A stretch of 64,000 bases of DNA, from the NCBI GenBank assembly GCA_017514975.1, contig JAFWIF010000035.1:62001-126000 (forward strand), written 5' to 3'. Position 1 is the first letter of the stretch. Each line of letters starts with the position of its first letter. Position numbers and translations under genes: made by a program. The notes below the pieces were generated by a model. It ran no database searches. It saw only the letters and a list, made by a program, of their open reading frames with translations, and was not told the origin of the DNA. This document shows, one piece after another, positions 1 through 64,000 of this stretch. The DNA is from Candidatus Saccharimonadota bacterium (GTDB taxonomy: Bacteria > Patescibacteriota > Saccharimonadia > Saccharimonadales > Saccharimonadaceae).

Positions 1-284
1 CGTGTTAATCGCTGCCGTCTTGTCGCCAATTGCCGCTTCGTTGATCCAGATGGCAGTTTCGAGGCAGCGCGAGTATTTAGCCGATATGTCGTCTGCGCAC
101 CTTCTTGGCCGATCTGACGACATGATTAATGCTTTGCGCAAGCTTGACTCGCACGCTCGCCCGATGCAACAGCAAAACGTCGCTTCAGAAAGTTTATATA
201 TCGCCAATCCACTGCGCCCATCTATTCTAAGCCATCTTTTTTCTACGCATCCTCCAATCGAAGCACGTATCGAAAGGCTAGAAA

Positions 285-298
<14 letters not shown>
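1..298 (+). CDS. htpX: HtpX-family membrane metalloprotease, C-terminal part (cut by window start)
   Basis: This is the 3' end of a gene whose start lies before the window; the first complete codon begins at base 2. The visible 98 residues open with a hydrophobic segment, then SRQREYLAD, the family motif that carries the glutamate acting as third zinc ligand, and end with the characteristic LFSTHPPIEARI. HtpX is an inner-membrane zinc protease that removes damaged membrane proteins. The HExxH motif itself must lie upstream and cannot be seen. The stop at 296-298 overlaps the next gene by 14 nt, so the two are probably co-transcribed. Location two genes upstream of clpC fits a proteostasis neighbourhood. 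Confidence 0.9.
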
Positions 299-3495
<3,197 letters not shown>

Positions 3496-3554
3496 ACACG
3501 ATTCCGTTGCAATCGCTATAAAATTTTGTAACAAAATTACTCCCACCCCTATAA

Positions 3555-3592
3555 TTAGCACTCTTGACATTCGAGTGCTAAAAAATTACAAT
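3555..3592 (+). promoter_or_regulatory. CIRCE operator fused with the clpC promoter
   Basis: TTAGCACTC (3555-3563), nine bases, then GAGTGCTAA (3573-3581) is a perfect match to the CIRCE inverted repeat bound by the heat-shock repressor HrcA. The nine-base spacer contains the -35 box TTGACA (3564-3569), and TACAAT (3587-3592) follows after exactly 17 nt as the -10. HrcA bound here would physically cover the -35. Predicted transcription start is near 3599, giving a leader of about 22 nt before the clpC start. Confidence 0.95.
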
Positions 3593-3620
3593 AGATATAT
3601 AGCAAAACGGAGTAATCATC

Positions 3621-6092
3621 GTGGACGAATTTAGTGAAATCATGAATCATTTAAGCGAAAACGCTCGCTTTGCTCTCCAAAAAGCCGACTATTATAGCAA
3701 GCGCTATAACCAAGGCTATATGGGTACAGAGCATTTGCTTATGGGTATCCTTGCGCAAGATATGAGTACTGGCGCTAAGTTATTGCGCGACGAAGGCATT
3801 GACCTTAATAAGCTCGAGCGCGCACACGGCAAGGTCGCAGTCGATGTGCCGGCTGCGCCGATGGCGATGATGTCTCTTTCCGAGGCGACAGTTTTGACTT
3901 TGCGTATGTCGTTAAATTTTGTGCGCGAAAATGGCTTAGAAATAGTCGGCACCGAGCATATTGTCTATGCGATTTTACGACAACCCAATTCGCGCGCTGG
4001 CGTACTCCTCTCGAAACTGGACGCCGATCTTGACGCAATCGCAACAAATATCGAAAATCTTGTCGAACAGCAAGCAAGTGAAGCAAAGATGGAGAAACAA
4101 AAACAAAAAGCCGGCAAGCGCACTAATTATCGATTCTTGTCTAAATACGGTACTGACCTAACCGAACTCGCCAAATCCGGAAAACTCGATACGGTCGTTG
4201 GGCGCGATCAAGAAATCGAACGCGCCGTCACCGTTCTTTGTCGTCGCACAAAAAGCAACCCTGTCTTGATTGGGGAAGCCGGCGTCGGCAAGACCGCTAT
4301 TGTCGAAGGACTTGCGATGCGCATTGCAAAAAATGATGTGCCAGGAAAATTGATTGGTAAGCGTCTTTTTCAGATTGATCTAAGCTCAGTTGTGGCTGGT
4401 ACAAAATTTCGCGGTGAATTCGAGGAACGCATCAAGGGAATTATCGACGAAGCTGTCGGCGACGAATCTGTAATTCTTTTTATCGATGAGCTTCATCTAT
4501 TGGCTGGCGCTGGCTCCGCCGAGGGCAGTATGGATGCCGCAAATATCCTCAAGCCAGCACTTGCGCGCAATCAGCTAAAACTCATTGGCGCTACGACTTT
4601 TGATGAATATCGAAAAAATATTGAAAAGGACAAGGCGCTTGCTCGCCGTTTTCAAACAGTTATCGTTAATGAACCCTCTCCTGTTGTTACTTTGCGTATT
4701 CTTAAAGGTATCAAGGGTCATTACGAGCAACATCATCAAGTTACAATTTCCGATGCGATCCTCGAAGAGGCGATTGCGCTTTCCGAACGCTACGTCGCTG
4801 ATCGTTTTTTGCCAGACAAGGTGATTGATATTATCGACGAAGCTTCCGCGCTTGCTCGTGTCGCCCTCGATAAAAAGGGCGGCAGCACTTACAAGAAGAT
4901 CAAAATCGAACTCGCCGATTTGGAATCAAAAATTGAACTCGCGGCCGAAAATGAAGATTACGAGAAGGCCGCAATGCTCAAAACTCGCGCCGCTCAGCTC
5001 GAAGAAGAGATTACTAAGCTCGAAAAAGCCAATCGTGAGCTCAAAGAGGTTCCAGCTGTCACTTCGGACAATCTCGCAACGGCAATTAGCCTCAAGACCG
5101 GTATTCCTGTGAAGCGCGTACGCGGCTCAGAGCAGGAGCTCCTAACACATCTCGAGGCTCACCTCGAAAAGGCTATCATCGGCCAAAATGATGCTATTAA
5201 AGTAATTAGTAAAGCGATTCGCCGCGGTCGTTCGGGCATTGCGGATCTGCGTCGCCCGATCGGTTCATTTATCTTTATGGGGCCAACTGGCGTCGGTAAG
5301 ACCGAGCTTGCGCGCGTTATTGCGAAAGAGGTGTTTGGCGGCGAGGACGCATTGATCAAGATTGATATGTCCGAGTTTGGTGAAAAACACAACGTTTCTC
5401 GCCTCGTCGGGGCACCTGCTGGCTATGTGGGCTACGAAGACGGCGGCAAATTCACCGAGCAAATTCGTCGGCGCCCTTATTCTGTAGTGCTGTTTGACGA
5501 GATTGAAAAAGCACACCCTGACGTTTTTAATATGCTTTTGCAAATTTTGGAAGACGGTACTTTAACGGACGGCCAAGGCACGAAGGTCAAATTCAACAAT
5601 GCGATTATTATCTTGACGAGCAATCTTGGCTCCGAATCTATGTATCGCGAATCCGAGATGGGTTTCACTGCAAAAACCGCCAAAGACGCTAAAGCGCTTG
5701 CGGCCGAACATGCCGTCAACGAGGCTGCCGCTATGAAAGCACTGCGCAAAGTTATGCGCCCAGAATTAATCAATCGTTTTGATGCTGTTGTAACCTTCCA
5801 TGCGCTCACTGCCAAAAATGTCGAAAAAATCTTTGACAACCTTATCGAAGATCTTAAAAAACGCCTCGCTACTAAGTCAATCGGTCTCCAGCTAACTGCT
5901 GCCGCCAAAAAGCATTTGATTGAAGTCGGCTACGATCCAAAAAATGGCGCTCGTCCTTTGCGTCGCGCTATTGAAGATGAGCTCGAGACTCTCTTGGCTG
6001 ATGCGATTCTGTCTGAAGATCTCAATAAAGGCGATATCGTCAAAGTCGACTACAAGTCCGACAAACTCACCTTCTCTCTCGCCAAAGAATAG
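3621..6092 (+). CDS. clpC: ClpC-type AAA+ unfoldase, regulatory partner of ClpP
   Basis: The 823-aa protein has the ClpC architecture: an N-domain with two Clp_N repeats (about 8-145), AAA1 with Walker A GEAGVGKT (218-225) and Walker B ILFIDE (285-290), a middle domain with a UVR-like coiled coil (about 430-475), and AAA2 with GPTGVGKT (554-561) and [11 protein letters not shown]. The tripeptide MGF (680-682) sits where ClpP-binding loops usually carry VGF or IGF, so it should dock ClpP, encoded at 7488. The start is GTG at 3621, supported by GGAG at 3609-3612; an ATG 21 bp downstream would cut into the N-domain. Transcription is from the CIRCE promoter, predicting heat or misfolding induction through HrcA. 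The McsB/CtsR partners that control ClpC in Firmicutes are not in view. Confidence 0.96.
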
Positions 6093-6111
6093 ACGGCGAG
6101 CACGTCTTTCT
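6091..6111 (+). terminator. Possible weak terminator after clpC
   Basis: AGACG and CGTCT form a 5-bp stem around a 7-nt loop, followed by TTTCTTT, directly at the clpC stop. The stem is short and the T tract is interrupted, so this is only a candidate. Confidence 0.35.
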
Positions 6112-6200
6112 TTGGTCGCTATATCTTGTGCTCTAGAATGACTATTTGAAAAACACAAAAACCCCTCAAGAATCCTGCCAAAACAGCAGTCTATTCTTTC

Positions 6201-6229
6201 ATTATATCACATATAGCCAAAAAAGTCAA
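6201..6229 (-). promoter_or_regulatory. Strong orphan promoter on the minus strand between clpC and the HExxH gene
   Basis: Read on the minus strand, TTGACT (6229-6224), 17 nt, then TATAAT (6206-6201) with an extended TGTGA element form a near-consensus promoter. Nothing recognisable lies downstream on that strand: the transcript would run from about 6194 through a small CTGC/GCAG hairpin and T-rich stretch and then antisense to the clpC 3' end. An 88-codon antisense open frame from TTG at 6158 has a GAGGGG before it but no coding features I trust. Confidence 0.7.
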
Positions 6230-6290
6230 GCAAAAGCTTTAATAAACGCAGCAATTATGATACGATAAGATAAGAAACTACACAATAACT

Positions 6291-7409
6291 ATGGACGAAT
6301 CTCTAAACCTCAATTCCTCTCAGCCCCAAAATCCTGCTCCCTATTCTCAAAGCCCCAATAACCCCCGACTATCCCAAAACCAACCCTACGTCGAACTTTC
6401 TCCAGGCGCCTCGCCAAGCCAAAAAAAGCGCAAAAAAGTTCGCCGTTTACTCTTATTTATTTTCATACTTGCAGTTTTGGGCTTTACCTATTTCTTTGTC
6501 GATTACCGCGCTATTATTGATACGATTGCCGGCATAGGATACACTCCAGACGCCACCATGTCTCAGCTAATAGAACGCATCTCTCTGTCTGATTCCGGCG
6601 ATCGCATCTTGCGCGCTTCACGTCCACAGCTTGAGGACAAAACTAGTTTCAATCAACATTGCCCGACCGTGAGTGCAAAAACCTCAACTCTGGGCTGCTA
6701 TTATGCGCGCCACATCTATGTCTATAATATCCAAAACGACGATCTCGACGGTATTCGTGAAGTTGTGCTTGCACACGAGTTGCTTCATGCGGTGTGGCAG
6801 CGTATCGACTTACGAACGCGCAATGACACTATCGCTCCTCTTTTGACTGAAGTGTATCATGCGCATCGCGACTTGCTTGAGTCGCATATGGAATATTACG
6901 AAACTGACGACCAACTCGACGAACTTCACTCGGTAATCGGCACGCAGATTTCCCCTGATTTAATGCCGGGTGCACTACGTGAACATTACGAACGGTATTT
7001 TAGCGATCATCGTGCGATTGTCTCATTATACGATCAATACAACGGTCGGTTTATGGCGCTCAAGTCGCGTTCTGATGAATTAGCCGCTCAGATTTCAGCT
7101 AAAAAAACCGCAATCGAGACAAAGACTTCTGCCTATCAAACAAGCTACGAACGACTCAATGCCGACATCGAGGACTTTAATTCGCGCGCCCAAGACGGTT
7201 ATTTTTCGAGCCAATCCAACTTTACTGCCGAACGGAACTCGCTCATCGCGCGCCAAAATCGCTTATCCCAAGAATATGCGGCGCTTTCTCGTCTCGTCGA
7301 CGAAGCCAATCAGCTGGTTGCCGAGTATAATAAAACCGTCATTCTTCAAGAAGAGCTCTATAGCAGCATCGATAGCTCTGCGCCCGCTCCAAACACGCTT
7401 GACACTTAA
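6291..7409 (+). CDS. Membrane-anchored putative metallopeptidase with HELLH motif
   Basis: The protein (372 aa) begins with a Pro/Gln/Ser-rich cytosolic stretch and a KKRKKVRR stop-transfer signal, followed by one transmembrane helix (about 51-72), so the rest should face outside. HELLH at 162-166 matches the zincin HExxH signature, and a DELHS segment about 45 residues later (E211) could give the third ligand of a gluzincin. The C-terminal third (about 255-350) is heptad-rich and likely coiled coil. I cannot name a family. It lies between clpC and clpP but has its own upstream region, with an extended -10 (TGA-TACGAT, about 6258-6266). The fusion of an exposed zinc motif with a coiled coil suggests envelope protein turnover, which is inference. 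Confidence 0.7.
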   Translation: MDESLNLNSSQPQNPAPYSQSPNNPRLSQNQPYVELSPGASPSQKKRKKVRRLLLFIFILAVLGFTYFFVDYRAIIDTIAGIGYTPDATMSQLIERISLSDSGDRILRASRPQLEDKTSFNQHCPTVSAKTSTLGCYYARHIYVYNIQNDDLDGIREVVLAHELLHAVWQRIDLRTRNDTIAPLLTEVYHAHRDLLESHMEYYETDDQLDELHSVIGTQISPDLMPGALREHYERYFSDHRAIVSLYDQYNGRFMALKSRSDELAAQISAKKTAIETKTSAYQTSYERLNADIEDFNSRAQDGYFSSQSNFTAERNSLIARQNRLSQEYAALSRLVDEANQLVAEYNKTVILQEELYSSIDSSAPAPNTLDT

Positions 7410-7431
7410 CGCCAAAGCTCCAAAGATTACA

Positions 7432-7469
7432 TTAGCACTCTTGACCTCCAAGTGCTAAAATGCTACAAT
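7432..7469 (+). promoter_or_regulatory. CIRCE operator fused with the clpP promoter
   Basis: TTAGCACTC (7432-7440), nine bases, AAGTGCTAA (7450-7458): a CIRCE element with one mismatch in the right arm. As at clpC, the spacer carries the -35 (TTGACC, 7441-7446) and the -10 TACAAT (7464-7469) is 17 nt downstream. AAAAGGAGG follows as the ribosome binding site. Confidence 0.93.
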
Positions 7470-7487
7470 AACCGAAAAGGAGGAACC

Positions 7488-8072
7488 ATGAAAAACTATC
7501 TAGTCCCAACTGTCATTGAAGAAAACAACCGTGGCGAGCGCGCCTACGATATTTATTCGCGTCTTTTGAAAGAGCGCGTGATTTTCCTCGGTGAAGACGT
7601 CAACCCTCACACCGCCAACCTCGTCGTCGCCCAGCTTCTCCATCTTGCCTACGAAGACCCGAAACAAGATATCAAGCTCTATATTAACTCCCCCGGCGGA
7701 TCTGTTTATGACGGCCTCGCCATTATTGATACGATGAACTATATCGAGCCTGATGTACAGACGATCGGTATTGGCCTCCAGGCTTCGATGGGCGCGATGC
7801 TCCTCTCCGCAGGTACAAAAGGCAAGCGTTTCGCTCTTCCGAATGCTCGTATCATGATTCATCAACCTAGCTCTGGCACTGAGGGCAAAATTACCGATCA
7901 GGAAATCGCCCTCAAAGAAGGAATTTATCTGAAAAAGGTTCTTATCGACATGCTCGCAAAGAATACCGGCAAAAAACCCGCCGAAGTCGAAAAAGCTATG
8001 GATCGCGACAACTGGATGTCCGCCGAAGAGGCCAAAGCTTTCGGCCTCATCGACAAGGTCATCGAAAAATAA
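7488..8072 (+). CDS. clpP: ATP-dependent Clp protease proteolytic subunit ClpP
   Basis: ClpP forms the serine-protease barrel fed by ClpC. The 194-aa product has the complete catalytic triad: S100 in [11 protein letters not shown]125 in IMIHQPSSG and D174 in [11 protein letters not shown]. Length is normal. The ATG at 7488 is preferred over an upstream in-frame codon at 7452 because AAAAGGAGGA stands 4-12 nt before it and because the upstream codon lies inside the CIRCE operator. Sharing the same operator design as clpC, the two subunits should be induced together although separated by another gene. Confidence 0.97.
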
Positions 8073-8135
8073 TCGCAATCCCAAATCACTCTTTGCGGAA
8101 ACGCCATCAAAAAATAGCCGCAAGCCAAATTGCGG
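8073..8135 (+). repeat. Two imperfect tandem copies of a small hairpin-forming unit
   Basis: After the clpP stop, a unit with arms CGCAA/TTGCG (8074-8078, 8093-8097) is followed by a shorter near-copy with CCGCAA/TTGCGG (8118-8123, 8130-8135); the flanks GGAAACGCCATC and GGAGACGTCATC also match. Each unit can fold as a hairpin. They lack T tracts, so they are poor intrinsic terminators; a local duplication or mRNA-stabilising structure is possible. Confidence 0.6.
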
Positions 8136-8166
8136 AGACGTCATCCTCGTGTTCTCCGCTCTATGC

Positions 8167-8172
8167 TAAACT
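8167..8172 (+). promoter_or_regulatory. -10 box for leaderless radA
   Basis: TGC-TAAACT is an extended -10 ending 6 nt before the radA ATG, so transcription should start at or next to the start codon. There is no Shine-Dalgarno sequence. No convincing -35. Confidence 0.55.
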
Positions 8173-8178
8173 ATAACT

Positions 8179-9540
8179 ATGTCAAAGCCAAAATCGCGAT
8201 TTATCTGCCAAAACTGTGGCGCTAGTTACGCCAAATGGGCTGGCCGTTGCGAAAATTGCCAAGAATGGAACACTCTCCTCGAGCAAGTCGCCCCGACCGA
8301 ATCCGAAGCCAAAAGCGCCCTCGCTCGTGGCGCCGTCTCGGGCAAAAAACTCGCCACCGCCTCAATCAATTCTATCGAGCCTTCCGATAAACAGTCCCGT
8401 CTCTCGACTAATTTTCCCGACCTCGATACTGTACTGGGCGGCGGCATTTTGCTTGGCTCTGTTAATCTTCTCGCCGGCCAACCAGGCATCGGCAAGTCAA
8501 CCCTCCTAATGCAAATTTGTTCCAATGTCGCCAGTCAAGGTAAGGCTGTCCTCTACGTTTCTGGCGAGGAATCCGCCGGCCAAGTCAAGCTCCGCGCGCT
8601 TCGCCTCGGCGCCTCTTCCGAAAAACTCCATTTCGCCAGCTCAACTTCAGGCAACGACATCGCAAAAACTATCGAAACCGGCGATTACGACCTCGTCATC
8701 GTCGACTCGATCCAAACCCTCTCGCTCGCCGAAATCAGCTCCGCCCCAGGCACCGTCAGTCAAGTCAGTAACTGTGGTAACCTCCTCATTCGCGCCGCCA
8801 AAGCTACCGATACCGCCGTTATTATTGTCGGTCATGTCACTAAAGACGGTACGCTCGCCGGCCCAAAAGTCCTCGAACACCTCGTCGATGTCGTCCTTAA
8901 CTTCGAAGGCGACCGCTACGGCGGTTTTAAAACTGTCCGCGCCGTCAAGAACCGCTTTGGCTCCACTGTCGAAGTCGCAATCTTCGAGATGGCAAGTAAT
9001 GGCCTCCAGGAAGTCAAAAACCCTAGCGAAGCTCTTCTCGCCGAGCGCCAAAACACCGACGGCAGTATTATTATGGCAACTATCGAAGGCGCTCGCCCTC
9101 TTCTTGTTGAAATTCAGGCTCTCGTTAACCCCACTAACTACGGCTACCCAAAACGCACCGCGTCCGGTTTCGATCTCAATCGCCTCAACCTTCTAATCGC
9201 TGTCCTCGAAAAGCGCACCAAGCTCAAACTCCAGGATAAAGATATTTTCATCAACGTCGTCGGTGGACTCAAGCTGAATGATAGTGCTGCTGATTTGGCA
9301 ATCTGTATGGCTATCGCCAGCGCAGCCGCAAGTCGCAAATTAGCCGACAAGTTAGTCGTCTTCGGCGAGGTCGGCCTAGGTGGCGAAATCCGTAGCGTCT
9401 CTTCTCCCGATCGTCGTATCGCTGAGGCAAAAAAGCTTGGTTTTACGGGCGCAATCGCACCTGCTACCATCAAAGACAAATTTGTTTTACCGATTACCGA
9501 TTTGCGTTCGGCGCTTGTCAAGTACATGAATCAAAAGTAG
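8179..9540 (+). CDS. radA: DNA repair protein RadA (Sms)
   Basis: RadA is a DnaB-like helicase that extends recombination intermediates. The 453-aa protein has an intact N-terminal zinc finger (C10, C13, C24, C27), Walker A GQPGIGKST, the RadA-specific KNRFG motif and the Lon-like C-terminal domain. The retained four-cysteine finger contrasts with LigA and RpoC in this same window, where the zinc cysteines are gone. The ATG at 8179 lies 6 nt after a -10-like box and has no SD, so the mRNA is probably leaderless. With dprA at 18.7 kb it suggests a working transformation/recombination pathway. Confidence 0.96.
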   Translation: MSKPKSRFICQNCGASYAKWAGRCENCQEWNTLLEQVAPTESEAKSALARGAVSGKKLATASINSIEPSDKQSRLSTNFPDLDTVLGGGILLGSVNLLAGQPGIGKSTLLMQICSNVASQGKAVLYVSGEESAGQVKLRALRLGASSEKLHFASSTSGNDIAKTIETGDYDLVIVDSIQTLSLAEISSAPGTVSQVSNCGNLLIRAAKATDTAVIIVGHVTKDGTLAGPKVLEHLVDVVLNFEGDRYGGFKTVRAVKNRFGSTVEVAIFEMASNGLQEVKNPSEALLAERQNTDGSIIMATIEGARPLLVEIQALVNPTNYGYPKRTASGFDLNRLNLLIAVLEKRTKLKLQDKDIFINVVGGLKLNDSAADLAICMAIASAAASRKLADKLVVFGEVGLGGEIRSVSSPDRRIAEAKKLGFTGAIAPATIKDKFVLPITDLRSALVKYMNQK

Positions 9541-9542
9541 GT

Positions 9543-9571
9543 TTGCAACAGCAGCGTTTTTGTGCTATCAT
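9543..9571 (+). promoter_or_regulatory. rpsO promoter
   Basis: TTGCAA (9543-9548), 17 nt, TATCAT (9566-9571) with the TG of an extended -10 at 9563-9564. The -10 ends 9 nt before the rpsO ATG, leaving room for at most a few untranslated bases. The -35 overlaps the region just after the radA stop. Confidence 0.7.
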
Positions 9572-9580
9572 AAGTCCAAT

Positions 9581-9847
9581 ATGATTACAAAAGATAATAA
9601 AGCGAAAGCAATCGCTAAGCTTGCGCGTAGCGATAAAGATGTCGGCTCCCCTGAGGTGCAGGTTTCTGTTCTGACCGACCGCATTAAAGAAGTCACCGAA
9701 CATGTAAAGCAGAATAAGCATGATTTCATGGCTAAGCGTGGCTTGATTCAGATGGTCGGTCAACGCAAAAAGCTCCTCAAATATCTTGAGCGTACCGATT
9801 TTGAAGCTTATAAATCTACCGTTTCGAAGCTTGGCTTGCGCAAGTAA
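9581..9847 (+). CDS. rpsO: 30S ribosomal protein uS15
   Basis: uS15 binds the 16S rRNA central domain early in 30S assembly. The 88-aa product has the typical DVGSPEVQV segment and the RRGL-like AKRGLIQMVGQRKKLLKYL block, at normal length. ATG 9581 is chosen over an upstream in-frame codon because it fits the family N terminus and directly follows the promoter. In many bacteria rpsO is co-transcribed with pnp; here a terminator and an oppositely oriented gene separate them. Confidence 0.97.
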   Translation: MITKDNKAKAIAKLARSDKDVGSPEVQVSVLTDRIKEVTEHVKQNKHDFMAKRGLIQMVGQRKKLLKYLERTDFEAYKSTVSKLGLRK

Positions 9848-9894
9848 CCAGGCAACATATCGTCTTCGCGTAGCTTAGCTTGACGAACGAACGT

Positions 9895-9929
9895 AAATTT
9901 CCGCTGTCTGTTTAGAGCGGAAATTTTTC
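9895..9929 (+). terminator. rpsO terminator
   Basis: AAATTTCCGCT (9895-9905) pairs with AGCGGAAATTT (9916-9926), an 11-bp stem ending in a T run. Because both arms are A/T-flanked it could also work on the minus strand. Confidence 0.85.
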
Positions 9930-9933
9930 AATT

Positions 9934-9960
9934 AAAAAACCCAGCACATTGCGTGCTGGG
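9934..9960 (-). terminator. Terminator for the minus-strand orphan gene
   Basis: CCCAGCAC (9940-9947) and GTGCTGGG (9953-9960) form an 8-bp stem with a 5-nt loop; the plus-strand A6 at 9934-9939 gives T6 after the stem on the minus strand. A second small hairpin (AGCAGG/CCTGCT, 9971-9986) lies between it and the gene. Confidence 0.85.
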
Positions 9961-9992
9961 TCTGACTGTTAGCAGGTAATCCTGCTGTTTAG

Positions 9993-10616
9993 TCATCCTG
10001 CCTCAGATTTGACTCCGCCGCAGGAAAAGCAGCAAATCTTTAAGCCCTTTTCCCTCGAGGCCTGAAAATTGTTATGTTTATACATAACATATTTCAATTC
10101 GCCGCCAACCTTCGCAACGGCCACCCCCGCAGCACTTGCTCCGCCAGAAGCTGTAATCGCTTTTCGGAGCGATTCCATCATTTCTTCAGCAAGACCAAGT
10201 AGCCGTACGTCGTAGTCCGAACAATAAAGGTCGAATGTCGTCATAGTACAATCTGATGTGTACGACAATTTTACCTCTTTCCGGAGCTTCTTACTGCGCG
10301 TCATCCAAAATTCGTGCAAGAACTCCGCTTCGCCCGGCAATCCTCCGACTTCCGGCAGTTCGCCAAGCAGATATATACGATAACCGCACTTGCTTTCGAC
10401 TGTTTGACCAACTATATTCAATGATTTAATTGGCCTCATCGTGCAAGGATAGATTTTTATTATCGTTTTTCCGCGCGGCTCCTGAAAGTCAATCGACATC
10501 GACAATTTGTCCGTTAGGTTGTGTTGACTCGCAATCAAGTCGAAGGCCTTTCGTACTTCTTCTTTGTCAACTTCTCCTGCTACCTCAATAACCGAGTTAC
10601 CTTGAAAAACCACCAT
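9993..10616 (-). CDS. Orphan soluble protein of unknown function
   Basis: The product has 207 aa, no signal peptide or transmembrane helix, a mixed alpha/beta composition and a Cys-rich C terminus (ICCFSCGG). I recognise no domain. The ATG at 10616 is preferred over a GTG 9 bp upstream because that GTG is part of the Shine-Dalgarno region (AAAGGAG). It has its own strong promoter, a leader of about 70 nt and its own terminator, so it is a single-gene unit inserted between rpsO and pnp. High expression signals with no recognisable domain make it one of several lineage-specific orphans here (see 36788, 40620, 57013). Confidence 0.75.
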   Translation of the reverse strand: MVVFQGNSVIEVAGEVDKEEVRKAFDLIASQHNLTDKLSMSIDFQEPRGKTIIKIYPCTMRPIKSLNIVGQTVESKCGYRIYLLGELPEVGGLPGEAEFLHEFWMTRSKKLRKEVKLSYTSDCTMTTFDLYCSDYDVRLLGLAEEMMESLRKAITASGGASAAGVAVAKVGGELKYVMYKHNNFQASREKGLKICCFSCGGVKSEAG

Positions 10617-10688
10617 TCTCGACACTCCTTTCTGAAAACAACACCAAAAACTACTCGTCGTCTAATAAATTTTACGACGCCATCTTTC

Positions 10689-10717
10689 ATTATATCACAA
10701 AACTTAGAAAAAAGCAA
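10689..10717 (-). promoter_or_regulatory. Promoter of the 207-aa orphan gene
   Basis: On the minus strand: TTGCTT (10717-10712), 17 nt, TATAAT (10694-10689) preceded by TGTGA. The -10 and its flanks (TGTGATATAATGAAAGA) match the orphan promoter at 6201 base for base. Confidence 0.8.
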
Positions 10718-10748
10718 TAGCATTTTTCAAAAATCGACAAACTTGTGT

Positions 10749-10754
10749 TATACT
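10749..10754 (+). promoter_or_regulatory. Likely -10 box of pnp
   Basis: TGT-TATACT is an extended -10 about 112 nt before the pnp start; transcripts from it would contain the whole leader hairpin at 10777-10855. The -35 is weak (TTCAAA, 10726-10731, 17 nt upstream). Confidence 0.55.
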
Positions 10755-10776
10755 AACACCAATCGGTACTAATTTG

Positions 10777-10855
10777 TCGAGAAAATGATAGACGTTTCGA
10801 TCATAAAAACTTATGAGGCCTGAAATTTTATGAGAAACGTTTATTATTTTCTCGA
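10777..10855 (+). promoter_or_regulatory. Long stem-loop in the pnp leader, candidate RNase III site
   Basis: The arm 10777-10808 pairs with 10826-10855 along nearly its whole length: TCGAGAAAAT with ATTTTCTCGA, ACGTTTC with GAAACGT and TCATAAAA with TTTTATGA, broken only by two G-U pairs and a 2-nt bulge, around a 17-nt loop. The stem is about 30 bp. The ribosome binding site AAAGGGA starts just after the 3' arm. In E. coli the pnp leader forms a similar duplex that RNase III cuts and PNPase then degrades to repress its own synthesis; the same arrangement is inferred here. RNase III is encoded at 29168. Confidence 0.8.
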
Positions 10856-10866
10856 AGAAAGGGAAT

Positions 10867-13053
10867 ATGGACATTATTAATCCTTATGGCAAAAAAACTC
10901 AATCGGTTGAGGCGGATTTTTGCGGGCGAAAACTCAGATTGGAAGTGAATCGCGTCGGTTTCCGCGCTACTTCTTCCGTACTCGTTACTTACGGTGAAAC
11001 CGTCGTACTCGGTTCAGTTGTGGTCGGTCCCGAAGATATTGAGCGCGACTTTTTCCCGTTGTCGATTGATTACGAAGAAAAATATTACGCTGCTGGTAAA
11101 ATGTCGAGTAGCAAATTCCTTAAACGTGAAGGCAAGCCTTCCGACAATGCTGTCTTGATTGGTCGCCTTATCGATCGCCCAATTCGCCCGCTCTTTCCGA
11201 AGGGCTATCGTCAAGAGGTACAGGTTGTTACGACCGTTTTATCTATGGATCCAAGTTTTCGCCCTGATGTGGTTGCGATGATTGCCGCCTCAAGTGCGCT
11301 GATGCTTGCTGGTGTTCCGTTTGACGGACCGATTGCTGGACTACGCATTGGTCTCGTCGATGGCGAATATCGTGCCTTTTTATCGCCAGACGAACGCGCT
11401 GCGTCCGCACTTGACCTGGTTGTCGCCGGTAAGACTGAAGGGATTACGATGGTTGAAGCTGGCGCAAACGAAGTTCCCGAAGATGTTATTATTAAAGGTC
11501 TCGAATGGGGACTTAATGCTATCCAGCCCGCGCTTGCGCTTCAAGAGGAATTGCGTGCAAAAGTTGGCGTAACCGAACAGCCCTATAGCCTTGTTCTGCC
11601 CGACTCATCCGTTCAAGTTCATGTCGACAAGTGGCTGCAAGGTAAGCTTGGCGCAAAGATTCGTCATGCCAATACCCTTGAGCGCGATCGACGTCTTACT
11701 GATTTGCGCGCCGAGATGCACGAGGCTCTGGTTTCTGAACTTATTAGTGATGACGAAATCTATACCGCAAAAAAGGAAATGGACGACGACGAGAAGCTCG
11801 CCACGAAGCATACGATTTACCAGACCAAATATCGCAACGATTGCGATGCTGCTTTTGATTTAGCGGTTAATCGCGATGTTCGCGACGGTATTATCAAGGA
11901 CGGCATTCGTCCGGACGGACGCAAGCTCGACGAGGTGCGACCGTTAAGTTCCCAAGTTGGTCTGCTCCCTCGCACGCACGGCTCCTCGTTGTTTACGCGC
12001 GGCGTTACGCAGGCGATGAATATCGTTACTCTCGCCCCGCTCAGTTTTGCGCAACTCGTTGATACGATGGAAGTTACTGATGGCGTGCGACGCTATATTC
12101 ATCATTACAATGCCCCAGGATACACTCTGGGTGAATGTAAGCGTCTCGGTACGCCAGGTCGTCGCGAGATTGGGCACGGCTATCTTGCCGAACGTGCCCT
12201 GATGCCTGTTTTGCCTAGCGAGGAGGATTTTCCTTATGCGATTCGTAGCGTTACCGAAATTATGTCTCAAAATGGTTCTACTTCTATGGCGGCGACTTGC
12301 AGCTCGTGCCTTGCGCTGATGGATGCCGGCGTTCCGCTCAGACGACCTGTGTCAGGTGTCGCGATGGGCTTAATGATGGATGGCGATACGCCGTATGTTT
12401 TGACTGATTTAATGGATGCAGAAGATTTTGCTGGCGATATGGATTTCAAGGTTACTGGTACAACCGAAGGTATTACCGCCTTACAGATGGATATGAAAGT
12501 CCACGGTTTGCCGATTTCTGTATTATCAGAGGCTATCAAAAAAGCACACGATGGCCGTATGTTTATTTTGGAGCACATGCTGTCGATTATCGATGCTCCG
12601 CGCCGCGATCTCAGCCCTTATGCGCCACGTATCGAAAAAATCAAAATTAATCCTGACAAAATCGGCACCGTTATTGGTAAGGGCGGCGAAACCATCAATC
12701 AAATCACGACCGAAACTGGTGCTTCGGTCGACGTTGCCGAAGATGGGCTTATTACGGTCGCTGGAGATAGCCCAGAAAAGATACAGCGTGCCCTTGACTG
12801 GATTAAGTCATTAGTCGAGGAGCCAGAAGTAGGCAAAATTTATACCGGCACAGTCGTTACTATCAAAGATTTCGGTGCCTTCGTAAATATTCTTCCGGGT
12901 ATTGATGGTATGCTCCATATTTCGCAAATTACCGAAAAGCATCTCGCCAAGGTCAATGATGCTTTGAAATTGGGTCAGACTGTTAAGGTTCGTCTCGAAT
13001 CTATCGACGAAAAGGGGCGACTCAGCCTCAGTATGCGCAATGTCGAGCAATAA
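10867..13053 (+). CDS. pnp: Polyribonucleotide nucleotidyltransferase (PNPase)
   Basis: PNPase degrades RNA 3' to 5' by phosphorolysis as a trimer. The 728-aa product has two RNase PH-like cores joined by the alpha-helical linker, the second core with GRREIGHG and NGSTSMAATCSS motifs, a KH domain (about 589-650, GKGG at 604-607) and a C-terminal S1 domain (about 656-726). The start ATG at 10867 follows AAAGGGA. The unusual part is the leader, a roughly 30-bp hairpin suggesting autoregulation. Length and domain order are normal. Confidence 0.97.
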   Translation: MDIINPYGKKTQSVEADFCGRKLRLEVNRVGFRATSSVLVTYGETVVLGSVVVGPEDIERDFFPLSIDYEEKYYAAGKMSSSKFLKREGKPSDNAVLIGRLIDRPIRPLFPKGYRQEVQVVTTVLSMDPSFRPDVVAMIAASSALMLAGVPFDGPIAGLRIGLVDGEYRAFLSPDERAASALDLVVAGKTEGITMVEAGANEVPEDVIIKGLEWGLNAIQPALALQEELRAKVGVTEQPYSLVLPDSSVQVHVDKWLQGKLGAKIRHANTLERDRRLTDLRAEMHEALVSELISDDEIYTAKKEMDDDEKLATKHTIYQTKYRNDCDAAFDLAVNRDVRDGIIKDGIRPDGRKLDEVRPLSSQVGLLPRTHGSSLFTRGVTQAMNIVTLAPLSFAQLVDTMEVTDGVRRYIHHYNAPGYTLGECKRLGTPGRREIGHGYLAERALMPVLPSEEDFPYAIRSVTEIMSQNGSTSMAATCSSCLALMDAGVPLRRPVSGVAMGLMMDGDTPYVLTDLMDAEDFAGDMDFKVTGTTEGITALQMDMKVHGLPISVLSEAIKKAHDGRMFILEHMLSIIDAPRRDLSPYAPRIEKIKINPDKIGTVIGKGGETINQITTETGASVDVAEDGLITVAGDSPEKIQRALDWIKSLVEEPEVGKIYTGTVVTIKDFGAFVNILPGIDGMLHISQITEKHLAKVNDALKLGQTVKVRLESIDEKGRLSLSMRNVEQ

Positions 13054-13119
13054 GACGCGACGGTCGCTTCAAATCGAGCGTTTTTAGCTTTTTTGTTTCT
13101 GTGATGCAATAATACCGTT

Positions 13120-15336
13120 ATGGCAAAAAAGCGAGGTAGGCGAAAATCTTCAAAGGAAGTCGCACGAAAACATGAATTACCGGGCGGTTTTTGGTATCAA
13201 GTCGCCGCGTTACTGATGATTGTTTTTGCGGTGATTTTATTTGTGACTTGGTTTGGTAAAGGCGGCACCGCGCTGAATCTTCTTCAGGATTTTCTGCGCT
13301 ATATTTTCGGCAATACGACTTTCCTTTTGCCGATTATCTTGACCTATTTAGCTGTTATGATTTTTCGCGCACCAGATAACCGCTTAGATCCTAGCGTCTG
13401 GATTGCCTCTGGTTTGATGCTGTTTTGGTTTTCTGGTATTTTTGCAGTACCCGATTACACTTCGCCAGATTCGAGCGGTGGCATTATCGGCTCGGCACTT
13501 GATCGTATTCTTGTCGGCTTGTGCGGTGCTGGGATTACGATTTTTATTTATGTGGTAGCGATTGTCGTGACGGCGCTCTTTATGTATGCTGAAACGCCAG
13601 CTTCGTTCTTCAAGAAACTACGCGATTTCTTTAAGAGCTCTCGTAGTCGCGAAGACTCCGACAACGCACAGGTTATGCGTCGTAATGGCGCCGAGAAGCC
13701 AGCTAACCTCAAGGCTGATATGCAGAATTTCGAAGTGCACTCAAATGTCGAGATCGTCGACTCTAGTCGCAGAAGCGTAAAACCGGCCGCGAAGCCTGAG
13801 CCTACGACAGCGAAGCCGATTGAGACCGCGCTCGTTGCCGTCAACGATCCAAACTGGAAGATGCCCTCGCTTGACTTACTAAACAAAAAGAAGTCGCCTG
13901 CCGATCCTGGCGACACACACAACAATGCGCTTATCATCAAGAACACCTTAGGGCAATTCGGTATCAATGTTGATGTCGGTGCTGCCAATGTCGGTCCACG
14001 TATTACGCAGTATACCTTACGTCCGCCCGCTGGCGTAAAAGTAGCAAAAATCGCCCAGTACGACAAAGATCTCGCACTCAATCTCGCTAAAGACAAGATT
14101 CGTATCGAAGCACCTATTCCAGGCACTAACCAAGTCGGCATTGAAATCCCGAACGACAAAGCTGCTAGCGTCGGACTTCATGAATTACTCAAGGATCCGG
14201 AGTGGACTCGCGTTGCGAATGAAAAACCGCTCGCCTTTACGCTCGGTAAAGATATCGCCGGCCAAACCGTTGTTGGCAACCTCGCCAAGATGCCGCATCT
14301 TCTGATCGCCGGTACAACCGGTTCTGGTAAGTCGGTTATGACCAATACTCTTATTGCTTCGCTCCTTTTTCATAACTCGCCTTCTGATCTCAAGCTAATT
14401 ATCGTCGATCCAAAACAAGTCGAAATGGCTGCCTACGAAGATATCCCTCATTTACTAGCGCCCATTATTACGGCAGTCGACAAGGCTCTTAGTGCCTTAA
14501 AGTGGGCTGTAAATGAGATGGAGCGCCGTTATAGCCTGATGGCAAAAGAGCGCGTCAAAAATATTGTCGACTATAACGAGAAGATTCGCAAGACCGGAGA
14601 ACAGGTAGTTATCAACGACGAGGACGGCAATCCGCAACGTCATGATGGCGGCAAGATGCCTTATATCGTTGTAGTCGTCGATGAGATGGCGGACTTGATG
14701 ATGATGGCTGGCAAGGAGCTAGAGATGCTGATCGTTCGTATTGCTCAAAAAGGGCGTGCGTCTGGGATTCATCTTGTTCTAGCGACTCAGCGTCCGGAGG
14801 TAAAGGTTGTAACCGGCTTAATCAAGGCCAATATTCCAGGCCGTATCGCTTTTGCCGTCAACAATGGCATTGATTCTCGCGTCATGCTCGACATGACTGG
14901 TGCCGAGAAGTTACTTGGTAGCGGCGATATGCTCTATTTGACAACAGAAATGATGGGCAAGCCAAAACGCGTCCAGGGCGCATTTGTCGGTGATGATGAA
15001 ATTGCGCGCCTAACTGATTTTCTACGCGAGCAAGCTCCTCCCAATTACAACGACGAGGTCTTGTCTCAGCAAGTCAGCATCGGCGGGAAAAACCCAGTTA
15101 TGGGCGAAGATATTAGCGCTTCCGGCGACGGCAGCCTCGAACGCCAAGCGGCCGAAATCGCCGTACAAGCGCGCAAAATTTCTACATCACTTTTACAACG
15201 CAAGCTACATATTGGTTATGGTCGTGCCTCCTCAATTATCGACCATCTTGAAGAAATTGGCGTCGTTTCTGAGCCGACTGGCGGCAATCGCCCGCGCGAC
15301 GTCCTGATAAGCTCAATGGATGAATATCCAGAATGA
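13120..15336 (+). CDS. ftsK: DNA translocase FtsK/SpoIIIE
   Basis: FtsK pumps chromosome ends through the closing septum. The 738-aa product has about four N-terminal transmembrane helices (roughly 24-45, 55-84, 92-111, 124-155), a linker shorter than in proteobacteria (about 160-250), the RecA-like motor with Walker A GTTGSGKS (398-405) and Walker B YIVVVVDEMADL, and a gamma winged-helix domain (KISTSLLQRKLHIGYGRASS) that reads polarity sequences. There is no SD; an AATAAT with TG upstream ends 6 nt before the ATG. It ends in TGA, one of the signs that TGA is a normal stop here. Confidence 0.96.
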   Translation: MAKKRGRRKSSKEVARKHELPGGFWYQVAALLMIVFAVILFVTWFGKGGTALNLLQDFLRYIFGNTTFLLPIILTYLAVMIFRAPDNRLDPSVWIASGLMLFWFSGIFAVPDYTSPDSSGGIIGSALDRILVGLCGAGITIFIYVVAIVVTALFMYAETPASFFKKLRDFFKSSRSREDSDNAQVMRRNGAEKPANLKADMQNFEVHSNVEIVDSSRRSVKPAAKPEPTTAKPIETALVAVNDPNWKMPSLDLLNKKKSPADPGDTHNNALIIKNTLGQFGINVDVGAANVGPRITQYTLRPPAGVKVAKIAQYDKDLALNLAKDKIRIEAPIPGTNQVGIEIPNDKAASVGLHELLKDPEWTRVANEKPLAFTLGKDIAGQTVVGNLAKMPHLLIAGTTGSGKSVMTNTLIASLLFHNSPSDLKLIIVDPKQVEMAAYEDIPHLLAPIITAVDKALSALKWAVNEMERRYSLMAKERVKNIVDYNEKIRKTGEQVVINDEDGNPQRHDGGKMPYIVVVVDEMADLMMMAGKELEMLIVRIAQKGRASGIHLVLATQRPEVKVVTGLIKANIPGRIAFAVNNGIDSRVMLDMTGAEKLLGSGDMLYLTTEMMGKPKRVQGAFVGDDEIARLTDFLREQAPPNYNDEVLSQQVSIGGKNPVMGEDISASGDGSLERQAAEIAVQARKISTSLLQRKLHIGYGRASSIIDHLEEIGVVSEPTGGNRPRDVLISSMDEYPE

Positions 15337-15449
15337 TTCACTAAACTGAATAAATATTTCAAAGAAGTGGTCGCGCGTCGTCAAAGTTAAGTATTGACTA
15401 GGAAAGAAAGTTTCATTGGAGCTGATTTATGCTTATCGGATGCGCAAAA

Positions 15450-15478
15450 ATGACAAGCATGCCAAGCTCTGTTAAAAT
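15450..15478 (+). promoter_or_regulatory. proS promoter, leaderless type
   Basis: ATGACA (15450-15455), 17 nt, TAAAAT (15473-15478) with TG at 15470-15471. The -10 ends 6 nt before the proS ATG, so the predicted +1 is the A of ATG. Confidence 0.75.
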
Positions 15479-15484
15479 ATATCT

Positions 15485-16720
15485 ATGAGATCTACTCAAC
15501 TTTTCACGAAAACTATCAAGAATACTCCTGCCGACGAGCAGAGTGAGAGCGCAAAGCTTCTTCTACGTGCCGGTTACGCCTATAAAGAAATGGCGGGCGT
15601 CTACGACTATCTTCCGCTTGGCAAGCTCATCCTCGATAATATCGTGAATCTTATCCGCGAAGAGCTTAATGCGCTTGGCTGCCAAGAGCTTCAAATGACC
15701 GCATTGCAGCCACGCGACGCATGGGAAAAGAGCGGTCGTTGGGATGACAAGGTTCTCGATGTGTGGTTTAAGACCAAATTAAACGCCGGTGGCGAGCTGG
15801 GGCTTGCGACGACCCACGAAGAGGCGTTTACTCGCATGATGAAAACCTATATCTCGAGTTACAAAGATCTACCCGTCAATGTCTATCAATTTCAAACCAA
15901 ATTCCGAAATGAACTGCGCGCAAAATCTGGAATTTTACGTACTCGCGAATTCCTTATGAAAGACCTATATAGTTTCTCGAAGAACCGCGCCGAACACGAT
16001 GCCTTTTACGAGAAAATCGCCGAAGCCTATCGTAAAATCTTCGATCGACTCGGTATCGGTTGCGACACTTTCCGCACCTTTGCTAGCGGCGGCGCCTTTA
16101 GCAAGTTTAGCGACGAATTTCAAACCCTATGCGACGTTGGCGAAGATACGATTTACCTTGACCGCGAAAAGGGAATTGCGATTAACGAAGAAGTCTTCAC
16201 CGATGAGAATCTTGCCGATCTTGGCCTTGAAAAGTCAACACTCGAGCGACATCGTGCCGTGGAAGTTGGCAATATATTTACGCTGGGCTATCGTTTTTCC
16301 GAAGCTCTTGACCTAAGCTTTAATGACGAATCGGGCAAACGGCAGTTAGTTTTTATGGGTAGCTACGGGATTGGCCCTAGTCGCGTCATGGGTGTTGTTG
16401 CGGAAAAATTGTCCGACAGCAAAGGCCTCGTCTGGCCTGAATCGATTGCGCCGTTTCGGTATTACCTTATCGCAATCGGCGAACGAGCAAATCAAATCGC
16501 AGAAGAGCTATATGCCGCAAAGCCAAATCTTTTCCTCTTCGACGACCGCACAAATGTCCGTACTGGTGAGAAATTTGCCGATGCAGATTTGCTCGGTATT
16601 CCGTACCGTGTGGTTATTAGCGAAAAAACTCTCGCTGAAGATAAACTCGAGCTAAAAACTCGTGCGACTGATGCGACCGAGCTCTTGACAATTGATACGT
16701 TCAAACATAAACTATCATAA
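15485..16720 (+). CDS. proS: Prolyl-tRNA synthetase, short form without editing insertion
   Basis: ProRS charges tRNA-Pro. The product has 411 aa, against about 570 for the E. coli type. All three class II motifs are present (motif 2 in FRNELRAKSG..RTREFLMKD, motif 3 in GSYGIGPSRVMG), as is the C-terminal anticodon-binding domain (DDR, GEKFADADLLGIP). The missing part is the INS domain that clears Ala-tRNA-Pro, as in other shortened bacterial ProRS. Mischarging would then need a separate trans-editing enzyme, none seen here. No SD; start is 6 nt after the -10. Confidence 0.95.
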   Translation: MRSTQLFTKTIKNTPADEQSESAKLLLRAGYAYKEMAGVYDYLPLGKLILDNIVNLIREELNALGCQELQMTALQPRDAWEKSGRWDDKVLDVWFKTKLNAGGELGLATTHEEAFTRMMKTYISSYKDLPVNVYQFQTKFRNELRAKSGILRTREFLMKDLYSFSKNRAEHDAFYEKIAEAYRKIFDRLGIGCDTFRTFASGGAFSKFSDEFQTLCDVGEDTIYLDREKGIAINEEVFTDENLADLGLEKSTLERHRAVEVGNIFTLGYRFSEALDLSFNDESGKRQLVFMGSYGIGPSRVMGVVAEKLSDSKGLVWPESIAPFRYYLIAIGERANQIAEELYAAKPNLFLFDDRTNVRTGEKFADADLLGIPYRVVISEKTLAEDKLELKTRATDATELLTIDTFKHKLS

Positions 16721-16759
16721 AACATTATTATTTTCTGATTTTTTATCGTAAGGAGAAAA

Positions 16760-17206
16760 ATGCCAAAAACTGTCAGTATTACAGCGACTGGCCGCAAAGA
16801 GCTTGAACAAGAACTCGAAACGCTCAAGGCGCGTCGCCCGGAAATTGCCGAAAAAATTGCTATCGCTCGATCGTACGGCGATTTGAGTGAAAACGAAGAT
16901 TACAGCGCTGCTCGTGGTGAGCAAAAAGTTGTCGAAGGTCGCATTTTAGAGATTGAAGATATTTTGCTCCACGCTAAAATCATCAAGTCGGGCGCTAAGT
17001 CTAAAGTTTCTCTCGGTAGCGTCGTGACGCTTTCATCTGGAAAAAAGACGAATACTTATACTCTGGTTGGAGCCGTCGAAGCGAATCCTCTAGAAGGGAA
17101 GGTTAGCAACGAATCGCCAATTGGCAAAGCCGTGATGGGTAAAAAGGTTGGCGACGAGATTACGCTTCCGAACGGCAAAGTATTCAAGATTACGGAAATT
17201 GCATAG
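16760..17206 (+). CDS. greA: Transcription elongation factor GreA
   Basis: GreA rescues backtracked RNA polymerase by stimulating transcript cleavage. The 148-aa product has the N-terminal coiled coil, the acidic tip GDLSENEDYSAAR that reaches the polymerase active site, and the C-terminal FKBP-like globular domain. Unlike its upstream neighbour it has a clear SD (TAAGGAG, 16749-16754). It is followed after 3 nt by lysS, so the two form an operon. Its partner polymerase in this window has an altered trigger loop. Confidence 0.96.
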   Translation: MPKTVSITATGRKELEQELETLKARRPEIAEKIAIARSYGDLSENEDYSAARGEQKVVEGRILEIEDILLHAKIIKSGAKSKVSLGSVVTLSSGKKTNTYTLVGAVEANPLEGKVSNESPIGKAVMGKKVGDEITLPNGKVFKITEIA

Positions 17207-17209
17207 CTT

Positions 17210-18640
17210 ATGGCGACTTTAAAGGACTATCGCGATGAACGACTCCGTAAACTAACGGCTCTGCGAGAGGCTGGAATCGATCCGTACCCCGCACACTCTG
17301 ATCGCGATACGAAAGTGGCCGACATCCTTGAAGCTTTTGACGACTATCACGATAAAACTGTCTGTGTCGCTGGACGCATTCAAAGCATTCGGAGCTTTGG
17401 CAAGCTGGCTTTTGTCGTGATACGCGATGATTCTGGCTCAATCCAAATTTTTTTGAAAGACGACGCGGCGAAGTTTGTCAAAAAACTTGATACTGGCGAT
17501 TTTCTTGAGGCTTCTGGCGTAGTTTCAAAGACGCAGACTGGTGAGATTTCCGTTTTTTGCGACAATCCGCGCATTCTCGCCAAGGCACTACGCCCGCTTC
17601 CAGGGCGCGACGGTTTCACCAACAAGGAGGAGCGTTTTCGTCGTCGTTATGTTGACATGGCGGTCAATCCAGAAGTGCGCGAGCGTTTTATTCGTCGATC
17701 AAAATTTTGGTCTGCAACTCGTGATTTCTTAAATAATCATGGTTTTGTCGAAGTCAATATTCCTGTTCTCGAACACACGACAGGCGGCGCCGATGCCAAC
17801 CCTTTCTCTACGCACATGGATGCGTTGGATCAGGATTTTTATCTGCGTATTTCGCATGAACTCCCGCTCAAGCGTCTGATTGGTGGTGGTTTTGAAAAAG
17901 TGTACGATATTGGCCCGCGTTTTCGTAATGAGGGGATGGATGACGAGCATTTGCCAGAGCATGTGGCTATGGAGTCTTATGCCGCATACCAAGATTATCG
18001 CGACGGAATTAAACTATACGAAGAGATGATTAAGTATGTATGCGAGCAAACTTGGGGTACTCTTCAATTTTCACACAACGGTATGACGGTTGACTTGGAT
18101 TGCGAATGGCCACAATATAGCTACGCGGATTTACTCCAAGAAAAATTCCAAGTTGACGTCTTTAATCCAAACATCGATCAGATTAAAAATATACTGCACG
18201 AACACAAAGCTTCGTTCCCAGAAACTGCCAGCGTCGCGCGTTTACTCGATTATCTCTGGAAGCTGATTCGCAAAGAATCGACTGGTCCATATTGGCTCAT
18301 TCATGAGCCCGTCGAATTATCGCCGCTCGCAAAAAAGCATGCCGCCGACCCCCGCGTCACCGAACGCTTCCATCCTATTATCTTCGGAACAGAAATGGGC
18401 AATGGCTTTTCAGAGCTTAATGACCCTATCGATCAGCTCGAGCGCTTCCAGCAACAACAGGCTATGCGCGACGCCGGCGACAATGAAGCGCAGATGCTCG
18501 ATATGGATTTTGTTGAGATGCTCGAATATGGTATGCCGCCAACTTGTGGCTGGGGCAACTCCGAACGTAATTTTTGGCTCCTTGAAGGCGTTTCGGCGCG
18601 CGAGGGTGTACCGTTTCCGCCAATGCGTCGCGAAGAGTAG
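17210..18640 (+). CDS. lysS: Class II lysyl-tRNA synthetase with altered motifs 2 and 3
   Basis: The 476-aa product has the LysRS layout: OB-fold anticodon domain (about 50-115) and class II catalytic domain with GGADANPFSTH and NGFSELNDP typical of LysRS. Two active-site motifs are unusual. Motif 2 reads FRNEG..DEHLPEHVAMESY, where LysRS normally has RHNPEFTMxExY. Motif 3 reads PPTCGWGNSERNFWL (about 444-457) instead of GLGIGIDRLVML, one residue shorter, while the arginine and the downstream FPPMR are kept. Frame is continuous, so this is divergence. It starts 3 nt after greA without SD, implying coupling. A LysRS-like enzyme with changed chemistry cannot be excluded. Confidence 0.88.
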   Translation: MATLKDYRDERLRKLTALREAGIDPYPAHSDRDTKVADILEAFDDYHDKTVCVAGRIQSIRSFGKLAFVVIRDDSGSIQIFLKDDAAKFVKKLDTGDFLEASGVVSKTQTGEISVFCDNPRILAKALRPLPGRDGFTNKEERFRRRYVDMAVNPEVRERFIRRSKFWSATRDFLNNHGFVEVNIPVLEHTTGGADANPFSTHMDALDQDFYLRISHELPLKRLIGGGFEKVYDIGPRFRNEGMDDEHLPEHVAMESYAAYQDYRDGIKLYEEMIKYVCEQTWGTLQFSHNGMTVDLDCEWPQYSYADLLQEKFQVDVFNPNIDQIKNILHEHKASFPETASVARLLDYLWKLIRKESTGPYWLIHEPVELSPLAKKHAADPRVTERFHPIIFGTEMGNGFSELNDPIDQLERFQQQQAMRDAGDNEAQMLDMDFVEMLEYGMPPTCGWGNSERNFWLLEGVSAREGVPFPPMRREE

Positions 18641-18707
18641 CGACAACACTTTTTCTCAAAAACGCAAATAATTATTACTTATGCTTTTTTGTCTTTGCTG
18701 GCGATTT

Positions 18708-18713
18708 TATAGT
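18708..18713 (+). promoter_or_regulatory. -10 box for leaderless dprA
   Basis: TATAGT ends 6 nt before the ATG at 18720; no SD is present. The -35 is not clear in the preceding T-rich stretch. Confidence 0.6.
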
Positions 18714-18719
18714 ATTAGC

Positions 18720-19598
18720 ATGACGTACCAGCTAGCAAATCTTCAACATCAATTTCTAGAGCCTCTTGGCGATATTCCCGACGCTCCTACTGAGCTGTGG
18801 ATGCAAGGTACTCTACCAGAGAGCCGGCGCCCCGCGGTAGTTAGCATTGTCGGTAGTCGTCGTTGTACCGCTTATGGAGAACATCTTGCGTATCAAATTG
18901 CATACGAGCTCGCGCAGCGCGGGATTATCGTCGTAAGCGGTTTGGCCTACGGGATTGATACTTGCGCACATCGAGGCTGTCTTGATGCGGGCGGCACAAC
19001 AATTGCGATCCTTGGTACGCCAATTGACCGTATTCATCCGCGTAGCAATCAAACACTCGCTGACCGTATTCTCGAGCAGGGCGCAATATTATCTGAATAT
19101 GCTCCGTCGTCACGTATTGAGCGGTGGCATTTTTTAAAACGCAATCGGCTCGTGTCCGGTATTGCTGATGCTGTGATCATCGTCGAGGCGTCCTTGCGCT
19201 CAGGTACTTTTACGACCGCTAGTCAGGCTGTCGAGCAAAAAAAGGAGGTGTTCGCGATTCCGGGCGATATTGGTCGTATTCAATCTGCCGGCTGCAATCG
19301 TCTGATAAGTCTAGCGACTGCGCATATTTACACTGGTCTCGAAGATTTTTTAACAATCGTCGCCCCATCGCTCGTAACTACTTCTAATGGTTCAGCTAGT
19401 CGACGCCGTGCGTATCCCAGCCCGATTGCTGCCGCGATTATACAGCAGATGCGCGCTGGCCTTACAGATGGCGACCAGATTATCGCCGCTCTCGACCTTG
19501 ATGTTAGTAATTTTAATCAAGCCATCACGCTCTTGGAGCTGCGTGGTTTTGTCGTACCAGTTGGTTGCAACGCGTGGGCCTTAAAAGACGGCGTATAA
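18720..19598 (+). CDS. dprA: DNA processing protein DprA (Smf)
   Basis: DprA protects incoming single-stranded DNA and loads RecA during transformation. The 292-aa product has the Rossmann-like DprA core: VGSRRCTAYG, SGLAYGIDTCAHRG, the KRNRLVSGIADAVIIVEA stretch, RSGTFTTASQA and IPGDIG. A C-terminal winged-helix-like tail follows. ATG 18720 is preferred to an in-frame ATG at 18681: the longer form adds an unrelated hydrophobic 13-residue head, and the -10 TATAGT lies between the two. Competence is plausible in this group, but com pili genes are not in the window. Confidence 0.93.
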   Translation: MTYQLANLQHQFLEPLGDIPDAPTELWMQGTLPESRRPAVVSIVGSRRCTAYGEHLAYQIAYELAQRGIIVVSGLAYGIDTCAHRGCLDAGGTTIAILGTPIDRIHPRSNQTLADRILEQGAILSEYAPSSRIERWHFLKRNRLVSGIADAVIIVEASLRSGTFTTASQAVEQKKEVFAIPGDIGRIQSAGCNRLISLATAHIYTGLEDFLTIVAPSLVTTSNGSASRRRAYPSPIAAAIIQQMRAGLTDGDQIIAALDLDVSNFNQAITLLELRGFVVPVGCNAWALKDGV

Positions 19599-19617
19599 GC
19601 CACCGCTAAATGCTTTA

Positions 19618-19646
19618 TTTACAGTTTAAGATGCTTATGCTAATAT
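19618..19646 (+). promoter_or_regulatory. ldh promoter, leaderless type
   Basis: TTTACA (19618-19623), 17 nt, TAATAT (19641-19646) with TG at 19638-19639; the -10 ends 6 nt before the ATG. Confidence 0.75.
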
Positions 19647-19652
19647 AAGAAT

Positions 19653-20564
19653 ATGGCAAATAAAGTTATGATTGTGGGGACAGGAAATGTTGGTATGAGC
19701 TATGCGTATGCGCTTATTCATCAACGCAGTACAGTTGGTGAGTTAGTGCTCGTTGATATCAATACTGCCGACGCTGAGGGCGAAGCGATTGATTTGAGCG
19801 ATACGCTTGCGGTTGCGCCTCAGCAGCTCAAGATTCATTCTGGCACGTACGCCGAGGCGGGCGACTGCGATCTGATTGTGATTACGGCCGGCGTTCCGCA
19901 AAAACCAGGTGAAACGCGTATGGACCTCTTGAAGAAAAACGCTTCGATTTTCAAAAGTATGATTTCACAGATCATGGAGAGTGGCTTTAAGGGTATCTTT
20001 CTCGTTGTTAGTAATCCTGTCGACGTTTTAGCCTATTTGGCTTGGAAATATTCAGGATTGCCGCCTGAGCGCGTTATCGGTTCGGGTACGGTGCTCGACT
20101 CAGCACGCTTACGTCATGCCGTAGCGCAACGTTTAGAGCTTAGTCCCAAGAGCGTCCACGCTTATCAAATTGGTGAGCATGGTGACACCGAGTTTGCAAT
20201 CTGGAGTCGCGCCCATATTGGCGGCCAACCCGTTACGAATTTCTTATCTACCGATGAATTATCTCAAATCGAGGATTACGCCCGTAACGAAGCCTACACG
20301 ATTATCGAGAAAAAGGGCGCAACGTATTACGGCATAGGTGCATGTATGGCGTTAATCTCCGGATGTATTCTCAACGACGAAAAACGTATCTTGCCAGTCA
20401 GCAACTACGACGCGCTTAGCGACACCTATAATGGTTACCCAGCCGTGGTTGGTAGATCCGGCGTCGTTCGCCGTATCGGGCATGATATTACCGCGCAAGA
20501 ACAGGTCAAATTTGACCGTAGTATTAAGGCCTTACAAGAAGCTATCAAGCTCGCCCAGAGTTAA
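19653..20564 (+). CDS. ldh: L-lactate dehydrogenase
   Basis: LDH reduces pyruvate to L-lactate to reoxidise NADH. The 303-aa product has the NAD-binding GTGNVG (9-14), the catalytic GEHGD loop, and QKPGETR, in which the glutamine marks lactate over malate specificity (malate dehydrogenases carry arginine there). An NPVD motif is also present. Length is typical. It stands alone with its own leaderless promoter, and suggests fermentation as the redox outlet of the cell. Confidence 0.95.
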   Translation: MANKVMIVGTGNVGMSYAYALIHQRSTVGELVLVDINTADAEGEAIDLSDTLAVAPQQLKIHSGTYAEAGDCDLIVITAGVPQKPGETRMDLLKKNASIFKSMISQIMESGFKGIFLVVSNPVDVLAYLAWKYSGLPPERVIGSGTVLDSARLRHAVAQRLELSPKSVHAYQIGEHGDTEFAIWSRAHIGGQPVTNFLSTDELSQIEDYARNEAYTIIEKKGATYYGIGACMALISGCILNDEKRILPVSNYDALSDTYNGYPAVVGRSGVVRRIGHDITAQEQVKFDRSIKALQEAIKLAQS

Positions 20565-20624
20565 GCTACTATCTTAAAGAGACATCACCACGCAAACAAA
20601 CAGCCTATTTTTGACGCAAAAAGC

Positions 20625-20653
20625 TTGTGTTTTTTTAAATTTTGTGATATAAT
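20625..20653 (+). promoter_or_regulatory. Promoter of the PIN-TRAM gene, leaderless type
   Basis: TTGTGT (20625-20630), 17 nt, consensus TATAAT (20648-20653) with TG at 20645-20646; the -10 ends 6 nt before the ATG. Confidence 0.8.
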
Positions 20654-20659
20654 ATAGAA

Positions 20660-21490
20660 ATGGACTGGTTTTTTCTTATCTTGATGATTATTATTGGCGC
20701 CGAAACGACATTTATGTTTATTTTGCGCATTAGAGATATTAACCGCCTGACTAGCCGCATGAATCGTCGCAAACTCTTCGTCGACACTTCGGCATTGATT
20801 GACGGTAGGATTTTAGCTGTCGCTAAGGCGGGTTTTCTGGGCGATGAAGTATTGATCCCGCGCTCAGTAATTCGCGAACTGCAATTGCTAGCGGACGGGT
20901 CAGATAGCGAAAAGCGCACGCGTGCGCGCTTCGGGCTAGATGTCGCCAATGAACTGGAACGCGTCGAGCTTGCAACGGTTGAAATTTATCACGATGAACC
21001 AGGTCGCGTGCAGGTAGATGAACGGTTGATTGAACTTGCCAAACAACATCATGGAATTATCTTGACGAACGACTACAATCTTATCAAGGTCGCTGCAACT
21101 GAAAAAATCGACGCAATCAACATCAATGACCTCGCTCAAGGATTACGTAGTGAATTCCTGCCAGGAGAAACATTGAAAGTCAAAATTGTTACAACGGGCA
21201 GTAATCCGCATCAGGGAATCGCTTATCTACCAGATGGCACAATGGTTGTTGTCGACGGTGCTGATCGTTATGTCGGAAAGGATGAGATTGATGTGGAGTT
21301 TGTGCGCTTTTTGCAAACTGCTGCGGGCAAGATGATGTTTGCTAAGCTGAGGGTGACGCATAGCGAGACAGTAAGTAGAGCCAGTCGAACACGAAGCGCT
21401 GTTCGCAAAGCTAAGCCCGCTGGCCGCAAGGCGCAAAGTGCTACTGCGCCATCTTCGTCAAACAAGAGGTCGCCTCGTTCTCGCGCCTAA
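20660..21490 (+). CDS. Membrane-anchored PIN-TRAM domain protein (YacL-like)
   Basis: The 276-aa product has one N-terminal transmembrane helix (about 3-24), a PIN nuclease-like domain starting at VDTSALIDGRI (D42, D48) and carrying the later TNDYNLIKVA acidic motif, a TRAM RNA-binding domain (about 170-235) and a basic Ser/Arg/Lys-rich tail. This order is that of YacL-type proteins. The acidic residues expected for metal binding are present, so ribonuclease activity at the membrane is possible but not proven. Its stop codon lies in the first unit of a 15-bp tandem repeat, so repeat changes would leave the protein end intact. Confidence 0.88.
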   Translation: MDWFFLILMIIIGAETTFMFILRIRDINRLTSRMNRRKLFVDTSALIDGRILAVAKAGFLGDEVLIPRSVIRELQLLADGSDSEKRTRARFGLDVANELERVELATVEIYHDEPGRVQVDERLIELAKQHHGIILTNDYNLIKVAATEKIDAININDLAQGLRSEFLPGETLKVKIVTTGSNPHQGIAYLPDGTMVVVDGADRYVGKDEIDVEFVRFLQTAAGKMMFAKLRVTHSETVSRASRTRSAVRKAKPAGRKAQSATAPSSSNKRSPRSRA

Positions 21491-21541
21491 AACATCCGCG
21501 CCTAAAACATTCGCGCCTAAAACATTCGCGCCTAAAACGCT
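21482..21541. repeat. Four tandem copies of a 15-bp unit at the PIN-TRAM stop codon
   Basis: The unit CGCGCCTAAAACATT (last two or three bases vary in copies one and four) is repeated head to tail four times. The first copy contains the TAA stop of the PIN-TRAM gene, and every further copy repeats that TAA in the same frame because 15 is a multiple of three. Confidence 0.95.
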
Positions 21542-21564
21542 TTATACGCCTCGCGACTAACCGT

Positions 21565-24249
21565 TTAGCGCGTCACTGTACTGGTATAGCCCGCTGTATC
21601 AGTCACTTTAAATGTTACACTTGATGGCGTATCGTTTACCGTATATCGGATTGTATCGCCTCGGGAATTTAAGCCGCCACTCTTGACTAGCTGGCCGTTT
21701 ACATACAATTCATAGGAGGACAATTCATAGGTGCCAAAGCTCGCCTCGACAACAATCTCGCCGTCTTTGATGTCTATTTTGGCTGAGGGCAATGTGTCTG
21801 AACATTGATGTACATCGTCGGTACTGTTCGGGTCGTATTCGCCAGAGTAGAAGGTCTCTTTTTTGGTCATCGGATCTATAGTCTTGCTTACTGCCGCCTC
21901 GACACGCGTCGATTCGGGAGTACACTCTGTCGCAAGCTTCTTGCTCACCGAGTCGAATATCTTCTTTTCTGTAGTAATTCCCGATTTTGATTTATTGTAC
22001 CAGCTTGGCCAGATATCGGTTCTTCCGTTCACTGACAAGGTTTGAATACCATCCGGTCTCGAGAAATCGGTATTTGTGTTCCATTTACCACTAGCGCCAT
22101 AGATCTGCTCGTGTAGTGTCTCGATATATGCTGCATTGATTTTGAAACATACCGTATGGCTATCGTTTGCGAGCGGTGCACCGTTGTGATTACCATTCCA
22201 GATTGCTGTAGCAACTACTGGAGATGCCGTCATAATCCATGAGTCTTTCGCCTTTCCTTTACCGTTTTCGGTGGTACCTGTTTTTGCGGCAAATTTTACT
22301 TTATTGCTGTAAAATCCCGCAGCGTGGGATAAACTGCCAAAGACGAATTTTCGTGCATTTGCGTCTTTCAAGATATCCATCGTCATATAGGCCACCTGAC
22401 TGTCTACGACGCGTTCGCCTTCGTTGTCGGTCCATGAATCAATCGTATCTCCGGAAGAATTTTTAATCTCCAACCAATACACCAGGTCTTTATAAACGCC
22501 ACCGCGCGCCAACGATGCGTAGGCGTTCGCGTGTTCCACGGGTCTAACGGAGCAGCCACCGCCAATCGCCATCGAGAGTCCTGCTGTCTCGCCGTTTGCG
22601 CAGTATGATTTATCGCCAAGTTTATGCGCTATTTCTAGACTCTTATCGATGCCGTTGATATATAACGCCTTAATCGCTGGTATGTTTAGCGATCCGGCTA
22701 ATGCCTGCCTCATAGTGATCGTTCCGTAAAAGCGTCCCGATGCATTGCGTACCTTACAAGCGCCCTTTGTTCCTTTGCAATAAATTGAATCGATATTATT
22801 GTCGGCAATTGTTGCGCCAGGACCGTAGTTAACGCCTTGTCTTTCCATGAAGAGTGGCGTGTAGTCTAGGATTGGCTTAATTGATGACGCAGGTTCTAGT
22901 AATGATGTAGTTGCATTGACCTGTCCGTAGTTTGGTGTTTCCCAATCTTTACTTCCAACCATTGCAATCACTTGCGACGTTTCCACATCTACAGAAACTA
23001 AAGCTGCATTGTCAGAGTTATTTACGCGGAACGAATTCGCGCCCGTTTTAATTGCTTCTTCGGCCAAATTTTGAGCTCGCAAATCAATCGTTGTCTTAAT
23101 CTTGAAACCGCCCTCGCGCATCGTCTTAATGCCATATTTCGCCTCGAGTTGTGATTTTACTTCAAGTACAAACCAAGGCGCTTTCATGTTTTCGTACTGG
23201 TTCGTCTCTGGCTGGATCTTTTCTAGGATATTGACGGCCTTCGCCTCTTTCGACTGTTCTTCGGTGATATACCCCATCTCAACCATCGCATTCAAGACCA
23301 AATGTTGCCTATTCACTAGAGCTTCGTTTCCTGCTGTATTGTATGGATTTAAGACTCCTGGATTATTTGGGATAGCCGCCAATAAGGCTGATTCTGCTAG
23401 ATCAAGATCTTTTGCGCTCTTATCGAAATAGGTTCGCGCAGCACTTTCAATTCCATTTCGACGACCACCATAAGGGGACTCATTTAAATACAGCGTAATC
23501 AACTGTTCTTTATCGTACATTTTTTCAACTTCAATCGCCAAGATCATTTCTTTAATCTTGCGCGGAATACCCGTTAGGCCACGGTCTTTCGCCTCATCGG
23601 AGAAATAAACTTGTTTAATCAATTGTTGCGTCAACGTCGACCCGCCCTGTACGGACTCACCCTTTAATGTTACAAAAAGCGCACGAGTTAAACCTGCAAA
23701 ATCAACGCCCATGTGGTTGTAAAAATTCTTGTCCTCAATCGCTACTGTCGCTTGGCGTGCATAGGTCGATATCTCGCTTCCTTCAACAACAAGACGATAG
23801 TCGCCACTACCCTTATCTTCCCACAACAATTCACCGTTACGATCGTAGTAGGTATTCACTGTATTTGAGACTCGGTTTGCTAGCTCTTCTGGGTCAATTT
23901 CGGAAAGGTCTTTCTTGAAATACAGGAAGAGACCCCCAATCGCAATTATTACGATTAATACTAGAGCGGCCAATACCTTCAATAAGCGCAACTGACCTTC
24001 TTTCGAAAACCAGGCCTTAAAAACGCGGTCGGGGCGCAGGCGTGCAAAGAACCGCAAAATTGGATTTTTTGGCAGTTTCGCGAGTTCCTCTGCCTTTTTA
24101 CGTGCTCTTAAATCATCCTTAACGCGTTTTTTGTAGGCAAGATTCGAATAGAGACTCATATTGCCACGCTTAGTGTTGTTCGATTTCGTTTTGCCTACGT
24201 TTTTCAATCTCGAAAAACGCGACCTTTTCCCAGAATTCTCCTTCGCCAT
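21565..24249 (-). CDS. Class A penicillin-binding protein (PBP1A-like)
   Basis: This bifunctional enzyme polymerises and cross-links peptidoglycan. The 894-aa product has a long basic cytosolic head (1-88), one transmembrane helix (89-111), a GT51 transglycosylase domain with catalytic E172 in AIEDKNF and the QGGSTLTQQL motif, and a transpeptidase domain with SSIK (S455, K458), SLN (520-522) and KTGT (656-659). The last ~90 residues look like a small beta-rich domain. The start lies 8 nt after a minus-strand TATAAT, with no SD. It is divergent from leuS across 89 bp. Confidence 0.95.
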   Translation of the reverse strand: MAKENSGKRSRFSRLKNVGKTKSNNTKRGNMSLYSNLAYKKRVKDDLRARKKAEELAKLPKNPILRFFARLRPDRVFKAWFSKEGQLRLLKVLAALVLIVIIAIGGLFLYFKKDLSEIDPEELANRVSNTVNTYYDRNGELLWEDKGSGDYRLVVEGSEISTYARQATVAIEDKNFYNHMGVDFAGLTRALFVTLKGESVQGGSTLTQQLIKQVYFSDEAKDRGLTGIPRKIKEMILAIEVEKMYDKEQLITLYLNESPYGGRRNGIESAARTYFDKSAKDLDLAESALLAAIPNNPGVLNPYNTAGNEALVNRQHLVLNAMVEMGYITEEQSKEAKAVNILEKIQPETNQYENMKAPWFVLEVKSQLEAKYGIKTMREGGFKIKTTIDLRAQNLAEEAIKTGANSFRVNNSDNAALVSVDVETSQVIAMVGSKDWETPNYGQVNATTSLLEPASSIKPILDYTPLFMERQGVNYGPGATIADNNIDSIYCKGTKGACKVRNASGRFYGTITMRQALAGSLNIPAIKALYINGIDKSLEIAHKLGDKSYCANGETAGLSMAIGGGCSVRPVEHANAYASLARGGVYKDLVYWLEIKNSSGDTIDSWTDNEGERVVDSQVAYMTMDILKDANARKFVFGSLSHAAGFYSNKVKFAAKTGTTENGKGKAKDSWIMTASPVVATAIWNGNHNGAPLANDSHTVCFKINAAYIETLHEQIYGASGKWNTNTDFSRPDGIQTLSVNGRTDIWPSWYNKSKSGITTEKKIFDSVSKKLATECTPESTRVEAAVSKTIDPMTKKETFYSGEYDPNSTDDVHQCSDTLPSAKIDIKDGEIVVEASFGTYELSSYELYVNGQLVKSGGLNSRGDTIRYTVNDTPSSVTFKVTDTAGYTSTVTR

Positions 24250-24257
24250 ATATTAGT

Positions 24258-24263
24258 ATTATA
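24258..24263 (-). promoter_or_regulatory. -10 box of the PBP gene
   Basis: Consensus TATAAT on the minus strand, preceded by GTG, 8 nt before the ATG. No good -35. Confidence 0.65.
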
Positions 24264-24323
24264 CACTACGTAACGCGAAAATCTACACAACATGAGCATT
24301 TTTCAGCATCAACTTATGTATGA

Positions 24324-24329
24324 TACAAT
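24324..24329 (+). promoter_or_regulatory. -10 box of leuS
   Basis: Extended -10 TGA-TACAAT, ending 9 nt before the ATG; no SD. It lies about 60 bp from the opposing PBP -10. Confidence 0.65.
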
Positions 24330-24338
24330 ATTAAAGAT

Positions 24339-26735
24339 ATGAAGCATTATGATGCCCTAAAAATAGAAGCAAAATGGCAGGATCGCTGGGAGAAAGAAGC
24401 CACATTTCGTGCCGACGATAAGGACAAGCGTCCAAAGTTTTACCTTGCAGAAATGTTCCCTTATCCTTCTGCCCACGGTCTTCACGTTGGGCACGTGCGC
24501 AACTTTTCTATTATCGATTGCCTTACGCGTTTCTATTCTCAGAAAGGCTTTAATGTCTTACGTCCCTTTGGCTATGATACCTTTGGCCTGCCAGCCGAAA
24601 ACTATGCTATCAAAACGGGCATTTCTCCTCAGGAAGCGACTCGTCAAAATGTCGAAAACTTTAGAAAGCAGGCGAAACGTCTTGGCTTTGCTATCGATTG
24701 GTCTCGCGAAATTAATACGTCCGATCCGGAATACTATCGATGGACGCAGTGGTGCTTCCTGAAGTTATACGAAAAAGGTTTAGCTTATCGCGCAGAGAGT
24801 TATCAATGGTGGTGTTCGACCGATCAGACCGTACTCGCGAACGAACAAGTTGAAGATGGCCGCTGTTGGCGTTGCGGTAACGAAGTGACAAAGCGCAAGA
24901 TGAAGCAATGGTATTTTAAAATCACCGAATACGCCGATGAGCTTCTTGAGGAGATAGATTCGCTCGATTGGCCAGATCGTATTAAGACAATGCAGAAAAA
25001 CTGGATTGGTCGCAGTGAAGGCGCTAATATTCGCTTTAAAGTCGACGGCGACAAGTACGACATCGAGGTCTTTACGACACGTCCAGACACGCTTTTTGGT
25101 GCAACCTTTTTGGTTTTGGCTCCTGAACACGAGTTGCTCGACAAGATAGTCACCAACGACGCTCGGGCGGCAGTCGACAAATATCGCAAAGACGCCCTAA
25201 AGAAAAGCGAGATTGAGCGTCAAGAAAATCGCGATAAAACGGGTGTCTTCACTGGCGCATACGCTATCAACCCTGCGACTAATTCAAAAATCCCCATCTG
25301 GGTGTCCGATTACGTACTATCAAGTTACGGCTTAGGTGCGATTATGGCGGTACCGGCGCACGACGAGCGCGACTATGAATTCGCATCAAGGTTCAAGCTT
25401 CCGATTATTCGCGTCATCGATCCTGTTGATTCGCCTGAATCTTCAGATGACCATTATTGTTATCATGGTGAAGGAGTATTGGTTAATTCTGGAGAATACA
25501 ACGGCTGCTCTAGCCAAGAAGCTCGCAAAAAAATTCTCAACTGGCTAACTGCTTCGCATATTGGACATGCCCAGGTAACATATCGCATGCGCGATTGGCT
25601 CATTTCTCGGCAACGTTATTGGGGTTGTCCTATCCCGATTGCTTACGATAAGCAAGGAAATGCACATCCTATACCCGTCGATCAGCTCCCAGTGACGCTT
25701 CCCGCAATTACCGATTACGCACCTGATCAATCTGGACGTAGCGCGCTTGCAAAAGCGCAGGATTTTGTAAAATGTAAACTTGACGGAGAGGCGATGTTGC
25801 GAGAGACCGATACTTTAGATGGCTACGCATGTAGTAGTTGGTATCTGTGGCGCTATCTTGACCCGCACAACAGCAAACAAGCCTGGTCGCCGAAACTCGT
25901 CAATCAATGGGCGCCACTTGATATATACTGTGGCGGCGATCATGCTGTCGCTCATCTTTTGTATGTTCGGTTTTGGTGCAAATTTTTTGCAGACGAGGGC
26001 TTATTGAGCTTTAGGGAGCCTATCAAGAAATTGTTGTATAACGGCTATATCAATGGCCCCGATGGTCGCAAGATGTCAAAGAGCAAAGGAAACGTCATCG
26101 ATCCACTTGACGTGATTGACGATGGTTACGGAGCTGACACCTTACGTACTTACGAGTTATTTATTGGCCCATACGATATGGACGCCTCGTGGAGTACGGA
26201 GGCAATCGGCGGCGTTTTTCGTTTTCTCGGCCGTTTTTGGTCGTTATGTTTTACGGCGGAACATCTTGATGGTGCCGATGCTGAGCATGAATATCGGCGG
26301 CATAAAACCATCAAAAAAGTCACAGAAGACATTCAGCGCACCAATTTTAATACAGCTGTCGCCGCACTTATGGAATATTTGAATTATCTCTATAAAAACG
26401 GTGCCGCAAAAAATGATTTAGTAGCGTTCGCGCGCTTACTTAAGCCCTTTGCGCCTCATCTCGCGAGCGAAGTTCTCGAAGAATTTTCTGCTGACGACGC
26501 GTGGCCTACTTGGGACGAAGACAAGCTTGTTACAGACGTGATGGAGGTGATTGTTCAGGTTAACGGAAAACTACGCGCCAAACTAACACTTGCCGCGGAA
26601 GAGGTACAGAATCGTGATTTACTTATCGAAAAAGCGCGCGCCGATGCTAAAGTTCAGCAGTTTATTGGAAGCAAAGAGCTTGTTAAGACGATTGCGCTAC
26701 CTGAGCGTCGGCTAGTAAACTTTGTTGTCAAGTAA
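24339..26735 (+). CDS. leuS: Leucyl-tRNA synthetase
   Basis: LeuRS charges tRNA-Leu. The 798-aa class I enzyme has the HIGH-type motif HGLHVGH (about residues 47-53), the zinc-linked CWRC segment after TVLANEQVEDG, a CP1 editing domain with the TTRPDTLFG stretch, the KMSKS motif and a C-terminal anticodon-binding region. It is slightly shorter than the ~860 aa of E. coli. It has no SD and a -10 box 9 nt upstream. One base separates its stop from the end of the converging sortase gene. Confidence 0.96.
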   Translation: MKHYDALKIEAKWQDRWEKEATFRADDKDKRPKFYLAEMFPYPSAHGLHVGHVRNFSIIDCLTRFYSQKGFNVLRPFGYDTFGLPAENYAIKTGISPQEATRQNVENFRKQAKRLGFAIDWSREINTSDPEYYRWTQWCFLKLYEKGLAYRAESYQWWCSTDQTVLANEQVEDGRCWRCGNEVTKRKMKQWYFKITEYADELLEEIDSLDWPDRIKTMQKNWIGRSEGANIRFKVDGDKYDIEVFTTRPDTLFGATFLVLAPEHELLDKIVTNDARAAVDKYRKDALKKSEIERQENRDKTGVFTGAYAINPATNSKIPIWVSDYVLSSYGLGAIMAVPAHDERDYEFASRFKLPIIRVIDPVDSPESSDDHYCYHGEGVLVNSGEYNGCSSQEARKKILNWLTASHIGHAQVTYRMRDWLISRQRYWGCPIPIAYDKQGNAHPIPVDQLPVTLPAITDYAPDQSGRSALAKAQDFVKCKLDGEAMLRETDTLDGYACSSWYLWRYLDPHNSKQAWSPKLVNQWAPLDIYCGGDHAVAHLLYVRFWCKFFADEGLLSFREPIKKLLYNGYINGPDGRKMSKSKGNVIDPLDVIDDGYGADTLRTYELFIGPYDMDASWSTEAIGGVFRFLGRFWSLCFTAEHLDGADAEHEYRRHKTIKKVTEDIQRTNFNTAVAALMEYLNYLYKNGAAKNDLVAFARLLKPFAPHLASEVLEEFSADDAWPTWDEDKLVTDVMEVIVQVNGKLRAKLTLAAEEVQNRDLLIEKARADAKVQQFIGSKELVKTIALPERRLVNFVVK

Positions 26736-26736
26736 T

Positions 26737-27555
26737 TTATTTTACGCTTCTTTTAATGAGTTTCGCGTGCATCACTACGCGGTCATCGTTATAGCAGGTA
26801 GAAAGTGTTAGGATCTTGTCGGCACTCGTTACGCTTGTATTAAAGTTGTGCGCGCTTCGGTTTTTGATCATTTGCGTAAAATCGCCAAACTCGTCGGTTG
26901 TTGCAAAATCGGTTTGGATGTAATCGCTAGTTACGGGCGTCCGATAAGTGCTGAAGACTTGCCAGAGCGCACTTTCTTTTTCAGAGGCTGTCCGTACGAT
27001 AAAATTATTAGAATCGTTTAGCCACCCATTAGTCAAAATATTCTTTAAAGTCCCAAACATCGTACCGTCATATCGTCCGTGGGCGTATATGATTAGGTTT
27101 TTATCCTGACCGTCTAGGCGATTGCGGAAATCTGCAAAGACCCAGCCTGCCGAATTATAGCTTTTATCAAAAGAATGTTTCAAGTAATAGTCGTTGTTCG
27201 AGACCTGTACAAATGGATAATTTATATTTGTTCCGCCAACTTGTATCCAGCCTACCGTGTCGCTATTTTTTTGTTTAAGCTCGGTAAAATCAACGTCAAT
27301 TAACTTCGTTTTCAGATATTTCCAGTATAAACTGTCTTCTTTTTCGTTATTTTCTATAATTTCTACGTCGTCATCATCTTTTTCTTGTACTGTCGCAAGC
27401 GATTCTGCCTCGGCGCTTTGTGCCTTTGTACTGTCGCCTTCAAGTCGCCATTCGATAATTTTATATAAAGAAACGCCAATTCCTACCACACACACAAGCG
27501 CAATTATGCAACTTGCGGCTAATTTTACGCGTGCTTTCGTCCGTCTAATCTTCAT
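26737..27555 (-). CDS. Sortase (class B-like transpeptidase)
   Basis: Sortases attach surface proteins to the cell wall. The 272-aa product has one N-terminal transmembrane helix, a spacer rich in Glu/Asp, and a sortase core with the catalytic histidine in IIYAHGR, cysteine in TLSTC (C254) and arginine in DDRVV (R259). The TLSTCY context resembles class B. The ATG at 27555 is chosen because TGG-TAGAAT (27572-27567) stands 11 nt before it; an in-frame ATG at 27576 would put the start inside that promoter. No substrate with an LPXTG-like signal is seen nearby. Confidence 0.88.
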   Translation of the reverse strand: MKIRRTKARVKLAASCIIALVCVVGIGVSLYKIIEWRLEGDSTKAQSAEAESLATVQEKDDDDVEIIENNEKEDSLYWKYLKTKLIDVDFTELKQKNSDTVGWIQVGGTNINYPFVQVSNNDYYLKHSFDKSYNSAGWVFADFRNRLDGQDKNLIIYAHGRYDGTMFGTLKNILTNGWLNDSNNFIVRTASEKESALWQVFSTYRTPVTSDYIQTDFATTDEFGDFTQMIKNRSAHNFNTSVTSADKILTLSTCYNDDRVVMHAKLIKRSVK

Positions 27556-27708
27556 ATTTACTATATATTCTACCATAAACGCGATAAAATCTACTATTAT
27601 CTGTTCGTTACGATCTGCATAAGTATTTTAGGAGGCGCAAAACTTGCAAAATAAAATAAAGTATAGTAAATTAGACTAAAGTAAGTATCAGAAAAGGAGC
27701 ATTTTTAC

Positions 27709-27915
27709 ATGCCTGAACCAAAAAAACAGAGCAGCCCGCGCAAGACTGGTCTTCGTAGAAGTCACTTGCGTCTCAAGTTGGCGCGTAGCGTAAATAAATA
27801 TTCGCCCGTAAAAGCTTTTGAAACAGCAAAGGCTACGCCAAATCTAAAAGTCCAGAGTTGCGCAGAATGCAAACAAAAGCCTTGCGTCTGCGACAATAAA
27901 GCAAGCGCTAAATAA
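27709..27915 (+). CDS. rpmF: Probable 50S ribosomal protein bL32
   Basis: The 68-aa basic protein opens with a Pro/Lys/Ser-rich stretch and the LRRSHLRLKLAR segment that matches the bL32 core, and ends in a cysteine cluster CAECKQKPCVC that could bind zinc. The cysteine spacing is not the classic bL32 pattern, which lowers confidence. SD AAAAGGAG is at 27693-27700. It leads the nusB-Nudix-rnc cluster. Confidence 0.65.
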   Translation: MPEPKKQSSPRKTGLRRSHLRLKLARSVNKYSPVKAFETAKATPNLKVQSCAECKQKPCVCDNKASAK

Positions 27916-27943
27916 TCAAACATAAACAGGATCAAACAATTTC

Positions 27944-28441
27944 ATGGCAAGCAATCGACATCTCGGTAGAATTATTTCATTGCAGAGTCTTTACGAATAT
28001 GAGTTTCGTCACCAAGCCGGTGACACTACTGTCGATATCGATAGTATAATTGTCAAGAATATTGAGCCTTACGCCAAAGCTTTAGGTGACGTTGAATTTG
28101 TCCATCAGCTGACGAATGGTGTTTTTGCTACAAAAGAAGAACTCGACAAAGAATTGCAGCCACTTGCGCCCGAATGGCCGATTGCATCAATTTCTTCAAT
28201 CGATCGCAATGTCTTACGTATTGGACTCTACGAACTAACTCGCTGCAAAGATTCTGTCCCCCCAAAGGTCGCAATTAATGAGGCGGTTGAACTCGCCAAG
28301 GCCTTTGGTTCGGACAACTCATCTAAGTTTATTAACGGCGTCCTAGGCACCGCATATCGCAATATTAGTGAAAAGGAGGAGCCATCGGACAATGCAGAGA
28401 CAGACGAATCAAGCTCGACGGAAACGTCAGGCAACGCTTAA
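27944..28441 (+). CDS. nusB: Transcription antitermination factor NusB
   Basis: NusB acts with NusE (S10) on boxA in rRNA transcripts. The 165-aa product has the all-helical NusB fold signature: R(x)3-ISLQSLYEYEF at the start, SSIDRNVLRIGLYEL in the middle and VAINEAVELAKAFGSDNSSKFINGVLG near the end. An acidic Ser/Thr/Glu tail of about 25 residues follows. Its last 50 bp overlap the Nudix gene in another frame; the tail codons also provide that gene's SD. Confidence 0.94.
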   Translation: MASNRHLGRIISLQSLYEYEFRHQAGDTTVDIDSIIVKNIEPYAKALGDVEFVHQLTNGVFATKEELDKELQPLAPEWPIASISSIDRNVLRIGLYELTRCKDSVPPKVAINEAVELAKAFGSDNSSKFINGVLGTAYRNISEKEEPSDNAETDESSSTETSGNA

Positions 28442-29135
28442 TCGCTCAAAACTGAATACCGCGCGCAAGTCTCAAGCAGTAAGCAAGCGTACGTCGCCGA
28501 TGCAAGGAGTTAGCAAGCGGCATAGTGCAAAAAAAACCATCGCGGCCAAAACAAAAGCCAGTACGCGTGTGGTCAAAAAAAATCAACAAAAGCGTAGCGG
28601 CTACAAGATTCCAGAGGCTTTGCCAACTAAGCAATACAAGGACTCGAAATTTAATAAGCTCCGTCAGGTTGTTTTTCGCAAAAAAACCGAGATCAAGGAA
28701 ATTGTCCGCGAACCAACTGCGGGCGGCATCGTGTTTCGCATGACGTCCGATAAGCGAGATATCGAAATTCTCCTCATTCAAGATAGCAAAAATCGCTGGA
28801 CAATCCCAAAGGGCCATATTGAACCAGGCGAAACCGCCAAACAAACTGCCGTACGCGAAATCGGCGAGGAGTCTGGATTGAAAAACGTACGCGTCCTGAC
28901 CTGGCTTGGAAAAATTCACTTCAAATATCGCCGCCTAGAGAAGCTAGTTCTTATGACGACGCAGGTGTATCTTGTACAATCACTCGATAAATCTGAACGC
29001 CCAACAAAAGAAAAATGGATGAATGGCATACGTTGGTTTAAGTTTGCTGATGCTTTAGACGCCATCGAATATACCGATATCGAAAAACTCATGCTGATTG
29101 CTAAAAAGAAGATTCGTAGCGGTGAGCTTACGTAA
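28392..29135 (+). CDS. Nudix hydrolase with a long basic N-terminal extension
   Basis: The 247-aa product has a ~95-residue Lys/Arg/Ser/Thr-rich, low-complexity head and then a Nudix domain. The Nudix box spans about 141-163 and keeps the G(x)5E, REIGEESG core needed for metal-dependent diphosphate cleavage; it is preceded by RWTIPKGHIEPGE, as in diadenosine polyphosphate or 8-oxo-dGTP type enzymes. The start is ATG 28392, 11 nt after AAAGGAGGA; a GTG at 28368 lies upstream of that SD. Position before rnc and the basic head suggest an RNA-related role such as 5' end processing, but the substrate cannot be read from sequence. Confidence 0.85.
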   Translation: MQRQTNQARRKRQATLNRSKLNTARKSQAVSKRTSPMQGVSKRHSAKKTIAAKTKASTRVVKKNQQKRSGYKIPEALPTKQYKDSKFNKLRQVVFRKKTEIKEIVREPTAGGIVFRMTSDKRDIEILLIQDSKNRWTIPKGHIEPGETAKQTAVREIGEESGLKNVRVLTWLGKIHFKYRRLEKLVLMTTQVYLVQSLDKSERPTKEKWMNGIRWFKFADALDAIEYTDIEKLMLIAKKKIRSGELT

Positions 29136-29167
29136 AATAAAGACATAAAGAGAAAAGGGAACATTTG

Positions 29168-29932
29168 ATGAATAACGAACAACTTAATCGCTATCGAAGT
29201 TTTGCGAAAGACAAACTTGGCCTAGAATTTAACGACATTCAGCTACTAATAACAGCATTAACGCACCGCTCCTACGTAAACGAGCATCGCTCGCTTAATA
29301 TCGATCACAACGAAAGGTTAGAGTTCTTAGGAGACGCGGTTCTCGAGCTAGTGACATCCGACTATCTATTTCATAATTATGATCAACCCGAAGGGATTAT
29401 GACGAGTTGGCGCGCTGCTCTCGTTAATACCGAGGCTAACGCTTCTGCCGCCGAGCGACTTGGCTATTTGCCGTTGGTTCGATTGAGTAATGGTGAAAAA
29501 AACGGCTCCGAGCGTGCTCGCCATGTGATTATTGCTGACTGCTATGAGGCGATTATCGGAGCAATTTACCTCGATCACGGCTACGCAGAAGCAAAACGCT
29601 TTATAGAAAACAACACTTTGATTAAGCTTGACGAAATTCTCGAATCGGAATCATGGAGAGATCCCAAGTCGCATCTACAAGAATTATCACAGCACATTGA
29701 TGGAGTGACGCCTACTTATCGTCTAATTAAAGAAGAAGGCCCAGACCACAGTAAAATTTTTACGATTGGCGTTGTTATTAATGGGCATCTCAAGGCGACT
29801 GGTGTCGGGCATAGTAAACAAGAAGCACAGGTAAATGCCGCCGCTGCCGCTATACGTCGCTATAAGAGCGAGAACCCCGAAGCGCATTCCTCTAAGTATC
29901 GCCGCAAGACCTCTACGTCTCCTCGTCAATAA
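29168..29932 (+). CDS. rnc: Ribonuclease III
   Basis: RNase III cuts double-stranded RNA, including rRNA precursors. The 254-aa product has the catalytic signature NERLEFLGDAVLEL, the second acidic cluster ADCYEAIIGAIYLD, and a C-terminal dsRNA-binding domain with DPKSHLQEL and KQEAQVNAAAAAI. ATG 29168 follows GAAAAGGGA; a TTG one codon earlier is less likely. Its likely local target is the long duplex in the pnp leader at 10777-10855. Confidence 0.96.
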   Translation: MNNEQLNRYRSFAKDKLGLEFNDIQLLITALTHRSYVNEHRSLNIDHNERLEFLGDAVLELVTSDYLFHNYDQPEGIMTSWRAALVNTEANASAAERLGYLPLVRLSNGEKNGSERARHVIIADCYEAIIGAIYLDHGYAEAKRFIENNTLIKLDEILESESWRDPKSHLQELSQHIDGVTPTYRLIKEEGPDHSKIFTIGVVINGHLKATGVGHSKQEAQVNAAAAAIRRYKSENPEAHSSKYRRKTSTSPRQ

Positions 29933-29963
29933 AAAAAATAGAGCTGTGAGCCGGTTGCTCTAT
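29931..29963 (-). terminator. rpsP terminator
   Basis: ATAGAGC (29938-29944) pairs with GCTCTAT (29957-29963); on the minus strand the stem is followed by T8. It begins at the rnc stop codon. Confidence 0.8.
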
Positions 29964-29972
29964 GGCCAATAA

Positions 29973-30023
29973 AAATACCCATCTGTCTACGCTTCATCAT
30001 GAAAGGCAGGGCAGTGGGTATTT
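29973..30023. terminator. Hairpin between converging rnc and rpsP
   Basis: AAATACCCA-(T)-CTG pairs with CAG-TGGGTATTT, with a second small inverted repeat (TTCAT/ATGAA) inside the loop. It may stop both transcripts; the T tract on the plus strand is short. Confidence 0.6.
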
Positions 30024-30027
30024 GTGC

Positions 30028-30411
30028 CTACTCGGCTACTTCAGCAGCGCCGGTTGCTTCCGTCGCTTCTTCTGTATCGCTTGCGGCGGCTTCCTCTTTT
30101 GGTTGGTTTTTGCGCAATTTGTCGGCATGCTTAGCAGCGGCATGCTTTTCGTTCAGTTGCTTTACCCATTTAGGTAATTTAACACCTTCTTTAGTCAAAA
30201 TGCGCACAACGCGCGTGCTTGGCTGGGCGCCGTTGCCTAGATATTTCTCGACTTTTTCCTTGTCGAGGACGGTTGCTTTTGTGTGGGGGTTGTAACTGCC
30301 GACCTGAGCCACGATGCGACCCGAAAGAGGGTGGCGTTGCGCTTCTTGGACGACTATTCGGTAAAGCGGTAAAGCCTTCCGACCATTACGCTGTAAGCGA
30401 ATCGCAAGCAT
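30028..30411 (-). CDS. rpsP: 30S ribosomal protein bS16
   Basis: bS16 stabilises the 16S 5' domain. The product opens with MLAIRLQRNGRKALPLYRIVV and contains GSYNPHTK, both typical. At 127 aa it is longer than the usual ~80-90: the extra part is a Lys/Ala region and a Glu/Ala/Thr-rich acidic tail (about 88-127). SD AAGGAG lies 4 nt before the ATG. Divergent from the FemAB gene. Confidence 0.95.
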   Translation of the reverse strand: MLAIRLQRNGRKALPLYRIVVQEAQRHPLSGRIVAQVGSYNPHTKATVLDKEKVEKYLGNGAQPSTRVVRILTKEGVKLPKWVKQLNEKHAAAKHADKLRKNQPKEEAAASDTEEATEATGAAEVAE

Positions 30412-30440
30412 AATACTCCTTATAAATTAGTTTTGAAAGT

Positions 30441-30469
30441 ATTATACAGTATTTTCGCTATCCTGACAA
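30441..30469 (-). promoter_or_regulatory. rpsP promoter
   Basis: Minus strand: TTGTCA (30469-30464), 17 nt, TATAAT (30446-30441). Leader of about 25 nt with a strong SD. Confidence 0.85.
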
Positions 30470-30576
30470 GAACGCCCGCAATAGGGTGATCTGATGGTTT
30501 GTGATGCCCTGTAAAATCAATACAGAATCGTCTTCTAGATACTCGATGGGACAAGGACGTCGATAAAATGCTATGT

Positions 30577-30582
30577 TATAAT
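30577..30582 (+). promoter_or_regulatory. -10 box of the FemAB gene
   Basis: Extended -10 TGT-TATAAT ending 7 nt before the ATG; no SD. No clear -35. Confidence 0.65.
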
Positions 30583-30589
30583 AATCAAG

Positions 30590-31609
30590 ATGACTTTTAT
30601 TGACGCCGATAATCAAAAAACATGGGACGAGTTTATCACCAGACACGAAGAAGCCAATTTTCTCCACTCTTATGCTTGGGGCGACTTTCATCGTAGCCGT
30701 AACAAGACCGTTATCCAGCGCGTCGCTCTCGATCGCAAAAAGAATATTATTGCTGCTTATGTCGGGCAAATCGAAACCGCAAAACGCGGCACATACCTTG
30801 CGATTGCCGGTGGGCCGATTTTGGATTGGAGCGACCAAAAACTTGTTAAAGCGCTTTTCGACGACATCCGCGAACAAGCTAAACGCTCAAACTGCGTCTT
30901 TGTGCGCATACGACCCCAGCTCGAGGATACCGAAGCCAATCGTCAGCTTTTCCTCAGTCTCGGCCTCAAACCTGCGCCCATCTATCTATCGGTCGAACTT
31001 GCGGGAGTGCTTGATTTAACGAAGACCGAAGATGAAATTCTTGCGGGCGCTTCTCAGCGTCTTCGTCGTTCGTTGCGCAAAGCCGCCAAAAATAATATTC
31101 AAATAGATGTCAGTACGGACCCAGCAGATATCGAGACTTTTTACAATATTCAGCTCGAAACTGCAAAGCGCCATAATTTCGTTAGTTTCTCTCAAGATTT
31201 TCTCGAAAAACAATTTCGCGCATTCGCAGAATATGACGCCGTAAAGCTCTATACTGCAAGATACGAAGGTGAAATCTTGGCGCAAAACTATATGATATTT
31301 TACGGCAATGAAGCCTCGTATCATTACGGAGTTTCAACCGCCCTTGGTACAAAATATTCCGGCGCGCCGCTACTCCATATGCAAGCAATGCGCGATGCGC
31401 GCAAGCTTGGCATTAAACGCTATAATTTTTGGGGAATTACCGCTGTTGACGATGTTAATCACCGCTTCTATGGTGTTAGTCAGTTTAAGCGTGGTTTTGG
31501 CGTCACAGAGCTTGCATATCTTCATGCGCACGATATGGTGATCAAACCTATTCCTTATAAAATATCGTACTATATAGAAAAAATCCGCGCTAAATATCGC
31601 CATGTATGA
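30590..31609 (+). CDS. FemAB/FemX-family peptidyltransferase (GNAT fold)
   Basis: Fem enzymes use aminoacyl-tRNAs to add amino acids to lipid II side chains, forming interpeptide bridges. The 339-aa product has the two-lobed family pattern: HSYAWGDFHRS near the N terminus, the basic LRRSLRKAAKN segment, YYxxxxETAKRHNF-type region, and the C-terminal YGVSTALGTKYSGAPLLHMQAM and YNFWGI blocks. With PBP1A, UppP and sortase it supports a Gram-positive-like wall. No SD; -10 box 7 nt upstream. The amino acid transferred cannot be told. Confidence 0.88.
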   Translation: MTFIDADNQKTWDEFITRHEEANFLHSYAWGDFHRSRNKTVIQRVALDRKKNIIAAYVGQIETAKRGTYLAIAGGPILDWSDQKLVKALFDDIREQAKRSNCVFVRIRPQLEDTEANRQLFLSLGLKPAPIYLSVELAGVLDLTKTEDEILAGASQRLRRSLRKAAKNNIQIDVSTDPADIETFYNIQLETAKRHNFVSFSQDFLEKQFRAFAEYDAVKLYTARYEGEILAQNYMIFYGNEASYHYGVSTALGTKYSGAPLLHMQAMRDARKLGIKRYNFWGITAVDDVNHRFYGVSQFKRGFGVTELAYLHAHDMVIKPIPYKISYYIEKIRAKYRHV

Positions 31610-31634
31610 GAGCTGTATCGCTCCGTTGCTTTTC

Positions 31635-31663
31635 TTGCAAAACGCTCACGTTTAATGTATTCT
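31635..31663 (+). promoter_or_regulatory. Promoter of the membrane protein at 31689
   Basis: TTGCAA (31635-31640), 17 nt, TATTCT (31658-31663). A leader of about 20 nt carries the SD ATAGGAG. Confidence 0.65.
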
Positions 31664-31688
31664 TAAAAAAACAAATAGGAGTCTTTTT

Positions 31689-32384
31689 GTGAGTACGCAA
31701 GGAACAACCACATCTTTAAAGTCAAAATACATCGAAAGCCATTGGCTTGTTTTTGCAATCAAAGGCGCATTTGCCGCGGTTGCTGGACTTTGTATTGCGA
31801 TTACGAATAACACTGACAGTAAACTACTGGCTCAAATTGTCGCTTGGACGATGTTTGGTCTTGCATTTGTAGAAGTTGCCAATGTCGTGAGACGTAAACG
31901 TTTCCAACATAATTGGGGCTTTCCTCTTGCTGTTGGGATTATACAGTTATTCGTGTCGATTATGTTGCTTTATACGATTGATCCGAGCGTCGTCGCTGAT
32001 CATAACGCTTTTGCGAGATTTCCTATCTTGTCTGCTTACACTATCTATGCGTCGATTATGTCGATTGTGATCGGCTTTAGTAGCTTCGAAAATATCACCG
32101 ATCGCATTACTTGGCTTATCGAGGGTATTATCGGTAGCATTATCGGTGTTGTCATGTTTGCTCATGGAGCTTTAGATTCAACTTTTCCGCTTAGTCTTTT
32201 TGGAACATATCTGATCGTCAAAGGAATTACCGATCTTATGTTTGGCGTTCATTCTTTCGAACGTTCCGTAGCGCTTAAAGAAGAGCGCGCCGCTATTCGT
32301 GCCGCCAAGGCCGAGCTACGCTCTGAGCTAGCCGACCAATCCAGCGCCAGCGAAAAGAAGGCTACCAAAAAGGGCAAACAATAA
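31689..32384 (+). CDS. Multi-pass membrane protein, HdeD/DUF308-like
   Basis: The 231-aa product has about six hydrophobic helices between residues 20 and 190 and a charged Ala/Glu/Lys-rich cytosolic tail. Helix pairs and small-residue pattern (GIIGSIIGVVMFAHG, GTYLIVKGITDLMFG) resemble HdeD/DUF308 membrane proteins; this is a weak match by eye. GTG start at 31689 with SD AATAGGAG. Its TAA overlaps the ATG of the next gene by one base, so the two are coupled. Confidence 0.6.
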   Translation: MSTQGTTTSLKSKYIESHWLVFAIKGAFAAVAGLCIAITNNTDSKLLAQIVAWTMFGLAFVEVANVVRRKRFQHNWGFPLAVGIIQLFVSIMLLYTIDPSVVADHNAFARFPILSAYTIYASIMSIVIGFSSFENITDRITWLIEGIIGSIIGVVMFAHGALDSTFPLSLFGTYLIVKGITDLMFGVHSFERSVALKEERAAIRAAKAELRSELADQSSASEKKATKKGKQ

Positions 32385-33364
32385 TGTTCTTTGACGCCCG
32401 TTCGCGCATCGAGCGCTACCTGAAGCACAATCCTGACACGCGTACAATCTTAATTGTTGGTTCCTTTGGTCGCAAATCGGCTATTCGTGCTTTGGGAATG
32501 ATACTTGGGCAGAAGTATACCGTCACTATGGGCGTCAATAAGGATGTACATGCTGATATTGTTATCTTTGACTATAAATCTTTCGGCGATTTTCCCGATT
32601 TTGTCCCCGATTTGGTAGTGGTCAATAGTTGTCGCACTGCCGAAGAGGCGCAACGCTTTTTTGACGTTGCTAATCGTGCCAAGCAGGTAGTCGTAAACGA
32701 TAACGATGTTCCACGTGATTTTCTTCAATACTCCACGAATCCCGAAATAATCACCTATGGAGATGAGCTGCCGGCGCACTACTATTTCGAAAACCAAGAT
32801 TTTTCACTTAATGGATACAAGGGTAATCTTGTCCTCCCTGAGCAGCAACGTCTTCCAGTTACGATAAAAATTTTCGGCGAACATAATCTACGTCCTGTCA
32901 TTATGTCTGTGGCCGTAGCCTCGCTGTTTGGTCTTAGTCACCAGGAAATTCTTTCTGGAATCGAAGCGCTAACGCCGCTACACGGTCGTATGTCGCCCGC
33001 AAAAGGTCTCCGCGGGTCTATTGTGATGGATGATAGTGCTTATATTTCCGTTCCGGGGATAGCTGCTGGGGTTCGCACGATTAATGCCCTCGAATCGGCC
33101 GCTAAGACATTGGTTATTGACGATTCGATGCCTCTTGACGGCATCGATATGACGCTTTTAACGGACGTATTAGTGCTTCGGAAAAACGGCGGAGTCAATG
33201 CCTCTCCTGCTATGCAGCAAAACCCTGATTCGCAAAATACCAAAATTCATTATTTCGACGACGAGCTATCTCTGATGAATTATATCGGCGAACGTGCCGA
33301 ACCTGACGGAATTATTTTGCTCGAGATACCGCTTCCGGACATTATCGAATCATATCTATGGTAG
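32384..33364 (+). CDS. Mur ligase-like protein with a degenerate ATP loop
   Basis: The 326-aa product resembles the central and C-terminal domains of MurF-type ligases: a GEHNLRPVIMSVAVASLFG segment (family G-HN-x-NA-x-AA), GRMSPAKG and DDSAYISVPG, which resembles the DDsYNAnP motif. It lacks the usual N-terminal substrate domain, and its phosphate-binding loop reads GSFGRKSA where active Mur ligases have G-[ST]-x-G-K-T-[ST]. Catalysis is thus doubtful. It may be a regulatory or non-canonical relative. It starts on the last base of the upstream stop codon. Confidence 0.6.
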   Translation: MFFDARSRIERYLKHNPDTRTILIVGSFGRKSAIRALGMILGQKYTVTMGVNKDVHADIVIFDYKSFGDFPDFVPDLVVVNSCRTAEEAQRFFDVANRAKQVVVNDNDVPRDFLQYSTNPEIITYGDELPAHYYFENQDFSLNGYKGNLVLPEQQRLPVTIKIFGEHNLRPVIMSVAVASLFGLSHQEILSGIEALTPLHGRMSPAKGLRGSIVMDDSAYISVPGIAAGVRTINALESAAKTLVIDDSMPLDGIDMTLLTDVLVLRKNGGVNASPAMQQNPDSQNTKIHYFDDELSLMNYIGERAEPDGIILLEIPLPDIIESYLW

Positions 33365-33393
33365 AACGGCTTTCATGAAAACGGAGTTTGTTG

Positions 33394-33399
33394 TAAAAT
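33394..33399 (+). promoter_or_regulatory. -10 box of parA
   Basis: TAAAAT directly preceded by TG, ending 6 nt before the ATG; no SD. Confidence 0.6.
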
Positions 33400-33405
33400 A
33401 GAACT

Positions 33406-34170
33406 ATGGCGAAGGTGATTACGATTACCAACCAAAAAGGAGGTGTTGGCAAGACTACGACCTCGATTAATCTTGCCTTCTATCTTGCAAAGGCAAATCA
33501 GCGAGTATTGCTGATAGATTTTGATCCGCAGGGTAACGCAAGCTCTGGCTTGGGTGTCGATAAGAAATCAATCAAAAAAAACATGTGCGACGTGATGCTG
33601 GGCGAATCTTCGCTAAGTGAAATTGTTCTACAAAATAAGAATAAAAATCTTTGGATTGCTCCGACGACCCCAGAACTTGCAAACGTAGAAGTCGAAATGG
33701 GTGGCATGGAAAATAAGTTCACACTCTTAAAACGTGCAATTTTGCCTGTTGCAAAAGATTACGACTACGTTATCATTGATAGTCCTCCTAGTCTTTCTCT
33801 CCTTACTGTCAATGGCATGATTGCTGCGAATTATCTACTGCTTCCTGTCCAGACGGAATTTTATGCGCTCGAGGGCGTCGCGCAGCTTTTAGAAAGTATG
33901 AACTTAGTGCGCAAAGCGATGAATCCAAACCTACGCTTACTTGGCGTTCTCGCCACGATGTATGACCGCCGCACTGCTCTTAGTTCGCAGGTTCTCGCCG
34001 AAGTTAAACGCTATTTTAAGGATAAGGTCTTCGAGACAACGATTCCGCGCAATGTTCGTCTTGCCGAAGCGCCGAGTCACGGCGTGGCAATTGGTCAGTA
34101 CGATCGCTTCAGTAAAGGCGCAAAGGCTTATAAAAACCTCGCTAACGAAGTTATGGAGCGCACTCAATGA
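33406..34170 (+). CDS. parA: Chromosome partitioning ATPase ParA (Soj)
   Basis: ParA is a deviant Walker ATPase that moves ParB-bound origins. The 254-aa product has QKGGVGKTTT (deviant Walker A, K11 and K16), DFDPQGNASSGLG and YVIIDSPPSLS. Length is typical of chromosomal ParA. It overlaps parB by 4 nt (ATGA). The start lies 6 nt after TAAAAT, so it is probably leaderless. Chromosomal parAB is often near the origin, but no dnaA, DnaA-box cluster or clear parS was found here. Confidence 0.95.
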   Translation: MAKVITITNQKGGVGKTTTSINLAFYLAKANQRVLLIDFDPQGNASSGLGVDKKSIKKNMCDVMLGESSLSEIVLQNKNKNLWIAPTTPELANVEVEMGGMENKFTLLKRAILPVAKDYDYVIIDSPPSLSLLTVNGMIAANYLLLPVQTEFYALEGVAQLLESMNLVRKAMNPNLRLLGVLATMYDRRTALSSQVLAEVKRYFKDKVFETTIPRNVRLAEAPSHGVAIGQYDRFSKGAKAYKNLANEVMERTQ

Positions 34171-35042
34171 GCGCACGTGGGCTAGGTCGTGGATTCGATT
34201 CATTAATTCCGGTCGACTTTGTCGATTCGGCGTTTGATCCTACGGCCAACGAAGATACGCGAGATAGCAAGCTTCGCGAATTAAAGCTGGACGCAATTAT
34301 TCCGGACCCCGATCAGCCACGCCGTAAATTCGACGAAGCGCAGATTTCTGCCTTGTCGAAGTCGATTAAACAACATGGCGTCTTGCAGCCGATTGTCGTC
34401 GTGCGTGATGGCTCGCAATATAAAATTGTTGCTGGCGAGCGTCGTTGGCGCGCATCTCGTGAGGCAGGGCTCGAGACAATTCCTGCAATCATTCGATCTC
34501 TCGATGCGCAAAACCGTCTCGAGCTATCATTGATCGAGAACGTTCAGCGTGAAGATTTAAATGCGATTGAAACTGCGACTGCATATCTAAAGCTCAAAAA
34601 TCAGTTCAATCTTTCCGCTTCCCAGATTGCCGAGCGCGTTAGCAAAAGCGAATCCGCCGTAATCAATACTATGCGACTATTGTCGCTGCCCGACTCTGCA
34701 AAGCATGCTATGATCGAACACCGTCTATCCGAAGGACAGATGCGTCCCCTGATTAAAGCTACGCCCGAACAGATTGAAGCTGTTTTGCCGCGCATTATTG
34801 ACGAGCATTGGAGCGCGCGTCGCGTAGAGCAGTATATGGTCGACCTGAAGCAGCGCAACAAAAAGCGTGCTACGACCGCCAGTCAGATCGCGCAGGCTCG
34901 TCGTCAGCGGGCTAAACAGCTAGGCCAGAAGCTTGACGCAAAAGTTTCGATTCACACGAGCGCTCGTGGATCAGGTGATATTGTGTTAAAATTTAAAAAT
35001 GAAGAGGAGTTCGAAAAGCTATGTACGATACTGATGAAATAA
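34167..35042 (+). CDS. parB: Chromosome partitioning protein ParB (Spo0J)
   Basis: ParB binds parS sites and spreads as a CTP-dependent clamp. The 291-aa product has the ParB/Srx fold (QHGVLQPIVV, GERRWRASREAG, SLIENVQREDLN) and a helix-turn-helix region (SASQIAERVSKSESAV). The N terminus (GLGRGFDSLIP) fits the ParA-stimulating peptide. The C-terminal dimerisation region is short. It overlaps frr by 22 nt in another frame. Confidence 0.94.
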   Translation: MSARGLGRGFDSLIPVDFVDSAFDPTANEDTRDSKLRELKLDAIIPDPDQPRRKFDEAQISALSKSIKQHGVLQPIVVVRDGSQYKIVAGERRWRASREAGLETIPAIIRSLDAQNRLELSLIENVQREDLNAIETATAYLKLKNQFNLSASQIAERVSKSESAVINTMRLLSLPDSAKHAMIEHRLSEGQMRPLIKATPEQIEAVLPRIIDEHWSARRVEQYMVDLKQRNKKRATTASQIAQARRQRAKQLGQKLDAKVSIHTSARGSGDIVLKFKNEEEFEKLCTILMK

Positions 35043-35563
35043 AGAAAAAAATGACTAGCTCGATTGATCATTTCCGAGATGAGCTGAAAAAGGTCCGTAC
35101 CGGCCGCGCCCATCCTGATATGCTATCCGATGTTCGCGTCGAGGCATACGGTCAAATGACGCCGCTTAATCAGCTTGCAAATATCACTGTTTCTGGCGCG
35201 TCTATGCTCCTGATTACTCCTTATGACGTCGCAAATATCGCAAAAATTTCCTCTGCGATTCGAGCCGATCAGTCTCTCGGTCTCAATCCTGCCGATGATG
35301 GTCGTGTCGTGCGCGTTCCGATTCCGCCTTTAAACGAAGAGCGCCGTAGAGAAATCGTCAAGGCTGCTAGCGCAAAGCTAGAATCGACTCATATTAGCCT
35401 ACGTCAGATTCGCGACGATGCGCGCAAGGCGATTAAGAATGCCGAGCTCGCCGAAGACGCTAAGAAGCGCGCTGAGAAGTCGATAGATGATATGACTAAG
35501 GACTTCAATACAGAGGCCGATAAACTTTTTGCGGCAAAAGAGTCCGAAATAATGCAAATTTAA
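35021..35563 (+). CDS. frr: Ribosome recycling factor
   Basis: RRF splits post-termination ribosomes with EF-G. The 180-aa product has the family pattern: LKKVRTGRAHPDML, NQLANITV, IPPLNEERRREIVK and an extended C-terminal helix. The ATG lies inside the parB 3' end, so expression depends on the parAB transcript. Most bacteria keep frr after pyrH; linkage to parB is unusual. Confidence 0.95.
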   Translation: MYDTDEIKKKMTSSIDHFRDELKKVRTGRAHPDMLSDVRVEAYGQMTPLNQLANITVSGASMLLITPYDVANIAKISSAIRADQSLGLNPADDGRVVRVPIPPLNEERRREIVKAASAKLESTHISLRQIRDDARKAIKNAELAEDAKKRAEKSIDDMTKDFNTEADKLFAAKESEIMQI

Positions 35564-35582
35564 GGAAAGGACAGAGAGTACG

Positions 35583-36344
35583 ATGCACGATCAGGGTGGA
35601 GCTCGCAATAACGACGACAATAACAATATATATCGGTCGCCTTCTCCGGGTTCGAAAATTATCATTACTGTCATCTTTAGTATGATTCTAGGTGCTCTGT
35701 TTGTTGTTGGTTTGATATATCTTGGCTTATCTTTCAGCGAGTCCAACCAGCTCACTAGTAACCGCGAGACCGCAAGTAACAACATAGACAAGGACGACGA
35801 AGGGGCGGTAAAAATTATCGCTCTAGAACACGAGGATCAATTATTTTCCTATACACGCTCTCGAACCGAAGGAGTGTTCAGTGGCGACTCCGACATCGAC
35901 GATGACGACGACAGGGCAGACCGTGACACTGATGATACTATACTCAGTCTGTTTAATGGCGCAGACGTAGACGATGACGACGACGCTTCGGCTCATACTC
36001 TCTTAACCAAAAAGAGCCAAGTCGATGATCTGATTGCACTCATCAATCGCCACCGCGACGAACAGATTGTTTACGAAATAGATGAGGACTTTTTTACGTC
36101 AGGTTCTGTCTTGGTGATAGCGTATGAAAACGCAAAAAGCTTTGATTTTTCACTCGATTCACTGTATCGTGATGGAGATTACGATATTACAGCAGAGGCG
36201 AGCTATTTAGTCGATGAATCATCTCTAGCAAAAGACGAGATTGTCAACGGTCGCATTGTCTTCGCAAAAATCCGCAACGTTCAGCCGCAGGATGCTGACG
36301 TGAAGGTAATAGACAGAAATATTAAGCGCGCAATCGCTAACTAG
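35583..36344 (+). CDS. Membrane-anchored protein with aspartate-rich clusters, function unknown
   Basis: The 253-aa product has a short Asn/Asp-rich cytosolic head, one transmembrane helix (about 25-50) and an exposed acidic domain. Two Asp runs (about residues 104-118 and 128-135) alternate D with other residues in a way that could bind calcium or other cations, but no EF-hand loop is clear. The C-terminal half looks like a compact alpha/beta domain. SD AAGGA lies before the start, and it follows frr after 19 nt, so it may share the parAB-frr transcript. No family recognised. Confidence 0.65.
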   Translation: MHDQGGARNNDDNNNIYRSPSPGSKIIITVIFSMILGALFVVGLIYLGLSFSESNQLTSNRETASNNIDKDDEGAVKIIALEHEDQLFSYTRSRTEGVFSGDSDIDDDDDRADRDTDDTILSLFNGADVDDDDDASAHTLLTKKSQVDDLIALINRHRDEQIVYEIDEDFFTSGSVLVIAYENAKSFDFSLDSLYRDGDYDITAEASYLVDESSLAKDEIVNGRIVFAKIRNVQPQDADVKVIDRNIKRAIAN

Positions 36345-36396
36345 CCCATCTCGCCAATCGTTTTCTCATCGCGTTACTACCCGACGCCACTCGACC

Positions 36397-36425
36397 TTGT
36401 TTATTTCTAATATCAATGATAAAAT
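36397..36425 (+). promoter_or_regulatory. tRNA-Thr promoter
   Basis: TTGTTT (36397-36402), 17 nt, TAAAAT (36420-36425) with TG-A before it; about 35 nt upstream of the mature tRNA 5' end. Confidence 0.7.
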
Positions 36426-36460
36426 CAATTCAGCGATTCTAATGCGCAGAGTAGCACATT

Positions 36461-36537
36461 GCCGTCTTAGCTCAGTTGGTAGTAGCGCATCCATGGTAAG
36501 GATGAGGTCTCGGGTTCAAGTCCCGAAGACGGCTCCA
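36461..36537 (+). tRNA. tRNA-Thr (anticodon GGU), CCA encoded
   Basis: Acceptor stem GCCGTCT/AGACGGC, anticodon stem CATCC/GGATG with loop ATGGTAA (anticodon GGU), T arm TCGGG/CCCGA with TTCAAGT, then T and encoded CCA. The D arm has one extra T compared with the usual GGTAGAGC pattern, giving a 3-bp D stem and a larger loop. Confidence 0.95.
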
Positions 36538-36550
36538 TATAATGACTATT

Positions 36551-36585
36551 AAAACTCGTGAACATAAAATGTTTGCGAGTTTTTT
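36551..36585 (+). terminator. tRNA-Thr terminator
   Basis: AAAACTCG pairs with CGAGTTTT, with an inner AACAT/ATGTT stem, ending in T6. Confidence 0.88.
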
Positions 36586-36787
36586 GTTCTCCTAAACAAG
36601 GTTTATACTCTTTTTTCGACGCGTTTTTGTGGCGCTTTCGGACCTTCTAGTAGTTTTCTCAAAATAAAGATGAATAACGGCCGGATTTCTCCGACCGTTT
36701 TATATGGAATTTAGGGGCGTATATCCGCTAGTGGCTACTCGCAGTTTTCGCTACGAAGCCAGCAAGTCTATTTGTAACTACTAATCA
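36586..36787. other. 202 nt without a recognisable gene; contains one terminator-like hairpin
   Basis: After the tRNA terminator there is a TATACT (36604-36609) and then a hairpin ACGG-c-CGGA/TCCG-a-CCGT followed by TTTT (36677-36702). Together these could bound a small RNA of about 85 nt, but the -35 is poor and no coding frame is seen. The remaining ~85 nt to the end of the minus-strand gene show nothing I can support. Confidence 0.35.
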
Positions 36788-37030
36788 TCAGTCGTCATCG
36801 ATGAATAAGTCGTGAAAAGAACTCGCTCGGCGCCCGTTTTTGTCGTATGTATCGGTTCTGTTGCTGAAAATACCTTGATGTGCGTAGCTTTCGCCAATTT
36901 TATGACCGTGGGCATCTTCGTGGATAATTCTTTCTCCAAAAAGTGAATGCCCGTTATAGGAACGACCTTTAAATTCTCCATTTGTATCGTAGTGCTTAAC
37001 TGACCCAAAGAAATCGTCAAACAAACTCAT
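36788..37030 (-). CDS. Small orphan protein with three degenerate repeats
   Basis: The 80-aa product contains three copies of a loose unit, (Y/E)D-xx-G-x(3)-G-x-S-(Y/F): KHYDTNGEFKGRSYNG, IHEDAHGHKIGESYAHQG and DTYDKNGRRASSFHD. Such units usually form short beta-hairpins. The ATG at 37030 is selected because GGAGG stands 8 nt before it; an upstream in-frame ATG at 37072 lacks an SD. There is a minus-strand TATAAT at 37101-37096. No family or function recognised. Confidence 0.65.
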   Translation of the reverse strand: MSLFDDFFGSVKHYDTNGEFKGRSYNGHSLFGERIIHEDAHGHKIGESYAHQGIFSNRTDTYDKNGRRASSFHDLFIDDD

Positions 37031-37210
37031 CGCTATCACCTCCAATGATCGAATTTGTTGCGAACTAAACAAAAGCTAACAGTCGTTACATTATAATTAT
37101 ACTATATTATTACAAAAAAGCTACCTCGCCCAAAAGCTGCTCTACTAAAAAGCTACCCTGCCACACAGTCAGCGACTAGTGGCGCATTCGCCAAATCCAA
37201 CAAAATACGG

Positions 37211-37216
37211 TATAAT
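37211..37216 (+). promoter_or_regulatory. -10 box of trxA
   Basis: Consensus TATAAT, 24 nt before the trxA ATG, followed by SD AAAGGAGG. The -35 is weak. Confidence 0.65.
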
Positions 37217-37239
37217 GATTCCACAGCAAAGGAGGATCT

Positions 37240-37551
37240 ATGAGTTTTAAGCAAGTTACGGAAAATGATTTTAAAAAAGAAGTGCTTGAGGCGAAAAAAC
37301 CGGTACTAGTTGATTTTAATGCGGATTGGTGCCCGCCATGTCAAATGATGGCAAAAGTTGTCCATGAATTGGCCGAAGCAAGCGACGATTACGATATTGT
37401 TTCTGTGAATATCGACGAATCGCCGGCTCTTGCGGCCGAATACCAGGTTTCATCGATTCCGTGTTTTGTCGCATTTCGCGACGGAAAAGAAGTTGAGCGC
37501 CAAGTCGGCATGAAGCCTCGCACTGTTATCGCACGTATGGTAGAGCAGTAA
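37240..37551 (+). CDS. trxA: Thioredoxin with a CPPC active site
   Basis: The 103-aa product has the thioredoxin fold with ADWCPPC (C31, C34) in place of the usual WCGPC, and SIPC, where the cis-proline is followed by cysteine. A proline between the cysteines tends to raise or lower redox potential relative to CGPC; the direction here cannot be read from sequence. SD AAAGGAGG precedes the ATG. Its TAA shares a base with the ATG of the reductase gene. Confidence 0.93.
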   Translation: MSFKQVTENDFKKEVLEAKKPVLVDFNADWCPPCQMMAKVVHELAEASDDYDIVSVNIDESPALAAEYQVSSIPCFVAFRDGKEVERQVGMKPRTVIARMVEQ

Positions 37552-38462
37552 TGTACGACATAGCGATTATCGGTGGTGGCGTTGCCGGTTTAACTGCTGC
37601 TATTTATGGCGTTCGCGCAAATCAGCGCGTCGTCGTTATAGAAGCGATGGCTTGTGGCGGACAAATTATCAATACATCTGAAATCGACAACTATCCCGCC
37701 GCCGCACATATTTCTGGTATGGAATTTGGCGAAAAGCTTCAGTCTCAGGCCGAGGATCTTGACGTAGAGATTCGTTACGAACAAGTTTCACGCGTGCAAA
37801 GAGTCGATAAAAACAGTTTTACTATCACGACCGATCGTGGCGAACTAAAATCGCACACTGTGATTCTTGCCACGGGCACAGATTATCGAAAACTTGGCAT
37901 CGAAAACGAAGATGCGTTAATTGGACGCGGCATCTCTTATTGTGCAACTTGCGACGGTGGCTTCTATCGCGATAAGATTGTAGCTGTAAACGGCGGAGGC
38001 AACACTGCTCTCGAAGAAGCCTTGTACTTATCAGATCTTTGTAAAAAAGTATATCTTATTCACCGACGCGATCAGTTTCGCGGCGAGGATGCCATGATTA
38101 AACTCGTTCATGAACGTCCAAATATCGAATTAGTCCTCAGCGCAACAATCGAGTCGCTAGTTGCTTCCGAGGACAGCGGCAAGCTAATCGCCCTCAAGAT
38201 CAGTCGCGGTGATTTATTGTCTGTCGATGGCTTGTTTGTCGCAATCGGTCGCGTACCTCGTGGAACTGACCTCATTGACGGCCTGAAACTTGACGAACAT
38301 GGCTACGTTGTAGCTGATGAAAGTTGTTCGACGAATATCGACGGACTGTTCGTTGCGGGTGACGTACGCACCAAGACACTGCGTCAGCTTGTAACTGCCG
38401 CTTCTGACGGCGCTGCCGCCGCAAATGCCGCTCTTGCCTTTCTGCGCTCAAGCAAGCTATAA
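37551..38462 (+). CDS. trxB: Thioredoxin reductase
   Basis: The 303-aa flavoprotein transfers electrons from NADPH to thioredoxin. It has GGGVAGLTAA for FAD, the redox pair CATC (131-134), GGGNTALEEA and HRRDQFR for NADPH, and the C-terminal AGDVRTKTLRQLVTAASDG. Coupled by a one-base overlap to trxA, its evident substrate. Confidence 0.95.
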   Translation: MYDIAIIGGGVAGLTAAIYGVRANQRVVVIEAMACGGQIINTSEIDNYPAAAHISGMEFGEKLQSQAEDLDVEIRYEQVSRVQRVDKNSFTITTDRGELKSHTVILATGTDYRKLGIENEDALIGRGISYCATCDGGFYRDKIVAVNGGGNTALEEALYLSDLCKKVYLIHRRDQFRGEDAMIKLVHERPNIELVLSATIESLVASEDSGKLIALKISRGDLLSVDGLFVAIGRVPRGTDLIDGLKLDEHGYVVADESCSTNIDGLFVAGDVRTKTLRQLVTAASDGAAAANAALAFLRSSKL

Positions 38463-38506
38463 AGATATGTCACGGGCAGATCAATAAAAAGGCCAGACTT
38501 TTCGAT

Positions 38507-38535
38507 TTGAAAAAAACCGCAAATTATGCTATTAT
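38507..38535 (+). promoter_or_regulatory. rplA promoter
   Basis: TTGAAA (38507-38512), 17 nt, TATTAT (38530-38535) with TG at 38527-38528. The ~50-nt leader contains purine-rich GGGAGAGGAG and then the SD AAAGGA; a uL1-binding site is possible but I cannot fold it convincingly. Confidence 0.75.
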
Positions 38536-38594
38536 CAATCTAATATCAACTTTAAGTCGGGAGAGGAGACTCGTTTGTACCGCGAAAGGAAATT

Positions 38595-39548
38595 ATGGCA
38601 AAGAAAGCCACTACTCAGGAAGAAGAAACAATAGCTCCAAAAGAGACAACACCGATTGCGAATGAAGCATCGACGGAAGAGCAGCCGGTAAATAACGAAG
38701 CAGATCAAACTCAAGAAAAATTCGCAAAAGCCGGCAAAAAGTCCAAAAAACACATCGAAGAGGTTCAGGCTGAGGCCGAGCGTCAGGCTCGCAAAGCAAG
38801 CGCCGCAACCGAAGTTGTCGAAAAGAAAGCTGGTCCAAAGCCAGTGACGCGCAGTCGTCTCGAGCGTCGCGGCAAAAACTATCGCGCAGCCTACGAAAAG
38901 ATCGAAAAAGGTAAAAGCTACGCACTAAAGGACGCAATCGCCCTCGCCCTCGAAACTAGCCCAGTAAAATTTGACGCTACCGTGGAGATGCATTTTCGTC
39001 TCAACGTCGATCCACGTCAGGCCGATCAGAACATCCGCTCTACTGTTACTTTGCCGGCAGGAACGGGCAAAGATGTCCGCGTTGCTGTCTTTGCGCCGCT
39101 TGATGTTGCTAAGAAAGCCAAGGCCGCGGGTGCCGATATTGCCGAAGACGACGAATTTCTCGCACGACTCGACAAGGAGCAGCTAGATTTCGATGTTCTT
39201 ATCGCAACCCCACAATATATGCCAAAGTTGGGCAAATATGCACGCCTTCTTGGTCCAAAAGGTCTTATGCCAAATCCAAAGGCTGGCACTGTTACTAACG
39301 ATATCGAAAAGGCTGTTAGCGAAGCTAAATCTGGCAAAATCGAATATCGCGTCGATAAGCAATCTATCGTCCATGTCGGTATCGGCAAAGTTTCCTTTGG
39401 CGTCGATAAGCTTAACGACAACGCACAGGCATTTATCGATAGCCTAAAGGGTCAAAAACCTGCCTCCATCAAGGGTAGCTATATCAAGTCTGTCCACCTC
39501 TCTACCACTATGGGGCCAAGCCTAATCGTCGAAAATACCTATAATTAA
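38595..39548 (+). CDS. rplA: 50S ribosomal protein uL1 with ~90-residue N-terminal extension
   Basis: uL1 forms the L1 stalk that guides tRNA exit. Residues from about 91 (RRGKNYRAAYEKI) match normal uL1, including LLGPKGLMPNPKAGTVT. The first 90 residues are an extra low-complexity segment, Glu/Thr/Pro-rich then Lys/Glu/Ala-rich and probably helical, raising length to 317 aa from about 230. No internal start with SD is seen at the canonical position, so the extension is probably translated. It stands alone, separated from rplK. Confidence 0.95.
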   Translation: MAKKATTQEEETIAPKETTPIANEASTEEQPVNNEADQTQEKFAKAGKKSKKHIEEVQAEAERQARKASAATEVVEKKAGPKPVTRSRLERRGKNYRAAYEKIEKGKSYALKDAIALALETSPVKFDATVEMHFRLNVDPRQADQNIRSTVTLPAGTGKDVRVAVFAPLDVAKKAKAAGADIAEDDEFLARLDKEQLDFDVLIATPQYMPKLGKYARLLGPKGLMPNPKAGTVTNDIEKAVSEAKSGKIEYRVDKQSIVHVGIGKVSFGVDKLNDNAQAFIDSLKGQKPASIKGSYIKSVHLSTTMGPSLIVENTYN

Positions 39549-39592
39549 TCTATACAACTTCGACTTTTCACAGCTCTTGCTGATATTTAGGC

Positions 39593-39621
39593 AAAAACAG
39601 GTCATTACGACCTGTTTTTTT
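39593..39621 (+). terminator. rplA terminator
   Basis: AAAACAGGTC pairs with GACCTGTTTT around ATTAC, ending in T7. Confidence 0.9.
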
Positions 39622-39726
39622 GTTGTAAGTATTCAATATTAGCGCAACTCCCTAGCGGACCAGCTATCCCTCAGCATTTACTAATCTCTGGCATATAATC
39701 TTCAACCCCGCAATCTTGCCGCATTA

Positions 39727-39754
39727 CAAAAATAACCCCCTGAAGGGGTTATTT
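39727..39754 (-). terminator. rpmG terminator
   Basis: AATAACCCC/GGGGTTATT with a 5-nt loop, touching the rpmG stop codon; T-rich on the minus strand. Confidence 0.8.
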
Positions 39755-39962
39755 AGCGTTTCTTTTCTTTGACTTCGTTTCTTCCAAGGTTTTTCTTTGT
39801 CTCGGTAAAGACGACGTGTTTTCGTAGTACAGGGTCGTACTTACGAAGACTCAATTTATCGGGAGTATTCATCGTGTTCTTCTTCGTATAATACAGACGA
39901 ATCCCAGACTCCTCAGAAACCAAGCCGACAAGCTTTCGCTTCGTATTATTCTTTTTTGCCAT
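39753..39962 (-). CDS. rpmG: 50S ribosomal protein bL33 (cysteine-free form)
   Basis: The 69-aa product reads [19 protein letters not shown], then [21 protein letters not shown], typical of bL33. It has none of the four cysteines of the zinc-binding paralogue. The ATG at 39962 is preferred to an upstream GTG/ATG-like start because a minus-strand TATTAT ends 7 nt before it. Confidence 0.93.
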
Positions 39963-39969
39963 ATTGTCT

Positions 39970-39975
39970 ATAATA
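39970..39975 (-). promoter_or_regulatory. -10 box of rpmG
   Basis: TATTAT on the minus strand, 7 nt before the ATG; no SD. Confidence 0.55.
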
Positions 39976-40111
39976 GTATCACATCTAGACATTTTTGTAA
40001 AATTAGTATATTATAAACTTGTTACGCATTCGCAATGTTGAGCTATCGACGAGGAGTGCATCCTGCGCGATATCTAAACGGTTAATTAGTTAAAAACGAA
40101 AAAGGGAAGTT

Positions 40112-40537
40112 ATGGCTAAAAAAGTAATTGGCAACTTAAAGTTGCGCATCCCCGGAGGCAAGGCCACTGCAGGACCGCCAGTAGGTAGCACGCTTGGTCA
40201 GTGGGGTTTAAATATGATGGACTTTATCAATCCATTTAACGAAAAAACCAAAGAGTTCGCTGGCAAGGATGTCATCGTTCATTTGTCGGTTTACGAAGAT
40301 CGCACTTTTGACTGGAAATGTCTCGGTCGCCCCGTGGACGATCTTATTCGCGAGAAGATTGGACTTAGCAAAGGTAGCGGCAAGCCAAATACCGAAAAGG
40401 TCGGCAAAATCTCCATGGCCGACATCAAAGAAATTGCTGCCCAGAAAATGGATCAGCTCAATGCAATTGATGAAGAAGGCGCCTGCAAAGTGATTGCTGG
40501 CACTGCGCGCTCAATGGGCGTAGAAGTCACCGATTAG
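40112..40537 (+). CDS. rplK: 50S ribosomal protein uL11
   Basis: uL11 forms the base of the GTPase-associated centre. The 141-aa product has the GKATAGPPVGSTLGQWG N-terminal domain and the rRNA-binding C-terminal domain ending GTARSMGVEV. SD AAAAAGGGA is before the ATG. It is a single gene here, whereas bacteria usually place it next to rplA and nusG. Confidence 0.96.
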   Translation: MAKKVIGNLKLRIPGGKATAGPPVGSTLGQWGLNMMDFINPFNEKTKEFAGKDVIVHLSVYEDRTFDWKCLGRPVDDLIREKIGLSKGSGKPNTEKVGKISMADIKEIAAQKMDQLNAIDEEGACKVIAGTARSMGVEVTD

Positions 40538-40574
40538 TCTATTCGACGATTCCTCGAGAATCATTTACCTATGT

Positions 40575-40600
40575 AAAAACCACCCTACGGGTGGTTTTTT
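40575..40600. terminator. Bidirectional terminator between rplK and the orphan gene
   Basis: ACCACCC/GGGTGGT with a TAC loop; A4-5 before and T6 after make it usable on both strands, and the flanking genes converge. Confidence 0.88.
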
Positions 40601-40619
40601 GCGGAACCCGGTTCAGGTT

Positions 40620-41186
40620 TTAGGTCTCGCTCTTGCAGCAAAAGACCTTTTCGTAGTAGATTGCGCGCCAATCTACCATTTCTCCGAACAGTCGTCCGCG
40701 TACTTCCTCTAACGCCCAGCGCATATAGCTGAACACCGAGCCATTCGTAGACACCGTTATATATTCGCGTACGTCATCAGCTTCTGGCCCTATTTGAGCC
40801 CTCTCCTTGCGTATCTCTCCGGCATCCTGTGCCATTTCAATATAAGACGCAATACGCTTGCGAAAGATACTCCCAAGATCGAGGCTTTTTGTTTCGCGTT
40901 CGAGAAGCGAGATATTCATGCCTTCGAGCTCTTCAAGAGCATCTTTTGCACCCTTCAAAGCAATCTTTACCTCGTCCTCGTGACCGCCATCCTGCAGAAC
41001 GTAACGACATTCTTGTCGCATTTTTTCCAAAACTTCGCAGAAGTTGCTTAGCGTACCTTTCCATTTCTCGGCCTTGATCTGAACTCGGAAGTCTCTTTTA
41101 GTTTTCCAAACTCTGCCTAGCTCCTTCAAGTTGTCTATCGCCTGCGTCAATAGCTTTAAGACCCCTAAATCTTCCATATATTCCAT
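40620..41186 (-). CDS. Orphan helical soluble protein of unknown function
   Basis: The 188-aa product is rich in Glu, Lys and Arg and looks almost wholly alpha-helical, with no membrane segment and no motif I recognise; a short Cys pair lies at the C terminus (FCCKSET). SD AGGAGG stands 6 nt before ATG 41186. A near-consensus promoter about 60 nt upstream and a dedicated terminator make it a strongly expressed single-gene unit, like the gene at 9993. Confidence 0.75.
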   Translation of the reverse strand: MEYMEDLGVLKLLTQAIDNLKELGRVWKTKRDFRVQIKAEKWKGTLSNFCEVLEKMRQECRYVLQDGGHEDEVKIALKGAKDALEELEGMNISLLERETKSLDLGSIFRKRIASYIEMAQDAGEIRKERAQIGPEADDVREYITVSTNGSVFSYMRWALEEVRGRLFGEMVDWRAIYYEKVFCCKSET

Positions 41187-41250
41187 CTCACACCTCCTAT
41201 CAAATCGCTCAGAAATCCAAAAAGAACGACAACTTCAAGTCATCTATACA

Positions 41251-41279
41251 ATTATACTACAAAATCGATAAAAAGTCAA
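41251..41279 (-). promoter_or_regulatory. Promoter of the 188-aa orphan gene
   Basis: Minus strand: TTGACT (41279-41274), 17 nt, TATAAT (41256-41251). Same -35, spacing and -10 as the orphan promoter at 6201. Confidence 0.9.
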
Positions 41280-41330
41280 TATCAAAAGCCAATATCGCTC
41301 ATTTGTAACTAGGATTGTTCAAGTGAGTTG

Positions 41331-41882
41331 TTAATTCTCAATCTTCTTGACCTGTAGCGCATCGAGCTCGACCGCCGTTTCGCGCCCAAACATAGACACC
41401 AAGACTTTGAGCTTGCCTTTGTTAGCGTCAATCTCGGAGATTGTGCCCTCGAAGCCCTTAAACGGTCCATCTGTGACCGAGACGACTTCGCCTATCTCGT
41501 AATTTACCGTAAACTTCGGATCTTCGACGCCCATGCGTTTACGAATTTTTTCGATCTCTTTCTTGGAAACCGGAGTTGGCTGTGTGCCCGTACCGACAAA
41601 TCCCGTTACGCCAGGGGTGTTGCGAATGATATACCAAGTCTCATCCGACAACTTCATCTCGACTAGTACATAGCCCTGAAATATTTTCTTATCTGCAATT
41701 CTGCGTTTGCCGTTTTTGATCTCAATTTGTTTTTCTTTCGGAACAATCGCATCGAAGATTTTATTCGCTAATTCCACGCTATCCAATCGCTGTTTGATTG
41801 AATCGGCGACTTTATCTTCGTAGCCAGAGTAGGTGCTGATCGCATACCATGCTCTCGTATCATCATAACGGTTAACTGCCAT
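41331..41882 (-). CDS. nusG: Transcription termination/antitermination protein NusG
   Basis: The 183-aa product has the NGN domain ([31 protein letters not shown]) and a KOW domain ([14 protein letters not shown]). NusG holds the polymerase clamp closed and links to ribosomes or Rho. Its SD, AGGAGG, is built from the last Gly-Gly codons of secE, whose stop lies 1 nt before the ATG, so the two are tightly coupled. Confidence 0.96.
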
Positions 41883-41883
41883 T

Positions 41884-42363
41884 TTAGTTTCCTCCTAGGA
41901 TTTTATTGAATAGAAATGTGAGCAAAGCATCAAGCAACATGATCGCTACTGCAACCACTACGACATAGAGAATTACCGTTCCAGTTAATTTCCAAGTCTC
42001 TTTTCGGTTTGGCCAGCGTACTTGGCGTAGCTCTGCGAACGAATTTTTGATATAGCGACCAAGTAGTCGAAAGGGTGTAGCTATAAAGTAAAGCGGCTTC
42101 AAAATAGCTGGAATCTTGCGATTTGGCTTTGCTTTATCTTCGTCGGTTTTCCTGCGAGCAATTTCTAGCTCTCTTTTTTCGACAGACTTCTTCTTGTCAT
42201 GTTCCGCTTTTGCGGCTGCCTTCTCGGCCTTTTTGGTAGCAGACTTTGTTGCGGCTGCGCTATTTTGGCTTTTGACTCGCGCAACGACACGGTCAGATTT
42301 GCTATCTTCTGCGGTCGCTTTTTTTGTTCCGCCGCCTGCTTTGATTCGTGTAATGTTTGCCAT
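41884..42363 (-). CDS. secE: Preprotein translocase subunit SecE with long basic N terminus
   Basis: The C-terminal ~55 residues match SecE: the amphipathic [18 protein letters not shown] followed by one transmembrane helix. The first ~85 residues are an extra Lys/Ala/Glu/Ser-rich low-complexity region, giving 159 aa versus about 60-70 for single-helix SecE. The ATG at 42363 is preferred because GGGAG stands 8 nt before it; an ATG 15 bp upstream overlaps that region. Operon with nusG. Confidence 0.9.
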
Positions 42364-42395
42364 TCTACTTGCTCCCATTAAAAATAGTCCTGCTG

Positions 42396-42412
42396 GACTC
42401 TTGTCAAGAGTC
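42396..42412. promoter_or_regulatory. Perfect 17-bp palindrome covering the likely secE -35
   Basis: On the minus strand GACTCTTGACAAGAGTC is an 8-bp inverted repeat around a single base, with TTGACA in its centre. A TATTTT lies 15 nt downstream of that -35, which is shorter than ideal. The palindrome could be an operator for the secE-nusG operon. Confidence 0.5.
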
Positions 42413-42419
42413 TAGCATA

Positions 42420-44165
42420 CTAAAACAAATAATTCAAGTAATCTCGCATCATTCTCGTCCCAGAAATAACATCAAGATACGCCGTTAGTTCTTTATGAAT
42501 CCAGTATTCAAGATCGAAATCATTTTTCCATGCTTTGGCGGCGACTTCCATCTGGCTATAGAGATTTCTCGCCTCAGTCTCTTCGTTTTTACCATCAACC
42601 GTTAAGTAACTGTCTGATGGTGCGTCCGCGACGCCACCGTCATGCGTCGAGATTAGTAGGCCTAGATTCGCTATGTCTTTCATCCAGCTCGTTCCGCAAG
42701 CTTCAAGTCCAACAATAGGCGTGTTGATTGAGGCGTTTGCTCCTAGCGAGAGGGCAAGACCCAACTCTTCGTCGTAATCCGGTAGATAATGTACCCGTTC
42801 TTTAAGAATCGGGTTGTTATCGATTTTATGCAATAATTCCATTAGCTTACCAAACATGCGCGAATCGCCGGCATGGACGCGCCCAGCCAAGATATAGTGC
42901 GCATTGTAATCTTTTAGAATTTGCGCCAAACGCTCGCTGTCACTAAATGGTAACCAAGGGCGTTTATAATCAACAAATCTCCGCTTAAAGTCAAAAACTA
43001 GCGCATCGTCTGGAATCCTTACCGGATTTCCATATTGGTCGCTGCGTCTCGCTAAAGTCTCATTTAGGCTTTTGCGCCCCGCTTGTTTTAATCTGCGAAT
43101 ATCACTGGCGCTAATTTTCTCAATTTTGTCATTAAACTCGCGTATCGAAGGCAAATCGAATCTATCCAAGATACCCCTCTCATGATAGAAATCCATAATC
43201 TCTTTATGGACCCATGTTCTCATATGGATTCCGTTCGTTACGGCTTTAAACTTAATCTTATTGCCATTGATATCACGATAGTTTGCCACACGTGCGTGCA
43301 ACTTCGACACGCCACTGCGTAATTCCGCAATTTCTACCGTTGGCGTACTTAATCTGATTATCCCATCAGTAAACTTATCGGAGAGCCAGCGTTTGACTGC
43401 GGTCGACTTAATATTCGGGAAAACAAATTGCTCAAATTGATGATAGTGAAAAGTTGCTTCCGCAGCCTGAACCAAAGTATGGTTCGTATATAGCGTGTGT
43501 TTGCGCGTATAGACTACAGCCTCATAAAAATCCATTCCCGAACTCACCAACTCGTCAAGACGCGCAATCGCGGCAAAGAAGGTTGCGACCTCGTTAAGCT
43601 GGATCACTGCCGGACGTAAGCCGACCAACTTCAGAGCCTGATAGCCGCCAAAGCCCAATGATACTTCTTGGTATAAACGATGGTCAGAGCCAGATTCTCC
43701 CGAATAGAGCTCGCCAAAATTCGGTTCAGTTATACAGAGGAATCGTGACGTTCCTAGTTTCTTTTCGATCACCTCGAGCTCCACGCTCGTTGTGGCTGTA
43801 TGGATTCTTACCGTATCCACAAAATTAAAACCGAAGTCTCGATAATGTTTCTCGGTGTGAAAATCAATTTGCTCCATGTTCTGCATCTTTTGGTGCGATT
43901 CCCATGGATAAAATGGCGTAACCAGTACAAACGGCACCTGCAACTGTTCTGCTACCCGTCTCATGTCGGCCGCTAACACGCCAAGTCCGCCGCCTCCACG
44001 TATGCCATTTGCTTTGTCGTATGTTTCGATAGTCCAATACGTAAAGGGTCGTTCTGGCGATAATTTATTTGTTAGTTTCTCGCGTCGAATCGCCGAATAG
44101 AAAGCTTCAACCTCCTCGATTGATTCTAGCCTGTGATAGATATTAGTATTCTCTTTTTGCTCCAC
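42420..44165 (-). CDS. GT35-family alpha-glucan phosphorylase, short form
   Basis: These PLP enzymes release glucose-1-phosphate from alpha-glucans. The 581-aa product has the GGGGLGVLAADMRRVAEQL segment, KAVTNGIHMRTW, RRFVDYKRPWL and NTPIVGLEACGTSWMK, whose last lysine should bind PLP (the family motif is EASGTSxMK). It is clearly shorter than the ~700-850 aa of standard enzymes. GTG start with a G-rich SD. No glycogen synthase or branching enzyme is seen here, so substrate and direction are uncertain. Confidence 0.82.
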   Translation of the reverse strand: MEQKENTNIYHRLESIEEVEAFYSAIRREKLTNKLSPERPFTYWTIETYDKANGIRGGGGLGVLAADMRRVAEQLQVPFVLVTPFYPWESHQKMQNMEQIDFHTEKHYRDFGFNFVDTVRIHTATTSVELEVIEKKLGTSRFLCITEPNFGELYSGESGSDHRLYQEVSLGFGGYQALKLVGLRPAVIQLNEVATFFAAIARLDELVSSGMDFYEAVVYTRKHTLYTNHTLVQAAEATFHYHQFEQFVFPNIKSTAVKRWLSDKFTDGIIRLSTPTVEIAELRSGVSKLHARVANYRDINGNKIKFKAVTNGIHMRTWVHKEIMDFYHERGILDRFDLPSIREFNDKIEKISASDIRRLKQAGRKSLNETLARRSDQYGNPVRIPDDALVFDFKRRFVDYKRPWLPFSDSERLAQILKDYNAHYILAGRVHAGDSRMFGKLMELLHKIDNNPILKERVHYLPDYDEELGLALSLGANASINTPIVGLEACGTSWMKDIANLGLLISTHDGGVADAPSDSYLTVDGKNEETEARNLYSQMEVAAKAWKNDFDLEYWIHKELTAYLDVISGTRMMRDYLNYLF

Positions 44166-44210
44166 CCTTTTTCCTTTTTAATTAGTGATTATTCTAAGCA
44201 TAAGTATAAC

Positions 44211-44245
44211 AAAAAAATAGTTCGCAATCAAACATTGCGAACTAT
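44211..44245 (-). terminator. Terminator of the acyltransferase-like gene
   Basis: ATAGTTCGCAA/TTGCGAACTAT, an 11-bp stem with 7-nt loop followed on the minus strand by T7. It separates the acyltransferase-like gene from the phosphorylase gene downstream, which then needs its own promoter (a TGT-TATACT lies directly after). Confidence 0.92.
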
Positions 44246-44257
44246 TAGCTGATGAGA

Positions 44258-45250
44258 TTAAATAATGGCGCCACTTGCGCCCATATCCTCAAGCGTCCGT
44301 GCTAGCTCTGTCAAAAAGAGATAATCAAATAACCGCCCACGTCTAACTCGTTTTTTGCCATCAAATACTTCATAGCGTTGTCTAGCTAACGCTTGCGCGG
44401 TTTTGCCCTGAATCATTTTTCCAAAGCAAAAATCATAACATCTTCCGAAATTCATACCTTTTCCGCCATACTGCGGCTTTTTAACTGCAAGCGAAACAAG
44501 CGAATAGTCACCTCTGCTCAACTTTCGTCTCAGTGCTGTCGCAAGCAGGCTCATTGTTGCCGGCTCAATCATTTTACGCTTCGTCATTTCGTCTAGCGAA
44601 TTAAAGACTGTTTCTTGTCGCTGCGCGCTTGGCGCAAGCACCACAATATCTCCGTTCTCGATGAAATCGCAACATTTTTGCAGATAATGTGAATTGAGTG
44701 ACGACCTAAGTCTTTCGATTTCCTGAGTGTGCTCTGGTGATGAATTGAGAAATATCTCACTCATCTTCGGCGTTACAATCGGCGCCATAAAGAAACCCAT
44801 CTGTTCGCATCTTTCCTTCATCGGCAACAGCGCTTCATAATAGGAAATTGTAACAGGGAATAGATATCTCTGTCTGGGAAATTTCTTGCAACAAATCGCA
44901 ATTATTCTTAATACCTCGCCAAGCGACGGATGATTGAAGCCGATTACTAGTCCATTTTTAGGTCTTGGCGTCCTACCTAGTAACCTAAGCGGTGCAATAT
45001 CCTCGATCAACTTTGCGGTCTCGTGTCGCAATGTTAATCCGAAGCCTGGATTCGAGCTGTCCATTTTTGTTCTCCTTCGAGCAATCTTCAACCCAAGCCG
45101 TCCAAAAGCCCCGACAATCGACATTTTTCGTTTTAAACCGCCACATTTAAATATTTCAAGCAACGATACGCCATTTTGTAAATCTGCGATAATCTCGTCA
45201 GCGCTTCTAGTCATGAGCTTATCAAAAAATTCAGCTTCTTGTCTTTTCAT
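44258..45250 (-). CDS. Putative glycerophospholipid acyltransferase-like protein
   Basis: The 330-aa product contains GFNHPSLGEVL, which fits the H-x(4)-(D/E) active-site motif of PlsC-type acyltransferases in relaxed form, and later GDIVVLAPSAQRQE at the place of the substrate-binding FPEGTR block. Both motifs deviate, so activity or family membership is uncertain. No transmembrane helix is strong. ATG 45250 follows AAGGAGG by 8 nt; an upstream GTG lies within that SD. Single-gene unit with its own extended -10 (45298-45293) and terminator. Confidence 0.55.
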   Translation of the reverse strand: MKRQEAEFFDKLMTRSADEIIADLQNGVSLLEIFKCGGLKRKMSIVGAFGRLGLKIARRRTKMDSSNPGFGLTLRHETAKLIEDIAPLRLLGRTPRPKNGLVIGFNHPSLGEVLRIIAICCKKFPRQRYLFPVTISYYEALLPMKERCEQMGFFMAPIVTPKMSEIFLNSSPEHTQEIERLRSSLNSHYLQKCCDFIENGDIVVLAPSAQRQETVFNSLDEMTKRKMIEPATMSLLATALRRKLSRGDYSLVSLAVKKPQYGGKGMNFGRCYDFCFGKMIQGKTAQALARQRYEVFDGKKRVRRGRLFDYLFLTELARTLEDMGASGAII

Positions 45251-45292
45251 TGAAACCACCTCCTTAAAAGAAAGACAAACTAGACTACTAAC

Positions 45293-45298
45293 ATTATA
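45293..45298 (-). promoter_or_regulatory. -10 box of the acyltransferase-like gene
   Basis: Minus-strand TGTGA-TATAAT, the same extended -10 as the promoters at 6201 and 10689. The -35 is weak. Confidence 0.65.
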
Positions 45299-45309
45299 TC
45301 ACATTATTC

Positions 45310-45338
45310 TTGACGCCCTGTATCTGCTTATGTTAATC
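45310..45338 (+). promoter_or_regulatory. Candidate promoter of the polytopic protein gene
   Basis: TTGACG (45310-45315), 17 nt, TTAATC (45333-45338) directly after TG. It overlaps the upstream side of the opposing acyltransferase promoter. Confidence 0.5.
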
Positions 45339-45366
45339 TGCGAATAGAAAGGGAGCTAATTTTTTT

Positions 45367-47514
45367 ATGATGGGTATAGCGACAATTATTTTGTTACTTT
45401 TTGGCATGCTAATGCGTGCGCTACCGATCATTATAATTTTTCTTATCTTACACTTTGCTACGAAACCAAAGAACAACAAGACAGCGTCTTATTCATCTTC
45501 GGAAGCGTCCGTTGCTCTAGACCAGCCTATAGTGCGACAATCTCCAACTGTTCCGGATAAGCAGCCTCCTAGCGGTCGGTGGCTTAATATATTACTATAT
45601 ATCGGCAGTTTTCTTATTCTGATCGCAACGTTCTTTTTTGTTAGTCAAGCCTCTATCAAAGGCGGCATAGAAGCTGCTGTCCTGATCTTTACTGTCGCCT
45701 TTTTTGGCGTTGGGCTTATTCTGCATCACAGCGCCCCCTACCTAAGACCTAGCGCGCTTGCCCTAATCTGGACCGGACTCCTCATGACATTTTTCTGGGC
45801 GCCCGTTCTTATCAGTCTCGGCCTTAGCGATGCCGTATCCGCATGTATCGCATATTTATTCCAAACCATAATGAGCTTATTTGCAATTTTTCAGATTAAA
45901 GATTATCGATTTTCTTATCTATTTTTCTTTGGCCTGACGCTTTTCCTTGAAAGTTTGATCATATCTTGCGGTTTAGGGTCGGACGGACTTTATGCCATGC
46001 TCGTGGCTCCTATCATCTCGCTTATTTTAAGTTATTTCGTCACAAATAAGAGTCAGCGCTTCCCGCAACTCCTCCGAAAAGCAAGCTACCATTATACGAT
46101 ATTCGCACCTATCGCAGTTGGCGCAATCGCGCTATCCAATTCTGTCGTGACTTTTGGGCGCCTTTCTATATACGCCAGCGACGCAGGAAACTCCAACTAC
46201 TTTTTCTCGACCTTGACTTTCATTATTATCGCTTTGCAATATTTTTACTCTTGGATAAAGAACCGATCCCACCGCCAAGAGGTCATTCTGCGTATTTTGT
46301 TATCGTTCTTCCTCTTGGCGCTTACTCTTGATTGTCTCGCCTGCACAGGCGTGTACGGCACGTCGGCGCAAACTTCGTTTATTTTTATTCTTCTCGTTAT
46401 ATCATGCGCGCAAGCCCTCTTCTCATTCTTTCGTCTCTCTCGAGTTAAAAACCTCGACGCTGACAGGCGAGCGACACGCGTTAACGGGGAAACCGTCACT
46501 GTTCTCGTTTCTATTCTCGGCATATTCTTTGTCTATCTCTTTGGCTTCCGGCTTGGCACCGATATCGATCGCTTCATGCGTCTTATCGTCTTATCTATGA
46601 TGATCGCCATCGGCCCGATCGGCGTATATGCAAGCAAAGCTCTACGCTGGTCAATCATCTCGCTCATTGGTCTGTTTTTGCTATTTCCGACTGTTGCAAA
46701 CTTAATCGACTTTTCGTTTAACCCCTCCGCTATCCAGCTTCTGGCTTTTACCTATTACTTTATCTTTGGCGTAGCTATGCTCTTATTTCACGAATTTTTC
46801 CGAAAATCGCACCCAAAAAATTCGCTCATTATCACTATGGCGACTATGGTTATTTGTCTTATTATCGCAAGTGTCTGTGTCGACAAAATATACCTCTTTA
46901 TCGTATGGGGAGTTTATGCATTTGCATTTTATATCCTTTCGCTTCGCTGTCGCCTATCAAAAGAAGGTACTCACAGATTAAAAGAGTTATCAATCTACGC
47001 TGCAGCCATTGCGCTTTGCCTTCTCATGTCGAACATTGTTTTTCCTGCGCTATCCTCCGACGTCGGAGGGTATCTCTGTGACGTCGCTCCTTGTCCATCT
47101 AGTCGTGAAATTGGCATTTTTCAAGCTGAAGCACTCGAAATTTTCGTCAACGGCATTATTATTTCGCTATCCTTAATCATTACTAGCTATCTTTATGAGC
47201 GTAATTTCCAAACGAAAGTGCGTCTTGCTATCGCATATGCCATCGCTAGTTGCGTCTGCCTTGCATCATCAAATAGCGGCTATGCGTATGGCAATGGCTA
47301 TGCGCATATCATCCTAAGTCTTCTTACTCAAGTCGCCTTACTTATTTTAGGTGTGATGAAAACGATGAAAACTCTATCAATCATTAGCGCTATATTCGTC
47401 GTCGTTTACTCCCTGGCTCTGACAAGTGGCAACGGCTGGCTTTGGCTCGCAGTTCTTGGTATCGGCCTAATTGCATTTGTAATCTGGCAATATCGCCGTC
47501 TCAATAAAACATAA
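45367..47514 (+). CDS. Large polytopic membrane protein of unknown function
   Basis: The 715-aa product has one N-terminal helix, a polar linker (about 32-70) and then roughly 18 closely spaced hydrophobic helices to the C terminus. The layout recalls DUF2157/DUF2339-type membrane proteins of unknown role, but I see no diagnostic motif. SD AAAGGGAG lies 11 nt before ATG 45367 (a second ATG follows at 45370). Single-gene unit. Confidence 0.7.
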   Translation: MMGIATIILLLFGMLMRALPIIIIFLILHFATKPKNNKTASYSSSEASVALDQPIVRQSPTVPDKQPPSGRWLNILLYIGSFLILIATFFFVSQASIKGGIEAAVLIFTVAFFGVGLILHHSAPYLRPSALALIWTGLLMTFFWAPVLISLGLSDAVSACIAYLFQTIMSLFAIFQIKDYRFSYLFFFGLTLFLESLIISCGLGSDGLYAMLVAPIISLILSYFVTNKSQRFPQLLRKASYHYTIFAPIAVGAIALSNSVVTFGRLSIYASDAGNSNYFFSTLTFIIIALQYFYSWIKNRSHRQEVILRILLSFFLLALTLDCLACTGVYGTSAQTSFIFILLVISCAQALFSFFRLSRVKNLDADRRATRVNGETVTVLVSILGIFFVYLFGFRLGTDIDRFMRLIVLSMMIAIGPIGVYASKALRWSIISLIGLFLLFPTVANLIDFSFNPSAIQLLAFTYYFIFGVAMLLFHEFFRKSHPKNSLIITMATMVICLIIASVCVDKIYLFIVWGVYAFAFYILSLRCRLSKEGTHRLKELSIYAAAIALCLLMSNIVFPALSSDVGGYLCDVAPCPSSREIGIFQAEALEIFVNGIIISLSLIITSYLYERNFQTKVRLAIAYAIASCVCLASSNSGYAYGNGYAHIILSLLTQVALLILGVMKTMKTLSIISAIFVVVYSLALTSGNGWLWLAVLGIGLIAFVIWQYRRLNKT

Positions 47515-47607
47515 GCATATTCGCAAAACCAACAGTACATGATACAATATAAGCATTTGAGAGCAGATTCGTCTGCTTCCGAAAATGCGCAATATTAAAC
47601 CTAATGG

Positions 47608-47613
47608 TATAAT
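47608..47613 (+). promoter_or_regulatory. -10 box of the KH-domain gene
   Basis: TGG-TATAAT, about 44 nt before the ATG. A UUCG-capped 6-bp hairpin (AGCAGA/TCTGCT, 47562-47577) lies upstream. Confidence 0.6.
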
Positions 47614-47657
47614 ATGGCTATCAAAACAATTTAAAAAAATGGAGAAACATAAAACCT

Positions 47658-48074
47658 ATGGCTACAATAGACCAGCAATTCGTAGAATATATCGTAAAAA
47701 CTCTTGTGAATAATCCAGATAAGGTGAAAATTGAGCGCAGCATCGACGAAAAGGGAGTCCTGCTCAACCTCGAAGTTGACCCAGAAGATATCGGACGCAT
47801 TATTGGCCGACGAGGCGCAACCGCACAAAGCATCCGTACATTACTTCGCGCACTCGGTACTAAGAATGACGCTCGCTATAACCTAAAAATCGTCAACAAC
47901 GACGATTACACTCCTGCAGCGCATGACGATTCGCGCGACGCCGATGACAGCTTCGTCTCAGAAGAGCAAAGCTCTAACGACGACGCCGATGATTCAGAAA
48001 ATACCGACGAAGAAACAAAAGAAGACAAAAAGTCGCATTCAGACCTTGCGGATTTGGACGACTTGGATATATAA
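47658..48074 (+). CDS. khpA: KH-domain RNA-binding protein (KhpA-like) with acidic tail
   Basis: Residues 1-77 are a single type II KH domain with the GRRG loop (50-53), matching KhpA/YlqC, which binds RNA with KhpB in many Gram-positive-type bacteria and affects cell size and sRNA biology. The remaining ~60 residues are an Asp/Glu/Ser-rich tail not found in the ~76-aa standard protein. SD GGAG is at 47641-47644. In other bacteria this gene often sits by rpsP; here it is alone. Confidence 0.85.
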   Translation: MATIDQQFVEYIVKTLVNNPDKVKIERSIDEKGVLLNLEVDPEDIGRIIGRRGATAQSIRTLLRALGTKNDARYNLKIVNNDDYTPAAHDDSRDADDSFVSEEQSSNDDADDSENTDEETKEDKKSHSDLADLDDLDI

Positions 48075-48148
48075 TAGTTGTAATGCTTATGTAAGCATTA
48101 AGCTAACTGCGAGGTCAGCTTCATAAAGTTGAGAGCTTATATGCTTAG

Positions 48149-48175
48149 AAACCACCTACTATATAGGTGGTTTTT
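48149..48175 (+). terminator. Terminator after the KH-domain gene
   Basis: AACCACCTA/TAGGTGGTT around CTATA, ending in T5. A second perfect inverted repeat AATGCTTA-TG-TAAGCATT (48082-48099) lies between the stop codon and this terminator. Confidence 0.85.
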
Positions 48176-48236
48176 GGGTTCTATGGGCAGGTTTATATTG
48201 TCTCTGGCTAAAGTTATTCAAGCTAGGAAACAGGCT

Positions 48237-49052
48237 TTATTTCGCGCCGTTTTTGTCTAGATGTACGTCTAGTTGCGCGAACGGAACTTCGACGCCGTAC
48301 TTTTCGTATTCTCTCAGAGCGGCTTTAAGAGACTTGCGCGTTGCTGACGTGCGCTGGTCGGCTCGACAATGCACTTTAAAAAGGTGATCAATGCTATTGT
48401 CGCCAAGCTTCTTGATACCAAGATAGTCGCAAGTACCAATTTTTTCCTGATTCGTAACCTTATCGACGATAGAGTTCATCAGTTGTTCCATCTTGTCGAG
48501 CGGTAAACCGTATGGTGTTGGCAGGGTAAGGAATATCACATCTTTAACGACTTCTGCCTGCTCAATATTGCGATTAGAAATAGAAATAATATTGCCAGAT
48601 ATGGTGCTTTCTAATTTCGTTGTCCTGAGTCCTATTGATATAACTTTGCACTCGTCGTCTTTATATTTAATTACGTCTCCTACGCTGAAGTACGAATCCG
48701 TAACTAGACTAAAACCACGAATCATATCTTTTAGTACATCCTGAATCGCTAAACCGGCCACGACTCCAGCAATTCCTAAGCCTGCCAGGAGGGAATCAAC
48801 GTTGACGCCGTTGACTTTTAAGATTCCTAGCAATAAGGCCACCAGAAGCGTGTATCGAAAGATACTCGTAATCATTCTCCAATATGTTTGGCCGCGTCTT
48901 GTTACTGCATTTTTTGTCTTTTTTGGTAAATGTTTTTTCAAAACTAGACGATATCCTAAGAAATAAATAATTAGCACCACGACCAACACAAGTATCGAGG
49001 CCGTCAATTTATTCTCGATTATCTGATCCCATAAACCACCAACATTAGACAT
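48237..49052 (-). CDS. Small-conductance mechanosensitive channel (MscS family)
   Basis: MscS channels release solutes on hypo-osmotic shock. The 271-aa product has two to three transmembrane helices, the pore-lining Gly/Ala-rich helix LLAGLGIAGVVAGLAIQDVLKDM, the beta domain (FSVGDVI, ISNRNIEQAEVVK) and a C-terminal alpha/beta domain. Length is like E. coli MscS. The ATG lies 6 nt after a minus-strand TGT-TATACT and has no SD. Confidence 0.93.
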   Translation of the reverse strand: MSNVGGLWDQIIENKLTASILVLVVVLIIYFLGYRLVLKKHLPKKTKNAVTRRGQTYWRMITSIFRYTLLVALLLGILKVNGVNVDSLLAGLGIAGVVAGLAIQDVLKDMIRGFSLVTDSYFSVGDVIKYKDDECKVISIGLRTTKLESTISGNIISISNRNIEQAEVVKDVIFLTLPTPYGLPLDKMEQLMNSIVDKVTNQEKIGTCDYLGIKKLGDNSIDHLFKVHCRADQRTSATRKSLKAALREYEKYGVEVPFAQLDVHLDKNGAK

Positions 49053-49058
49053 ATAGCT

Positions 49059-49064
49059 AGTATA
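49059..49064 (-). promoter_or_regulatory. -10 box of mscS, leaderless type
   Basis: Extended -10 TGT-TATACT on the minus strand, ending 6 nt before the ATG. Confidence 0.65.
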
Positions 49065-49170
49065 ACATAGCGCCTGCTAATCTGGATATGCTCCGACACA
49101 ACAGCGTACGAAGTGATAAAAATATACGAATAATTACTAAACCGCAACCCGAATTTCGCAATCCTAGGCA

Positions 49171-49208
49171 AACCAAAAAAATAAGTCCTACGGACTTTTT
49201 TTCTTGGT
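49171..49208. terminator. tRNA-Gln terminator (usable on both strands)
   Basis: AAGTCC/GGACTT with a TAC loop, flanked by A7 and T7 and an outer AACCAA/TTGGTT pair. It follows the tRNA on the minus strand. Confidence 0.85.
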
Positions 49209-49209
49209 T

Positions 49210-49284
49210 TGGCTGGGGATGAGGGATTCGAACCCCCGAATGGTGGGACCAGAACCCACTGCCTTACCACTTGGCGAATCCCCA
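49210..49284 (-). tRNA. tRNA-Gln (anticodon CUG), CCA encoded
   Basis: On the minus strand: acceptor TGGGGAT/ATCCCCA, D arm GCCA..AGGC, anticodon stem GTGGG/CCCAC with loop TTCTGGT (anticodon CUG), T arm GGGGG/CCCTC with TTCGAAT, discriminator G and encoded CCA. The T-G first bases and short D loop are typical of tRNA-Gln. Confidence 0.95.
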
Positions 49285-49345
49285 GTACAAAAATGTCGAA
49301 TTGCTTTTGGCAAAATAGACTATTAACGTCATTTTGTAGCTACAA

Positions 49346-49368
49346 TTTGTCGAGCATCGTTCGACAAA
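49346..49368. repeat. Inverted repeat upstream of rpoB
   Basis: TTTGTCGA and TCGACAAA form an 8-bp inverted repeat around 7 nt, in the 289-nt gap between tRNA-Gln and rpoB. No T tract follows, so it is more like an operator or cruciform than a terminator. Confidence 0.55.
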
Positions 49369-49422
49369 ATACTTATGCTAACGTTAAGGTCTCTAAATAC
49401 TATACTATCACAAAAACTAGGC

Positions 49423-49451
49423 TTGCGTAAAGTCATTAAACGCGGTATAGT
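49423..49451 (+). promoter_or_regulatory. Candidate rpoB promoter
   Basis: TTGCGT (49423-49428), 17 nt, TATAGT (49446-49451). This gives a leader of about 115 nt before the proposed GTG start. The remainder of the 289-nt gap shows only the inverted repeat at 49346. Confidence 0.55.
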
Positions 49452-49573
49452 CTAAGATAAGAAGTAGTGTGTTTTGATTTATTTTGTGCGCTCGTTTTGG
49501 CAAGACGGCGAACAGAGTCAAGACGGTATTCTTCCGGCCAAAGATTATCAACATTAAAACACAGCGAGGGAAT

Positions 49574-52500
49574 GTGGCAAATACTACTAAGACCAAAGAT
49601 AGTGGTAGCCGTGTGTCATTCACAGAAGGCGACCAAGTTCTTCCAATACCAAATCTAATCGAACACCAGACGAAGTCGTGGAACGAATTTGTCAAGTTTG
49701 GACTCCAGGAAGTCTTTAACGAACTCAATCCAATCGATGACTATACTGGACAAAAAATGAGTCTCCGTTTCAAGGATTATTATTTCAAGGATCCAATCGA
49801 GACCGACCGCGACGCAAAAGACAATCTCGCAACCTACGAGGCCGCGCTTCATGTCAACGTCGAATTGACAAACAAAGTAACCGGCGAAGTTAAGGAGCAA
49901 GATATTTACTTTGGTGATTATCCGTGGATGACGGATCGCGCCAGCTTCATTATTAACGGCACCGAACGCGTTATCGTTTCGCAACTTATTCGCTCTGCGG
50001 GTGTCTTTTTCCAAGCCGATACAGTTGGCGGACATAATTATTACGGAGCAAAAATTATCCCAGGGCGTGGCGCTTGGCTAGAATTTGAGACCGATACAAA
50101 GGGCGTGATTTACGTCAAGATTGATCGTCGCCGCAAAGTGCCAGCAACGACCTTATTGCGCGCTCTTGGTCGCAAAAAATCCGAAATTGTGGCCGATTTT
50201 AAAGATATCGATACCGGAGAAGTTCACTATATCGAAAACACTTTCGAAAAAGATACGGCCGACGACCAACGCGCCGCTCTCCTAGAGATTTATCGTCGCC
50301 TTCGCCCAGGCGATCTTGCTACCGTCGAGAACGCTCGTAGCATGATTGAGCGTACCTTCAATGATTATCGTCGCTATGATTACTCCCGCGTTGGGCGCTA
50401 CAAGATTAATCAACGCCTCGGCTTTGATACTCCTAACGATGAAGCACATCGCACTCTTCAAATGGAGGACGTTATTGCAATTATTCGCGAGATCATTCGT
50501 CTTGATAACACACAAGAACCTGCCGACGACATCGATTCGCTCGCAAACCGCCGCGTCAAGCTTGTAGGTGAGCTCGTTCAACGCCAATTCCGCCTCGGTA
50601 TGCTCCGCCTTCAACGCAACATTCTCGACCGCATGTCAATGAGCGACCCAGAGACCGTTACTCCTTCTCAGCTCGTCAACTCGCGACCAGTCGTTGCTGC
50701 CGTTAAAGAATTCTTTTCAAGTTCACAGCTTAGCCAGCTCATGGACGAGGTCAATCCTTTTGCTGAGCTGTCTCATAAACGTCGTCTCTCGAGTATGGGG
50801 CCAGGTGGTCTTACGCGTGAACGCGCGGGCTTTGAGGTGCGCGACGCCCACCCAACTCACTACGGCCGTATCTGTACCGTCGAAACTCCAGAAGGCGGCA
50901 ACGTCGGTCTCGTATTAAATCTTGCAACTTATGCGCGCATCAACGAATATGGCTTTATCGAAGCGCCTTACCGCGTTGTCAAGAATGGCAAGGTTACCGA
51001 TGAAATTGTCTATGCCGATGCTGCAGCCGAAGAAGAAATGGTAATCGCCGACACTAGCGCCGCTGTCGATAAAGACGGTCATTTCGTCGACTCCTACGTG
51101 TCTGCCCGTAAAGGTCTTGTCCCGACACAGGTCGAAGCCGAAGATGTGACGCACATGGACGCCGCACATAAAGAGATTCTTGGCGTTGCCGCGTCAATGA
51201 TACCTTTCGTCGAGAAAAACCGCGTCGATCGCTCCTTGATGGCTTGCGCGATGCAGAAACAGGCCGTGCCGCTACTTCGCCCCGAAGCCGCTATCGTTTC
51301 AACGGGTATTGACGGCGAAGTTGCCAAAAATCTTTCCCAGATCGTCTACGCAGAAGACGACGGCGAAGTCTTAAAGGCCGACTCTAATAGTGTAGAAGTC
51401 AAATATGGCAAAACTACCAAGACTTACAACTTAATCCATTTCATGAAGACCAACGACGATCGCTGCTACGACGAACGCACGATTGTACGACGCGGTCAAA
51501 AAGTCAAAAAGGGCGATGTCCTCATCGAAGGCGCATCCGTCGACCGTGGCGAATTGGCCCTTGGTCGCAATATGCTCGTTGCCTTTATGCCTTGGCGTGG
51601 CTACAACATGGACGACGCGATTGTGATTTCAAGCCGCTTAGTCCAAGACGACGATTTGACTAGTATCAATATTCGCGACTACGACGTTGAAGTGCGTGAG
51701 ACAAAATTAGGCCCGGAACAGGTTACGCGCGATATTCCAAATGTGTCCGAAATTGCTCTTCGTCACCTCGGCGAGGATGGTATTGTTACGGTTGGCTCCG
51801 AAGTACACAACGGCGACGTACTCGTTGGCAAGATTACACCAAAAGGCGAACAGGAGTTAAGTTCCGAAGAGCGACTTCTGCGCGCCATCTTTGGCGAAAA
51901 AGCCAAAGACGTTCGTGATACTTCCGTCCGCATGACTGGCTCCGATGTCGGCAAAGTGGTTGGCGTAAAGATTTTCTCTCGCGAACAGGGAAACGATCTC
52001 AAATCTGGCGTTCTGATGCAAATCAAGATTTATGTCGCCGAAATGCGCAAAATCAGTATCGGCGATAAGCTCTCTGGCCGCCATGGCAATAAGGGTGTCG
52101 TCGCACGTATCCTACCTGTTGAAGATATGCCGTTTATGGAAGATGGTACACCGGTTGACGTGATCTTGAACCCGATGGGCGTTCCGAGCCGCCAGAACTT
52201 AGGACAGCTTTTTGAAACACATCTCGGCATGGCCGCTCGTGCTCTTGGCTATCATGTTAATACGCCATCTTTCAACTCGGTGACGGACGAGACGATTTCG
52301 GCCGAACTCGAAAAAGCCGGCTACAACCGCGATGGACGCGTCAAACTATACGACGGTCTGACCGGCGAGCCGTTCGAGGAGCGCATCACTGTTGGCGTCA
52401 TGTATATGCTTAAACTTCACCATATGGTCGCAGACAAGATTCATGCCCGCTCGACTGGCCCATACACTATGGTCACCCAGCAGCCACTCGGTGGTAAGGC

Positions 52501-52996
52501 GCAAAATGGCGGTCAGCGCTTTGGTGAAATGGAGGTGTGGACACTCGAAGCTTACGGCGCTGCCGCTACTCTTCAAGAAATGCTAACAATTAAGTCCGAC
52601 GACGTCTATGGTCGCGCCAAAGCATACGAGTCAATTATCAAAAACGAAGCGATCGAAGGGCCAAAGCTACCAGAAGGCTTCAACGTTCTCGTCAAGGAGC
52701 TTCAAGGTCTTGGTCTGAAAGTCGATCTTCTCGATAATGGCTCTGCCCAAGATGCCGATCGCGTCATCGAAAAAGCAACCGAAGAAGTCGAGCGTAGTCG
52801 CGACGATGCGGTTATATACGCTCAAACCAATGCCGCTACCGAAAACCTTGACAGCCTCGACAACGAGGAAGGGGCCAGTGGCATGGAAATCGTCGATGCA
52901 GAAGATGAGGCGACTGACGATATTGTCGACTTAGTCGAGACTGCTGCCGACGAAGCCGACGAAGAAATAACAACTGATTTAGGGGAGGACCTATAA
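49574..52996 (+). CDS. rpoB: RNA polymerase subunit beta
   Basis: The product is 1140 aa from GTG 49574, chosen because the protein then begins MANTTKTKD and GAGGG lies just upstream, though only 3-4 nt away; an upstream TTG at 49484 adds 30 residues unlike any RpoB. Canonical parts include the rifampicin region with SQLMDEVNPFAELSHKRRLSSMGPGGL, DAHPTHYGRIC, the lysine/GEQELSSEERLLRAIFG region and the C-terminal EDMPFMEDGTPVDV, GGKAQNGGQRFGEMEVW blocks. Rif-site Asp, His and Ser are wild type. The C terminus has an extra Asp/Glu-rich tail of about 80 residues. Operon with rpoC (1 nt gap). Confidence 0.97.
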   Translation: MANTTKTKDSGSRVSFTEGDQVLPIPNLIEHQTKSWNEFVKFGLQEVFNELNPIDDYTGQKMSLRFKDYYFKDPIETDRDAKDNLATYEAALHVNVELTNKVTGEVKEQDIYFGDYPWMTDRASFIINGTERVIVSQLIRSAGVFFQADTVGGHNYYGAKIIPGRGAWLEFETDTKGVIYVKIDRRRKVPATTLLRALGRKKSEIVADFKDIDTGEVHYIENTFEKDTADDQRAALLEIYRRLRPGDLATVENARSMIERTFNDYRRYDYSRVGRYKINQRLGFDTPNDEAHRTLQMEDVIAIIREIIRLDNTQEPADDIDSLANRRVKLVGELVQRQFRLGMLRLQRNILDRMSMSDPETVTPSQLVNSRPVVAAVKEFFSSSQLSQLMDEVNPFAELSHKRRLSSMGPGGLTRERAGFEVRDAHPTHYGRICTVETPEGGNVGLVLNLATYARINEYGFIEAPYRVVKNGKVTDEIVYADAAAEEEMVIADTSAAVDKDGHFVDSYVSARKGLVPTQVEAEDVTHMDAAHKEILGVAASMIPFVEKNRVDRSLMACAMQKQAVPLLRPEAAIVSTGIDGEVAKNLSQIVYAEDDGEVLKADSNSVEVKYGKTTKTYNLIHFMKTNDDRCYDERTIVRRGQKVKKGDVLIEGASVDRGELALGRNMLVAFMPWRGYNMDDAIVISSRLVQDDDLTSINIRDYDVEVRETKLGPEQVTRDIPNVSEIALRHLGEDGIVTVGSEVHNGDVLVGKITPKGEQELSSEERLLRAIFGEKAKDVRDTSVRMTGSDVGKVVGVKIFSREQGNDLKSGVLMQIKIYVAEMRKISIGDKLSGRHGNKGVVARILPVEDMPFMEDGTPVDVILNPMGVPSRQNLGQLFETHLGMAARALGYHVNTPSFNSVTDETISAELEKAGYNRDGRVKLYDGLTGEPFEERITVGVMYMLKLHHMVADKIHARSTGPYTMVTQQPLGGKAQNGGQRFGEMEVWTLEAYGAAATLQEMLTIKSDDVYGRAKAYESIIKNEAIEGPKLPEGFNVLVKELQGLGLKVDLLDNGSAQDADRVIEKATEEVERSRDDAVIYAQTNAATENLDSLDNEEGASGMEIVDAEDEATDDIVDLVETAADEADEEITTDLGEDL

Positions 52997-52997
52997 T

Positions 52998-55900
52998 ATG
53001 GCTTGGCAAGATAATTTCATCAGCGCTAACGATTTTGACTCAATTCGACTCTCTGTTGCTAGCGAAAACGATATCCTTAATTGGAGTTACGGCGAAGTTC
53101 TAAAGCCAGAGACAATCAACTATCGCACTCAAAAACCCGAACGTGACGGCCTTTTCTGCGAACGCATTTTTGGCCCCGTCAAGGATATTAATCCTAACGA
53201 TCCTAAGCTCAAGGGCGTACGCTCTCGCGAAGCTGCTGTCGACAAAGATGGCAATCTTGTCACGAAAAGCATTACCCGTCGCGAACGCATGGGTCACATT
53301 AGCCTCGCCGCGCCTGTTGCACATATTTGGTTTATGCGCGGTACGCCTTCTGCGTTGAGTCTTCTTCTTGACATTACCGTCAAAAATATCGAAAAAGTCG
53401 TCTATTTCGCTTCTTACATCATCGTAGATACCGAAGAAGATAAAATCGCTCAATGCCTCGAAGATCTCGAGTCGCAAACCGAAACAGCGCGCCAGGCAAT
53501 TCGCGCTCGCTACGAAGACGCCGCCAAGGCCAAAGAAGCCGATCCGCAGAAGCTTGCCGACGAGCAGGCGAAGGAGCTCGAAGCTCTCGAAGACGACTAT
53601 CGTAGCCGAAAAGCTATTTTGACTGGCTTCGTTAAAGGTGCGGTCATCGACGAAGTTGACTATCGCAATCTCGAAGAAGAGTATGAAGACCTTATTACTG
53701 TCGAAATGGGCGCAAGCGGTATTCGTAAGTTACTCGAGGAGATTGATCTCGATAAAATGATTACCGATCTTCACTCAGAAGCCGAGGCCGCCAAAGGACA
53801 AAAGCAAAAACGTATCATGAAGCGCCTGAAGGTTCTAGAAGGGATGCAAACTGCCGGCATTAAGCCAACCGACTTAATTCTTAATGTCATTCCAGTTATC
53901 CCTCCCGATCTGCGCCCAATGATTTCATTGGCTGGCGGTCGCTTTGCGACGTCCGACCTTAACGATCTTTATCGCCGCGTAATCAATCGCAACAATCGCC
54001 TAAAGAAGCTTGTCGACCTTAATGCTCCAGAAGTCATTCAGCGCAACGAAAAACGCATGCTACAAGAGGCCGTCGATGCGCTTATCGACAATAACGCTTC
54101 GCGCGGTGGTCGTTCTGCCAACTCGCAAAATGGTCGTCGCAAGCTCAAGAGTCTATCAGATTTGCTCAAAGGAAAGCAGGGACGCTTCCGCCAAAATCTT
54201 CTCGGCAAACGCGTCGATTATTCCGGTCGCTCGGTGATTGTTGTTGGTCCAGAATTACGCATCAATCAGTGTGGCCTGCCAAAACAAATGGCCCTCGAGC
54301 TCTTCAAGCCTTTCGTCATCGCTTGGCTCATTCAAAACGAGCACGCCAGCAATATTCGCTCGGCGACCCGCATCATCGAGCAAGGCGAAACAATTATCTG
54401 GGATGCTCTCGATGAGGTCATCGAAGGTAAATACGTCCTCTTAAACCGCGCTCCGTCCTTGCACCGCCTCTCCGTACAAGCTTTCCAGCCGAAGCTCGTC
54501 GAAGGTAAGGCTATCCAACTTCACCCGCTTGTTGCAAACGGCTTCAACGCCGACTACGACGGCGACCAAATGGCGGTTCATCTGCCACTTTCTCAGGAGG
54601 CTCAAGCCGAAGCGCGCGAACTCATGACAGCCGGCAAAAACCTTCTCAAGCCTGCCGACGGCGCACCGGTTCTCTCGATTTCGCAGGACGTGGTACTTGG
54701 TAGCTATTATCTAACTTACGAAAAGCCATCTGCTCAGAGCGAGCGCAAGGCTTATACAAGTGTTTATGAGGCCGAATTGGCTTACGACATGGGTATCATC
54801 CAGCTCCAGACGCCGATTCGCGTCCACACTAAGGGCAAAAAACACGATACTACTCTCGGGCGCGTCTTCTTCAATGAAGTCTTGCCAAAAGAATATCCTT
54901 ACGACAACGAAGTCCAAAATAGCAAACACCTCAAGAAGGTCATGGCTGACATTCTTGATCAATTTGGCGCAGAAGTAGCCGTCCAGGCCGCCGACGCTAT
55001 CAAGGATCTTTCGTTCAAATACGAGACGATCGCCGGTGTTTCCAATTCCAAAGACGATTATCCAGATTATCCAGAAATCGAATCCCTCATCGCCGAAGGA
55101 GAAGGAGTTGCCGCGCAGATTGCCCAACAATACGACGAAGGTTTGATTACCGAAGACGAGCGCTATCGCCTTACCGTTGCCGCATGGCGCAAGGTCGACG
55201 ACAACGTCTCCAATCTCGTCAAAGAGAATCTCTCAAATCTCGACTCCAATATTTCCATTATGACCAACTCTGGCGCTCGCGGTTCTGCTGGCGGTATCAA
55301 GCTCGCATCTGCAACCATCGGTATTCAGGTAGACGTCTTCAACCGCGAGATTGAGTTGCCTGTCAAGTCTAGCTTTAAGAAAGGGCTCAACACTCTTGAA
55401 TCCTTTATCGCTACTCGTGGCGCACGTCAAGGACAGGTTTCGACCGCTCTCCGTACTGCCGACTCTGGTTATCTAACCCGTCGCCTTGTCGACGTCTCGC
55501 AAGATGTCTTCACGGTCGATTCCGATGCTGCTGATCCGGGATTCCGTATCTATAAGAGCGAATCCGAATATACCGGCATTGGCTTCGCAGACCGCATCAC
55601 GGGACGTTATTCTGCCGAAAAGGTCGAAAAATACGGCCTCGACATCGACGAACTCATTACGCGCGACCTTGCCAACCAAATCGCCAACGACGATTCGATC
55701 GATAGCCTCAAGATTCAAAGCATTCTTACGACCGAGTGTAACGAGGGCGTTCCGCGCAAAGCCTACGGCGTCGATATGTCGACTCGTGAACCAGTCGCCT
55801 TCCATGAGCCAGTCGGTGTTATTGCTGCTCAGTCTGTTGGCGAACCAGGTACTCAGCTCACTCTCGATACCAAACATAGCTCTGGCGTTGCTGGATCTGG

Positions 55901-56873
55901 CGCAATCTCTCGCGGTTTGCCGCGCGTCGAGGAGCTTCTTGAAGCGCGCACGCCAAAGGGTCAAGCTTACATCGCTACAATCGCCGGCGTTATCAATACC
56001 TGGGAAGAAGGACGCTTCAACGTCGTTCAGATTAACCCAGACGCGGGCAAAGCCGAACACTTCAAGCTCGACGGACGCAAGGCAAAGGTGAAAGATGGCG
56101 CGAGCGTAAAAACTGGTACCGTGATTGCTAGTAAAGCTAAGGGAGCTGAGCCGCTTCTCGCTCCATTTGACGGTGTCGCCGAACTCACCCAAGACGAGAT
56201 TGTCTTAGTCGCAAATGCTAGCTCGCCAGTAACCGTCTCGATTCCAACAGATTACGCCCTTACTGTTCACGCTGGCGACCGCGTCGAGCCAGGCGACCGA
56301 CTTTCCGAAGGTTCACTCAATCTTCAGGATCTCATGAAGTATAAAGGCGTTGAAGAGACCGAGCGTTATATCCTCAACGACATTCTCGCCATTTACGCCG
56401 CCCAGGGTCACGAAATTTCCTCTAAACATCTAGAGATCATTATTCGCCAAATGTTCTCGCGCGTCATGATTGACGAGCCAGGAGATAGTGATTTCGTAAC
56501 TGGAGACATCCTCAGTCGCGCCGCCGTCGAAGCCGAAAATGCCAAACTTCTCGCAGCTGGCAAGAATCAAATCCAATACACCCAGCTACTTCTCGGCATT
56601 TCAAAGGTGTCTATCTATTCCGATTCCTTCCTCTCTGCCGCCTCGTTCCAAGACACGACACGCGTCCTTATCTCGTCCGCCATTTCTGGCCGTATCGACC
56701 ACCTCAAGGGTCTCAAGGAAAATGTGATTATCGGTCGCAAAATCCCAGTAGGTACAGGTGTACATGCACTCGCCCAGGCTTCCGATCAACAGGAAGAAGC
56801 TAACGAGGATGAAACCGACGCGGGTCACCCCGCCGAAAGCGAACCAGTCGCCGAAGAACTAGAGAGTGTATAG
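52998..56873 (+). CDS. rpoC: RNA polymerase subunit beta' lacking both zinc sites
   Basis: The 1291-aa product has the catalytic NADYDGDQ (517-524) with its three aspartates, the rudder/lid and the bridge-helix region GLNTLESFIATRGARQG. Three departures stand out. The N-terminal zinc domain (about 63-90), normally with four cysteines, has none. The second zinc site (about 842-924) reads ILTTECNEGVPRKAYG, keeping a single displaced cysteine of four. The trigger loop reads GTQLTLDTKH (951-960) where nearly all bacteria have GTQLTMRTFH, replacing the conserved arginine by aspartate. The F-loop (MRGLM normally) reads TIGIQ. Frame and flanks are intact. An acidic tail ends the protein. Confidence 0.96.
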   Translation: MAWQDNFISANDFDSIRLSVASENDILNWSYGEVLKPETINYRTQKPERDGLFCERIFGPVKDINPNDPKLKGVRSREAAVDKDGNLVTKSITRRERMGHISLAAPVAHIWFMRGTPSALSLLLDITVKNIEKVVYFASYIIVDTEEDKIAQCLEDLESQTETARQAIRARYEDAAKAKEADPQKLADEQAKELEALEDDYRSRKAILTGFVKGAVIDEVDYRNLEEEYEDLITVEMGASGIRKLLEEIDLDKMITDLHSEAEAAKGQKQKRIMKRLKVLEGMQTAGIKPTDLILNVIPVIPPDLRPMISLAGGRFATSDLNDLYRRVINRNNRLKKLVDLNAPEVIQRNEKRMLQEAVDALIDNNASRGGRSANSQNGRRKLKSLSDLLKGKQGRFRQNLLGKRVDYSGRSVIVVGPELRINQCGLPKQMALELFKPFVIAWLIQNEHASNIRSATRIIEQGETIIWDALDEVIEGKYVLLNRAPSLHRLSVQAFQPKLVEGKAIQLHPLVANGFNADYDGDQMAVHLPLSQEAQAEARELMTAGKNLLKPADGAPVLSISQDVVLGSYYLTYEKPSAQSERKAYTSVYEAELAYDMGIIQLQTPIRVHTKGKKHDTTLGRVFFNEVLPKEYPYDNEVQNSKHLKKVMADILDQFGAEVAVQAADAIKDLSFKYETIAGVSNSKDDYPDYPEIESLIAEGEGVAAQIAQQYDEGLITEDERYRLTVAAWRKVDDNVSNLVKENLSNLDSNISIMTNSGARGSAGGIKLASATIGIQVDVFNREIELPVKSSFKKGLNTLESFIATRGARQGQVSTALRTADSGYLTRRLVDVSQDVFTVDSDAADPGFRIYKSESEYTGIGFADRITGRYSAEKVEKYGLDIDELITRDLANQIANDDSIDSLKIQSILTTECNEGVPRKAYGVDMSTREPVAFHEPVGVIAAQSVGEPGTQLTLDTKHSSGVAGSGAISRGLPRVEELLEARTPKGQAYIATIAGVINTWEEGRFNVVQINPDAGKAEHFKLDGRKAKVKDGASVKTGTVIASKAKGAEPLLAPFDGVAELTQDEIVLVANASSPVTVSIPTDYALTVHAGDRVEPGDRLSEGSLNLQDLMKYKGVEETERYILNDILAIYAAQGHEISSKHLEIIIRQMFSRVMIDEPGDSDFVTGDILSRAAVEAENAKLLAAGKNQIQYTQLLLGISKVSIYSDSFLSAASFQDTTRVLISSAISGRIDHLKGLKENVIIGRKIPVGTGVHALAQASDQQEEANEDETDAGHPAESEPVAEELESV

Positions 56874-56895
56874 TCAATAGCTCTCGTAGCGCAAG

Positions 56896-56922
56896 AATAG
56901 CCTCAAAACGGGGCTATTTTTT
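56896..56922 (+). terminator. rpoBC terminator
   Basis: AATAGCC/GGCTATT around a 9-nt loop, followed by T6. Confidence 0.85.
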
Positions 56923-56941
56923 GCACCCAAAGAGCTAAGGC

Positions 56942-56970
56942 TTGACATATATCTAAATGTATGATATAAT
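56942..56970 (+). promoter_or_regulatory. Perfect consensus promoter of the 95-aa orphan gene
   Basis: TTGACA (56942-56947), 17 nt, TATAAT (56965-56970), with TG at 56962-56963: both boxes, spacing and the extended -10 are ideal. It begins about 20 nt after the rpoBC terminator. Confidence 0.95.
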
Positions 56971-57012
56971 GAAATAAGAAGCTGTCGTTTTTGTTCTTTA
57001 AGGAGGTAGTTT

Positions 57013-57300
57013 ATGGATGCAATCACAACCGGCGCAACCCTTACCATTACGCGTCGAACTCTTGACGCAAACACCGTACGCATTTATTTTTACCCGCCAA
57101 GTCGCGCATATTCAAGCCTCGACAAGATAAAAGAGGCTGCAATGCACGCTCATTTCCGCGGGGAATGTGCAGCAGTTGATTTCCAGTTATATAACGCTGG
57201 GATTATCACAGTACACCAAAATCCACTTGCGGCGAATCAAAACTTAAATGCCGCCGTGGAGATGGTCACTTCTGCGCTCGCAGAAGTCGTCGCCGACTAA
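57013..57300 (+). CDS. Small orphan protein, 95 aa
   Basis: The product is a compact soluble alpha/beta-looking protein without membrane segments, cysteine motifs or a recognised domain. SD AAGGAGG lies before ATG 57013. With the best promoter in the window, an ideal SD and its own strong terminator, it should be among the most abundant proteins encoded here. The late ANQNLNAAVEMVTSALAEV segment is a likely helix that could dimerise. I cannot assign a function. Confidence 0.78.
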   Translation: MDAITTGATLTITRRTLDANTVRIYFYPPSRAYSSLDKIKEAAMHAHFRGECAAVDFQLYNAGIITVHQNPLAANQNLNAAVEMVTSALAEVVAD

Positions 57301-57318
57301 TTACTTTCTACCGACCAC

Positions 57319-57345
57319 AAAAAACACCCGTAAAGGGTGTTTTTT
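57319..57345 (+). terminator. Terminator of the 95-aa orphan gene
   Basis: AAAAAACACCC/GGGTGTTTTTT around GTAAA, a strong bidirectional hairpin. Confidence 0.93.
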
Positions 57346-57395
57346 ACAATCCAGTCTAGCACCTGCTGCTATTTACCAACAAGCTCGTAATTCGT

Positions 57396-57401
57396 TATAC
57401 T
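57396..57401 (+). promoter_or_regulatory. -10 box of the 591-aa gene, leaderless type
   Basis: TATACT ends 6 nt before ATG 57408; no SD. Confidence 0.6.
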
Positions 57402-57407
57402 ATTCTC

Positions 57408-59183
57408 ATGAAGAGTCCAGAAATCAATAATATTCCGGCAAATAACAACGTTCCCGGGACACATCCTCAAAAACCTTACCCACCATTTCAGCAAAAAAAA
57501 GAGACTAACCCTGAGGATGCGTCAGACTCAAAAGACAAAACCCCCACTGCAGCCCCTGATCCTATTCCGGACTCAAAAGACGCTCCAGAATCCGATAGTG
57601 TCTCAGATGAGCCATCGGCCAGCTCAATGCAAGAAGCGTACAATGCTCAAAATCCCGACGCCGCGCATACAGAAGCAAGTCATAAAGAGTCGCTTCTTAC
57701 AGCGCTCAACCTCATCTATACAACGCTAAAGAAATATCAACAAAATCAGGGGCTTGAAGACAAACATTCGAAATACGTCAAGAATTACTTCGCGAACACC
57801 GTCGGTAAACAACACACCTCTGCACCAACGCAGCCTACCGCCCCTCAAGCCCCTAGCACATCAAATACTCCCAATGCCCCCAAAACCCTCAAAACTCATA
57901 GCACACACTTAGACGCTGCTACTCTCGCTCGGCATTATCAGGATAAGGAGGCTCCTAGTGCCCTCCAGCGAGCCCTAAACGACAACTATAACGATTACGA
58001 TAACGGTACCCTTGGTTATTCACGCTATATGGAGGAATCCATCGCAGATGCATACCGTATAATCGACGAAAAGAACGACGAAGACCTTCGGTATGAGAAA
58101 ATTGACTACGGTGCGACTTTCGAAGCTATGTTAGTGCTAGGTATCAACCAGCAAGATCCATTCAGTTTACCTCGCAATCCTGAGCCGCAAATAGCCGCCC
58201 GAGCCGTTCCATTATCTGTGTATGATGATTTGAGCGGACGCGTCGATATAGGCGTACACTTTTCCTGTACGGATGCGGAAGGAAATGCTGAAGCGACCCG
58301 CGAAAAGAATAATCTCAAAAACACTGACTTTATAATCGGCATCGATGCTACGACCAATTCGGATCCAGACGCAATTTACGACAAACTCACTCGCTCCAAT
58401 AACAATAGTGGTGCTGCCTTCGCGTTGCCGTATGGCTTCTCGAGGATAGAATATTCCGAAGTACTCCGCAAAGACGGTTATGTAAACAATTGGTTAGTGC
58501 CGCGCTTTGTTTTGGGTGTCAGTGATGCAACCGTTCGAAATTTACTAACAAAAACTAAGCCAACCAGTCAACTCGGCGAAATCATTCAGGCTCCTGCTGA
58601 CTATTCCGATTTAGCCATGCGCTTCAAGCTCAATTACGAATTAAGCCGACAGGTTCAACTTACGACATTATTTCTGCCAAAAATCGACCCAGACGACACA
58701 ATGACTAGCGCCGCTCATTCCTACATAAATGATATCCGCAGCATCTCTTTACACGGACTCTATAGTACTGTAGAAGATTTTTCCAAGGCTGGTTATTTCT
58801 CTGCCGACACCGACAACATCGCTCATTCTCAAAGTCCACTTATCCGCAAACTCTATTACCGTAAACGATACAACGAGGAGGCACAGCGCTACGACGAAAT
58901 CCCTCTCGACAAGAATACGAGTCCAAATTTTGGTAATTTAGACGAATCTGAAATCAAGGAATATTACGATTTAACCAGTCGCATAAGCGAACTCACTCCT
59001 TTAGAACAAGTGAGCTTACTTGATTTATTTTATCGGGCAGATGACGAAACTTATAAAACTATCGTGGATTGCACTGGAAAGCTTATAAATACTCAAGATA
59101 CAGAAAAACAAAACTACCGTGAAATACAGCCACGCAATGATGGTTTACATCCAACCGGCGATGGCCGCCTCGATCTAATTTAA
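57408..59183 (+). CDS. Large soluble protein of unknown function with disordered N terminus
   Basis: The 591-aa product has no membrane helix. The first ~170 residues are Pro/Ser/Thr/Asp/Gln-rich and probably disordered, with repeated SKDK/SKDAPES-like and PTAPQAPST-like stretches. The rest looks folded, rich in Tyr, Asp and Leu, with segments such as DFIIGIDATTNSDPDAIYDKL and ISLHGLYSTVEDFSKAGYFS. I recognise no family. It follows the 95-aa orphan's terminator and has its own -10 box. Acidic composition and disorder fit a cytosolic scaffold or a regulator, but this is inference. Confidence 0.7.
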   Translation: MKSPEINNIPANNNVPGTHPQKPYPPFQQKKETNPEDASDSKDKTPTAAPDPIPDSKDAPESDSVSDEPSASSMQEAYNAQNPDAAHTEASHKESLLTALNLIYTTLKKYQQNQGLEDKHSKYVKNYFANTVGKQHTSAPTQPTAPQAPSTSNTPNAPKTLKTHSTHLDAATLARHYQDKEAPSALQRALNDNYNDYDNGTLGYSRYMEESIADAYRIIDEKNDEDLRYEKIDYGATFEAMLVLGINQQDPFSLPRNPEPQIAARAVPLSVYDDLSGRVDIGVHFSCTDAEGNAEATREKNNLKNTDFIIGIDATTNSDPDAIYDKLTRSNNNSGAAFALPYGFSRIEYSEVLRKDGYVNNWLVPRFVLGVSDATVRNLLTKTKPTSQLGEIIQAPADYSDLAMRFKLNYELSRQVQLTTLFLPKIDPDDTMTSAAHSYINDIRSISLHGLYSTVEDFSKAGYFSADTDNIAHSQSPLIRKLYYRKRYNEEAQRYDEIPLDKNTSPNFGNLDESEIKEYYDLTSRISELTPLEQVSLLDLFYRADDETYKTIVDCTGKLINTQDTEKQNYREIQPRNDGLHPTGDGRLDLI

Positions 59184-59223
59184 ACTAGCGCACCCTCAGT
59201 TTTTGATGATGCAATGCTTGTGA

Positions 59224-59229
59224 TATAAT
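59224..59229 (+). promoter_or_regulatory. -10 box of the cysteine desulfurase operon
   Basis: TGTGA-TATAAT, 12 nt before the ATG; the longer gap leaves about 5-6 untranslated bases, too few for a normal SD. Confidence 0.65.
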
Positions 59230-59241
59230 AAGAAAAGTTAT

Positions 59242-60402
59242 ATGCAAGATTTTGATTATCTTAAACCAGACGACGTTTACCTCGACGCAGCCTGCCAGTC
59301 ATTGCGGCCGCGGCCCGTTATTGATGCGCTGAACCGCTATTATACCGAACACAATTCGTGTGGTGAACGCGTAAAATATGCTTGGGGGCAAACAACCGAT
59401 TCGCTCGTCGAAGAGACCCGCACAAAGCTCCTCAAATACCTAAAGCTCAAGTCGCGCGACTATTTTGTCTCCTTTACGCTTAATACGACCTACGGTATCA
59501 ACCTTATCCTCGCTCAGCTTCCGCCCAATAGATTCCAAAAGGTCATTACTTCCGATATCGAACACAACTCTCCATTTCTTGCGACTATCGCCTATGCCCG
59601 TCAGCACGATTTACCTCGCGAAGTCCTATCGCGCAACGAAGATGGGTCCCTTCCGCTAGACGCCGATTATACCAATGCGCTTGTTGTCGTCAATGTGGTA
59701 TCCAATATTGACGGCCGGACCCTTACCAATCTAAAAGATCTCGTAAAAACCGTCCACAAACAACACGGCATCATTATCCTCGATGCCGCACAGGCGCTCG
59801 CGCACAACTCCGACCTTCTCCACAAGACCGACGCCGACGCCCTCTGTAGTTCAGCCCATAAAGCCTACGGTGCTTCGCTTGGCGTGATTGTTGCGCGCCG
59901 AGAACTGATTAAGATTCTCGAGCCAAATATTATCGGCGGCGGCATGGTTGACGATGTTGATCGCGACCGTTTTCAGCTCTCCGCCCAGTCTGCTGACCAC
60001 ATTTATACGCGTTTTGAACCAGGATTACAGGCCTGGGGTGAGATTATTGCTTTTGGCGCCGCTTTGGACTGGCTTACGCGGTTACCACGCGCCGCCCACG
60101 AGTCTCTCGCACACCACTCGGAGACCCTTTACGATTTTCTTTCCAATCATCCAAAGGTCTCTCTTCTCAACCACGCCCCCACCCCAACGCAGTCTTTCTA
60201 TATTGACGGGCTCGATTCCCATTTAGTAGGCGACTCACTATCAGATCAGGGCGTAATGGCGCGAACTGGCTATTTCTGCGTTCATTATTACCTAGATCAT
60301 GTAATGCATTACCCGCCATTAATTCGCTTTTCACTAGGCTATCATACGCGCGCAAGCGATATCGAAAAAACGATTGCTTTACTTGAAAGGATGCTTGGCT
60401 GA
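59242..60402 (+). CDS. Cysteine desulfurase, SufS/CsdA-like
   Basis: These PLP enzymes take sulfur from cysteine for Fe-S clusters or tRNA thiolation. The 386-aa class V aminotransferase fold has LDAAQ (D181), the PLP lysine in SSAHKAYGAS (K207) and the persulfide cysteine in ARTGYFCVHYY (C346), matching RTGxxC of group II desulfurases. No SufBCD or SufU is in the window, so tRNA thiolation is an alternative. The TGA stop shares one base with the next ATG (TGATG), so the downstream thiol protein is coupled to it. Confidence 0.88.
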   Translation: MQDFDYLKPDDVYLDAACQSLRPRPVIDALNRYYTEHNSCGERVKYAWGQTTDSLVEETRTKLLKYLKLKSRDYFVSFTLNTTYGINLILAQLPPNRFQKVITSDIEHNSPFLATIAYARQHDLPREVLSRNEDGSLPLDADYTNALVVVNVVSNIDGRTLTNLKDLVKTVHKQHGIIILDAAQALAHNSDLLHKTDADALCSSAHKAYGASLGVIVARRELIKILEPNIIGGGMVDDVDRDRFQLSAQSADHIYTRFEPGLQAWGEIIAFGAALDWLTRLPRAAHESLAHHSETLYDFLSNHPKVSLLNHAPTPTQSFYIDGLDSHLVGDSLSDQGVMARTGYFCVHYYLDHVMHYPPLIRFSLGYHTRASDIEKTIALLERMLG

Positions 60403-61511
60403 TGGTTTGCATTGCGGCGTTTATTATCCTTTGTCTCATTTCAATTTTTGTGGCTTTTCTGTCTATTTTTCGCCGCGACATCGGCAAGCGCTATTGGAAA
60501 ACATTCAAAAAAGCTTGGGGCTGCGTCGCAAAAAAGGCTACTCTACAAAAATGCGAAACAGGTTTCAAAGACGACATCAAACATTCTATCTTAAAAAAAG
60601 TCATCATCAAAAAACCTAAACTCGTCAAGCCAATTTCCGTCGCTATTGAAGTTGCCGCGGTCCTTATCGTCGTCGTTTCAATCTGGTCGCTCGTCGAAGC
60701 TACCAAGGCCGGTCTCGCGCTCTGGACGCTTGGCACCTGCAATGTACAGCGCCCCGCCGCATGCTCGCTCAGTGCCGATATCGGTTGTAGCATTGACGGC
60801 GATGCTGGCCCAAAGAACCCTGTCGAGGCCGCCCAGTATTGGTTCAAGGGTTGGGGTGAAATTATCTCTGCTATCCCTGACAAATTCCGCAACTGGGATG
60901 TCAATAGCTTTGACCTTACCGGCATCGAGCTGACTACGGGTAATAGTTCTACATTGACTGCAATCGATATCCTCGACCCAGGCTGCATCGCTTGTCTCCA
61001 GTCGTATAAAAATCAACTCGCTTCTGGGTTTTTTAACGACAACCGCACCCTCATCGTTCCATTTCCGATTCGCAACTCTGACGGGAGCTACAAATTCAAA
61101 AATTCCGAACTAATCGCTCGTTACGTTTTCGCCACTAATCAACAGGCGTCGCCCAAAAATCCAGGCAACCTTACCGCATCCACAGATTTACTCAATAATA
61201 AATCTCCAGCACTTCTGATTCTCGACCGCATCTATACCGGTAAAGACGCCAAAAAGCGCTCCTACCAGAGCCTCTTTAACGATATTTATACCGATGCGGA
61301 AGCTCGACAACTTCTTGACCAATGGCTTAGCGAATTCGGCTACGATCAAGACGAACGCGCGGCGATCGCTTCCAACGCCATGTCTGAATCGATTACGAAA
61401 ATTTTAGAACACAACAATGATATCGTCATTAACAATATTCACGCAAAAGGAATTCCAACCATGATCTACGATCACAAAAAACACACCGGAAAGTACGAGG
61501 TATCGCAATGA
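60402..61511 (+). CDS. Membrane-anchored thioredoxin-fold protein (DsbA-like)
   Basis: The 369-aa product has an N-terminal transmembrane helix (about 4-23), a basic cytosolic loop, a second helix (about 77-98), and an exposed domain with a CIAC redox pair (C195, C198) preceded by DPG, and GIPTMIY (cis-proline candidate P352) near the end. This is the DsbA/thioredoxin layout with a helical insertion between. Four extra cysteines (about 113-129) lie before the CxxC. Likely extracytoplasmic thiol-disulfide exchange. It overlaps uppP by four bases (ATGA). Confidence 0.72.
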   Translation: MVCIAAFIILCLISIFVAFLSIFRRDIGKRYWKTFKKAWGCVAKKATLQKCETGFKDDIKHSILKKVIIKKPKLVKPISVAIEVAAVLIVVVSIWSLVEATKAGLALWTLGTCNVQRPAACSLSADIGCSIDGDAGPKNPVEAAQYWFKGWGEIISAIPDKFRNWDVNSFDLTGIELTTGNSSTLTAIDILDPGCIACLQSYKNQLASGFFNDNRTLIVPFPIRNSDGSYKFKNSELIARYVFATNQQASPKNPGNLTASTDLLNNKSPALLILDRIYTGKDAKKRSYQSLFNDIYTDAEARQLLDQWLSEFGYDQDERAAIASNAMSESITKILEHNNDIVINNIHAKGIPTMIYDHKKHTGKYEVSQ

Positions 61512-62311
61512 CCTTTATTGATGCTTTTTGGCTTGGTCTTACCCAAGGCCTAACCGAGTTCATACCAGTCTCTAGTTCTGGACACCTCCAAATTGTCCGT
61601 CGCCTCATCGACGATGATTTAGGCAACTTCCATCTATTTCTCGAATTTATCAACCTCGGCACTTTACTCGCATTAATTTTCTTCTACAGGCACCGTATCA
61701 AGGCGATTTTTCGACAAATATTCCACGAACACGATTATCGCTTCGCTATCAACGTCATTCTTACTAGCCTTCCCGTTGCGACAATTGGATTGATTTTCTC
61801 AAAATTCATCGAAAATACACCATTTTTCTCTTATATGGCAGTCATCGCAACAATGATGGCGCTCGTTGGCGTTCTGATGATCAACGTCGACAAGCTCCCG
61901 AAGCTTTCACGCCTCAAAGATGAAACCAAGCTAACCAAAAAGCGCGCTCTCGCGATTGGCTGCGCCCAAGTTTTCGCACTGATTCCAGGCACCTCGCGCT
62001 CAGGCACTACTATCGTCGCGGGTCGTCTAGTCGGACTGGACAGTCGCGCCGCCGCCGAATATTCCTTCCTTGCCAGTATCCCTTTGATGTGTGGTGTTGT
62101 GCTAAAAAGTTTCATTTCGGGCGACTCTAGCGCCTTTATCATGGAAAATTTACCAACCCTTATCTTCTCTAATATCGTTGCATTCCTAGTCGGTCTTGCC
62201 GCAATCCATCTAGTAATGAATTTCCTCAAAAAACCACATTCTCTAAAAGTTTTTGGTTGGTATCGCGTCGTCATCGCCGCTATCGTTATTATCTTTAAGC
62301 TCATTCAATAA
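61508..62311 (+). CDS. uppP: Undecaprenyl-diphosphate phosphatase
   Basis: UppP recycles undecaprenyl pyrophosphate for wall synthesis. The 267-aa, roughly eight-helix membrane protein has the two family motifs GLTQGLTEFIPVSSSGHL near the start and PGTSRSGTTIVAGRL in the middle. Length is standard. It is flanked by overlapping genes on both sides, so it belongs to the desulfurase operon by transcription. Confidence 0.95.
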   Translation: MTFIDAFWLGLTQGLTEFIPVSSSGHLQIVRRLIDDDLGNFHLFLEFINLGTLLALIFFYRHRIKAIFRQIFHEHDYRFAINVILTSLPVATIGLIFSKFIENTPFFSYMAVIATMMALVGVLMINVDKLPKLSRLKDETKLTKKRALAIGCAQVFALIPGTSRSGTTIVAGRLVGLDSRAAAEYSFLASIPLMCGVVLKSFISGDSSAFIMENLPTLIFSNIVAFLVGLAAIHLVMNFLKKPHSLKVFGWYRVVIAAIVIIFKLIQ

Positions 62312-62312
62312 T

Positions 62313-64000
62313 ATGCAGTCTATCCGCAATTTTTGCATTATCGCGCACATCGACCACGGCAAATCAACACTCGCCGATCGTATGCTCGAACTTACCAATA
62401 CCGTCACCAAGCGTGAAATGAAGCAGCAACTTCTTGATAGCATGGAGCTTGAACGCGAAAAGGGAATTACAATCAAGCTCGCCCCAGTCTGCATGCGCTA
62501 TCGAGACCACACTCTTAATCTTATCGATACGCCAGGGCACGTTGATTTTTCGTATGAAGTCTCACGCTCTTTACAGGCAGTCGAAGGCGCGATTCTAGTA
62601 GTCGATGCAACGCAGGGCATCCAAGCACAAACTCTAGCCAACGTTTATCTCGCCTTGGAGCAAAATCTAACTATCATACCCGTTATTAACAAAATTGATT
62701 TACCAGCTAGCGACGTTGAGCGTGTTTCAGCCGAGATTATCAATCTTCTCGGTTGTTCCGCAAACGACATTATCAAGGTGTCAGCAAAGACTGGCGAAGG
62801 CGTCAAAGAAGTGCTAGATGCTATTATTGAGCGCGTTCCGGCTCCGCGCCCCGATCAAGCGCTTGCGACGCCGCAATCCCAACACAACGCTCTCGACGAT
62901 GACGTGCGCGCCCTCATTTTTGACAGCTATTTCGACGATTATCGCGGCGTCGTTCTCTATGTTCGAGTTTTCACCGGCGAGTTACGCAAAAACGCAAATA
63001 TTCGCATGATGGCAACGCGCTCTGATGATATTGCTCTAGAACTAGGCGTTCTAAATCCCAAGATGTCGCCAAGACAATCCCTCAAAGCCGGCGAAATCGG
63101 TTATATCGTCACCAATCTAAAGACGACTCGCGAAGCTAAAGTCGGCGATACGGTTACGCTATCAAAGAAACCCGCTTATCAAGCTCTACCAGGCTACAAA
63201 AATATTAGCCCCTTTGTTTATGCCGGTTTTTTTCCGGTCAGCAACGATCAATACAAAGAGCTAAAAGAAGCAATCGAAAAGCTTTCGCTATCCGATTCCG
63301 CCCTACAATTTGAACCAGAAAATTCACCCGTCCTCGGCTTTGGTCTACGCATCGGCTTTCTCGGCTTGTTGCATATGGATATCATCCGCGAACGTCTAGA
63401 GCGCGAATTTAAGCTCGACCTTATCATTACCAATCCCTCAACCGACTATCATGTCCAACTCGCAAAAGGCGAAGAACTTGACATTCGTTCCGCATCCGAT
63501 TTGCCCGACATGACCAAAGTTGCCGAGATACGCGAGCCTTGGGCAAAAGGCGAGATTATTACTCCAAAAGAATATATCGGCGCCATTCTTGAGCTTATCG
63601 TGAAAAAGCGCGGCTTTCAAACCAATATCTCCTACATCGACACACGCGCCATTATCGACTTCGAAGCACCGATGGCAAATCTCTTGACTGATTTTTACGA
63701 TCACCTCAAGTCTGCCACCTCTGGCTACGCATCGTTCAACTACGAACTTGACGAATACCGCGCCGAAGATCTTGTACGGGTCGATTTTTACGTTGCCGGC
63801 TCACGCGTCGATGCGTTATCGGTTATGGCCCACCGCTCCGAAGCAGAGGCAATTGGTCGCACCGTTACCAAAAAGCTCAAAGAGGTCATTCCGCGCCAAA
63901 ATTTCGAAGTCGCCCTCCAAGCGGCAATCGGCGCTCGCTTCATCGCACGCGAGACCATTGGCGCATACCGCAAAGACGTAACAGTCAAAATCCACACTGG
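62313..64000 (+). CDS. lepA: Elongation factor 4 (LepA), cut by the window end
   Basis: The frame is open from ATG 62313 to the end, 562 codons so far, against about 600 for the family, so only some 40 residues are missing. The G domain has AHIDHGKST, ITIK, DTPGHVDF and NKID. Domain II, the EF-G-like domains III and V, and the start of the LepA-specific C-terminal domain (DLVRVDFYVAG, VMAHRSEAEAIGR) follow. LepA is a ribosomal GTPase acting in initiation or back-translocation. It starts 1 nt after the uppP stop (TAATATG) without SD, so it is read by coupling from the operon. Confidence 0.95.
   Translation, partial: MQSIRNFCIIAHIDHGKSTLADRMLELTNTVTKREMKQQLLDSMELEREKGITIKLAPVCMRYRDHTLNLIDTPGHVDFSYEVSRSLQAVEGAILVVDATQGIQAQTLANVYLALEQNLTIIPVINKIDLPASDVERVSAEIINLLGCSANDIIKVSAKTGEGVKEVLDAIIERVPAPRPDQALATPQSQHNALDDDVRALIFDSYFDDYRGVVLYVRVFTGELRKNANIRMMATRSDDIALELGVLNPKMSPRQSLKAGEIGYIVTNLKTTREAKVGDTVTLSKKPAYQALPGYKNISPFVYAGFFPVSNDQYKELKEAIEKLSLSDSALQFEPENSPVLGFGLRIGFLGLLHMDIIRERLEREFKLDLIITNPSTDYHVQLAKGEELDIRSASDLPDMTKVAEIREPWAKGEIITPKEYIGAILELIVKKRGFQTNISYIDTRAIIDFEAPMANLLTDFYDHLKSATSGYASFNYELDEYRAEDLVRVDFYVAGSRVDALSVMAHRSEAEAIGRTVTKKLKEVIPRQNFEVALQAAIGARFIARETIGAYRKDVTVKIHT

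Follow-up and report, generated by a model that had tools for sequence, protein, structure and literature searches.

The window examined here is a 64-kb stretch of DNA from a Saccharibacteria MAG (39 contigs totalling 885,703 bases; completeness 94%) and carries the genes of both Clp protease subunits on the forward strand. clpC (3621-6092) encodes the Clp protease ATPase, a protein of 823 amino acids with a Clp_N domain, two AAA domains, AAA_lid_9 and ClpB_D2-small. Its best matches among solved structures are ClpC proteins (E about 1e-211), to which it is closer than to ClpB, and a UVR-like stretch as well as an MGF loop were spotted by eye. clpP (7488-8072) encodes the proteolytic subunit (194 amino acids; CLP_protease, PF00574, E 2.4e-75; NF001368 above its cut-off). 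Behind clpC, a weak terminator-like stem is located at 6091-6107 (+), such sites being no commoner than expected from shuffled sequence. A few genes upstream of clpC, positions 2-298 of the window encode the C-terminal end of an HtpX-like peptidase of the M48 family.

Operators and promoters of clpC and clpP

CIRCE/HrcA and Clp are both textbook systems. CIRCE sites were searched for with the consensus pattern TTAGCACTC-N9-GAGTGCTAA, mismatches being counted over the 18 arm positions. At 3555-3581 (+), 39 bp ahead of the clpC start, the sequence TTAGCACTC-TTGACATTC-GAGTGCTAA forms a perfect CIRCE with 18 of 18 consensus arm bases. Its 9-base spacer contains the -35 hexamer TTGACA (3564-3569), which is followed after 17 nt by the -10 hexamer TACAAT (3587-3592). 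Both the exactness of the arms and this placement of the promoter elements had been claimed in the first-pass annotation and are confirmed here. Within the region 3300-8200, TTGACA-17-TACAAT is the best sigma-70-type site on the forward strand, and its score of 11/12 is equalled by one site on the opposite strand. Translation of clpC initiates at the GTG at 3621, with a GGAG ahead of it. A weaker promoter-like site, TTGTAA-18-TATAAT, was found upstream in the window at 3526-3555, and transcription of clpC may therefore start earlier. In this case CIRCE would lie over the start region and repression could still be possible.

A second CIRCE, which is absent from the first-pass annotation, is present ahead of clpP at 7432-7458 (+), with the sequence TTAGCACTCTTGACCTCCAAGTGCTAA and 17 of 18 consensus arm bases. 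Promoter scoring and direct reading revealed a clpP promoter built like that of clpC, with the -35 TTGACC (7441-7446) within the CIRCE spacer, a spacing of 17 nt and the -10 TACAAT (7464-7469), followed by the ATG of clpP at 7488. When up to three mismatches are permitted, only 0.02 CIRCE sites would be expected by chance in the 64-kb window, as compared to the two found.

HrcA and CIRCE sites across the genome

The gene for the repressor, hrcA, which the first-pass annotation had proposed to look for in the rest of the genome, is present on the same contig as clpC (L010:2630-3439). Its product has both the winged-helix and the C-terminal HrcA domain; it matches PF01628 (E 4.6e-21, 74.5 bits) and the winged helix-turn-helix family PF03444 (E 4.5e-7, 29.9 bits), and the latter part also matches the solved HrcA of T. 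maritima (1STZ, E 6e-18). Against TIGR00331 it scores 187 bits, just below the cut-off of 197.2. The protein is short, with 269 amino acids as compared to 338 in 1STZ; since the HrcA frames matched across the phylum mostly have 230-275 amino acids, this shortening by about 70 residues relative to T. maritima looks general in the group. HrcA was detected in 279 of 290 genomes of the class, and the 11 genomes without a match are perhaps in some cases incomplete assemblies.

For CtsR, the other regulator named in the first-pass annotation, the outcome was negative in all 295 class genomes searched, the present one included; as positive control, the same search found CtsR in Lactococcus lactis. 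No CtsR box (RGTCAAANANRGTCAAA) is located within 14 kb of clpC, and the number of such boxes in the whole window is at chance level. Control of clpC by CtsR was accordingly rejected. The same applies to control by a heat-shock sigma factor, as the genome contains a single gene with sigma-70 region 2 (PF04542), and to control by HspR, a typical form of which would have shown up as a MerR_1 gene; none was detected in the genome.

Across the genome, six CIRCE-like sites with up to three mismatches were found, every one of them before heat-shock genes: two at dnaK and one each at groESL, hrcA-grpE, clpC and clpP. The sites before groESL and dnaK had likewise been named in the first-pass annotation as something to be sought. 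A reversed control pattern yielded no site genome-wide at the same threshold. The weakest site is the one of hrcA (three mismatches), and the groES site has two. On direct reading, all five promoters have the -35 within CIRCE and a spacing of 17 nt to the -10, with the hexamers TTGACA/TACAAT for dnaK, TTGACA/TAAACT for groES and TTGCCA/TAAAAT for hrcA. At groES the -35 runs over into the right CIRCE arm, which costs one arm mismatch. The CIRCE-like site overlying the hrcA promoter, through which hrcA might regulate itself, is degenerate, and congeners are similar in this respect. The dnaK promoter (L008:3939-4013) carries two perfect tandem CIRCEs, one around the -35 and the other just past the -10.

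In five further genomes, CIRCE sites with up to two mismatches are located before dnaK, groESL, hrcA, clpC and clpP, and among these genomes also before dnaJ (three), hsp20 (two), a ClpB-like ATPase (one), ftsH (one) and an FMN reductase (one); single weak sites in this set may be chance matches. Some of the 2-mismatch matches in relatives (L257, L264, L266) probably are. The ftsH site, which is CIRCE-like with two mismatches and lies 24 bp ahead of the gene in genome G089 (L259:2076-2102), might bring the membrane protease under HrcA as well. The site in genome G021 is a 1-mismatch CIRCE (L253:1501-1527) before the gene of the NADPH-dependent FMN reductase, a candidate target which is not a chaperone.

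Conservation of the operator and its embedded -35

The close relatives used for comparison were Saccharibacteria MAGs. CIRCE is present with at most three mismatches at all 80 clpC loci of the nearest relatives, where it is mostly perfect, and it also precedes clpC in all 26 families of the same order (one or more genomes per family). In the other orders of the class it was found in three of ten readable families (f28, f30 and f32), while f27, f29 and f33-f37 have no CIRCE directly upstream of clpC; f31 was left out of this count, as its clpC match (L237) does not include the N-terminus. In other classes of the phylum, in which HrcA is common, CIRCE precedes clpC at 3 of 19 clpC loci, and a phylum-wide trait was therefore rejected. 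Counted at any position, CIRCE occurs in 294 of the 295 genomes of the class, as compared to near-zero counts of the control pattern. Judging from this distribution, the clpC CIRCE is a lineage-specific and strongly kept trait. One genome of family f27 (G001; L272:410-2029) has a perfect CIRCE before a gene which was assigned by eye from its sequence as nusA-like. As clpC lies about 100 bp behind this gene, it may still be reached from that CIRCE, an arrangement which suggests that HrcA acts on nusA and clpC as a pair in an order other than that of the window.

Among 30 class genomes, 23 have a CIRCE before clpP itself and three have clpP directly behind clpC, so that 26 of 30 show either an own CIRCE or a place directly behind CIRCE-clpC; neither was seen in the remaining four. 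At the 80 close loci, clpP has its own CIRCE in 20 cases and directly follows clpC in 45, is situated about 1 kb behind clpC with no site in 11, and lies outside the locus in four.

The motif TTGAC or TTGCA was found in 77 of the 80 close clpC spacers, as compared to a mean of 1.9 (maximum 9) in shuffled spacers, in 25 spacers of 29 order-wide loci (0.7 when shuffled) and in 18 spacers of 23 clpP sites (0.5 when shuffled). The loci are kin and the counts therefore not independent, but each family contributes just one genome or a few to the order-wide set. A distance of 17 nt is the best spacing to the -10 in 75 of the 80 close relatives, and the best -10 is mostly 16-18 nt off even if the -35 occupies another register of the spacer. 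At clpC, the arms, TTGAC/TTGCA and the -10 are conserved and the flanks are not. On the basis of these comparisons, the -35 within the operator is under selection.

Of the 80 close relatives, approximately 62 have the start codon of clpC just 6-9 nt past the -10, from which leaderless mRNAs are predicted. The same is predicted for the hrcA of the present genome (L010:2618-2632), with a start codon 6 nt past the -10. The clpC of the window differs from these, having a leader with a Shine-Dalgarno sequence.

Proposed control by HrcA and comparison with known systems

Most probably (roughly 87%), the clpC element is an HrcA operator placed around the -35, and HrcA alone would repress both the chaperones and the Clp protease. 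From the anatomy of the promoters we infer binding, repression and heat induction in the following way. An HrcA dimer would occupy both CIRCE arms and, by covering the -35 between them, deny access to the housekeeping sigma factor and RNA polymerase. Upon loss of HrcA, or when unfolded protein titrates away GroEL, which helps HrcA to fold, clpC would be derepressed and released jointly with clpP, dnaK, groESL and hrcA-grpE. The GroEL-titration step is modelled on other bacteria, B. subtilis among them (Mogk et al., 1997, as cited in PMC7737663). HrcA would hereby fill the role which CtsR has on the clp genes of Bacillota.

A different weighting of the same elements is conceivable, in which the clpC CIRCE is real and HrcA merely trims the basal level, the main control being exerted by another, undescribed regulator or post-translationally. 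This would fit a co-culture study of TM7x, in which most chaperones shift between phases and no TM7x clp gene is named in the passages considered (PMC10768705). We nevertheless regard it as unlikely, given that the other known heat-shock regulators were not found (CtsR in none of 295 genomes, one sigma-70 gene, no MerR_1 gene) and that near-perfect arms over 26 families imply strong selection.

Still less probable is a function of the inverted repeat as RNA, namely as a stem in the 5′ leader altering mRNA stability, instead of as DNA operator. Such a role has a counterpart in B. subtilis, where CIRCE sits in the transcribed leader and also influences mRNA stability. Here, however, CIRCE spans the -35 and stops short of the -10, so that it would not be part of the transcript of the embedded promoter, for which reason the RNA-leader function was rejected for this promoter; in many relatives, moreover, the predicted start codon 6-9 nt past the -10 leaves no leader at all. 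A chance match or a functionless relic can be practically dismissed, being already refuted by the conservation at 80 of 80 loci and throughout the order, next to the low chance expectation for the window and the near-zero counts of the control pattern genome-wide.

Extending HrcA control of the clp genes to all Saccharibacteria is a considerably bolder step, towards which we only lean slightly. HrcA would then be the sole transcriptional heat-shock regulator of the group, acting on DnaK, GroESL, DnaJ, Hsp20, ClpB, ClpC, ClpP and in places FtsH by a single design with the -35 in the operator spacer, CtsR, HspR and a heat-shock sigma factor being missing.

The regulon shares the operator consensus, HrcA and the predicted targets groESL, dnaK and, less clearly, hrcA-grpE with the class I HrcA/CIRCE regulon of B. 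subtilis, Chlamydia and delta-proteobacteria. It differs from the latter in that clpC and clpP would be core members and that the -35 is situated inside CIRCE at all five promoters read. In delta-proteobacteria, only groESL is constantly under HrcA, and the Clp genes are under sigma-32 (PMC545781). With the CtsR class III regulon of Bacillota (clpC, clpP, clpE, clpB) it has the targets clpC and clpP in common, but neither the regulator nor its box near clpC. The division drawn in the first-pass annotation, with CIRCE/HrcA on groESL and dnaK and clpC under CtsR, holds for Bacillota, but HrcA precedents exist for single clp genes: clpP of Streptococcus salivarius is reported to be under dual HrcA/CtsR control (cited in PMC3842655) and clpL of Lactobacillus gasseri under HrcA control (cited in PMC3192767). 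Control there is shared with CtsR or concerns single genes, whereas here HrcA alone would act on both protease subunits and order-wide. The HrcA regulon of Mycoplasma (dnaK, dnaJ, clpB, groESL, lon; PMC7737663) likewise belongs to a reduced genome and extends to a protease, yet this is Lon instead of ClpC/ClpP and the lineages are unrelated. In Actinomycetota (Bifidobacterium), clp genes are also under dedicated transcription regulators, in this case ClgR/HspR beside HrcA (PMC9004370); these regulators are different ones, and no MerR_1-type gene was detected in the present genome.

Since individual clp genes are already on record as HrcA targets in other bacteria, the novelty concerns the composition of the regulon and not its mechanism. 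What appears to be new is an HrcA regulon that took in ClpC and ClpP and became fixed across an order. A search of largely open-access literature for work on HrcA in Saccharibacteria, Patescibacteria or the CPR yielded nothing relevant, which indicates that hardly any work exists on how the heat-shock response is controlled in the Candidate Phyla Radiation. For these epibiotic, minimally regulated bacteria, the arrangement described here offers a complete and testable wiring of one repressor and one operator for chaperones and protease, in which class I control would be seen taking over class III genes. In cultured strains such as TM7x, it predicts that clpC and clpP would go up together with groEL upon heat.
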